Notes under the pieces: generated by a model
The model's database searches: none
Seen by the model: the letters and a program-made list of their open reading frames with translations, nothing else
What the model was told of the DNA's origin: nothing
Source: Anaerolineales bacterium
GTDB lineage: Bacteria; Chloroflexota; Anaerolineae; Anaerolineales; Villigracilaceae
Assembly (NCBI GenBank): GCA_025056175.1
Contig: JANWWK010000018.1
Location: 1 to 37,942 of the forward strand
Length of the DNA stretch: 37,942 nucleotides
Direction: 5' to 3'
Program-made: the position numbers and the translations under genes
Shown: positions 1 through 37,942 of the stretch, one piece after another
How positions within the stretch are numbered: position 1 is the first letter of the stretch
Layout: each line of letters starts with the position of its first letter

Positions 1-888
1 TACAGCATCAAAATTGACTATCTCAAAACCCCGCCAGAGCGCAAATACATCGCCTCGCCAGATACGCAAACACTCGCTCCACTCCTGTTTTCGCGCTATC
101 AGAACCTGGAATTGATTGGCAAAGGCGGGATGGCCGAAGTCTATCGCGCCGAACATCCAACTCAGCAGCGCGTGGTTGCTATCAAAGTTTTGCTCTCCAG
201 CCTGGCGGGAGATGAGACCTTTCGGCGGCGCTTCCTGCGCGAGGCGCACATTCTCTCCGGGTTAGAGCATCCCCACATTGTGCGGCTGTTCGATTTTGGC
301 GAAGAAAACGGCCTGTACTACATGGTGATGGAATACCTGAACGGCGCGAATCTCTCGGCATATCTCAAACAAAACGGACGCATGCCCCTGGCAGCAGCCT
401 TACCCCTGCTGCGCGAAGTGGCCGATGCGCTGGATTACGCCCATGCCGCCGGCCTGGTGCATCGAGACGTCAAACCCTCCAACATCATGCTCGATACCCA
501 GGGTGCAACCACCCGCGCCGTTTTGACCGATTTCGGCATTTCCAAAGTGACCAGTGCGCACACACATATCACGGCTTCGGCAGCCGTGCTGGGAACCTTC
601 GATTACATCGCCCCCGAACAAATTCAGGGCGCCGAGGAAATTGACGGACGCGCCGATGTGTACGCCTTGGGCGTGATGACCTACCAACTGCTGACCGGTT
701 CGCTGCCCTTCAAACGTCCCAGCGCCGGCGCGCTCCTGCTGGCGCATCTGACCGCGCCTCCTCCCGATGCGCGCGAAGTCTTACCGTCTCTGCCGCGCCA
801 CACGGCGCTTGCCATTCAGCGCGCAATGGCAAAAAAGCCCGCCGAACGTTTCTCGACCGCATCCGAATTCGTGCTGGCGCTTGGGTAA
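1..888 (+). CDS. Ser/Thr protein kinase (Hanks type), 5' end outside window
   Basis: The frame is open from base 1, so the gene is cut by the window edge; a TTG at 112 lies inside the kinase fold and is not the start. The kinase domain begins around base 97 (SRYQNLELIGKGGMAEVYRA) with the glycine-rich loop and is followed by the VAIKVL lysine, the catalytic loop HRDVKPSN, the DFG metal-binding motif (LTDFGISK) and the APE motif (YIAPEQ). All core catalytic residues are present, so it should be active. About 33 visible residues precede the kinase domain, so another domain or linker lies upstream. The protein ends directly after the kinase C-lobe (FVLALG), without the membrane segment and extracellular sensor of PknB-type kinases, so any sensor must be N-terminal. 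It faces galE with only 7 bases between the stop codons. Confidence 0.93.
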   Translation, partial: YSIKIDYLKTPPERKYIASPDTQTLAPLLFSRYQNLELIGKGGMAEVYRAEHPTQQRVVAIKVLLSSLAGDETFRRRFLREAHILSGLEHPHIVRLFDFGEENGLYYMVMEYLNGANLSAYLKQNGRMPLAAALPLLREVADALDYAHAAGLVHRDVKPSNIMLDTQGATTRAVLTDFGISKVTSAHTHITASAAVLGTFDYIAPEQIQGAEEIDGRADVYALGVMTYQLLTGSLPFKRPSAGALLLAHLTAPPPDAREVLPSLPRHTALAIQRAMAKKPAERFSTASEFVLALG

Positions 889-895
889 AAAGTAG

Positions 896-1873
896 CTACC
901 TGTCGTATCCGTTTGGATGACTGCGATGCCACTCCCACGCGCTGCCGATGATGTCGCGCAGGTTATCGTGCTGCGGCTGCCAGCCCAACTCACGCCGGAT
1001 TTTCTCGGAAGAGGCTACCAGCCGGGCCGAGTCACCTGGACGGCGAGGCATTTCTTTGACCGGAATCTGGCTTCCCACCACTTCACTGGCGGTATCAATC
1101 ACCTCGCGCACCGAATAACCATGCCCAGAGCCAACGTTGTAAATCAACCTATCCTGCTCTGCCAGCGCTTCCACCGTTAGAATATGCGCCGAAACCAAAT
1201 CGGCGATGTGAATGTAATCACGAATGCACGTCCCATCAGGCGTGGGGTAATCCGTCCCAAAGATATAAGCATACTCAGCTTTTCCCAGCGCAACCTGAAG
1301 CACGCGCGGGATGAGATGACTCTCTGGCTGGTGCGCTTCGCCGCGTCCGGGCAATGCACCGCTGGCGTTGAAGTAGCGCAAAGCGGCATAATGCAACCCG
1401 TGAACCTGACGATACCACTCCAGCGATTGCTCCACAGCCAGTTTGGTATAGCCGTAGGTATTCGTTGGCCCCAGGGGGGACTCTTCGGTCAGCGGCTCAT
1501 CGCTCGATTGATACACCGCCGCCGTGGAGGAAAGCAAAAAACGCGGCACGCCAGCCTTCACCGCCGCTTCAATCAGCAGCAACGAATTGATAAGATTGTT
1601 CCGAAAAAACCTGGCCGGGTCTTTCATGCTCTCGCCGGCTTCAATAAATGCCGCAAAGTGCATAACAGCATCGTACTGCTCTTCCTTAAGCGCCAGTGCC
1701 AGCGCAAGCGTATCCGAAAGTTCGGCATGGATGAACTTTGCGCCTTGTGGCACCGCCTGCCGATGCCCGGTAACAAGCGAATCGTACACCGTCACCCGAT
1801 GCCCGGCCTTAAGCAATGCTTCGGCAGTGGCCGAACCAATATATCCCGCCCCACCGGTGATGAAAATGTTCAT
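896..1873 (-). CDS. galE: UDP-glucose 4-epimerase
   Basis: Extended short-chain dehydrogenase/reductase that interconverts UDP-glucose and UDP-galactose using tightly bound NAD. The 325-residue protein has the N-terminal NAD-binding GGAGYIGS (residues 7-14), the catalytic serine region SSTAAVY (115-121) and the YxxxK pair Y140/K144 in TYGYTKLAVE. The C-terminal half has the typical RYFNASGA, NVGSG and GDSARLVAS segments. Length is near the usual 330-340. The ATG at 1873 has a good AGGAG ribosome site about 7 bases upstream. It is the last gene of the leftward block, separated from gatA by a spacer of 7-bp repeats. A related NDP-sugar 4-epimerase activity cannot be excluded. UDP-galactose would feed surface glycan synthesis. 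Confidence 0.9.
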   Translation of the reverse strand: MNIFITGGAGYIGSATAEALLKAGHRVTVYDSLVTGHRQAVPQGAKFIHAELSDTLALALALKEEQYDAVMHFAAFIEAGESMKDPARFFRNNLINSLLLIEAAVKAGVPRFLLSSTAAVYQSSDEPLTEESPLGPTNTYGYTKLAVEQSLEWYRQVHGLHYAALRYFNASGALPGRGEAHQPESHLIPRVLQVALGKAEYAYIFGTDYPTPDGTCIRDYIHIADLVSAHILTVEALAEQDRLIYNVGSGHGYSVREVIDTASEVVGSQIPVKEMPRRPGDSARLVASSEKIRRELGWQPQHDNLRDIIGSAWEWHRSHPNGYDR

Positions 1874-1889
1874 GAAACACTCCTTTTTA

Positions 1890-1949
1890 GACCGCAGACC
1901 ATTGACCAGACCCTGTTCTACGGTCTATCGTCAATTGTCTATGGTTGGT
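1890..1949. repeat. degenerate 7-bp tandem repeats between galE and gatA
   Basis: The plus strand reads as successive heptamers: GACCGCA, GACCATT, GACCA (short), GACCCTG, then after a 6-base gap GGTCTAT, CGTCAAT, TGTCTAT, GGTTGGT. The second half is roughly the complement of the first, so the tract can fold. It runs into the 3' end of gatA and encodes its last codons and stop. Confidence 0.6.
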
Positions 1950-3391
1950 TTTGCCAAATGCCACTCCGTCGCCTGCTGATACCTGTGCGCCAGGCGAAAG
2001 AGCGTTGCTTCGTCGAAATGCCGCCCCATCAACTGCATCCCAATCGGCAGTCCGGCGGCATCAAACCCCACCGGAAACGCCAACCCCGGCACTCCGGCCA
2101 GGTTGGCGGGCAGGGTGAAAATATCTTCCAGATACATCGCCAGAGGGTCATTGCGATGCGCGCCCAGCGGGAAGGCCGTCGTCGGCGCGACGGGGCAGGC
2201 CACCACATCCACCTGCTCAAAAACCTGCTCAAAATCGCGCCGGATGAGGGTGCGCACCTTTTGCGCCTGCCCATAGAAGGCATCATAATACCCTGCCGAA
2301 AGCGCATAGGTGCCGAGCATAATGCGCCGGCGCACTTCATCGCCAAATTTTTCGCCCCGCGTCTTGTAAAAGACATCCCACATCGTCTCTCCGCTCACGC
2401 GCGGGCCATAGCGCACTCCATCGAAGCGCGCCAGATTGGCCGAAGCCTCAGCCGTGGCAATTAGATAATAGACCGGCAGGGCATATTCGGTGTGCGGCAG
2501 GCTGACCTCGCGCACATCTGCCCCTAATTCTGCCATTTTCTGGATAGCCGCGCGCACGGCTTCTTCAACTTCGGACTGAACCCCCGCGATGAAATACTCC
2601 TTCGGCACCCCAATCCGGATTCCTTCCAGGCTGGCACTTGCTTCCGTTTCGAGGACAATGTTTGCATCTGGAACGTCTTGCGTGGTTGCATCCAGTGGGT
2701 CGCGTCCGTTATAGACGGAGAACACCACCGCCGCATCCGCAGCGCTGTGCGCAAACACCCCGACGACATCGAGCGAGGAACCATACGCCACCAGCCCATA
2801 GCGCGAAGCGCGCCCGTAGGTTGGCTTGAGGCCGGTCACGCCGCAAAACGAGGCCGGTTGCCGCACCGACCCGCCGGTATCCGTCCCCAGCGCCGCCGGA
2901 ACGAACCCCGCTGCCACCGCCGCCGCCGACCCGCCCGAAGAGCCTCCTGGCGCGCGAGACAGGTCCCAGGGGTTGCGCGTGGGGCCATAGGCCGAGTTTT
3001 CGGTGCTGGAGCCCATCGCGAACTCATCGGTGTTCGTCTTGCCAAGCAGAATGGCACCGGCGTCTTGCAGTTTTTTCACCACCGTTGCCGTAAATGGGGG
3101 AATGTATCCCTCCAAAATTTTGGAGCCACAGGTACAGGGCATTCCTTCCACGGTGAGAACGTCTTTGATGGCTATTGGCACGCCTAATAGCGGCATGTGC
3201 TCGCCGGCCACCGTCTTCCGTTTCCGGTCGGCCTCGTCTGCCTGTTTAAGGGCGCCATCCGCATCGAGATACAAAAAGGCATGAATCGCCCCATCCAACG
3301 CAGCAATGCGTTCCAGGCAGGCAGAGACCAGTTCGCGGCTGGAAATTTCCCCTCGCTGAAGCAGGGTTTGGGCCTGGGTAAGAGAAAGCAT
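1931..3391 (-). CDS. gatA: Asp-tRNA(Asn)/Glu-tRNA(Gln) amidotransferase subunit A
   Basis: Amidase-signature subunit of the GatCAB complex, which hydrolyses glutamine and passes ammonia to misacylated Glu-tRNA(Gln) or Asp-tRNA(Asn). The 486-residue protein has the Ser-cisSer-Lys triad: K76 in PIAIKDV, S151 in [10 protein letters not shown] and S175 in [13 protein letters not shown]. Each is offset by three residues from the well-known Staphylococcus numbering (79/154/178). Length is typical. It lies 51 bases downstream of gatC in the same direction, as usual; gatB is not in the window. The ATG at 3391 has no clear Shine-Dalgarno, and its leader is made of 7-bp repeats. The C-terminal residues PTIDN and the TGA stop fall inside a second repeat tract. 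Confidence 0.96.
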
Positions 3392-3425
3392 AGGAGTCAG
3401 GGAGAGGTGTCAGGTGCGAGATGGG
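3392..3425. repeat. 7-bp tandem words in the gatC-gatA spacer
   Basis: The plus strand reads AGGAGTC, AGGGAG, AGGTGTC, AGGTGCG, AGATGGG. On the coding (minus) strand this tract lies immediately upstream of the gatA ATG, where a ribosome site would be expected; the minus strand there is pyrimidine-rich. Confidence 0.5.
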
Positions 3426-3442
3426 AAGAATGACCTGGCGCC

Positions 3443-3730
3443 TTATTCAAACACCGGTGGAATCTTAAACTGCCCTTGTTCGTGTTCGGGCGCGTTTTTG
3501 AGCAGTGCCTCGCGCGGCAGAGCAGGGCGTGGTTCGTCAGGGCGGAGGTGGCTGTCGCCGCTGAAGATGCTGGCAGTCGGAGGGATGCTGGAGGTATCCA
3601 GCCGTTGCAGCTGAGCGACGTAATCCAAAATGGCCGAGAGCTGTTCGCGGTAACGCGCTTTTTCCTCTTCGGTCAACTCCAGGCGGGCAAGTTTTGCAAT
3701 GTGTTCAACTTCTTGAAGAGTGAGCGGCAT
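3443..3730 (-). CDS. gatC: Asp-tRNA(Asn)/Glu-tRNA(Gln) amidotransferase subunit C
   Basis: Small subunit that wraps around GatA and GatB and stabilises the complex. The 95-residue protein shows the family pattern: N-terminal VEHIAKLARLELTEEE, then a helix with EQLSAILDYVAQL, then the LDTSSIPPTA segment and the R-x-D-x-P region (LRPDEPRPALPREALLKNAPE) and a C-terminal F-K-I-P-x-V-F/E ending. Family proteins are usually 90-100 residues. It precedes gatA and begins 18 bases after the stop of the diguanylate cyclase gene, so it is probably cotranscribed with the two upstream c-di-GMP genes. Confidence 0.94.
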   Translation of the reverse strand: MPLTLQEVEHIAKLARLELTEEEKARYREQLSAILDYVAQLQRLDTSSIPPTASIFSGDSHLRPDEPRPALPREALLKNAPEHEQGQFKIPPVFE

Positions 3731-3748
3731 GCGCGCGATTATACCGCA

Positions 3749-4831
3749 TCAGAACCACTCTACCCGGTTGCGCCCCCTGCTTTTGGCAACGTACAGTGCC
3801 TGGTCGGCGCGGGAAAAGAGTTTTTCCAGCGTATCACCCGCTTGAAAGTCGGAACCGCCAAAGGAGAAGGTCACCCGCAGGTTGTTGGCAAAAACCCGGG
3901 CCTCGATGAGCTGGCGAATGCGCTCAATGGTCTGGAGATGATTAAGCGCGTTGCCCTCGTGGAGCAGAATGACGAATTCCTCGCCGCCCCAGCGGCCTAC
4001 CAGGTCGCGCTCCCGCAGGCTGGTCTTGAGCAGCGCGGCGGTTTCGCGCAAGACAATGTCGCCGGTATCGTGACCATGCGTGTCGTTGATGGCTTTGAAG
4101 AAATCAATATCAGCCACCACCAGACCAAACTGGGGATTCGGTTCGGTCATGCGCTTCTCAATCATCTGGCTGAGCGCGCGGCGATTCGGAAGCCCGGTGA
4201 GCGGGTCGAGATACGCCAGCGTTTCGACATCCAGCGCGCGGTTTTGGGTCTCCACCAGGTCATCTTTGGCTTTGGCAAGGATGAGCGTAATAAAGGCCAC
4301 GGCCACCAGGCGCGTTTGCAGACGGAAGAATTCGCGCAATATCTCGCTCGAAAACCCCGGCAGAAGCGGCAAGGTGACGAGAAAAATCAAAACGATTTGC
4401 CCCACGCAAATCCACAAAGCATGTTTGCGGTCGAAGAAAATGTAAGTCAGGATGAAGCCGATGGCAATCGTCCAGAAAGTGGCTTGAATTTCTCCCAACC
4501 AGTTAACCAGTTCGTGCGCTGAGGGGATGTACACCAGGTACACATATTTGCTCAAGCTAAAAGCAAAATTGACAAGAATGATAAAACGCTCAATCCAGCG
4601 AAGGGGCAGGTTGGGGTTGAGCAGGCCCAGCCCTGCCATCGCCAGGCCAACCATCAAGCCGCCGTAGGTAATCCGCCAGAAGGGAATATCGAAGCGCAGC
4701 AACCAGGTCCAGGCAATGACCGGCAGGCTTAACAGTACCGCCCCAAAGTAGGCCTGGCGTTTGAACTTGTTCTGTTGCCGAAACACAGCACGCAAGCCGG
4801 CGGCTTGAGGGAGCGGTTGAGTGGGTTTCAA
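3749..4831 (-). CDS. membrane GGDEF diguanylate cyclase
   Basis: Predicted to make c-di-GMP from two GTP. The 360-residue protein has about six hydrophobic segments in residues 28-187 (a membrane sensor of no family I recognise), a short connector, and a GGDEF domain from about 203 (LAYLDPLTGLPNRRAL). The active-site loop is GGEEF at 282-286. An allosteric inhibitory RxxD (R273/D276) lies exactly five residues before it, so product feedback inhibition is expected. Other conserved parts are present: DIDFFKAINDTHGHDTGD and FSFGGSDF. The ATG overlaps the TGA of the upstream HD-GYP gene (ATGA), so synthesis of the two opposing enzymes is probably translationally coupled. Confidence 0.95.
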   Translation of the reverse strand: MKPTQPLPQAAGLRAVFRQQNKFKRQAYFGAVLLSLPVIAWTWLLRFDIPFWRITYGGLMVGLAMAGLGLLNPNLPLRWIERFIILVNFAFSLSKYVYLVYIPSAHELVNWLGEIQATFWTIAIGFILTYIFFDRKHALWICVGQIVLIFLVTLPLLPGFSSEILREFFRLQTRLVAVAFITLILAKAKDDLVETQNRALDVETLAYLDPLTGLPNRRALSQMIEKRMTEPNPQFGLVVADIDFFKAINDTHGHDTGDIVLRETAALLKTSLRERDLVGRWGGEEFVILLHEGNALNHLQTIERIRQLIEARVFANNLRVTFSFGGSDFQAGDTLEKLFSRADQALYVAKSRGRNRVEWF

Positions 4832-7797
4832 GGGATTTCTTCTTTCTGCACCAATGCAACAAATAAAGCAACAATCTCGGGGTCAAAATGTTTGCCGGCC
4901 TGTTCCTGAATGTAGCGCAGGGCGCGTTCACGCTCCCAGCCCGGGCGATAGGGACGGTCGGAAGTGAGGGCATCCCATACATCGGCAATCGCAAAAATGC
5001 GCGCTGCGAGCGGAATTTCACGGCCCTTCAAGCCACGCGGATAGCCGGTGCCATCCCATTTTTCGTGATGGCAGTAGGGAATATCCAACGCCGGGCGCAA
5101 ATAGGCAATGTCTTTGAGCATGTCGTAGGCATATTGCGGGTGGCGGCGCATGGTTTCCCATTCCTGAAGGGTGAGGGTTTCGGTTTTGTGCAGGATGGAA
5201 TCGGGGATGGCGACTTTGCCAATATCGTGCAGGAGTGCGCCGCGCCGGATGTGAACAAGTTGCTCTTCATCAATTTTCATCGCACGCGCCAGGCGCAGAG
5301 TCAGGTCGGTCACGCGGCGGGTGTGGCCTTCGGTATCCTTATCGCGCAGTTCCAGCGCGCGCGCCCAACCGGCAAGGGTTTCATCGTACGATTGTCGCAA
5401 TTGTTCCTCGGCCTGTTTCTGACGAGTAACATCGCGAAAGTTGACAACAACGCCTTGAATGGCAGGATTTTCCAGCAGGTTGTTGAGCGTGGCTTCGAGC
5501 GCGCGCCAGCGGCCTTTGCTATTTTGAATGCGAAAGGTGAGCGAAACCAGCGTTTTGGGAAAGCGCAGGCTGCGCAAGAACGCCCTGCGAACCAGAGGCA
5601 GGTCTTCCGGGTAAATTTTCTGTTTCAAGGCAGCAATGGAAATGTGTTTTGTATCGTAGCCAAGCAGTTGTTCTTGTACAGGAGAAATGTACTTAAAATT
5701 GCCCTTGCGGTCCAGCACAGCCATGCCTTCGGCGGCATGTTCAGTGAGAGCGCGGAAGTAGGCCTCGCGCGTTTCCAGCTCGGCAAACAGGCGGGCAGTT
5801 CTCAGCGCGCCGGCGGCGTGGGAGGCCAACGCCTGCGCCAGGTGAATTTCATGCTGGGTAAATTTGCGCCGATAGCGGCTTTCCCATAATTCTGCCAGAC
5901 CCACCAGGTCACCCTGCCAGAGCAACGGCAGGAACAATTTGGTCTTCACGCAGTATTCTCGAAATTCATGCCGCTCGCTTTCGGACAGGCGGGGGTCATC
6001 TTCGTACAAAACAAGCGGCAAACCCTGCCGGGCAATCGTCAAAATCAACGGAAAATCGCTAATCGGATACGCGCGGCCCAAATCCGATACGCGTTCGGAG
6101 ACACAGGCTTCCTCGGCCCAATACTCGGAAAGCACGGTGAGCGTGCCATCTTTTTCGTTTACATCGAGCAGATAGGTGCTGGTGACGTGCAGCGCAGCGG
6201 CCATCTGGTGGCTGAGCAAATTCAAAAGCGCCGAAAAATCGCTCACCCGCGCCGACATTTCCTGGGCGGCCACAAACAATGCTGCCTGTTCGTTTGATTT
6301 GGCGCGCGTTTCCGCAAACAGGCGGGCATTTTGCAGGGCAGCAATCAGAAAATGCGCTAACGTTTGTCCGGCTTCGATATCCGCAGGAGAAAAGGAATGT
6401 GGATACCGATAATAAACAACAAAAGCGCCAATCAACCGTTTTTGTAAGAACAGCGGAAAAACTGCATAGGCGCGAATGTGTTCGCTTTCGAGCAGAGGCC
6501 GGATGTTTTGCGTCAGCGGTGAGATATGCACATCCTCAATCACAAGCGGTTGTGGGTTCGAGAGCAATTGCCCGCCTGGAATTTCGCGGAAGATGCGGTT
6601 GATTTGTTCAACGTATTCCGGCGAGAGACCGCTGAAGTGTGGGCAGGACAGGCGGTCGCTGTCGGGGTCGTATTCATAAACAGCGGCGCGGTCGGTTTCC
6701 AGCAAGTTGCGCGCGGCCTGCAAGGCAATTTGCCAGATGGTGGCCTCGCTGCGCTCTCCGAGCAATTCCTGGGCAATGCTGGTGAATTTTTCGCGTCGGG
6801 CCTGGTTTTTGATGGCATCCAGTGCATGGGCCAGATTGGCGGCGACTTTCTCAAAGAACTCTTTTTCTGCCGTTTGTCCATATTTCAGGGAAACAAGCAT
6901 TCCGCCCAAACAACGTTGGCCGCGAAGGAGCGGAATCGCCAGACGCGATTGACTTTCTACGCTTTGATGCAGGTTGATGGCTTGCTCGACCAATCCACGC
7001 AAAGATTCGTCTTCATCGCTTTGGCAGAATGTCCATTCCCAGCCCGGTTCATCGCCTGCCCTTAATCCCAGCCAGACCGGGTAGCCGTTTCGTTCCAAAA
7101 TGTGGCAAATTGTTTGCAGCAACGCCGTGCTTTCGTGCTGGCGAGCGACTTCCTGGTTGATGTCATTTTCCAGCGCGACGAACTGACCGGTAATTTGCAG
7201 CCAGGCCAGCGTTTGGACGAAGGAACGAAACAGATGCTGCGTGATGCCGATGGTAGTCAGACCGATGACGAAAAAGACAATCCCGCCCGTCAGCCAGGAT
7301 GTGGGGTCGTGGGCGTTGTAACGCATGGGTTCTGCCAGTTGAATGAAACCAGAGACGTGCAGCCAGCCCATCAGCCCAAAGTTGAGCATGGCCAGGCCGA
7401 GGGCAATGTACGGGTAAGGCGGCTCCAAAAAAATGGCGGAAAACAGGAGAAAAATCAACAAAATCAGCCGCGCATCGCCGCTGAGCGCCGAAAGCCAGAA
7501 CAAGCCCATGCTCAACGCATAGTACATCCCCAGCATCAAAGCCACCCGCGTCCGCGCGGAAAGACGAGGGAAGAAGGCCGTGAAGAGCAACAGGCCATAA
7601 GCGGCAGTGTATAGCGCAGTGGAAAACAAAAAGGCGCGCAGCGCTGCTTCCGGGGGGGCGGTGGTTTCCTGGTAGTTATGTAACGAATTCAGGACCCCGG
7701 CCACATATCCTGGCAGCCAGGCCAGTGTCTGTGTTTTGAGTAGCACCGATAAGGCGCTTTGCTTCCAGGATTCGGCCAACGCGCGAGTTTGCTCCAT
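4828..7797 (-). CDS. multi-sensor HD-GYP c-di-GMP phosphodiesterase
   Basis: 989 residues predicted to degrade c-di-GMP. The N-terminus has about five or six membrane segments (roughly 50-195). Three GAF-like modules follow (about 215-335, 345-495 and 510-665; for example AAVYEYDPDSDRLSC and LPLLWQGDLVGLAELW), then a PAS domain with PAC (about 672-790; EGMAVLDRKGNFKYISP and VVNFRDVTRQKQ). The HD-GYP domain starts near 800 and keeps GHTRRV (824), LLHDIGKVAIPD (H857/D858), HH at 910-911 and WDGTGYP (GYP at 918-920). All metal-binding and GYP residues look intact, so it should be active. What the GAF and PAS modules bind is unknown. It overlaps the following diguanylate cyclase by four bases; the two form an opposing pair. 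Confidence 0.94.
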   Translation of the reverse strand: MEQTRALAESWKQSALSVLLKTQTLAWLPGYVAGVLNSLHNYQETTAPPEAALRAFLFSTALYTAAYGLLLFTAFFPRLSARTRVALMLGMYYALSMGLFWLSALSGDARLILLIFLLFSAIFLEPPYPYIALGLAMLNFGLMGWLHVSGFIQLAEPMRYNAHDPTSWLTGGIVFFVIGLTTIGITQHLFRSFVQTLAWLQITGQFVALENDINQEVARQHESTALLQTICHILERNGYPVWLGLRAGDEPGWEWTFCQSDEDESLRGLVEQAINLHQSVESQSRLAIPLLRGQRCLGGMLVSLKYGQTAEKEFFEKVAANLAHALDAIKNQARREKFTSIAQELLGERSEATIWQIALQAARNLLETDRAAVYEYDPDSDRLSCPHFSGLSPEYVEQINRIFREIPGGQLLSNPQPLVIEDVHISPLTQNIRPLLESEHIRAYAVFPLFLQKRLIGAFVVYYRYPHSFSPADIEAGQTLAHFLIAALQNARLFAETRAKSNEQAALFVAAQEMSARVSDFSALLNLLSHQMAAALHVTSTYLLDVNEKDGTLTVLSEYWAEEACVSERVSDLGRAYPISDFPLILTIARQGLPLVLYEDDPRLSESERHEFREYCVKTKLFLPLLWQGDLVGLAELWESRYRRKFTQHEIHLAQALASHAAGALRTARLFAELETREAYFRALTEHAAEGMAVLDRKGNFKYISPVQEQLLGYDTKHISIAALKQKIYPEDLPLVRRAFLRSLRFPKTLVSLTFRIQNSKGRWRALEATLNNLLENPAIQGVVVNFRDVTRQKQAEEQLRQSYDETLAGWARALELRDKDTEGHTRRVTDLTLRLARAMKIDEEQLVHIRRGALLHDIGKVAIPDSILHKTETLTLQEWETMRRHPQYAYDMLKDIAYLRPALDIPYCHHEKWDGTGYPRGLKGREIPLAARIFAIADVWDALTSDRPYRPGWERERALRYIQEQAGKHFDPEIVALFVALVQKEEIP

Positions 7798-7856
7798 AAC
7801 AGTTAAAATTTACCCTGTTTTTTATAAAAATGGGTTGACAAAGGCGTAAGGCACGC

Positions 7857-8795
7857 TTATTTCCACGCCTGGGCGTACCAGTGCAGGTATTCTTCGACAT
7901 GCGCCGACCAGTAGGCTTCGTCATGAAAACCGATATATTCGTGCCACTCGTGGGGCAGGTTCATCTCATCGAGCAGGCGAGCAAAGGCGAGGGCATTCTG
8001 ATACTGGCTATCGGATAGGCCGACATCCACATACACACGCGGAAACGTTTCGCGGTCAGCATCACGCAGACGCAGGCGCAGGGTGGTCATGTCGCTATAA
8101 AAGACCGCCGGGGAGTGCGCGCCGACCGCCCCAAATACGTCTGGATTGCGCAGGCCGAGGTGGATGGCCCAGGCCCCGCCGCGCGAGAGGCCGCCAAGGG
8201 CCCGAAATGCTGCCTGCGGACGGGTGCGGTAGGTCGAATCAATGCGCGGCAGAAGCATTTCCAGAAAGACCTGCGCAAACGGGTATTCAACCGGTTGTTT
8301 GTACGAATAATCGTAGGGAAAAACGATGAGAAAGGGGGGAATCTCACCACTGCGGATGAGACGTTCGGCGGTTTCTACGGCTCCAATCCGTATCCACTGC
8401 TCTTCGTCATAGTTTTGTCCGTGCAACAGGTATAACACCGGCAACGATGACTGCGCCTCGTAGCAGGGGGGCAGATATACAGTGTAGCGCATGGGTTTGT
8501 CGAGTAAACTGGTCTCGATGACGCCGCGCTCCAGGTGTCCGCCTGTTTCGGGGCATTCCCGATGGGTGGGAGAGGCTGTAAGAGAAGGTGTTGCGGCAAG
8601 GGAGGGGGGAGGCGGTGTCGGTGTGGAGGTTGCTAAAGACGAGAAGACGGGGAATGGAGTGGAAGACGGCACGGGATGCGGAGTCGGTGTATTTAACGGT
8701 TGGCAAGCCCGTGCCGCAAAAAGAAGCACGAGCAAAAAACCGCTTCGGAGAACGAGAAGCGGCTGGAAAGGTAAACCACGCCGTCTTGTTTCCAT
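7857..8795 (-). CDS. secreted or lipid-anchored alpha/beta-hydrolase esterase
   Basis: Putative esterase of the enterochelin-esterase/feruloyl-esterase-like fold. From the ATG at 8795 the protein has 312 residues: a basic N-terminus and hydrophobic stretch ending LLVLLFAARAC (C31, an imperfect lipobox with Arg at -2), a Thr/Pro/Ser-rich linker to about residue 75, then the hydrolase. The nucleophile is S204 in GGLSRGGAW, the likely acid D262 (VGLSDSQY) and the base H291 (GFHDEAYW). A longer frame could start at a TTG at 8861, but it would overlap the upstream gene and bury the signal peptide, so ATG 8795 is chosen. It starts 13 bases after the stop of the pentapeptide gene, so the two are probably cotranscribed. 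Substrate unknown. Confidence 0.85.
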   Translation of the reverse strand: METRRRGLPFQPLLVLRSGFLLVLLFAARACQPLNTPTPHPVPSSTPFPVFSSLATSTPTPPPPSLAATPSLTASPTHRECPETGGHLERGVIETSLLDKPMRYTVYLPPCYEAQSSLPVLYLLHGQNYDEEQWIRIGAVETAERLIRSGEIPPFLIVFPYDYSYKQPVEYPFAQVFLEMLLPRIDSTYRTRPQAAFRALGGLSRGGAWAIHLGLRNPDVFGAVGAHSPAVFYSDMTTLRLRLRDADRETFPRVYVDVGLSDSQYQNALAFARLLDEMNLPHEWHEYIGFHDEAYWSAHVEEYLHWYAQAWK

Positions 8796-8808
8796 GATGA
8801 AAACCGGG

Positions 8809-9873
8809 TTATTCTTCCCCTTTTCCGCGCAGTTCGCGGGTCGTCTTGATGCGTTGTTCAATAATTTCGTTAAAGCGGAGTTTATTGCGTTTTTTCAGGG
8901 CCGGGTCTATGATGGCAGTTTTGAGCTCCTGGCGTAACATGGCAGCAGAGGTGTAAGGAACAGGTTCCAAAACCCAGGGGTACTTTTTGTGTAAACCGTT
9001 CATCATCGCAAAGGGGCGTTCGCCAACCTGAATGATGGGGACGAACGGCACCTGGTAATCGGGCAGGGTGGTGGGCAGGTCGAGCGGGGCGGCTTTGGGG
9101 TTGGTCATATCGGCAATGACGAAGTAAGACAGGCTGGCGAGGGTGCGGATGGTGTCGGTGAAGTCTTTTTCGCTGGGGCGCTCGTATTCAAAGACGACTG
9201 GCAGCAGGTCGTATTTGCGCAGGCCATCTTTGAGCGTTTCGAGAATGGCTTTTCGGTCGGGGGTGCCGAAGTGTCCAAGCAGGAGGACGGTTTTTGAGGT
9301 GAGAGTATCTATGGCTTCGCGGATTTCCTGGTTATTCAGGAAGAGATAAACGAATTGGGCAACTTTGATGTTGTCTACGGTGATGGTGGGTTGGCCGCGA
9401 TGGGTGATGACCAGGTCGGTTTGTTCGCTGAATTCGCCTTGTAAATCACGCACGTTGACGCCATAAACCCAGCAGCCAGAGACGCGCGCGCCTTCAATAC
9501 GGGCGCTGGCAAGGCTGGCGTTCGCGAGGGTGGCAGCGGTCAGGTCGGCATCGGTCAGGTCGGCGCCGAGCAGGTCGGACCCAAACAGGTTGGCACGGGC
9601 CAGGTTAGCGCGGCGCAGGTTGGCTGTGATGAGACGGGCTTCGATGAGGTTGGCACGGCTCAGGTCTGCGTGCATCAGGTCGGCATCGGTCAGGTTGGCA
9701 CGTTCCAAAAAGGCTTTTTGCAGGTTGGCGTGATTGAGGTTGATGCGGCTCAAATCCACCCCATACAGGTCAGCACCGCTCAGGTCAATGAGAACGTCAG
9801 GATGGGCGGCACGCCATTCATTCCAGGCAGAAACGCCTTGTTCGAGAATTGCAAATTGCACAGAGTTGGTCAT
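8809..9873 (-). CDS. pentapeptide-repeat protein with C-terminal Rossmann/TIR-like domain
   Basis: 354 residues. A short helical start (WNEWRAAHPD) is followed by about 20 A(D/N)LxxA pentapeptide repeats (about 30-140), which form a right-handed beta helix. After a connector (about 145-190) comes an alpha/beta domain beginning VLLLGHFGTPDRKAILETL, with an internal LPVVFEYERPSEKDFTDTI and YFVIADMTNPKAAPLDL. The alternation and its D/N-rich loops recall a TIR or nucleotide-processing Rossmann fold. I have seen this type of domain attached to bacterial pentapeptide proteins, but I know no assigned function. No signal peptide, so cytoplasmic. First gene of the leftward block, behind a candidate promoter. 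A role in signalling or defence is speculation. Confidence 0.85.
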   Translation of the reverse strand: MTNSVQFAILEQGVSAWNEWRAAHPDVLIDLSGADLYGVDLSRINLNHANLQKAFLERANLTDADLMHADLSRANLIEARLITANLRRANLARANLFGSDLLGADLTDADLTAATLANASLASARIEGARVSGCWVYGVNVRDLQGEFSEQTDLVITHRGQPTITVDNIKVAQFVYLFLNNQEIREAIDTLTSKTVLLLGHFGTPDRKAILETLKDGLRKYDLLPVVFEYERPSEKDFTDTIRTLASLSYFVIADMTNPKAAPLDLPTTLPDYQVPFVPIIQVGERPFAMMNGLHKKYPWVLEPVPYTSAAMLRQELKTAIIDPALKKRNKLRFNEIIEQRIKTTRELRGKGEE

Positions 9874-10104
9874 GGCATTCCATGTTTGGGTGACATGGTT
9901 GGGCGCAGAAGAGCAGGCAAACGCAGTGCGCGCACGGGGAACCGGGTTACGCTCTCATTGTACAACGGCGCGGGGGGAATGTACAAAGATCTCATGCTCC
10001 TATCATGATGTTAAAATTCAACACTGCTCGTTGATGGCCTGTTTTCTCGCAGTGAGAGGCGCAGGGGGTGAAGAGTTACAGAATGTTGAAAATTCCCGCA
10101 TGGA
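9874..10104. other. intergenic region between divergent transcripts
   Basis: Between the pentapeptide gene (leftward) and the tRNA promoter (rightward). It holds the candidate leftward promoter described separately. Two TGTACA palindromes lie 21 bases apart, at 9959-9964 and 9980-9985, and overlap that promoter's -10 and -35. No coding frame here looks real. Confidence 0.5.
9957..9986 (-). promoter_or_regulatory. candidate promoter of the pentapeptide/esterase transcript
   Basis: On the minus strand: -35 TTGTAC (9986-9981), 18-base spacer, -10 TACAAT (9962-9957). The start would be near 9950, about 75 bases before the ATG at 9873. The -10 lies in the 8-bp palindrome TTGTACAA, and a second TGTACA overlaps the -35, so a repressor could bind here. 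Confidence 0.4.
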
Positions 10105-10134
10105 TTGACGGTAAAGACCGGTTTGGATTATACT
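10105..10134 (+). promoter_or_regulatory. promoter of tRNA-Pro
   Basis: -35 TTGACG, 18-base spacer, -10 TATACT; predicted start near 10141, seven bases before the mature tRNA 5' end. Close to the sigma-70 consensus. Confidence 0.75.
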
Positions 10135-10147
10135 GCGCCGTACACAA

Positions 10148-10221
10148 CGGGGTGTGGCGCAGCTGGCTAGCGCGCTTGCTTTGGGAGCAAGAGGTCGTCG
10201 GTTCGAATCCGTCCACCCCGA
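10148..10221 (+). tRNA. tRNA-Pro (anticodon UGG)
   Basis: A 74-base cloverleaf. The acceptor stem CGGGGTG pairs with CACCCCG, giving the C1-G72 pair typical of tRNA-Pro, with discriminator A at 10221. The D stem is GCGC/GCGC, the anticodon stem CTTGC/GCAAG with loop TTTGGGA (anticodon TGG), the variable loop AGGTC, and the T arm GTCGG-TTCGAAT-CCGTC. The T stem has a U50-U64 mismatch. The 3' CCA is not encoded (the next bases are CAG), so it must be added after transcription. Confidence 0.96.
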
Positions 10222-10228
10222 CAGTGTC

Positions 10229-10257
10229 AACCGCCGTGTCATGCCTGGCCGGCGGTT
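10229..10257 (+). terminator. stem-loop downstream of tRNA-Pro
   Basis: A perfect 8-bp stem, AACCGCCG (10229-10236) with CGGCGGTT (10250-10257), around a 13-base loop, 8 bases after the tRNA. No clean T run follows (TTGCTGTCT), so it may be a weak terminator or an RNA-processing hairpin. Confidence 0.4.
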
Positions 10258-10282
10258 TGCTGTCTCCGGTGGCTGCGCCGGC

Positions 10283-10300
10283 AAGTGCAGAATTGCACAA
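10283..10300 (+). promoter_or_regulatory. candidate Rex operator
   Basis: AAGTGCAGAATTGCACAA is an inverted repeat with arms GTGCA/TGCAC and a 4-base centre. It has the 18-base, 7-4-7 geometry of known Rex sites (TTGTGAA-N4-TTCACAA) and keeps the GTG/CAC cores. It lies 56 bases before the rex ATG, and its right arm contains the -35 of the candidate rex promoter, a place where binding would repress. Confidence 0.55.
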
Positions 10301-10321
10301 AACTTGTTTTTATGGTAGATT
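10293..10321 (+). promoter_or_regulatory. candidate rex promoter (extended -10)
   Basis: -35 TTGCAC (10293-10298), 17-base spacer, -10 TAGATT (10316-10321), with an extended TGG (10313-10315) just before it. Start near 10328. The -35 overlaps the candidate Rex operator. Confidence 0.5.
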
Positions 10322-10356
10322 ATCAGAAAATTTGTCCAATTAACGGAGGCTGGAAG

Positions 10357-10998
10357 ATGAACGCTGCCAAAGTGCCGGATATTGTCGTAAGCCGGCTGCC
10401 GGTGTATTTGCGCGCCCTGCAACGACTGGCCGATGCGGGAATGACCACTACGTCTTCCAAAGAATTGGGAGAGAAGGTGGGCATTTCGGCGGCGCAAATC
10501 CGCAAAGATTTATCGCAATTTGGCGAATTCGGCAAGCAAGGCACAGGATACTACATCCCGTATCTCATCGAACGGCTGAGCAAAATTTTGAAGGTGGAAC
10601 ACGTCTGGGATGTAGCCGTCGTGGGCATGGGAGAAATCGGCCACGCGGTGGTGCGCTATCAGGGCTTTGGCAATCGCGGCTTTCGGGTAGCGATGTGTTT
10701 CGATAACGACCCGGAAAAAATTGGCAAACAGGTTTGCACGGGAACGCCAAACTGTTCGTTTGTCATCCGCGATGCGCGAAATATGGTCAAAGATATTCGC
10801 GAGGCAAATATCAAACTGGCGATGCTCTGTACGCCGGCTTCCGCAGCACAACAGGTGGCTGACCATCTGGTGGAAGCGGGCGTGCGCGGTATTCTGAATT
10901 ACGCGCCTCTGCGCTTGATGGTGCCGTCAGGGGTCAAAGTGCAACACATTGACCCGGCCATCTACCTGCAACGCATGACGTATTACATCGAACCATAA
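10357..10998 (+). CDS. rex: redox-sensing transcriptional repressor Rex
   Basis: Rex represses fermentation and respiration genes and leaves DNA when the NADH/NAD+ ratio rises. The 213-residue protein has the N-terminal winged helix (SRLPVYLRALQRLADAG through SKELGEKVGISAAQIRKDLSQFG), the Rossmann NAD(H) motif VVGMGEIGHAV, the downstream FDNDPEKIG and a C-terminal helix for domain swapping. Length matches the family (about 210). The start is the ATG at 10357 because GGAGG (10345-10349) lies seven bases upstream and the family N-terminus aligns; an earlier in-frame start at 10285 would lie inside the operator. It is alone in its transcript: a strong promoter for the next gene follows directly. 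Confidence 0.95.
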   Translation: MNAAKVPDIVVSRLPVYLRALQRLADAGMTTTSSKELGEKVGISAAQIRKDLSQFGEFGKQGTGYYIPYLIERLSKILKVEHVWDVAVVGMGEIGHAVVRYQGFGNRGFRVAMCFDNDPEKIGKQVCTGTPNCSFVIRDARNMVKDIREANIKLAMLCTPASAAQQVADHLVEAGVRGILNYAPLRLMVPSGVKVQHIDPAIYLQRMTYYIEP

Positions 10999-11009
10999 AC
11001 GCTTTCCTT

Positions 11010-11038
11010 TTGACATTCTGAAGACGTGCGGCTAAAAT
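11010..11038 (+). promoter_or_regulatory. consensus sigma-70 promoter of the coaE-cdaA-cdaR-der transcript
   Basis: Perfect -35 TTGACA (11010-11015), optimal 17-base spacer, -10 TAAAAT (11033-11038). The start is expected near 11045, leaving a leader of about 45 bases before the GTG at 11090. Confidence 0.8.
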
Positions 11039-11089
11039 GAGTATAGTCATTCCTGTATCCATTCGGCGCGTTGCTTCAAGGAGACGCAT

Positions 11090-12223
11090 GTGAGTACCAA
11101 ATGGCCTGAAAAATACGTCATTGGCCTGACCGGCAATATCGCCACCGGCAAAAGTGTGGTGCGTAAGATGTTGGAACATCTGGGCGCCTACGGCATAGAT
11201 GCCGATGCGCTTTCGCACCGCGCGATTGCCAAAGGCGCGCCGGGTTACCAGGCGACGGTGGATGCTTTTGGAAAGTGGATTCTCGCGCCCGATGGGGAGA
11301 TTGACCGCGCCAAGTTGGGGCGCCTGGTCTTTAACGATGCCGAAGCGATGGCGCGGCTGGAAGACATTGTTCACCCGCTGGTTTCGCAAGCCGTTGACGT
11401 GATGGTAAAACGCGCTTCGCAAAAGGTTATCGTCATCGAGGCCATCAAGTTGCTGGAGAGCGAACTACGGAATGTCTGCGATGCGATATGGGTGGTCAAC
11501 GCGCCCGAAGAAATGCAGGTTCAGCGCCTGGTGGAAAAACGCGGCATGAGCCGGGAAGAAGCGCTACAACGCATTCATTTCCAAAGCGCACAGCATCAGA
11601 AACTGGCTGCTGCCAACGTGGTCATTCAGAACACGGGCAGTTTCGAGCAGACCTGGCAAAATGTAAGCGCGGCGTGGAAGAAAATCAACCAGCCAGGGGA
11701 TACGATTCAAATCCCTGCGCGTTCCTCCGAAGGTGCATTCAGCGTTGTGCGGGGACGCCCGCGTGACTCGGCGGCAATTGCCGAACTGGTCACCCGTCTG
11801 AGCGGGGGGACCAAAACCATGTCGCCCGATGATGTCATGGCTGCGTTCGGCGAAAAAGCCTTTTTGCTCCTGCAGTGGAACGGTCAGAACGTAGGCATCG
11901 CCGGCTGGCAGGTGGAAAACCTGGTAGCACGCACCACTGAATTTTTCATTGACTCTTCGGTTCCGGCAGAAGCCGGCTTAAAAACATTGATAAGCGAAGT
12001 GGAACGTGCCTCGGGTGAACTTCAATGCGAGGCTTCATTGCTCTTCCTGCCGCCGAACCTGGCCGCTTTACAGGGAACCTGGAAACAACTGGGCTATGAA
12101 CCGCGCACACCACAATCGCTGGGCGTGCAGGCCTGGAGTGATGCTGCTGTCGAATCGGCCCAGCCCAATACCACACTCTTTTTCAAGCAATTGCGACAAG
12201 ACCGTGTCTTGCGGCCTATCTAA
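11090..12223 (+). CDS. coaE: dephospho-CoA kinase with an extra C-terminal domain
   Basis: The N-terminal half (about residues 8-205) is dephospho-CoA kinase, the last step of CoA synthesis. It has P-loop GNIATGKS (15-22), the substrate region GAYGIDADALSH with D37/D39, VHPLV, and the adenine-proximal QNTGS. CoaE alone is about 200 residues; this protein has 377. Residues from about 225 (VVRGRPRDSAAIAELVTRL) to the end look like a degenerate GNAT acetyltransferase fold: an alpha/beta start, QNVGIAGWQVEN as the central strands, and LQGTWKQLGYEPRTP near the end. The start is the GTG at 11090, with AAGGAGA (11078-11084) five bases upstream; the overlapping ATG at 11088 meets a stop at once. First gene of the cdaA operon. 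Confidence 0.88.
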   Translation: MSTKWPEKYVIGLTGNIATGKSVVRKMLEHLGAYGIDADALSHRAIAKGAPGYQATVDAFGKWILAPDGEIDRAKLGRLVFNDAEAMARLEDIVHPLVSQAVDVMVKRASQKVIVIEAIKLLESELRNVCDAIWVVNAPEEMQVQRLVEKRGMSREEALQRIHFQSAQHQKLAAANVVIQNTGSFEQTWQNVSAAWKKINQPGDTIQIPARSSEGAFSVVRGRPRDSAAIAELVTRLSGGTKTMSPDDVMAAFGEKAFLLLQWNGQNVGIAGWQVENLVARTTEFFIDSSVPAEAGLKTLISEVERASGELQCEASLLFLPPNLAALQGTWKQLGYEPRTPQSLGVQAWSDAAVESAQPNTTLFFKQLRQDRVLRPI

Positions 12224-12233
12224 TTGCAGGCAG

Positions 12234-12265
12234 GGTAACAGGTAACCAGGGACCCGGTAAGCAGG
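12234..12265. repeat. 7-8 bp tandem words in the coaE-cdaA spacer
   Basis: Reads GGTAACA, GGTAACC, AGGGACCC, GGTAAGC, AGG. A partly complementary CCTGTTTACCTG follows at 12271-12282, so the spacer can form an imperfect hairpin just before the cdaA GTG. No ribosome site is visible. Confidence 0.45.
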
Positions 12266-12299
12266 CCAAACCCTGTTTACCTGCCATTGACTGGTTATC

Positions 12300-13160
12300 G
12301 TGACCGAGCTGTTCAACGACCTCTTCTTCATTTTTCAACGCCTGACCTGGCTGAGCGTCATTGACATTCTGTTGGTGGCGCTGGTCTTTTTTTTCCTGCT
12401 CTATCTGGTGCGCGATACCCAGGCAATGGTGCTATTGCGCGGCGCACTTTTTCTGGTTGTTTTATTGGCTTTGCTCACCGGCCTGGTGGAGCTGCCTGCC
12501 TTTTCCTGGCTGGTGCGAACAACACTTCCCGCGCTGTTGCTGGCGATACCGGTCATCTTTGCCCCAGAAATTCGGCGCGGACTGGAGCGAATTGGACGCG
12601 CTGGAACTTACATTCCGGGCCAATCTGAAAAAGAAAGCCGCGAGAATCAGGCGGCAGTACAGGCCATTGTCAGCGCATGCGCGCGACTCTCGGCGCGTCA
12701 ACATGGGGCGCTAATTGTCTTACAGCGGCTGGATAGCCTGGATGAATACGCCGACACCGGCGTCAAGATGGAAGCACGTCTGACCCCTGAACTGCTCCTG
12801 CAGGTGTTTTACCCCAACACGCCCCTGCATGACGGCGCGGTTATCGTGCAGAGAGCAAAAATCATCGCCGCGGCATGTGTCATGCCACTTTCGGCCAGCG
12901 GCATTTTAGCACGCTCACCCGAACGCCAGATGGGGCTGCGTCATCGCGCCGCACTGGGCATCTCGGAAGTATCCGATGCCATTGCGGTGGTCGTTTCGGA
13001 AGAAACCGGTTCGATTTCGATTGCACACGCCGGACGCATGATTCGGCGGCTCGACCCTGAGCGGCTGGAGAACATCCTGACCGCCTTCTACCGCCCGGAG
13101 CAAAAGCGCACTGGTTTTCTCCGGCGGCATTTTCCGTATTTATTCCGCGTGGAAGAGTAA
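12300..13160 (+). CDS. cdaA: diadenylate cyclase CdaA
   Basis: Makes c-di-AMP from two ATP at the membrane. The 286-residue protein has three N-terminal membrane helices (about 17-37, 40-62 and 74-90) and a DAC domain with the catalytic D178-G179-A180 (TPLHDGAVIV) and the R214-H215-R216 motif (GLRHRAALG). Both signatures are intact. Length fits the CdaA/DacA family. It starts at a GTG without a visible Shine-Dalgarno, after the repeat-bearing spacer. cdaR follows 9 bases later, the conserved arrangement in Gram-positive bacteria. No glmM is present nearby, unlike Firmicutes. Confidence 0.95.
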   Translation: MTELFNDLFFIFQRLTWLSVIDILLVALVFFFLLYLVRDTQAMVLLRGALFLVVLLALLTGLVELPAFSWLVRTTLPALLLAIPVIFAPEIRRGLERIGRAGTYIPGQSEKESRENQAAVQAIVSACARLSARQHGALIVLQRLDSLDEYADTGVKMEARLTPELLLQVFYPNTPLHDGAVIVQRAKIIAAACVMPLSASGILARSPERQMGLRHRAALGISEVSDAIAVVVSEETGSISIAHAGRMIRRLDPERLENILTAFYRPEQKRTGFLRRHFPYLFRVEE

Positions 13161-13169
13161 TCTCAAACG

Positions 13170-14417
13170 ATGCTCAACTGGTTCCTCAATAATCTGAAGA
13201 CATTCCTGCTGGCGTGCGCGATGGCGGTTGCCGTCTGGGTTTCGGCGGTAACAACCGCAGACCCCGACGAAGTACGCGCTTATCCGCGCGCGGTGCCGCT
13301 GGAAGTGCTCGGACAAGACCCACGCCTGGTGATTGTTGGAACTTTGCCAGAGCGTGTCAACGTCACCCTGCGGGCGCCGCGCTCGGTGTGGGAACAGTTG
13401 ACTGCCTCCGAAGGCCAGGTGCGTGCTTTGCTCGACCTTTCTGGCCTGGAAGCCGGCCAGCACCGCGTGCAGATACAATTGCAGGTTGCCGTGCAACCGG
13501 TTCGGGTGGTATCGGTCACTCCCCAGATGCTGGATGTTAACCTGGAACTGCTGGCGACCAAAATTCTGCCGGTTGAGCTTTCCATTCGCGGCGAGCCGGC
13601 CATAGGCTACGAGGCTGGGGCAGCGCGCCTGACCCCACAGCAAGTGACCATCGTCGGACCACAATCCCGTGTCGAACAGGTGATAAGCGTGCGTTCCGAT
13701 TTGAGCATTGCCGGGGTGCGGCAGGATGTGCAAACCACCCTCGCTCTGCGTCTGCTCGATGCCAATGGCGCAGCCGTGAACGGCTTGACCGTAAGCCCCG
13801 AAAGTGTTCAGGTGTTTATTCCGATTGTTCAGCAAGGCGGCTACCGCGATATTGCCGTCAAGGTCAACGTGCGCGGACAGGTCGCAGCGGGCTATCGGCT
13901 CACGACCATTTCGGTCTTTCCACCGGTGTTAACGGTGTACTCGCCCAACCCGGCGCTGGTCAAGGAGTTGCCCGGCTACATCGAAACCGAACCGCTCAAC
14001 CTGAACGGCGCTTCGCAAGATATTGATGTGCGCCTGGCCCTGCTCTTGCCGGAAGGTATCAGCATTGTGGGCGAGCAGACAGTGCGCGTGCAAGTTGGTG
14101 TGGATGCCATCGAAGGCAGTTTGAGCCTGAACGAGGTCGTCATCACCGTCGTGGGATTGCCGCCCGGCCTGGAGGCCGTCATTTCGCCGGAGCGATTGGA
14201 TGTCATCCTGACAGGGCCGCTACCCCTGCTCGATAAATTGAACGCCAATGACGTCCGTTTCTTTGTAGATTTGACCGGTTTGCCAATTGGCACGCATCAG
14301 GTCGTGCCGCAGGCGCAAATTTTCATCGGTGATATTCAGGTTCAATCCTTCAACCCTGGCACGGTAGAGGTCATCATCCGCCCTGCAAATACCCCTACCC
14401 CCAATTCTTCTCCTTGA
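13170..14417 (+). CDS. cdaR: YbbR-repeat regulator of diadenylate cyclase (CdaR)
   Basis: 415 residues. One N-terminal membrane helix (about 8-28, FLLACAMAVAVWVSAV) is followed by an extracytoplasmic region made of about four YbbR-like beta modules. Repeated signatures include RVVSVTPQMLDVNLELLATK, LTVSPESVQVFI, PPVLTVYSPNP and ISPERLDVILTGP. CdaR proteins bind CdaA and tune c-di-AMP output. The family has 3-4 modules, so the length is normal. The C-terminus is short and Pro/Thr-rich (NTPTPNSSP). It follows cdaA by 9 bases and ends 5 bases before the der ATG. Confidence 0.9.
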   Translation: MLNWFLNNLKTFLLACAMAVAVWVSAVTTADPDEVRAYPRAVPLEVLGQDPRLVIVGTLPERVNVTLRAPRSVWEQLTASEGQVRALLDLSGLEAGQHRVQIQLQVAVQPVRVVSVTPQMLDVNLELLATKILPVELSIRGEPAIGYEAGAARLTPQQVTIVGPQSRVEQVISVRSDLSIAGVRQDVQTTLALRLLDANGAAVNGLTVSPESVQVFIPIVQQGGYRDIAVKVNVRGQVAAGYRLTTISVFPPVLTVYSPNPALVKELPGYIETEPLNLNGASQDIDVRLALLLPEGISIVGEQTVRVQVGVDAIEGSLSLNEVVITVVGLPPGLEAVISPERLDVILTGPLPLLDKLNANDVRFFVDLTGLPIGTHQVVPQAQIFIGDIQVQSFNPGTVEVIIRPANTPTPNSSP

Positions 14418-14422
14418 GACCT

Positions 14423-15790
14423 ATGCCTAAACCCGTCGTTGCTCTGGTTGGACGCCCGAATGTGGGCAAAAGCACGCTCTTCAATCGCCTGGCAGGCGAA
14501 CGCCTGGCAATTGTAGATGACACCCCCGGTACGACCCGAGACCGGATTTTTGCCGATTCCGAGTGGAACGGAATCCCGTTTACCGTTGTGGATACTGGTG
14601 GGATTGACCCCACGCATGGCGGACGCACGCCGCTTTCGGTGGGTTCTGCCGAATTCATCGAACAGATTCGCGCGCAGGCGCAGATTGCTATCCGCGATGC
14701 AGACGTCGTTCTCCTGCTGGTAGATGGCGAAACCGGCCCTACCCCCGCTGACCAGGAAGTGGCCGGGATTTTGCGCCGCCATCAACGCCTGGTCGAAGGA
14801 AAGCCCACCCCGCCCGTCTTCCTGGTCGTCAATAAATGTGAAAGCGCGCGCGCACGTCAGAACGCAACAGCCTTTTACGAATTGGGGCTGGGAGACCCGT
14901 ACCCGGTTTCAGCCATTCACGGCACCGATGTAGGCGACCTGCTCGATGAGGTGGTGAAAGCCTTTCCGGCAACCGGCGAAGCCGAAGAGGATGAATCGGT
15001 CAAAATTGCGATTGTGGGAAAGCCCAATGCCGGCAAATCGAGCCTGCTCAACCGCCTGGCAGGCGAAGAGCGCGCCATCGTCAGCCCAATTGCTGGCACC
15101 ACGCGTGATGCCATTGACACAAAAATCACGTTCGATGGCATCCCGATTACACTCATAGATACCGCCGGCATTCGGCGGCGCGGCAAAATTGAGCGTGGGG
15201 TAGAGCAGTATAGTGTTCTGCGCTCCTTCAAAGCTATCGAACGCGCCGATGTAGTCTTACTCATGATTGACGCGCTGGAAGGAATCACTGCTCAAGATGC
15301 CCACATTGCCGGCTATATTTTGGACGAGTGGAAAAGTTGCGTCGTCCTGGTGAACAAGTGGGATGCCCTGCCAAAGGACACTTACACCATGGAGGCCTAC
15401 ACCCAAATTGTGCGCCGGGAACTGAACTTTATGGATTACGTCCCGCTCCTGTTCATCTCAGCGAAAACTGGTCAGCGCGTAGACCAGGTGTTACCGCTGG
15501 CATTGCGCGTGCAGGAAGAGCGTCTGGCGCGCCTGAGCACCTCCAAAATCAACGACATTCTCCAAAAAGCGGTAGATTATCAGCCCCCTCCCTCCCATGC
15601 CGGACGGCAACTCAAAATCTACTACGGCACACAGGTTCGTTCCGACCCGCCCACCTTCGTCCTGTTCGTCAACGACCCGGCGCTCCTGCATTTTTCCTAC
15701 ATGCGCTACCTGGAAAACCGCATCCGCGCCGAATATGGCTTCCTGGGAACGCCCATCAAACTGGCGGCCAAAGGGCATCGAGAGAAATAA
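14423..15790 (+). CDS. der: ribosome-biogenesis GTPase Der (EngA)
   Basis: Tandem G-domain GTPase needed for 50S assembly; 455 residues from ATG 14423. The first G domain has GRPNVGKST, the switch region TPGTTRD, DTGG, and NKCE where NKxD is usual. The second has GKPNAGKSS, GTTRDAID, DTAGI and NKWD. A KH-like C-terminal domain follows (QPPPSHAGRQLKIYYGTQ, then FVNDPALLHFSYMRYLENRIR). An in-frame TTG at 14414 would overlap the cdaR stop by four bases; the ATG at 14423 fits the family N-terminus better. The Glu in the first G4 motif is a mild oddity that could lower guanine affinity at that site. Confidence 0.95.
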   Translation: MPKPVVALVGRPNVGKSTLFNRLAGERLAIVDDTPGTTRDRIFADSEWNGIPFTVVDTGGIDPTHGGRTPLSVGSAEFIEQIRAQAQIAIRDADVVLLLVDGETGPTPADQEVAGILRRHQRLVEGKPTPPVFLVVNKCESARARQNATAFYELGLGDPYPVSAIHGTDVGDLLDEVVKAFPATGEAEEDESVKIAIVGKPNAGKSSLLNRLAGEERAIVSPIAGTTRDAIDTKITFDGIPITLIDTAGIRRRGKIERGVEQYSVLRSFKAIERADVVLLMIDALEGITAQDAHIAGYILDEWKSCVVLVNKWDALPKDTYTMEAYTQIVRRELNFMDYVPLLFISAKTGQRVDQVLPLALRVQEERLARLSTSKINDILQKAVDYQPPPSHAGRQLKIYYGTQVRSDPPTFVLFVNDPALLHFSYMRYLENRIRAEYGFLGTPIKLAAKGHREK

Positions 15791-15796
15791 GCCCCC

Positions 15797-16708
15797 ATGC
15801 ACGTACTTTTCTTGTTTCTGGATGGCGTGGGGCTGGGGGAAGATGACGCTGCGCGCAACCCCCTGGCGCGCGCCCACCTGCCCCACCTGACGGCATTACT
15901 GGAGGGGCGTCGCCTGGTAGCCGCTTCGGCGCCGTTCTCAAACCGGCGTGCCACACTCCTGGCACTGGATGCCTGTTTGGGCGTTGCGGGACTGCCACAA
16001 TCGGCCACCGGACAGGCCGTCCTGCTCACCGGGCGCAACATCCCCGCAGAAATTGGCTATCACTACGGCCCCAAACCCGACCCGGCAACTGCCGCTGCGC
16101 TGGCAGACGGCGGCGTGTTTGGCGCACTAACGCGCGCCGGCAAACGCGCTGCCCTGCTGAATGCCTACCCGGCAGGCTATTTTCAAGCCATTCGCTCGGG
16201 CCGGCGGCTCTACTCCGCCATTCCCCTGGCCGTCACCCGCGCCGGGTTGCCCCTGCACAGCGCAGATGACCTTCGAGCAGGCCGTGCCATCAGCGCCGAC
16301 CTGACCGGTTCGGGATGGCATGAGCGGCTCGGACATTCGGAAGTGCCTTTGCTCGCGCCTGACCAGGCCGGTATCAGACTTGCGGAACTGGCAGCCGGCT
16401 GTGATTTCGCTTTCTTCGAGTATTGGCTGACCGATTACGCCGGTCACGCCCAGGACATGCAAGCCGCCGTGCGCCTGCTGGAAGAATTTGATGCTGTGCT
16501 GGGCGGCCTGCTCGCTGCCTGGGATGACCAGACTGGCCTGATTGTGTTGACTTCCGACCATGGCAACCTGGAAGACCTCTCCACCCGGCGGCACACAACC
16601 AACCCGGTGCCGCTCCTGCTGGTGGGCAACGCGCAGATGCGCGACTCCTTTTCTGGGATAAAAGATTTGACCGGCGTAGCGCTCCGCCTGCTGGCTTTGT
16701 TTTCATAA
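15797..16708 (+). CDS. alkaline-phosphatase-superfamily metalloenzyme, phosphoglycerate-mutase-like
   Basis: 303 residues of the fold shared by cofactor-independent phosphoglycerate mutase and alkaline phosphatase. Visible are the metal-binding start FLFLDGVGLGEDD, the nucleophile segment LPQSATGQAVLLTG, a central TDYAGHA metal motif, and SDHGNLED followed by HTTNPVPLLL. These are the two metal sites and the nucleophile region. The protein is much shorter than iPGM (about 510) or the archaeal form (about 400), so the inserted phosphatase lobe is reduced and the substrate is uncertain. It starts 6 bases after der and is the last gene of this transcript. It may be a phosphomutase or phosphatase. 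Confidence 0.8.
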   Translation: MHVLFLFLDGVGLGEDDAARNPLARAHLPHLTALLEGRRLVAASAPFSNRRATLLALDACLGVAGLPQSATGQAVLLTGRNIPAEIGYHYGPKPDPATAAALADGGVFGALTRAGKRAALLNAYPAGYFQAIRSGRRLYSAIPLAVTRAGLPLHSADDLRAGRAISADLTGSGWHERLGHSEVPLLAPDQAGIRLAELAAGCDFAFFEYWLTDYAGHAQDMQAAVRLLEEFDAVLGGLLAAWDDQTGLIVLTSDHGNLEDLSTRRHTTNPVPLLLVGNAQMRDSFSGIKDLTGVALRLLALFS

Positions 16709-16724
16709 GGCACAGTTTTACACA

Positions 16725-16756
16725 AGATTAACCCTCTCGTAAACATGTGTTAATCT
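16725..16756. repeat. perfect 8-bp inverted repeat
   Basis: AGATTAAC (16725-16732) and GTTAATCT (16749-16756), separated by 16 bases, just after the metalloenzyme stop. No T run follows, so it may be a regulatory dyad or an mRNA 3'-end hairpin. Confidence 0.45.
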
Positions 16757-16871
16757 CCATGCAGTAACTTGAAGCGGCGCAGAATAGGCCGCGCGCATGC
16801 TTTTAATCCCCCGCATTGAACGCGAACCTGAACAGGGCAAAACCATAAAATCAATGTTAAACAACCACCGA

Positions 16872-16899
16872 TTGATTTGCTTCGGATTTCGGGTAAACT
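16872..16899 (+). promoter_or_regulatory. weak candidate promoter of the CHAD/ppk transcript
   Basis: TTGATT (16872-16877), 16-base spacer, TAAACT (16894-16899). The start would be near 16906, which leaves a leader of only about 12 bases that just includes AGGA at 16906-16909. The rest of the 209-base spacer (16709-16917) holds only the inverted repeat above and a short GCGGC/GCCGC hairpin. Confidence 0.3.
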
Positions 16900-16917
16900 A
16901 ATAACAGGAACACATGT

Positions 16918-17793
16918 ATGGATGCGAGAGCGTTACTTCTCGAAGCAATAGACAACCGCTGGCAAACCTACCGCGAGCAAATCAAAACCTGCCGTCGAGA
17001 ATTTTCCGAAGAAGCCGTTCACGACTTGCGGGTGGCCGCACGGCGATTGCTGGCACTGGTGGATTTGATTCGCGCCATCGCGCCGCATCCACGTTTACAA
17101 AAAATTCGCAAAGCGCTCAAAGGACAGCTAGACGAATTCGACGGATTGCGTGATACTCAGGTGATGCTCGCCGAAGTTTCCGAGAACCTGGAAACCCTGC
17201 CAGAACTCAAACCCATCCGGCAAATTCTACAGAAGCGGGAACGCCGTTTTTTGCGCGAGGCCGAAGAAATCATCGAAGACCTGAAGCCCGCTGGTATTGC
17301 CCGGCGTTTGGAAAAGACTCGCGCCATGATAGCACAAGTACAAGCCGGCCCGGCTTTCGATGCGCTGGTATTGCAGGCAGTAGATGAAGCCTACGGTACC
17401 GTCCTGCAGCGCTATGCGTGGATTCATGCCTCTCAGCCCGCAACCATCCACCGCACACGCATTGCGTTCAAACGGTTTCGCTACATGGTAGAAATCATTC
17501 ACCCGCTCTTGCCAGATTTCCCACGCACCAATTTCAAGCGCATGCACGATTATCAAACCGCGATGGGGGAAATTCAAGATGCCGAAGTTTTCCTTTTTAC
17601 GCTGGAGGAAATGACCGAAATTGAAGGCATCGAAGTCATTCGCCGCCATTACGAGCAGCGTCACCAGCAATTGATTGCAGTTTTTATGGAAGAAAAAAGC
17701 CAGGTAGAAACCTTCTGGCGGCCTGCGCCCGAACAACCGTTCCCCTGGCAAGTGATACAACCAGCTGAAACAAAAGCGCTGTCCCCTTCCTGA
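16918..17793 (+). CDS. CHAD-domain protein
   Basis: 291 residues, almost all helical and rich in conserved basic residues: VHDLRVAARRLLALVDLI near the N-terminus, KIRKALKGQLDEFDGLRDTQV, and in the second half IHRTRIAFKRFRYMVEIIHPLL and QTAMGEIQDAEVF. These are the two repeats of a CHAD domain, a helical fold that binds polyphosphate and locates to polyphosphate granules. It stands 58 bases upstream of polyphosphate kinase in the same direction, which supports a polyphosphate-related role. No CYTH (triphosphatase) domain is fused. The ATG at 16918 has AGGA eight bases upstream. Confidence 0.92.
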   Translation: MDARALLLEAIDNRWQTYREQIKTCRREFSEEAVHDLRVAARRLLALVDLIRAIAPHPRLQKIRKALKGQLDEFDGLRDTQVMLAEVSENLETLPELKPIRQILQKRERRFLREAEEIIEDLKPAGIARRLEKTRAMIAQVQAGPAFDALVLQAVDEAYGTVLQRYAWIHASQPATIHRTRIAFKRFRYMVEIIHPLLPDFPRTNFKRMHDYQTAMGEIQDAEVFLFTLEEMTEIEGIEVIRRHYEQRHQQLIAVFMEEKSQVETFWRPAPEQPFPWQVIQPAETKALSPS

Positions 17794-17851
17794 CCGGTTT
17801 TTCTTTATCCGCTCCACCTGCTACCTATCCGCTTCTCCGCATTGAGACGTT

Positions 17852-19969
17852 ATGACGCTCCCGCCCAACGACCCCATCCTGACGCTTTCAGACCCTAAAC
17901 TCTACATCAACCGTGAACTGGGCATGCTGGAATTTCAGCGCCGCGTGTTAGAAGAAGCCCAAGATGAAAACAACCCCCTGCTGGAGCGGGTCAAATTCCT
18001 TGCCATTTTCGGCTCGAACATGGATGAATTCTTCATGGTGCGCGTATCGGGCATTCGCAAACAGGTGGAAGCGCACATTCCAGACATTTCGATAGACGGA
18101 CGCACCCCGCGCGATGTACTGGCAGCCATCCGTAAAACATCGCATGAACTTTATGAAGAAGCCCTGCACTGCTGGAACAAAAAATTACTCCCCAAACTGG
18201 ATAAAGCCGGCATTCACATACTTGACTATACCAGATTGAACCCTGCCCAGCGTGAACGCGCTGATACCTACTTCCGTGAAGTGGTTTTTCCCGTTCTCAC
18301 ACCGCTTGCGCTCGACCCGGGTCATCCGTTTCCGCACATTTCTAACCTGAGCCTGAACCTGGCGGTGGTCATCCGCGATACCAAAGGCAACGAAAAATTT
18401 GCTCGTCTCAAGGTGCCCGATACCCTGCCGCGTCTCGTACCGGTCAAACGCTCCTCCGGCGGAGAGCGCAAAGACGGCACGATACCGCGCCAGCACTACT
18501 TTGTCTGGCTGGAACAGGTAATTGCCGCCAACCTGACGCTTCTATTTCCAGGCATGCAGGTTGTTTCAGCGCATCCATTCCGCATTGTGCGCGATGCGGA
18601 TGTGGAGATTCAGGAACTCGAAGCCGATGACCTGCTCGAAACCATGCAGGCCAGCATTCGGCGGCGTAAATTCGGCTCGGTGGTGCAGGTTGCCATCTAC
18701 GAGAGCATGCCCTCCAGCGTGCGCGATTTACTCATCGAAAACCTGGAGGTGCGCCCAACCGACCTGTACATACAGAGCAGTCCATTGGGACTGGTGAGCC
18801 TGTGGCAATTGTATAACACGCTGGAATTGCATGAGTTGAAATACCCGCCGTACAAACCCTTCGTCATTCCGGCCTTTCGTCAACCGGGTGCCCCTGCCGA
18901 TATTTTCGATGCCATCCGGCAGGAGAATCTCCTGCTCCATCACCCTTACGATTCGTTTACACCAGTGGTGGATTTTTTGAACGCCGCGGCGCGCGACCCG
19001 CAAGTACTGGCCATCAAGCAGACTCTCTATCGGGTGGGGCAAAATTCGCCGGTGGTGGAAGCCCTGCTGGAAGCGTCTGAACGTGGCAAACAGGTGGCAG
19101 TGCTGGTGGAGTTAAAGGCGCGCTTCGACGAAGAGAGCAATATCGGCTGGGCGCGGCGGCTGGAGCAAGTAGGCGTGCATGTCGTCTACGGCCTGGTCGG
19201 GCTGAAAACGCACAGCAAAATTGCGATGGTTGTCCGGCGCGAAGGGGAGGGCATCCGCCGCTATTTGCACCTGGCAACCGGCAATTACAACCCATCCACT
19301 GCGCGCATCTACGAAGATTTAGGGTTGTTTACCTGCGATGAAGAGATGGGCGCGGATGCCACCGACCTGTTCAACTACCTGACCGGCTACTCCACCAAAC
19401 AAGATTACAAAAAACTGCTCGTGGCACCGGTCAACCTGCGCCGTCGACTCGAAGCGCTCATCCGCCGCGAAATTGCCCACGCACGCGCTGGCAAGAAAGC
19501 ACACCTCATTTTCAAAGTGAATGCCATTGTAGACCAGCCCATCATTCAACTGCTTTATGAAGCCTCGCAGAGCGGAGTGCAGGTAGATTTGCTGGTACGC
19601 GGCATTTGCTGCTTGCGTCCGGGGCTCAAGGGCGTGAGCGAGAACATTCGCGTCATCAGCATCGTGGGACGCTATCTTGAACACAGCCGGATTTATTATT
19701 TCTACAACGATGGTGCAGAAGAAATTTATTTAGGAAGTGCTGACCTCATGCCCCGCAACCTCGACCACCGCGTGGAAGTGGTGTTCCCCCTCGAAAAACC
19801 CGGTCATGTTCATTACATGAAGAGCCAGGTTCTGGATATTTACCTGAAAGACACCCTGCGCGCCCGCCTGATGCGGCCCGATGGCACCTATGTCCGCGCC
19901 AAAGCCGATAACAATGCCCTGGATGTGCAGGCGTGGTTAATGAGCCACCGGGTGGAGAAAAAAATGTGA
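17852..19969 (+). CDS. ppk1: polyphosphate kinase 1
   Basis: Reversibly polymerises the gamma-phosphate of ATP into polyphosphate. The 705-residue protein has the N-terminal helical domain (YINRELGMLEFQRRVLEEA, SNMDEFFMVRVSGI), the head domain and two phospholipase-D-like catalytic domains. The phosphorylated histidine is H454 (GLKTHSKIAMV) and the second histidine H611 (RYLEHSRIYYF); both are displaced by 19 from E. coli H435/H592, so the core is intact. RYLHLATGNYNP and SADLMPRNLDHRVEV are also present. No exopolyphosphatase gene is adjacent; the partner is the CHAD gene upstream. It converges on the small membrane protein gene with 22 bases between. Confidence 0.97.
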   Translation: MTLPPNDPILTLSDPKLYINRELGMLEFQRRVLEEAQDENNPLLERVKFLAIFGSNMDEFFMVRVSGIRKQVEAHIPDISIDGRTPRDVLAAIRKTSHELYEEALHCWNKKLLPKLDKAGIHILDYTRLNPAQRERADTYFREVVFPVLTPLALDPGHPFPHISNLSLNLAVVIRDTKGNEKFARLKVPDTLPRLVPVKRSSGGERKDGTIPRQHYFVWLEQVIAANLTLLFPGMQVVSAHPFRIVRDADVEIQELEADDLLETMQASIRRRKFGSVVQVAIYESMPSSVRDLLIENLEVRPTDLYIQSSPLGLVSLWQLYNTLELHELKYPPYKPFVIPAFRQPGAPADIFDAIRQENLLLHHPYDSFTPVVDFLNAAARDPQVLAIKQTLYRVGQNSPVVEALLEASERGKQVAVLVELKARFDEESNIGWARRLEQVGVHVVYGLVGLKTHSKIAMVVRREGEGIRRYLHLATGNYNPSTARIYEDLGLFTCDEEMGADATDLFNYLTGYSTKQDYKKLLVAPVNLRRRLEALIRREIAHARAGKKAHLIFKVNAIVDQPIIQLLYEASQSGVQVDLLVRGICCLRPGLKGVSENIRVISIVGRYLEHSRIYYFYNDGAEEIYLGSADLMPRNLDHRVEVVFPLEKPGHVHYMKSQVLDIYLKDTLRARLMRPDGTYVRAKADNNALDVQAWLMSHRVEKKM

Positions 19970-19991
19970 GCAGGCACAATGCGCCCGCGCG

Positions 19992-20255
19992 CTAGGCGCG
20001 AGCGCGATTGACCAGATAGAAAATCGCCCGCACACCTGTAATTATCAACAGACTGGCTGAGAGAACCCCGCCCAAAATCATCAGAGACCGCCGTACTTTG
20101 GGCGATTTTTTCTCTAACTCGATGGAAGGAACGAACGAGAGGCGCTGGCGAACTGTCTGCACCAGACGCGGTGAGGGCTGCACCGGACGCAACAATTCTT
20201 GCAAGCGCATTTCGAGCGCGTCGGAGGAAACGGTCAAATTTCGACGGGCCATCAT
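19992..20255 (-). CDS. small single-pass membrane protein
   Basis: 87 residues, no family recognised. The N-terminal half is charged and helical (ALEMRLQELLRPVQPSPRLVQTVRQRL), then a basic patch (KKSPKVRRS), then one membrane helix (about 59-81, LMILGGVLSASLLIITGVRAIFYLV) and a short basic tail. Its ATG at 20255 lies 3 bases after the degV stop, and GGAG at about -8 supports it, so it is a real third gene of the sigma-factor operon. The layout (cytoplasmic helices, one membrane span, same operon as a sigma factor) would suit an anti-sigma or membrane tether, but there is no zinc-binding HxxxCxxC motif. Function unknown. Confidence 0.7.
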   Translation of the reverse strand: MMARRNLTVSSDALEMRLQELLRPVQPSPRLVQTVRQRLSFVPSIELEKKSPKVRRSLMILGGVLSASLLIITGVRAIFYLVNRARA

Positions 20256-20258
20256 GAG

Positions 20259-21101
20259 TTACTCCAAAGGAAAGAAGACAATTCCGACCGTTCCAGGGCC
20301 AAGATTGGCAGCAACAGAAATCGAAAGGTCGGTCAGAAACAGGTCACGGGTATTGAACATCTTGCGGGCGCGCTCCATCAGGTCAGCACCGGCCTGTGGG
20401 TCACGGGCATGGACAATAGACATCATCACTTCGCGGTCGCCCACGTATTCTTTGACCATTTCCAGCAGACGGTCGAGCGAGGCTTTGCGGGTGCGGACTT
20501 TTTCGGCCATGTTCAGAACGCCCTCTTTGAGAACAGCAATCGGCTTGACATTCAACATGGAGGCCAGCGCGGCCTGGAGCGTCCCTACCCGCCCGCTCAT
20601 GCGCGCATATTCAAGTGTATCGAGCGCCAGAATCACACCGCAGCGCGAACGCAGGGCTTCCAGATGTTGCAGGATTTCTTCCAGGCTTTTGCCAGCGCGC
20701 TCCAGCAGGCGCGCTTCGCGGCACAAAATCCCAATTGCAGCCGAGCCACTCATCGAATCGAACGGGATGATGCGAAAGGTCTCGGCCAGTTCCTGTGCGG
20801 CGGCCACCGCCGAAGCATAGGTGCCGGAGAGTTTGCTGGTGACGTGAATGGAAAGAATGGTATCTCCCGCCTGAGCAATTTTCTTATAAAACTCGGCGAA
20901 CTGATGCGGCGAAGGCTGCGAGGTCTTTGGCACACGCTTGTTCTCGTCCACCAGTCTGTAAAACCCCTCGCGGTCCAGGTTGACATCCGAGAGATATGTG
21001 GTTTCTCCAAAGTGAATGTTGATTGGTACAACCTGAATATCGTACTGCTCTTTCCACTCGCGGGGCATATCGGCAGCGCCATCGGTGACAATTCTTAACA
21101 T
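20259..21101 (-). CDS. DegV-family fatty-acid-binding protein
   Basis: Two-domain protein that binds a fatty acid in a cleft; family members act as FakB, presenting fatty acids to the kinase FakA. From the ATG at 21101 it has 280 residues beginning MLRIVTDGAADMP, with INIHFGETTYLSD, SQPSPHQFAEFY, SIHVTSKLSGTYASA, PFDSMSGSAAIG and a C-terminal GPGTVGIVF. All of these match the DegV pattern. The start is fixed by a perfect AGGAGG (21107-21112) five bases upstream; an earlier in-frame start at 21125 would remove it. It lies 24 bases after the sigma-factor stop. No FakA-like kinase is in the window. Confidence 0.92.
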   Translation of the reverse strand: MLRIVTDGAADMPREWKEQYDIQVVPINIHFGETTYLSDVNLDREGFYRLVDENKRVPKTSQPSPHQFAEFYKKIAQAGDTILSIHVTSKLSGTYASAVAAAQELAETFRIIPFDSMSGSAAIGILCREARLLERAGKSLEEILQHLEALRSRCGVILALDTLEYARMSGRVGTLQAALASMLNVKPIAVLKEGVLNMAEKVRTRKASLDRLLEMVKEYVGDREVMMSIVHARDPQAGADLMERARKMFNTRDLFLTDLSISVAANLGPGTVGIVFFPLE

Positions 21102-21125
21102 CGGAACCTCCTCAGTAACAACCAA

Positions 21126-21695
21126 CTATTCGCTGTAGTCTTCTGCGCCGCCAATCTGGTCGCGCAGAGAGAGCAGCGTACGATGATACAGACTCTTCAC
21201 CGCGCCTTCGCTGCGTCCCATGATCTGGCCGATTTCTGCGTTGGAAAGGTGTTCGACGAACTTGAGAATCAAAAGTGTTTGGCGTTCGGCAGGCAGGGAA
21301 CGAATCAGTCGAAGCAACGCTTCTTGCCGTTCGTTGTGAACAAGCGTATTTTCGGGATGTTCGCCTTTCGCCGGCAAAGGCGCATCCGAAAGTGGAATTT
21401 CTTGTCGGCGGCCGCGGTCACGGTGCCAGTTGGCGACCAGATTGTGGGCAATCCGGTATAACCAGGCCGAAAACGGTACGCCGCGGTCGGTATAGTTGCC
21501 GATGTGATTCATCGCTCGTTGAAAGACGCGCGCCGTCAGGTCTTCCGCGTCATCTAAATTGCCGGTGCGGTAGTACACGTAGTTGAAAATTCGGTCTACG
21601 TACCGCTCATACAGCATTCCGAAAGCATTGCGGTCACCCTGGGCAGCCAATGCCAGGATTTCATCTTCTTGCAAGGGGTCGGCCAAGGGGGTCAT
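21126..21695 (-). CDS. ECF-type sigma-70 family RNA polymerase sigma factor
   Basis: 189 residues from ATG 21695. Region 2 is NAFGMLYERYVDRIFNYVYYRTGNLDDAEDLTARVFQRA with PFSAWLYRIAHNLVANWHRDRGRR; region 4 is LPAERQTLLILKFVEHLSNAEIGQIMGRSEGAVKSLYHRTLLSL, a clear helix-turn-helix. No regions 1 or 3, so it is an ECF or ECF-like factor. The frame continues upstream to 21815, but that start would lie upstream of the candidate promoter, so ATG 21695 is preferred, although no good Shine-Dalgarno is visible (TAAGG directly abuts it). First gene of an operon with degV and a small membrane protein. Divergent from the giant surface-protein gene. Confidence 0.9.
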   Translation of the reverse strand: MTPLADPLQEDEILALAAQGDRNAFGMLYERYVDRIFNYVYYRTGNLDDAEDLTARVFQRAMNHIGNYTDRGVPFSAWLYRIAHNLVANWHRDRGRRQEIPLSDAPLPAKGEHPENTLVHNERQEALLRLIRSLPAERQTLLILKFVEHLSNAEIGQIMGRSEGAVKSLYHRTLLSLRDQIGGAEDYSE

Positions 21696-21756
21696 CCTTA
21701 CCGGCGGTTTGAAACATTTAACCCCGCCGGATTTGAGAAGTTTCTGGAGAGTTTCG

Positions 21757-21783
21757 AGTATAACACGTGCGCTGGTCTCACAA
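21757..21783 (-). promoter_or_regulatory. candidate extended -10 promoter of the sigma-factor operon
   Basis: Minus strand: -35 TTGTGA (21783-21778), 15-base spacer, -10 TATACT (21762-21757) preceded by TGT, which gives an extended -10. Start near 21750, about 55 bases before the ATG at 21695. Confidence 0.45.
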
Positions 21784-21799
21784 CCTGATTTCTGCGCGC

Positions 21800-21829
21800 T
21801 TGAAATTCTGACCAATTTTGTGGTATAAT
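21800..21829 (+). promoter_or_regulatory. strong promoter of the giant surface-protein gene
   Basis: -35 TTGAAA (21800-21805), 18-base spacer, perfect -10 TATAAT (21824-21829) with TGG just before it (extended -10). Start near 21836, so the leader is about 158 bases. Confidence 0.75.
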
Positions 21830-21833
21830 CACT

Positions 21834-21847
21834 TTACAAAATTGTAA
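21834..21847. promoter_or_regulatory. palindrome across the predicted transcription start
   Basis: TTACAA-AA-TTGTAA, arms of 6 bp, begins 5 bases after the -10. The position suits an operator for a repressor of the downstream gene. Confidence 0.45.
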
Positions 21848-21863
21848 GTTATCAAAAACGTCA

Positions 21864-21921
21864 GGGGCGAGATTGGACTGGAGATTGGTGGAGCGCCCCG
21901 TTGCGAAATGGGGATTTTTTT
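21864..21921 (+). terminator. leader attenuator: anti-terminator and intrinsic terminator
   Basis: The terminator is CCCCGTT (21896-21902), a GNRA-type loop GCGA, AATGGGG (21907-21913), A, then seven T (21915-21921): a 7-bp stem with a T run. The competing stem is GGGGCG (21864-21869) with CGCCCC (21894-21899), which uses the terminator's left arm, so the two cannot coexist. A third segment, CGCCCCT at 21974-21980 next to the ribosome site, can also pair with AGGGGCG at 21863-21869. No gene ends upstream on this strand, so this is leader control or a short RNA, not the end of a gene. I do not recognise a known riboswitch class. Confidence 0.6.
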
Positions 21922-21993
21922 ATTCGTTTTATCCGGGTGACGGTCATTTTCGTATCTGAAAGATATTGACTGCCGCCCCTCAGGGAGGCCAGC

Positions 21994-24900
21994 ATGAGCT
22001 TTATGGGGAAATTCTTTGCCGGTATTCATTTTTTGATTGCGCTGACCGTTGGGCTGACCTTGCCCCTGGCGCAAGCGGCGCCGGTTCGCGCCGATGAACT
22101 CGCCGCGCCTGCCGCCGATACCACCGGTTTACCAGCCCTGCCACGCACGCTGTGGAGTGATACCGCCGAACCGGCCAATCCGAACTTTCAAGACGTGGGC
22201 GGCCCGATTCAGTTAGGCGTGCGCTTCACCTCTACCGATAGCGGTTATGTGACCGGTATCCGCTTCTTCAAAGGTTCGCAGAACACCGGAACGCACACCG
22301 GGCAGTTATACGACCTGGCGGGCAACCTGCTGGCTTCGGCAGTTTTCACCAACGAAACCGCCGCCGGCTGGCAGACGGTTTACTTTGCCGCGCCGGTCTT
22401 CATCACCGCCGGGCAGACGTATGTTGCCTCTTACCACACCGCATCCGGTTTTTACGCCCGAACGCCCAACTATTTCACTTCAGCGCGGGTCAACTTGCCG
22501 CTCACGGCCCCTGCCGATGATGGCGGCGTGACGAACATCAACGGCGTGTATGCCTACTCCACCACGCCCACCTATCCCGACCAGGCCTACGAGCAGAGCA
22601 ACTACTGGGTGGATGTGGTCTTTGAGACGCCCGAAATGCCCGCGCGCGGCACGCTGGGCGTTTATGTCGGCGCGCGCGTCACCTATCGCTTTCCAACCGC
22701 CATGAACCCGGCCACCATCAACGCGGCAACTTTTCTCGTGCGTAACCCGGCTAACGAGATTCTCCCCGCCACCGTCTCTTACGATTCTGCCGCCCGGATG
22801 GCGATTCTCACTCCCGCCAGCCAGTTCAACAACCAGACCACTTACAGCGTGACGATTCTCGGCGGGGCGGGCGGCGTGCGCGATGCGCTCGGCAACCCTC
22901 TGCCTGCCGACATCACCTGGAACTTCACCACCGAGGCCGCTTACCCCGATTCCGGCCCCGGCGGGCCGATTCTGGTCATCGGCAGCACTTACGATGGCTT
23001 CAGCCGCTACTATCCCGAAATTCTGCGCGCTGAGGGCTTGAATGCCTTCCGCTTCACCGACCTGAGCCGCGTCAGCGCCGCCACCCTGAACAATTACGAC
23101 GTGGTGATACTGGCGCATACCACCCTCTCTGATACGCAGGCCGCCATGTTCACGAACTGGGTGACGAACGGCGGCAACCTGATTGCCATGCGCCCCGACC
23201 CGCGCCTGGCATCTTTGCTCGGCATTGCTCCTGCCGGAAGCCCCCCGCTCAGCGAGGGCTACATCCTGGTCAACGGAAGCGGGCCCGGCGCGGGAATCGT
23301 CAACCAGACAATTCAATATCACGGTGCGGCAGACCGTTATCTGTTGAGCGGCGCGGCCAATCTCGCCACGCTTTATGCCGATGCCTTCACCGCCACCGCC
23401 AGCCCGGCGGTCACGCTGGCAAGCGTCGGCGCGAACGGCGGACAGGCCGCTATGTTCGCCTATGACCTGGCGCGCTCGGTCGTCCTCACCCGCCAGGGCA
23501 ACCCACGCTGGTCGGGCGACGACCGCGATGGCATCATCCCCACCCGCTCGGCAGACCTGTTCTACGGCAACAAAGCCGGTGACCCGCAGCCCGATTGGGT
23601 CAACCTGGATAAAGTCGCCATCCCACAGGCCGATGAGCAGCAGCGTTTGCTGGCGAACCTGATTCTCAGCATGAATCTCGACAAAAAACCATTGCCGCGC
23701 TTCTGGTATTTCCCGCGCGATGAAAAAGCGGTGGTGGTGATGACCTCGGATGACCACGCCGATAACGTGGTCTATAACAGCCTGTACGATGACCGCCTGG
23801 ACCAGTTGAACGCCTACAGTCCGCCCGGTTGTTCGGTGGACGATTGGGAATGCGTGCGCCAGAGCATTTATCTGGTGGTGGGTTTTGTCACCAACCCCGC
23901 CGAAAACGCCAAAATTCAGGCTTACGCCGCGCAAGGACACGAGTTTGGCGTTCACATCAGCACCAACTGCGCCGATTACACCAACGCCGCGCTCGATGCG
24001 TTTTTCACCAGCGGGATGGCCTGGTTTGGGAGCAATTTCTCCTTCCTGCCCGCGCCCCGCACCGAGCGCACGCATTGCGTGGCCTGGAGCAACTACGTCG
24101 AACATATCAAAGTCCGCCGTTCGCACGGCATTCGGCTCGACACCAACTTTTACTACTATCCCGCCTCGTGGGTCAATAACCGTCCTGGCATGTTCACCGG
24201 TTCGGGCCTGATGATGAAGTTCGCCGACCTGGATGGCAGCCTGATTGACGTGTATCAGGCCGTGACGCACATGACTGACGAAGCCGGGCAGACTTACCCC
24301 TACACGATTGACACCCTGCTCGATAACGCGCTTGGCCCACTCGGCTACTACGGGGCCTTCGTCACCAACATTCACTCCGATTCGGGCGCGTTTTCTGATG
24401 CGAACATAGACATCATCGAATCGTCCCTGGCGCGCGGCGTGCCAATCATCTCTGCCCAGCAGATGCTCACCTGGCTGGATGGCCGCAACGGGTCGAGTTT
24501 CAGCGCCTTCGACTGGCAGAACGATATTCTCTCCTTCCGTGTCAATGCGGCGGCGGGGGCGCGCGGCCTGCGGGGGATGCTGCCCGTTCAGGGGCCAAAT
24601 CATCCCCTCACCGCCATCACCCGCAACGGCGTGCAGATTGCCTATCGGACGGAGTTCATCAAAGGCGTGGAATATGCCTTCTTCGATGCCCCCAGCGGCG
24701 ATTACCAGGCCTTCTACGCGCCCGATACCACCCCGCCGGTCATCACCAATGTCCAGGCCACCATCAACGGCGACGGCACGGTGACGATTACCTGGGATAC
24801 CGACGAATTCGCCAATTCGCGCGTGGATTACGGTACAAATCCGCTGGCCTTGACGAATAACGCGCAGGACTCAGCCCTGACCCTGGCGCATTCCATCACC

Positions 24901-27900
24901 CTCACCGGCCTGACGCCCAACACCACCTATCATTACCGCGTCACATCCGCCGATGCCTGGGGCAACAGCGCCACCGAGCCGCCGGAACCCAACCTGCCGC
25001 TCTCGTTCACCACGCCCTACAACCCCTTCACTGATACCACTGTGATTGACTTCCAGAGCGGAACGCTGGCCGCCTGCTATGTGGGCGCGGCAGACAACGG
25101 CGAACTCCTGCTTGGCCCCACGCTGGGGGAGGAATTTTCCGGCACGGGTCTGCCTGCCGGGTGGACGCCCTACGCCTGGGCCGGTCATGCCCCGGTCGTG
25201 GCAACCGGACGCCTGACGCTGGATGACGCCGCCGTCTATTATGCCAGCACAGCCTTCGGGCCGGGTCACTCGCTGGAATTTACTGCCACCTTTGGCGCGG
25301 ACGACTATCAGCTGGCCGGGTTCGTGGGCAACGGGGCGTGGAACGAGTATTGGGCTGCCTTTGGCACGGTTGCCAGCACCAATCAGGTCTACATCACCAT
25401 CAGCGGCGGTACGAACATCCCAATTGGGGCGTTGGTGGGCGCGCCGCACCGCTACCGCATCCAGCGCGTGGGCAATGTCTTCACGTTCTACGTGGATGAT
25501 GTTCAGGTTGGTTCGCCTGCCGGGTACACTCCGCCCGGCGTGGGAAACGTCCGAATCGGCTTCATCGATGACGAATATGATGGCGACCCCTTGCGCGTTG
25601 ACTGGCTGCGGGTTGCGCCCTACGCCACCCCGTGCGTCTTTACCTCGCGCGTATTCGACGCCGGTCTGCCTTCTGATTGGCTCCTGCTCACCTGGCTTGG
25701 AACGGCTCCCGCCGGAACAACTGCCGCGTTCGAGACCCGCACTGGCAATACCCCCACGCCTGATGCCTCCTGGTCAGCCTGGGAAGCCGTCAGCGGGACG
25801 GATATGGTCAGCCCGGATGGACGCTACGCCCAATATCGCGCCACGCTGACCACCAGCAGCCCTTTCTTCATCACGCCAATTGTCGAATCGGTCAGCCTGA
25901 CCTATGCGGCCATCAACCAGCCGCCAACCGTCAGCATTGACCAGTTCATCACCCAGACCGACCCGACCAACGCCTCGCCCATCCGCTTTACGGTGGTCTT
26001 CAGTGAACCGGTCAGCGGATTCGATGGCAGTGACGTGCTTCTCTCTGGCACAGCAGGCGCGACCACAGTGGTTGTGACCGGCAGTGGGGCAACCTACATC
26101 GTGGAAGTGAGCGGCATGGGAGCGGATGGCACGGTGATTGCCACAATTCCCGCTAACGCCGCTCTGGATAGCGGCGGGTTGGGTAATCTGGCCAGCACCA
26201 GCACGGATAACACCGTTACCTACGATACCACTGCTCCAACGGTCACGGTCGAACAGGCCGCCGGTCAGTCCGACCCGACCAACGCCACGCCAATTCTCTT
26301 TACGGTCACGTTCAGCGAGCCGGTCAGCGGATTCACGGCCTCCGATGTCGTCCTTTCCGGCACGGCGGGCGCGACGACGGTCAACGTGACCGGTTTGGGG
26401 CCGGTTTATACCCTCGAAGTGAGCGGAATGGCAACGGATGGCACGGTCATTGCCGCTATTCCGGCGAATGCCGCGCAGGATGCCGCCGGGAATGGCAACG
26501 CCGCCAGCACCAGCGTAGATAATCAAGTAACCTTTGATGCTCTGGGACCGACCGTGACGGTCGAACAGGCTGCCGCTCAGCCCGACCCAACCAACGCCGG
26601 GCCGATTCTGTTCACGGTCACGTTCAGCGAGCCGGTCAGCGGATTCACGGCCTCCGATGTCGTTCTATCCGGCACGGCGGGCGCGACCACGGTCGTTGTC
26701 ACCGGTTCAGGGGCCAATTACACCCTGGCGGTGAGCGGCATGGCAGCCGATGGCACGGTCAGCGCGTCCATTCCGTTTGGGGCGGCGCAGGACGGAAGCG
26801 GTAATGACAGCCTGGCAAGCACCAGCACGGATAACACCGTCACCTACGATACCACTCCGCCGGTCGTGACCATCGGCGCGCCTGGTTTGGCAGTCACCAA
26901 CAGCGGCCCGGTCACGTTCCCGGTCACGGTCAGCGGCGCAAGCACAGTGAACCTGACGGCGGGCGATGTGACGCTCAACGCCACCGGGACGGCCAATGGC
27001 GCGATTACGGTCACAAATGGAGCCACCGCCACGCCCACCATCACGGTCAGCGGAATCAGCGGGAATGGGACGCTGGGAATCTCCATCGCGGCGGGAATCG
27101 CCCTGGATGCAGCAGGCAATTCCAGCGCGGCAGCCGGGCCATCTTCCACCTTCGTTGTGGATAACACCGCCCCCACCGTCGTCTCTATCACCCGCGCCGA
27201 CCCCAGCCCCACCAACGCCGCCTCGGTGAATTTCAATGTGACCTTTAGCGAGCCGGTCGGCGGACTTGCGGCGGCCAACTTCAGCCTGCCTGCTCTGGGA
27301 GTTACGGGCGCTTCGATTACCGCTATCAGCGGTGGCGGCGCGAATTACACTGTAACCGTGAACACCGGCGCGGGCGATGGCGTGCTTGGCCTGAATCTGG
27401 TGAACAGCACCGGGTTGGCCGACCCCGCCGGGAACGCAGTGAGCGGTCTGCCGTTCGCGGGCGAAATGTATGTGATTGAAAAACTCAACCCGCAGGTTGT
27501 CTCGATTACCCGCGTCGACCCGAATCCGACCACCGCCACGAGCGTCCGCTTCGCCATCACCTTCTCCAAAGCGGTGACGGGCGTTTCAGACAGCAGCTTC
27601 TCGCTGGCAGCGACGGGCGTGAGCGGCGCGTCTCTGGTCAGCGTAACTGGCAGCGGCGCTTCGTACACCGCCGTCGTCAACGTTGGAACAGGCGAAGGCA
27701 CGCTTGGCCTGAACCTGACGGATGCAAGCGGCATTTCCGATGCGGTGGGCAACCCGCTGACCGGCGTTCCGTTTACCGGTGAGTTCTACACCATTGACCT
27801 GACCCCGCCAACCCTGACTGCGAACGGAGTCAGCAGCGTTCCGGCAACGGGTGACGGCGCAATTACCGAATTGGAAATCGTGACGGTCAACATCACGCAA

Positions 27901-28833
27901 CTTTTGGTACGATTCAGCGAAGACGTGAACGACCCGCCCGGCGATAGCGGCGCAAACGACGTGACCAACCCCGCCAACTATCTGCTGGTGCAGGATAACG
28001 GCGACGGCATTCAGACCGATTCTTGCGCTGTGGGCGTAAACGGCGGCGACCTGCCCGCCCTGATTGACGCAGTGACTTATGACAACACGACCTTTACCGC
28101 CACGCTCAACCTGAACGGCGGCGGCGGACTGGCAAACGGCGTCTATCGCCTGCTGGTGTGCGGCACCACCTCCATCACTGACCTGGCAGGCAACCGCCTG
28201 GCAGGTGATGGGACGAACGCCCAAACCGATTTTTCCCGCAACTTCATTATGGCGGCGCGCGGCGTGGGCGGCGGAGAGGAAACTCCCACGCCCATCCGGC
28301 TGAATGACGTGCTTATCCCGGCCACCGGCTTTGAGCCGGGCATTCTCACCGACCTGCCAGCGCAGCCTGCCAGTAAAATGTATACGGCCTACTCCGGGCT
28401 GATTCTCGAAATTCCGCGCCTGGGCGTGAAGGTGGAAATTGTGGGCGTGCCGTTCACCGAACAAGGCTGGGATGTCACCTGGCTCTACAAGCAGGCTGGT
28501 TATCTCCACGGCTCAGCGTTCCCCACCACAGCGGGCAATTCCGTCATCACTGCCCATGTGTGGGATGCCCTCAACCGCCCCGGCCCGTTCTACGGCCTGA
28601 AAGACCTGGTCTATGGCGATAAAATCATCGTCCGCGCCTGGGGTAAGGTCTTCACCTACGAAGTGCAGAGCAACGCCCGCATTTCGCCGCGCAGTATCTA
28701 CCAGGTCATGAAGCGCGAAACGCTCTCCTGGCTGACGCTCGTCACCTGCGAGACCTTTGACGCCGACAAAGGCAATTATCTCTACCGCCGCATGGTGCGC
28801 GCCGTTCTGGTCAGCGTGAGCGAGGAAAAATAA
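21994..28833 (+). CDS. giant exported multidomain protein with C-terminal sortase domain
   Basis: 2279 residues; AGGGAGG (21982-21988) precedes the ATG by five bases. Approximate map: signal peptide 1-32; DUF4082-like beta domain 45-212; SbsA/Big_5-type Ig domain 212-316; Rossmann/ThuA-like domain 320-570; NodB-like deacetylase domain 572-910 with TSDDHAD (D586-D587-H588) and HEFGVH (H649/H654); fibronectin-III/phosphatase-N-like domain 912-1008; lectin-like beta sandwich 1040-1212; three Ig repeats of exactly 104 residues (1311-1622); one further Ig; two Ig repeats with a 106-residue period (1728-1935); another Ig-like domain to 2085; a linker with LIPATGF (2107-2113); and a sortase domain 2129-2279 with H2188 (TAHVWD), C2252 (LVTCE) and R2266. 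No membrane anchor follows the sortase. Predicted extracellular; substrates unknown. Confidence 0.9.
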   Translation: MSFMGKFFAGIHFLIALTVGLTLPLAQAAPVRADELAAPAADTTGLPALPRTLWSDTAEPANPNFQDVGGPIQLGVRFTSTDSGYVTGIRFFKGSQNTGTHTGQLYDLAGNLLASAVFTNETAAGWQTVYFAAPVFITAGQTYVASYHTASGFYARTPNYFTSARVNLPLTAPADDGGVTNINGVYAYSTTPTYPDQAYEQSNYWVDVVFETPEMPARGTLGVYVGARVTYRFPTAMNPATINAATFLVRNPANEILPATVSYDSAARMAILTPASQFNNQTTYSVTILGGAGGVRDALGNPLPADITWNFTTEAAYPDSGPGGPILVIGSTYDGFSRYYPEILRAEGLNAFRFTDLSRVSAATLNNYDVVILAHTTLSDTQAAMFTNWVTNGGNLIAMRPDPRLASLLGIAPAGSPPLSEGYILVNGSGPGAGIVNQTIQYHGAADRYLLSGAANLATLYADAFTATASPAVTLASVGANGGQAAMFAYDLARSVVLTRQGNPRWSGDDRDGIIPTRSADLFYGNKAGDPQPDWVNLDKVAIPQADEQQRLLANLILSMNLDKKPLPRFWYFPRDEKAVVVMTSDDHADNVVYNSLYDDRLDQLNAYSPPGCSVDDWECVRQSIYLVVGFVTNPAENAKIQAYAAQGHEFGVHISTNCADYTNAALDAFFTSGMAWFGSNFSFLPAPRTERTHCVAWSNYVEHIKVRRSHGIRLDTNFYYYPASWVNNRPGMFTGSGLMMKFADLDGSLIDVYQAVTHMTDEAGQTYPYTIDTLLDNALGPLGYYGAFVTNIHSDSGAFSDANIDIIESSLARGVPIISAQQMLTWLDGRNGSSFSAFDWQNDILSFRVNAAAGARGLRGMLPVQGPNHPLTAITRNGVQIAYRTEFIKGVEYAFFDAPSGDYQAFYAPDTTPPVITNVQATINGDGTVTITWDTDEFANSRVDYGTNPLALTNNAQDSALTLAHSITLTGLTPNTTYHYRVTSADAWGNSATEPPEPNLPLSFTTPYNPFTDTTVIDFQSGTLAACYVGAADNGELLLGPTLGEEFSGTGLPAGWTPYAWAGHAPVVATGRLTLDDAAVYYASTAFGPGHSLEFTATFGADDYQLAGFVGNGAWNEYWAAFGTVASTNQVYITISGGTNIPIGALVGAPHRYRIQRVGNVFTFYVDDVQVGSPAGYTPPGVGNVRIGFIDDEYDGDPLRVDWLRVAPYATPCVFTSRVFDAGLPSDWLLLTWLGTAPAGTTAAFETRTGNTPTPDASWSAWEAVSGTDMVSPDGRYAQYRATLTTSSPFFITPIVESVSLTYAAINQPPTVSIDQFITQTDPTNASPIRFTVVFSEPVSGFDGSDVLLSGTAGATTVVVTGSGATYIVEVSGMGADGTVIATIPANAALDSGGLGNLASTSTDNTVTYDTTAPTVTVEQAAGQSDPTNATPILFTVTFSEPVSGFTASDVVLSGTAGATTVNVTGLGPVYTLEVSGMATDGTVIAAIPANAAQDAAGNGNAASTSVDNQVTFDALGPTVTVEQAAAQPDPTNAGPILFTVTFSEPVSGFTASDVVLSGTAGATTVVVTGSGANYTLAVSGMAADGTVSASIPFGAAQDGSGNDSLASTSTDNTVTYDTTPPVVTIGAPGLAVTNSGPVTFPVTVSGASTVNLTAGDVTLNATGTANGAITVTNGATATPTITVSGISGNGTLGISIAAGIALDAAGNSSAAAGPSSTFVVDNTAPTVVSITRADPSPTNAASVNFNVTFSEPVGGLAAANFSLPALGVTGASITAISGGGANYTVTVNTGAGDGVLGLNLVNSTGLADPAGNAVSGLPFAGEMYVIEKLNPQVVSITRVDPNPTTATSVRFAITFSKAVTGVSDSSFSLAATGVSGASLVSVTGSGASYTAVVNVGTGEGTLGLNLTDASGISDAVGNPLTGVPFTGEFYTIDLTPPTLTANGVSSVPATGDGAITELEIVTVNITQLLVRFSEDVNDPPGDSGANDVTNPANYLLVQDNGDGIQTDSCAVGVNGGDLPALIDAVTYDNTTFTATLNLNGGGGLANGVYRLLVCGTTSITDLAGNRLAGDGTNAQTDFSRNFIMAARGVGGGEETPTPIRLNDVLIPATGFEPGILTDLPAQPASKMYTAYSGLILEIPRLGVKVEIVGVPFTEQGWDVTWLYKQAGYLHGSAFPTTAGNSVITAHVWDALNRPGPFYGLKDLVYGDKIIVRAWGKVFTYEVQSNARISPRSIYQVMKRETLSWLTLVTCETFDADKGNYLYRRMVRAVLVSVSEEK
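25924..26859 (+). repeat. three in-frame 312-bp Ig-domain repeats
   Basis: Units start at 25924, 26236 and 26548, each 312 bp (104 codons), with no insertions or deletions. Units 2 and 3 are almost identical in DNA over about 80 bases (26302-26383 and 26614-26695), far above what protein conservation needs, which points to recent duplication or gene conversion. Unit 1 is more diverged. Confidence 0.8.
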
Positions 28834-28853
28834 CCCTATTTCGAGAGTCTGCT

Positions 28854-29792
28854 ATGTCCTCCTATTTCGTCCACCCGCAAGGAATTGTCGAACCCGGCGC
28901 TGAAATCGGCGAGGGGACGCGCATCTGGGCTTTTGCACACGTTTTGCCCGGCGCGAAAATTGGCCGCGATTGTAATCTGTGCGATGGCGTGTTCGTCGAG
29001 AACGATGTCATCGTGGGCGACCGCGTGACCCTGAAGAGCGGCGTGCAGCTGTGGGATGGCATTCGGCTGGAAGATGATGTCTTCGTTGGGCCGAACGCCA
29101 CCTTCACCAACGACCGGTTCCCGCGCAGCAAACACTACCCGGAGAAGTTCCTGCAAACCCGCGTGTGCCGCGGCGCTTCGATTGGCGCAAATGCCACCAT
29201 TCTGCCCGGTCTCACCATTGGCGCGCACGCGATGGTGGGAGCGGGAGCGGTCGTCACCCGCGACGTGCCGCCGTATGCAATTGTCGCTGGCAACCCGGCC
29301 CGCATTCGCGGGTATGTCAACACCGCCGATACGCGCGCCATCGCGCCCCAAACCAGCGAGCAGGGCATTCCACAGTTGCGCGTGCAGGGCGCGCGGCTCA
29401 TCCAGCTGCCCAAAATTGTGGATTTGCGCGGCAGCCTGACCTTTGGCGAATATGACAAGCACCTGCCCTTTCCCCCCAGACGCTATTTCGTCATCTTCGA
29501 TGTCCCCTCGCTCGAAGTGCGGGGCGAACATGCCCACCGCGAACAGCACCAATTCCTGGTCTGCCTGAAAGGCTCATGTTCGGTGGTGCTGGATGATACC
29601 GAAACCCGCGAAGAAGTGGTTCTCGATAAGCCCAACCTGGGGCTGTACCTGCCGCCGATGGTGTGGGGCATTCAGTACAAATACACCGCCGACGCCGTTC
29701 TGCTCGTACTGGCTTCGGATGTCTATGACGCGGCGGATTACATCCGCGATTACGATACGTTCGTTCAAGAAAAGAAGGCGCGCCATGCGTGA
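28854..29792 (+). CDS. fused dTDP-sugar N-acetyltransferase / 3,4-ketoisomerase
   Basis: 312 residues in two parts. Residues 1-155 are a left-handed beta-helix acetyltransferase (many hexapeptide turns, WlbB/QdtC/FdtC motif TNDRFPRSK, end GNPARIRG). Residues about 175-312 are a WxcM/FdtA/QdtA-type cupin ([60 protein letters not shown]). The cupin moves the keto group of dTDP-4-keto-6-deoxyglucose from C4 to C3; after transamination the other domain acetylates the new amine. The domain order is that of bifunctional FdtD of Shewanella denitrificans. Sequence alone cannot say whether the product is Fuc3NAc or Qui3NAc. It starts 20 bases after the giant gene; RmlA/RmlB are not in the window. Confidence 0.88.
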
Positions 29793-30933
29793 GATTCCCT
29801 TTCTGGACATGAAATCGCCCTATCTGGAGTTGCAGGCCGAACTCGATTCCGCCTGGGCGCGGGTGATGCGCTCCGGCTGGTACATTTTGGGCGAGGAAGT
29901 GCAGGCTTTTGAGCAGGAATTTGCCCGTTATGTGGGCGCGGAGTATTGCGTGGGCGTGGGGAATGGGTTAGAAGCGCTTCATCTCATCCTGCGGGCGTAT
30001 GACATTGGCCCCGGCGATGAAGTCATCGTCCCCTCCAACACCTACATCGCCACCTGGCTGGCCGTCTCTTACGCGGGCGCAACGCTCGTGCCGGTCGAAC
30101 CGGTGGAGCGGACATACAACCTCGACCCGGAACGCATCGAAGCCGCGCTCACCCCGCGCACCAAAGCGATTCTGGTTGTCCACCTCTACGGTCAAACCGC
30201 TGAGATGGACGCCATCTGCGCCGTTGCCCGCAAGCACGGCCTGAAGGTCATCGAAGACGCGGCGCAGGCGCATGGCGCGCGCTACTGGGGAAAAATGGCC
30301 GGAAATTTGGGCGACGCTGCCGGGTGGAGCTTCTACCCCGGCAAAAATCTCGGCGCATTGGGCGATGGCGGCGCTGTCACCACCAACGACCCGGCCCTTG
30401 CGGAGCGCATCCGCACGTTGCGAAATTACGGCTCCAAAGTGAAGTATTACAACCTGGAAAAAGGCTTCAACAGCCGCCTGGACGAGTTGCAGGCCGCCCT
30501 GCTGCGCGTAAAACTGCCGCATTTGGACGAATGGAACGCCCGCCGCGCCCGCATTGCCGCGTTTTACCTGGAATCCCTGCGCGAGACCGGTCTCCTCCTG
30601 CCGCATGTGCCAGAGGGCATGACCCCCTGCTGGCACCTGTTCGTCGTCCGCGCGCCCCAGCGTGATGCGCTCCAGGCGCATCTCAAAGCGCAGGGCATCG
30701 GGACGATGATTCACTACCCTGTGCCGCCCCACTTGCAGGCAGCCTACCGCGAACTCGGTCTGCCGGCGGGGAGTTTTCCTGTCAGCGAAGCCATCCACCG
30801 CGAAGTATTGAGCCTGCCGATGGGTCCACACTTGAGCATGGAAGACGCCGCGCGGGTGGTGGAAGCGGTCAAAGCGTTTTTCACCCCTCTCCCCGCGCGC
30901 GAAGGAGTACGAGAAAAGGAATACCAGCGGTGA
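29785..30933 (+). CDS. dTDP-3-amino-3,6-dideoxyhexose transaminase (FdtB/QdtB type)
   Basis: PLP-dependent DegT/DnrJ/EryC1/StrS aminotransferase that adds the amine at C3 of the keto sugar made by the fused enzyme. The 382-residue protein has [13 protein letters not shown] at the start, [15 protein letters not shown], the PLP-contacting [14 protein letters not shown], the Schiff-base lysine in [15 protein letters not shown], and [18 protein letters not shown]. The ATG at 29785 lies in ATGCGTGA, overlapping the previous gene by 8 bases, so the two are translationally coupled. The frame is open further upstream, but that part is antisense-like and does not match the family. FdtB and QdtB cannot be told apart by eye. 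Confidence 0.92.
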
Positions 30934-32426
30934 CCACCCTCCACAACCGCGTCATCAAATCCACCACCATCATCGGCGGCTCTTCGGCGGTGAATATTCT
31001 GTTCCGCATTTTGCAGGCCAAAGCCGCTGCCCTGTTGATTGGCCCGGCCGGGGTCGGGCTGATGGGTGTGTACAATTCCATCCTGGCGCTGGCAAGCATG
31101 GCCGCCGGCATGGGGCTGGAGACCAGCGGCGTGCGTCAGATTGCCGAAGCGGCTGGCAGTGGCGAGGAAGAGCGCGTTTCCCGCACCATTTGCGCCTTTC
31201 GGCGGCTGGCGCTGGGGTTGGGCGTGCTGGGCGCGCTCATCTTGCTCGCCTTTAGCCCGCTTATTGCCCATCTCACCTTTGGCGATGACGCACGCGCCCC
31301 GGCCATCGGCTTCCTCTCCCTGGCCCTGTTCTGCCTGGTGCTGGCGAGCGCCCAAAACACCCTGATTCGCGGCGTGCGGCGCATCGGCGACCTGGCCAAA
31401 ACCAGCATCTTCGGCATTGCGCTTGGCACGGTGTTGGGGCTGCCACTCTTATACTGGTTCGGGTTACAGGGCATCCCTTTCTACCTGATTTTCACCGCCG
31501 CCCTGACTCTGCTCGTCTCCTGGTGGTATGCCCGCCGCATCCCGCTCGCGCCGGTCACGCTCACCTGGCGGCAGACCTGGCAGGAAGCGCGCGAACTGCT
31601 GAGTTTGGGCATCGCTTTCATGGCCTCCGGGCTGGTCACGCTGGCGGTGGGCTACCTGGTGCGCGTCCTGGTCTTGCGCCAGTTGGGATTGGAAGCCGCC
31701 GGGTTCTACGAGGCCGCCAGCGCGCTCTCGAATGTCTATATCGGCTTCATTTTGGGCGCCATGGGCGCCGATTACTTCCCCCACCTGGCCTCGCTTGCCA
31801 GAGATGACCCCGAAAGCAACCGCCTGATGAATGCCCAGGTCGAAGTCGGCCTGCTGGCCGCCGCGCCGGGCATCCTGCTCGTGCTGGCACTTGGCCCCTT
31901 CCTGCTCGAGCTGCTCTACTCGCGGGAATTCGCCGCCGCGTTCGAGATTTTGCGCTGGCAGGCGCTTGGCACCTTTTTGCGAATCTACTCCTGGCCGCTG
32001 GCTTACCTGATGCTGGCGCGCGGCAAAAAAACGCTCTACTTTTGGAACGAACTGCTCACCAACCTGCTCTACCTCGGCGCGCTGACCGGCCTGGTCAACC
32101 TGGTGGGGCTGCCGGGCATTGGCATCGCCTTTTTTCTGATGTACGTTTTCTACACCCTGGCCGTCACTCTGCTCGCCCGGCGTCTCTCTGGCTTTGGCTG
32201 GTCGGGGCAAAATCTGACCCAAACCGCCGTGCTCGCCCCGCTCGTCCTGCTGGCCTTTGGCCTGACCTATCTCCTCCCGCCGCTCTGGATGGCCGCCGCC
32301 GGCATCCTGCTCGCCTTGCTGACCGGCCTCTACGCCTTGCGCTGCCTCTACCGACTGTTTGGCCCAGACGTTTTTCAGGCTTACCTGCAACGCCTGCGCG
32401 CCCGCCTGGGATGGAAAACCCTATGA
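30930..32426 (+). CDS. Wzx-type polysaccharide flippase
   Basis: 498 residues with about 12-14 membrane helices, of the MOP/PST exporter family (O-antigen translocase, WzxE-like). The start [43 protein letters not shown] matches the conserved first helices of Wzx proteins. It should flip an undecaprenyl-pyrophosphate-linked oligosaccharide across the membrane. The GTG start at 30930 overlaps the aminotransferase stop (GTGA), and its own stop overlaps the next ATG (ATGA). The context with a 3-amino sugar pathway and a glycosyltransferase supports export of an oligosaccharide unit containing that sugar. No Wzy polymerase is in the window. Confidence 0.88.
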
Positions 32427-33424
32427 CCCCCCGCCCTCTGCTGACCTTTGCCGTCATCACTTACCGGCAGGAAGAATACGCCGCCCAGGCCGCCCAGGGC
32501 GCGTTGAGCCAGACCTACGCGCCCCTGGAAATCATCCTCTCCGATGACTGCTCGCCCGATGACACCTTCGACGTCTTGCGACGCGCGGCAGAAGCATATC
32601 GCGGCCCGAATCGCGTCACAGTGCGGCGCACGGAGCGCAACCTGGGACTCATCGGCCACCTCAACGACATCATGCGCCTGGCGCAAGGTGAACTGCTCAT
32701 CATTGCCGCCGGAGACGACATCTCCCTGCCTCAGCGCGCCGAACGGGTGTACGAAACCTGGCGTCAATCGGGCGGACGGGCGCACTCCATCTTCTCCAAC
32801 GCCATCTGGATAGACGAAACGGGGCGCCCGCTCAACCCCCTGCACAAAACGCCCATCCTGCCCGAAGAACTGACCCTCTCGGCCTACGCCGCCCGCCGCG
32901 TTCCTTCCCTGGTCAACGGCGCAACGCACGCCTGGACGCGCGACCTCTTTGACCACTTTGGCCCTCTCCCGCTCGAAGCGCGCGCCGAAGACATCCTGCT
33001 GCCCTTTCGCGCGGCCCTGCTCGGCGAAATCCGCTACATCTACGAGCCGCTCGTCCTCTACCGGCGCGATTCGGGCCGTCTTCGAGACGCGCAAGGCCGC
33101 TCCTCGCTTGCCCAACACCGTCAGCGCTGGGCCGGATGGCAGGAAATGCACGCTGCCGTTTACCGCGCCCGCCTGCGCGACCTGCAAACCTGTCTGCAAA
33201 ACGGCCTCTCCCCGCATCCACCCGCCGAACTTGAAGCCGTTCGCCACATCACCGCGCAGCGCCTCGCCCAACTGGAAGAACTCCTGGCCGCGCGCGGCAG
33301 CGATACCCGCCTGCCGCCCCTGCGCCGCCTGGCTTTGCGCGCCAGAATCTTTTTCGACCCGCTGTTCGACTTCCTGCGCCTGAACCTGTACTACCGCTAC
33401 CAGGACTTGCGCCGCAAGCAATGA
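32423..33424 (+). CDS. family 2 glycosyltransferase
   Basis: 333 residues with a GT-A fold. The nucleotide-sugar region is LLTFAVITYRQEEYAAQAAQGALSQTYAPLEIILSDDCSPDDT, followed by ERNLGLIGHLNDIMRLAQGELLIIAAGDD with the metal-binding DD. The C-terminal part (about 235-333) is helical with basic and Leu-rich stretches. It probably adds one sugar to the lipid-linked oligosaccharide before flipping; donor and acceptor are unknown. It overlaps the flippase gene by four bases (ATGA). The start is the ATG at 32423, because the upstream extension of the frame is antisense-like sequence over the flippase gene. Confidence 0.88.
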   Translation: MTPRPLLTFAVITYRQEEYAAQAAQGALSQTYAPLEIILSDDCSPDDTFDVLRRAAEAYRGPNRVTVRRTERNLGLIGHLNDIMRLAQGELLIIAAGDDISLPQRAERVYETWRQSGGRAHSIFSNAIWIDETGRPLNPLHKTPILPEELTLSAYAARRVPSLVNGATHAWTRDLFDHFGPLPLEARAEDILLPFRAALLGEIRYIYEPLVLYRRDSGRLRDAQGRSSLAQHRQRWAGWQEMHAAVYRARLRDLQTCLQNGLSPHPPAELEAVRHITAQRLAQLEELLAARGSDTRLPPLRRLALRARIFFDPLFDFLRLNLYYRYQDLRRKQ

Positions 33425-33432
33425 GCCAGACA

Positions 33433-33497
33433 TCCGTTTCTCCGTTCATCCGTTCCCGCGTCCGTTTCTCCGTTTCATCCGCTGTCCAATCCGTTCC
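33433..33497. repeat. 8-bp tandem words in the spacer before the glycosidase-like gene
   Basis: Reads TCCGTTTC, TCCGTTCA, TCCGTTCC, CGCG, TCCGTTTC, TCCGTTTCA, TCCGCTG, TCCAA, TCCGTTCC. The tract fills nearly the whole 78-base spacer and ends 5 bases before the next ATG, so there is no Shine-Dalgarno. Confidence 0.7.
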
Positions 33498-33502
33498 CCA
33501 TC

Positions 33503-35581
33503 ATGACCCTTCCCCGCCGCATCCTGTTGCTCTCCCTTTGCGCGCTGCTCGTCCTGGTCTCCCCGGCCTGCCTGCCGCCCCATCCGCCGCCCACGCCGCC
33601 TGCCTCGCTGACACCCCCTCCCGCGTCCCCCACAGCGACCACAACCGCCACGCTTCCGGTCTCAGAAACGCCCTCCCCTGCTCCTACCGAACTGTCCCCA
33701 CCGCAATTCACCTACCGCTTTGGCCGTCTCACCATCGTCACCACGCTGCTGAAGATGGAAATCAAAGACGGTGCTATCGTCCTGCTGCGCGACCAGGCCA
33801 GCGGCGAAACCCTGCTCGAAAGCGACCCCTCCGGCCAATGCGATTTGGATTTCTTGCTCTCCGGCGGGTTCACCTCGCGCGACCGTGCGGGCAACCTCGT
33901 CCGCGCCTGTCCGCCTTCTTTTCAGAAGACGGATTTCCAGCAAATAGACGACTATCGCGTTCGGCTGCTCTATCAGGGCTTGAACGATGCCCCCGATACC
34001 CGCCTGACTCTTGACCTGGCCGTTGACCCTGCCACCGGCGAAGTCCTGCTGCAACTGACCGGTCAGGAGGCCCGCCCCGGGCAGACCCCTGCCGCGCTCA
34101 ACCTGGCGCTGATGAACCTGAAACCCCAGTCCATGCTCCTGGGGAGCGGGGTGGAAGTGCGGAGAGCAGACCCGCCCCTCGAAACGCAGACCACCGAAGC
34201 CGGGTACGGCCTCTACGGGGTGACGATGGCCGTCCTGCAGGGGGAGCAGGCTGCGGCGGCGATGTGGTCCGAATCTACCCAATTCGCACCCGAATTCATC
34301 CGCCTGATTCATGACCCCGCGCGCGACCATCTGATTCTGCACAGCGAACCCGACCCCAAAGAGACCGTCACCGGGCGCATTGTCAGCCCGCCCTGGCGCA
34401 TTGGGACGTATGCGCGCTGGGAACAGGCTGCCCGCCGCTGGCGGCAGGAGTTCGAGCGGCGCACAGGCGCGCGCCCTCTGTGGGAACATCGCGCTGCATG
34501 GGTGCGCCGGGTTCACGCTGTGTTTGATGCCACGAACCAACTATACGAAGACACCCCCCAGAAATACGCCGAACTGGCTGCTGTTGCCCCGCCCGAATGT
34601 GTCTTGTTCTATCTGTGGAACGGCGACCGGCTGGTCTTGTTTGGCGACCCGACACTGGCGGCGGGCATTGGCCGCCCCGACCCTGGCCTGCTGCGAAACA
34701 TCCAGGCCTACGGCTGGCCGCTCCTGCTCTATCATCCCTTCAACCTGATTTACACCGAAAACGGCGCCAAAGAGCGGCTGGCCTCTCTCGCCGCGCAGGG
34801 CTGGCTGCCGCCCGGCTACCAGTTCACGCCCGATTTCCCCGGCGCGCCCGAGGCGTGGTATGCCTATTGGCAAAACGCGCGCGGCGATTACGATGACACG
34901 CTGGCAATTTTGCACCCCGCCGCCCCGGAATTTCAAGGCTATCTGGTGCAAAATTTTGGCAACTATGCCTCGCGTTATGGCGCAAAAGCCGCCTATCTGG
35001 ACGTTTTGGGCAACGACGGCATTGGCTTCTTTGCGCCAGAGCGACGCCTCATCGCCGGGCAGGATTATGTTTTCGGAGAAATCGGCGCGCTGACCCGGCT
35101 GCAAACCACACTCCCCGATTTGGCCGTGATGAGCGAATATCAAGCCCCCTGGCTGGTGCCGTATGTCTTTTACACATGGGAGGGCGTGGAAACGCACCTG
35201 CGCCAGGCCGAAATTGCCAGCATGCGCCTCAATCACCCTCTGCGGGCGGCCTTGCTCGCCAGTTACCAGTGGACGCGCGAAACCAACGGCGAACAGGCCG
35301 ATGACCTGCTGGCAGCCCTGCTCGGAACGCTGCCGCAAATCTCGCTCGTGGGCGATTACGAAGTGAGCGATTCGCGCGCCGTGTGGAGCCAGCAACGAGC
35401 GGCGCTCTTTTGCCAGGAAGAACTCTTCCACGACCTGCCCGACCGCTGGGATGCCGACGCCCTGGCCTACTACCGCAGTCAGCGCACCGGCCACTGGTTC
35501 AAACTGGCGCGCATGGGGACAACCTACGGGTATGTCGAAATCCTGCTCGATGGCACAGAGCGGATAAGACTCAAACGGTAA
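33503..35581 (+). CDS. glycoside-hydrolase-like lipoprotein
   Basis: 692 residues. The N-terminus is a lipoprotein signal (basic MTLPRRI, hydrophobic stretch, LVSPAC with C23) and a Pro/Thr/Ser-rich linker to about residue 68. An all-beta region follows to about 310 (FTYRFGRLTIVTTLLKMEI, LDLAVDPATGEVLLQL), then a probable TIM barrel with aromatic- and acid-rich segments: VLFYLWNGDR, YGWPLLLYHPFNLIYTENG, AAYLDVLGNDGIGFFAPER (a candidate catalytic Asp), LAVMSEYQAPWLVPYVFYTW. The architecture resembles uncharacterised glycoside-hydrolase-like proteins (DUF6259 type), but I cannot assign a family. It closes the surface-glycan group and may trim or degrade extracellular glycans. Confidence 0.65.
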   Translation: MTLPRRILLLSLCALLVLVSPACLPPHPPPTPPASLTPPPASPTATTTATLPVSETPSPAPTELSPPQFTYRFGRLTIVTTLLKMEIKDGAIVLLRDQASGETLLESDPSGQCDLDFLLSGGFTSRDRAGNLVRACPPSFQKTDFQQIDDYRVRLLYQGLNDAPDTRLTLDLAVDPATGEVLLQLTGQEARPGQTPAALNLALMNLKPQSMLLGSGVEVRRADPPLETQTTEAGYGLYGVTMAVLQGEQAAAAMWSESTQFAPEFIRLIHDPARDHLILHSEPDPKETVTGRIVSPPWRIGTYARWEQAARRWRQEFERRTGARPLWEHRAAWVRRVHAVFDATNQLYEDTPQKYAELAAVAPPECVLFYLWNGDRLVLFGDPTLAAGIGRPDPGLLRNIQAYGWPLLLYHPFNLIYTENGAKERLASLAAQGWLPPGYQFTPDFPGAPEAWYAYWQNARGDYDDTLAILHPAAPEFQGYLVQNFGNYASRYGAKAAYLDVLGNDGIGFFAPERRLIAGQDYVFGEIGALTRLQTTLPDLAVMSEYQAPWLVPYVFYTWEGVETHLRQAEIASMRLNHPLRAALLASYQWTRETNGEQADDLLAALLGTLPQISLVGDYEVSDSRAVWSQQRAALFCQEELFHDLPDRWDADALAYYRSQRTGHWFKLARMGTTYGYVEILLDGTERIRLKR

Positions 35582-35633
35582 CTGTGCATCACCCGTTTGC
35601 AGAGCGATGGCGCGCCGGACGGAAAGTCACTGC

Positions 35634-36800
35634 TCACCATTTGGCAGGGTCTTGCCAGGGGTCGAACCCTTCGTCGGCCAGTGCGATGAGTGGCAACACC
35701 CATACCCTTTCGGTCAGTGGATAGGCACGTTCGCCAGGGTAAAACACTAACAAGCGGTCGAGCCGCAAGTCTTCCAACGCGGCGCGCATGGAGGGCGTCA
35801 GGCGTGGGGCATCCATTCGTTTACACTCCACACCCAACCGCCGTCCCTGATGAACGAGGAACAAATCAAGTTCCGCGCCGTTATGTGTTGCCCAAAAATA
35901 GGCTTCCTGGGGCTGCAGCGCTTTAAGAACTTCCTCCATTGCGTACCCCTCCCATGAAGCACCGCTTTTGGGATGAACCTGCAAATCCAGCACGGAGCGG
36001 ATGCCAAGCAAGAAATGTAACAGACCGCTATCTCGAAAATAGATTTTTGGGGCTTTAACCTGCCGCTTGGAGAGATTCTCATGCCAGGGCGGCAACACCC
36101 GCACCATAAAGACCCCCTCCAACAGGTCGAGATAGTTTCTCGCCGAGGTCTGGCTAATTCCGAGTGCACGCGCCGGTTCGGCGGCATTCCAGACCTGACC
36201 GTGATAATGCGCCAGCATCATCCAAAAACGAAGCAGGGTTGTGGTAGAGACGCGCGCTCCCCACAGGGGCAAATCCCGCTCCAGCAAGAGTTGCGTGAAA
36301 TTCTTGCGCCAGGCCAGGCTATCTTCTTCGCTTTGCGCCAGAAACGAGAGCGGAAACCCGCCTCGCAGCCAGTGCCTTTCCATATTTTGCGCGCCAATTT
36401 CAGCCAGCCGAAATCCACTCACGGAGACGATTTCCATACGTCCGGCCAAACTCTCGGAGGCAGCCCGCAACAGGTCGGGCGAAGCACTGCCCAAAATGAG
36501 AAAACGCGCAGGCAAAGGGTCACGGTCAGACAGCACGCGCAAAAGTGGAAACAGGTCGGGGCGGCGCTGAATTTCGTCAATCACGACCGTTCCTGTCAGG
36601 CTGCGCAGGGTGGTCATCGGTTCTTCCAGGCGCAACAGGCTAACCGGGTCTTCCAAATCGAAGTAATTGACCGAATTTAAAGGCACAAACTGACGCGCCA
36701 GGGTTGTTTTGCCGGTTTGCCGCGCGCCAATCAGCGCCACCACACGGCTGCGCTGCAGAGCAGTTTGAATGGCTTGCTGAAGGGCAGGGCGAGCAATCAT
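35634..36800 (-). CDS. AAA-family ATPase with DUF4143 domain
   Basis: 388 residues from ATG 36800. Walker A is GARQTGKT (25-32), Walker B VVIDEIQRRPDLF, and sensor-1-like LGSASPDLL. After the ATPase comes a winged-helix-like part (ARALGISQTSARNYLDLLEG) and the DUF4143 region with FRDSGLLHFLLGI and a PD-(D/E)XK-like core (NGAELDLFLVHQGRRLGVECKR). These proteins are widespread, often near mobile DNA, and without a settled role. An earlier in-frame ATG at 36809 overlaps the candidate -10 box. No Shine-Dalgarno precedes either ATG. Confidence 0.88.
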   Translation of the reverse strand: MIARPALQQAIQTALQRSRVVALIGARQTGKTTLARQFVPLNSVNYFDLEDPVSLLRLEEPMTTLRSLTGTVVIDEIQRRPDLFPLLRVLSDRDPLPARFLILGSASPDLLRAASESLAGRMEIVSVSGFRLAEIGAQNMERHWLRGGFPLSFLAQSEEDSLAWRKNFTQLLLERDLPLWGARVSTTTLLRFWMMLAHYHGQVWNAAEPARALGISQTSARNYLDLLEGVFMVRVLPPWHENLSKRQVKAPKIYFRDSGLLHFLLGIRSVLDLQVHPKSGASWEGYAMEEVLKALQPQEAYFWATHNGAELDLFLVHQGRRLGVECKRMDAPRLTPSMRAALEDLRLDRLLVFYPGERAYPLTERVWVLPLIALADEGFDPWQDPAKW

Positions 36801-36807
36801 AGCGCGC

Positions 36808-36816
36808 ATTTTACCA
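36808..36816 (-). promoter_or_regulatory. extended -10 element next to the ATPase start (leaderless?)
   Basis: Minus strand TGGTAAAAT (36816-36808) ends seven bases before the ATG at 36800, where transcription would begin. No convincing -35 hexamer. A leaderless mRNA is predicted. Confidence 0.45.
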
Positions 36817-36952
36817 CGAAATTTAGCATTTATGTTTTCGATTTTCTTGGCAATTGCAGGGATATCCTGAATACAGCATCAAGAAAGTTTTTTGAAATTT
36901 GTCTTCGCCCTAACCCTTCCTGCAAGGGGAGAGGATAAGCCCTAAAGCAGCA
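36817..36952. other. AT-rich spacer with inverted repeats
   Basis: Contains CCCTT/AAGGG (36914-36918 and 36924-36928) and GGGAGAGG (36927-36934), whose perfect complement CCTCTCCC lies at 36960-36967 in the adjacent frame. This looks like a dispersed intergenic repeat fragment. No gene seen. Confidence 0.35.
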
Positions 36953-37750
36953 TTAAACCCCTCTCCCGGCTACCTGCGAGAGCAAGTGGGAGCGGGAAAC
37001 AACCGCAAGTCGGCGATTTCTCTGCCAGAAACAGCGAAACTCTGGGCGATTTCTACTCTCCCAGCGGAACTGCGAATCGCCCCGAAGGGTTGGGGGCTGG
37101 CAGGAGCAGGTGTTTACCCCGCAGGTGCTTCCGGTGCTTTTGCATTCAAATCCGGCAGAGCAGGAACCGCCACATACTCCGTTTGAGCATCCGCAGGGGT
37201 ATTGGGTGGGAGTGGGTTTTTCGGTCGGGGTGGCGTAGGCATAACCTGTTAGTGTTGGGGCAGGGGTGGAGGTGGGAGAAACACAAGGCATGCAACAATG
37301 ATTGTTTGCAGGACAAGAATAAGAACGACTGCATAAGCCTAATTCGCTGCATGGCAAATATATAGACGTGCATGTTCCACCAAGTTGTAAACAATAATAT
37401 ACAGGTGTTGGAGTGCGGGTTGGGGTTGGATGGATGGGGGTTTTGGTTGGAGTGGGAGGGATGGGGGTTGGGGTTGGATGGATGGGGGTTTTGGTTGGAG
37501 TGGGAGGGATGGGGGTTTTGGTTGGAGGCTGGGGAGTAGCAGTTGGAATACAATAAATATTGTAATATGGACAGCTACTCATATCACATCGGTTGGTACA
37601 ACAATAACTTTTATTTGTTCCACAACCACCACATCTAAAACCACCACAAGCAGAAGAATTATTAATACATGAACATCCTGCAATAACATCTTGTTTTGAA
37701 GATAAAAAAACAAAAACAAATATCAAAAATATCAATATCTTTCTCCCCAT
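36953..37750 (-). CDS. small exported cysteine-rich protein, no family recognised
   Basis: 265 residues from the ATG at 37750. Hydrophobic signal sequence MGRKILIFLIFVFVFLSS, then three cysteine-rich modules (about 26-66, 112-150 and 175-205; 26 Cys in all, including CC and CGC/CSC pairs) joined by Pro/Thr linkers built on PTPTKTPIHPTP. The last 45 or so residues are Arg-rich, look unlike the rest, and probably read through intergenic sequence. Its 5' part is strikingly AT-rich compared with the GC-rich neighbours, which suggests foreign origin. A longer open frame exists upstream, but it runs through the insertion-sequence end and would bury the signal peptide. Possibly a disulphide-rich surface or extracellular protein; could also be decaying. 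Confidence 0.55.
   Translation of the reverse strand: MGRKILIFLIFVFVFLSSKQDVIAGCSCINNSSACGGFRCGGCGTNKSYCCTNRCDMSSCPYYNIYCIPTATPQPPTKTPIPPTPTKTPIHPTPTPIPPTPTKTPIHPTPTRTPTPVYYCLQLGGTCTSIYLPCSELGLCSRSYSCPANNHCCMPCVSPTSTPAPTLTGYAYATPTEKPTPTQYPCGCSNGVCGGSCSAGFECKSTGSTCGVNTCSCQPPTLRGDSQFRWESRNRPEFRCFWQRNRRLAVVSRSHLLSQVAGRGV
37420..37515. repeat. two perfect 48-bp tandem repeats with G-quadruplex potential
   Basis: 37420-37467 and 37468-37515 are identical; a partial third copy follows. 48 bp is 16 codons, so the repeat keeps the frame of the Pro/Thr linker on the minus strand. The plus (template) strand contains GGGAGGGATGGGGGTTGGGG (37454-37473), a four-run G-quadruplex motif. Confidence 0.85.
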
Positions 37751-37756
37751 AAAAGT

Positions 37757-37765
37757 AGTATAGCA
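37757..37765 (-). promoter_or_regulatory. extended -10 element next to the cysteine-rich protein start
   Basis: Minus strand TGCTATACT (37765-37757) ends six bases before the ATG at 37750, with no good -35. As with the ATPase gene, a leaderless mRNA is predicted. Confidence 0.4.
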
Positions 37766-37771
37766 GATTTT

Positions 37772-37806
37772 GGAAGATGGAAGGTGGAAGGTGGAGGGTG
37801 GAGGGC
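37772..37806. repeat. five 7-bp tandem repeats at the insertion-sequence border
   Basis: GGAAGAT, GGAAGGT, GGAAGGT, GGAGGGT, GGAGGGC: five heptamers in perfect register, ending exactly where the insertion sequence appears to begin. Confidence 0.75.
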
Positions 37807-37942
37807 AGGGCTTTCTTAAAGTCGGGTAAGCAGCGCAAAGGCTTCTGCAGGATGAGCATTGAAGTAGCGTCTGGCAGAAGGCAGGTAACGATATTTCAAG
37901 TTGCCCAGCAGGATACCAATTACCAGGTTGTTGATACACGCC
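37806..37942 (-). mobile_element. end of an insertion sequence, ISAs1-like
   Basis: The terminus reads CAGGGCTTTCTTAAAG from 37806, similar to the CAGGGCT-type ends of ISAs1 elements, and encloses a transposase C-terminus. The rest of the element, its other end and any target duplication lie outside the window. Confidence 0.5.
37816..37941 (-). CDS. transposase, C-terminal fragment (continues beyond the window)
   Basis: Without a start codon in the window, the minus-strand frame from 37941 reads 41 residues: INNLVIGILLGNLKYRYL, then PSARRYFNAHPAEAFALLTRL, then TAA inside the terminal repeat. The pattern NNLxIxxL followed by A-R-x-F-x-x-x-P-x-x-A-x-x-L-L is typical of the extreme C-terminus of ISAs1-type DDE transposases. 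It is too short to assign the family firmly, and whether the full gene is intact cannot be seen. Confidence 0.5.
   Translation of the reverse strand, partial: ACINNLVIGILLGNLKYRYLPSARRYFNAHPAEAFALLTRL

Follow-up and report, generated by a model that had tools for sequence, protein, structure and literature searches.

The window, a stretch of 37,942 nucleotides, carries on its forward strand an open reading frame for an exported protein of 2279 residues, in which a long passenger is followed by a C-terminal, putatively self-sorting module (Table 1). Judged by eye, the signal peptide is probably cleaved after AQA. An earlier note had placed a sorting-type motif, LIPATGF, at residues 2107–2113, ahead of the protein's own C-terminal sortase domain. 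One-by-one inspection of the residues confirmed this, as it did the catalytic His2188 and Cys2252. The catalytic arginine, given in that note as R2266, has to be moved by one position, the invariant residue being R2265 (column R167 of alignment A2). The note had also claimed that there is no membrane anchor, and this was borne out: beyond residue 40 no stretch of the protein reaches membrane level, the highest 19-residue hydrophobic mean being 1.32 as compared with 1.96 for the signal peptide. Look-alikes of the motif (EPVSGF) start at residues 1338, 1442 and 1546, inside Ig-like repeats of the passenger.

Table 1. Features of the gene for the 2279-residue protein, in window coordinates, and loci of the sister design discussed in the text.
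Feature	Position	Strand	Basis
Gene for 2279-aa exported protein	21994..28833	+	ORF and Pfam
Signal peptide, residues 1-28	21994..22077	+	19-residue hydrophobic mean 1.96 at residue 7
Passenger: DUF4082, Ig-like (Big_5), Pur_ac_phosph_N/fn3-like and Big_12 repeats	22078..28311	+	Pfam
LIPATGF, residues 2107-2113	28312..28332	+	Residue check; PxTG there in 126/128 modules
Sorting motif IPATG, residues 2108-2112; predicted scissile bond T2111-G2112	within 28312..28332	+	
Conserved linker, consensus about APGxxTxLPxQPAxKAY, motif to first beta strand	28333..28383	+	Alignment, conservation profile, model
Sortase domain PF04203, residues 2138-2273	28405..28812	+	Pfam E 1.9e-19; modelled fold Z 17.6
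Catalytic His2188	28555..28557	+	Invariant in alignment A2, 75 sequences
Catalytic Cys2252 (TLVTC signature)	28747..28749	+	Invariant in A2
Catalytic Arg2265	28786..28788	+	Invariant in A2 (column R167)
Sister-design loci	L159/L231, L160, L169/L233, L170, L232, L237, L249, L252, L259, L261-L268, L272		

Downstream of the gene (28854–32426) lie genes for an FdtA/hexapeptide acyltransferase, a DegT aminotransferase and a polysaccharide biosynthesis (flippase-type) protein, a segment that resembles a locus for an amino-sugar polysaccharide of the cell surface. Such neighbours were considered as a hint to the acceptor and set aside: there was no recurring neighbour family in a sample consisting of the window gene's neighbour and 63 downstream frames picked from 156 listed, and the sampled neighbours of other modules were miscellaneous. 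The commonest families, among the 25 listed of 109, were MFS transporters with six and four members. Elsewhere in the window, positions 16918–19969 encode a CHAD-domain protein, followed by polyphosphate kinase.

The C-terminal domain is predicted to be a transpeptidase. The window protein scored 70.1 bits against Pfam PF04203, for which the curated cut-off is 26.6, and all 45 homologous proteins scanned matched the sortase family at E ≤ 1e-4. It lay below the NCBIfam cut-offs for individual sortase classes (class C, 39.4/160; class F, 35.0/166; SrtD, 31.2/140; class E, 30.7/160; class D, 29.0/165; class GN, 24.0/158.25) and, at 38.8 against 39.35, below that of the general sortase model TIGR01076. 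By sequence, its best match among solved structures is a class C sortase. In an alignment of 75 modules (A2), H90, C154 and R167 are invariant, as are L151 and T153, while T150 is nearly so, giving a TLxTC signature. The modelled fold of the window module matched 7cfj, 7f87 and 5cuw (VIA Z 17.6), and that of a second module, from Longilinea, matched 5cuw (Z 18.8). In favour of the earlier note, the catalytic Cys, His and Arg are thus invariant across the 75 modules, in a predicted fold that matches solved sortases.

We subsequently consider the motif in homologous modules. Six-frame translation of the window and of loci L001–L141, searched with profile A1, gave 149 matches above 150 bits, 128 of them distinct. 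The zone 30–75 residues ahead of the Trp of WDxTWL was searched with a pattern in which P, T or S, and G were fixed. A PxTG-type motif was present in 126 of the 128 distinct modules, the two exceptions (L139 and L140) being short frames of 203 and 169 residues without a passenger. The invariance of P, T/S and G among the 126 merely restates this count, because the pattern demanded those residues. The motif began 48–52 residues ahead of the Trp in all 126, in agreement with the fixed spacing that had been predicted, and the residue after the motif G, which the pattern left free, was F in every one. The residue before the P was L in 91, I in 24, V in 4, M in 4, P in 2 and Y in 1, and the T/S position held T in 124 and S in 2. 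When the modules were aligned on the motif, the 30 upstream columns carried 0.40–0.91 bits, the motif columns 3.06, 4.32, 1.29, 4.20, 4.32 and 4.32 bits (P, T/S and G being required by the pattern), and several linker columns 3–4 bits. This abrupt onset of conservation at the motif, with a variable x (1.3 bits), is the profile of a putatively cleaved substrate. A chance motif was ruled out: from composition, about 0.0009 occurrences of [LIVMPY]Px[TS]GF would be expected in the 60 residues ahead of the Trp, and 126 of the 128 distinct modules have the motif in this position. A membrane anchor hidden after the sortase was also rejected: no module frame with its stop in view had a stretch after the motif with a 19-residue mean of at least 1.9. 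The anatomy of motif plus sortase module is solid.

Later searches yielded variants that break the consensus, LPSTGY (L238), APATGF (L256) and IPDTGY (L155); the divergent 82-bit modules of one genome (G097; L155 and L156) keep IPDTGY and IPQTGF. The PxTGF motif is doubled in tandem directly ahead of the module in L004, L038 and L068. The 203-residue frame of L139 (1501–1938) is a sortase core of the same family without motif or passenger; it is perhaps a decayed remnant, since G639, of the same genus, has a module with the motif (L229).

The C-terminal 193 residues of the window protein matched 72 of 101 genomes (its own and relatives) at E ≤ 1e-6, a count that includes some ordinary sortases. 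Among the matches listed for the phylum (400 genomes) there were full-length modules, some fragments and ordinary sortases. The full-length modules scored mostly 200–279 bits, aligned from the motif and lay mostly in long open frames; the ordinary sortases scored about 105 bits or less, had mostly 180–430 residues and mostly aligned beyond the motif. Across the class (396 genomes), 35 matched at E ≤ 1e-30; the window's family accounts for 24 of them and the rest of the order for 4, while 7 lie outside the order. Of these seven, G639 carries the module with LPETGF and G564 carries it with LPKTGF, one (G359) holds the fragment L139, and four have ordinary-size sortases. All 79 named loci, from the best 80 of 480 confirmed stretches, belong to Chloroflexota, and they include named strains of Ornatilinea apprima, Longilinea arvoryzae and Leptolinea tardivitalis, each with the module.

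Passengers were scanned in 45 of 53 closed stop-to-stop frames of named loci, the 45 being those with at least 300 residues, up to a limit on total size. The 45 proteins contained 76 Pfam families; among the 25 listed are SpaA, Cna_B, SdrD_B, Big, MBG, YDG, cadherin and beta-propellers. Some of these repeats are found elsewhere in proteins with an ordinary LPXTG tail at the C-terminus. Counted by eye on crude hydrophobicity, 45 of 57 closed frames have a stretch resembling a signal peptide close to the N-terminus. The module thus sits on many unrelated surface proteins rather than on a single odd one, and a motif placed before a sortase is a family-wide pattern.

A fused enzyme that served other proteins would lead one to expect bare signals, and separate sortases might act on the fused motif. 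The genome from which the window comes has three sortase domains, two in fused modules and one separate. The sole separate sortase (G000:C59:48716-49078; L003, L164) is one for which no ordinary LPXTG substrate was found. Among the rows listed, 57 of 61 genomes had an ordinary sortase of at least 99.9 bits, in open frames of 150–470 residues. In the same kind of count, a 29-residue profile of motif plus linker matched inside a module in 38 of the 61 (it missed the module of G004), and 20 of the 57 genomes with an ordinary sortase had no such match, among them G029, with module fragments at contig ends, and G069, with the sister design described below. In those 20 the separate sortase must therefore have other work. 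The profile gave 90 matches in the 61 genomes. All 80 at E ≤ 0.003 lay in a sortase module or within 60 bases of one, a tandem copy in G067 among them. The remaining 10 were weak (E 0.008–0.046) and five of them were read: one ends a 102-residue frame, and one (G082:C187) has no motif in a frame of more than 90 residues. Three of the ten look by eye like histidyl-tRNA synthetase. Bare signals with the module linker were thus not seen in the 61 genomes, the profile being one that would miss signals lacking the linker.

Linker-less signals were looked for in the window's own genome. TIGR01167, a model that also matched in 14 of 14 control genomes, gave 12 weak matches there, one of them just above the cut-off. 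Ten of these loci had no closed frame of at least 100 residues with a PxTG within 70 residues of the end and a hydrophobic stretch after it; the only motif in them sat at the very end of a frame, as its final five residues. When the genome was scanned with the 18-base pattern of [LIMF]PxTGF, restricted to F after the G, 19 places were found as compared with 6 for the reversed pattern. Nine were in shorter frames and ten in frames of at least 90 residues, two of which are the modules; in the other eight no hydrophobic stretch followed the motif (highest mean 0.77). Ordinary LPXTG substrates were accordingly rejected for this genome as far as the TIGR01167 loci and the [LIMF]PxTGF frames of at least 90 residues extend, neither of which contained an LPXTG tail.

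The position of the motif relative to the active site was assessed with two AlphaFold2 models. Model 1, of the window module with the 75-sequence alignment (motif at 10–15), had a mean pLDDT of 95.8, and of 96 over block 11–20, which holds most of the motif. Model 2, of the Longilinea module with 40 upstream residues and 47 sequences (motif at 41–46), had means of 53, 62, 55 and 56 over residues 1–40 and then 95 at 41–50. The motif register was read from the first aligned residues of each range, assuming no gap. The alignments of model 2 to class C structures start (model-target) at 40-48 (3rbk, 3tbe, 3rbi), 39-56 (2w1j), 37-54 (2wts) and 38-81 (4g1h), and that to SrtE1 (5cuw) at 40-168. In the available excerpts of PMC3166054 and PMC3493515, class C lids are formed by Asp49-Pro50-Tyr51, Asp58-Pro59-Trp60 and Asp84-Pro85-Phe86, and the lid is described as a pseudo-substrate whose Pro overlays the Pro of LPXTG (PMC3493515). 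Ala168-Ala170 is, in an excerpt of PMC5148588, a peptide modelled in the SrtE1 active site. If ungapped, motif Pro42 of model 2 would fall on lid Pro50, Pro59 and Pro85, and on the 5cuw active-site peptide, that is, the substrate position. In the same model the register of 4g1j is off by one (start 34-82, lid 90-92), and the alignments to 3re9 and to most class A and E structures begin only at the core. The register of model 1 is less exact: only 4g1h coincides, there is a shift of one residue for 2w1j, 2wts, 3rbk and 4g1j and of two for 3tbe and 3rbi, and the alignment to 5cuw begins only at residue 31, in the core. The lid mutant 3rbj aligns from 60-60 only in model 2, and provides no clean control because model 1 aligns it from residue 1. 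AlphaFold2 may be copying the class C lid arrangement. That the motif reaches the active site, a point raised in the earlier note, is supported though not settled by the alignment starts, which favour it in model 2 and do so less exactly in model 1; docking of the motif in substrate register is suggested by the modelling.

The same register bears on an alternative, in which the motif is a pseudo-substrate like the class C DP(W/F/Y), forming an auto-inhibitory lid, and the domain acts in trans to build surface-protein polymers. The alignment starts place the motif on the class C lid, the best solved match by sequence is of class C, such lids are pseudo-substrates in the excerpted description (PMC3493515), and some passengers carry the pilin-type domains SpaA and Cna_B. 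However, an LPxTG that keeps its scissile T/S-G in 126 of 128 modules, with x free to vary, resembles a substrate rather than DPW; moreover, action in trans needs no sortase per substrate, and no bare signals with the module linker were found. We regard the lid as unlikely. As modelled, the N-terminal segment of the module may follow the lid path of class C sortases, with its Pro near the lid/substrate Pro, but the module differs from them in having LPxTGF instead of DP(W/F/Y), no membrane helices and a giant passenger, and in the class C score of the window protein (39.4 against 160).

A sister design was found in f10 and f14, two further families of the order, in 18 proteins (427–2418 residues, some cut by the stretch fetched) from 14 genomes, these being long open frames chosen from match lists rather than a systematic survey. 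Here passenger, [LI]PxTG, two hydrophobic stretches, linker and C-terminal sortase follow one another in one chain. The best 19-residue means are 2.2–3.0 and the second best 1.7–2.5. A further sister-like protein (L273) has LACTG in the motif place. As in the module, a repeat passenger is followed by motif and sortase within a single chain, but these proteins differ from it in the two membrane-type stretches and in a gap of 136–206 residues between motif and sortase core. The arrangement looks like an in-frame fusion of an ordinary sorting signal, with its tail, to a membrane sortase, and it makes the combination of motif and enzyme within one protein a recurrent theme. L160 and L168 (G069 and G094) hold clusters of several separate membrane-anchored sortases; in L160 the cluster adjoins the fused giant gene.

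Since signal and sortase are joined in one module, each protein probably cuts and attaches itself, with no need to depend on a separate membrane enzyme. The last ~170 residues would then form a self-sorting cassette at the C-terminus, good for a single turnover and shuffled onto unrelated passengers, a proposal that we consider reasonably probable. Conservation and spacing of the motif carry the case; the lack of a membrane-level stretch after it, the failure to find bare signals with the module linker, the adhesin-type domains on unrelated passengers and the sister design also speak for it. The most economical reading of the anatomy would be cleavage in cis, a thioacyl passenger and transfer to an amine. 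The signal peptide would export the protein, and the C-terminal sortase would emerge and fold last, with its own IPATGF in the active-site cleft. Cys2252 would attack Thr2111-Gly2112; the passenger of ~2100 residues would lose its peptide link to the sortase and be held on it as a thioacyl ester. A surface amine, such as a peptidoglycan side chain, an amino sugar or another surface protein, would resolve the ester, so that the passenger would be fixed covalently via its C-terminal Thr and a sortase fragment of 168 residues freed. Cleavage, acyl-enzyme, acceptor and sortase release are the steps that we infer. Because it arrives attached to its sole substrate, the fused sortase would not need anchoring in the membrane. 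The cis substrate might alternatively undergo hydrolysis or pass from one molecule to another, and the separate ordinary sortase of 57 of the 61 genomes could take part.

With the same anatomy, a cut in cis could be resolved by water, in which case the module would be an autoprotease and its passenger would be shed to the medium; engineered sortase fusions do serve self-cleavage, to judge from the title of PMC2901362. We think this decidedly improbable, as passengers include repeats typical of wall-anchored adhesins and mere release needs just a stop codon. That the separate housekeeping sortase cuts the motif, leaving the C-terminal domain a recognition or folding part only, accords with the strong ordinary sortase of 57 of 61 genomes but is scarcely credible given the invariant triad of the fused domain and the other work of the separate enzyme in 20 of the 57.

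Known sortases are separate membrane enzymes that serve many substrates. The module shares with the LPXTG/SrtA type an LPxTG-type motif ending a repeat-rich exported passenger, and a TLxTC sortase with His, Cys and Arg. It differs in that the enzyme occupies, within the same polypeptide, the place of the C-terminal membrane anchor, with one enzyme per substrate, and, unlike in a classical LPXTG signal, the motif is not followed by a hydrophobic helix and a basic tail (no 19-residue mean of at least 1.9). We found no precedent for a natural LPxTG-sortase fusion in the open-access literature, subscription papers being mostly outside the search. The nearest precedent is that of engineered self-cleaving fusions. 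In BISOP, passenger, LPXTG and sortase are reportedly in one chain. By its title, BISOP is a self-cleavage purification method with sortase (PMC2901362); it is a man-made purification tag, whereas the Anaerolineae module is natural, conserved and present on many unrelated surface proteins. An excerpt of a 2006 review mentions one sortase-like protein in Chloroflexus, with no evidence of sortase action (PMC1586193).

On balance we lean slightly towards a natural 'auto-sortase', disposable and membrane-free, that would cut itself off, leave its passenger covalently anchored and offer a display route for large Anaerolineales adhesins, alongside the sister design with its membrane helices. The proposal is directly testable, because the module is present in named Longilinea, Ornatilinea and Leptolinea strains. 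If true, it would provide protein engineers with a natural self-cleaving ligation tag, and a single-turnover sortase supplied as one enzyme per substrate would amount to a new mode of bacterial surface assembly, suggesting how filamentous Chloroflexota display giant adhesins.
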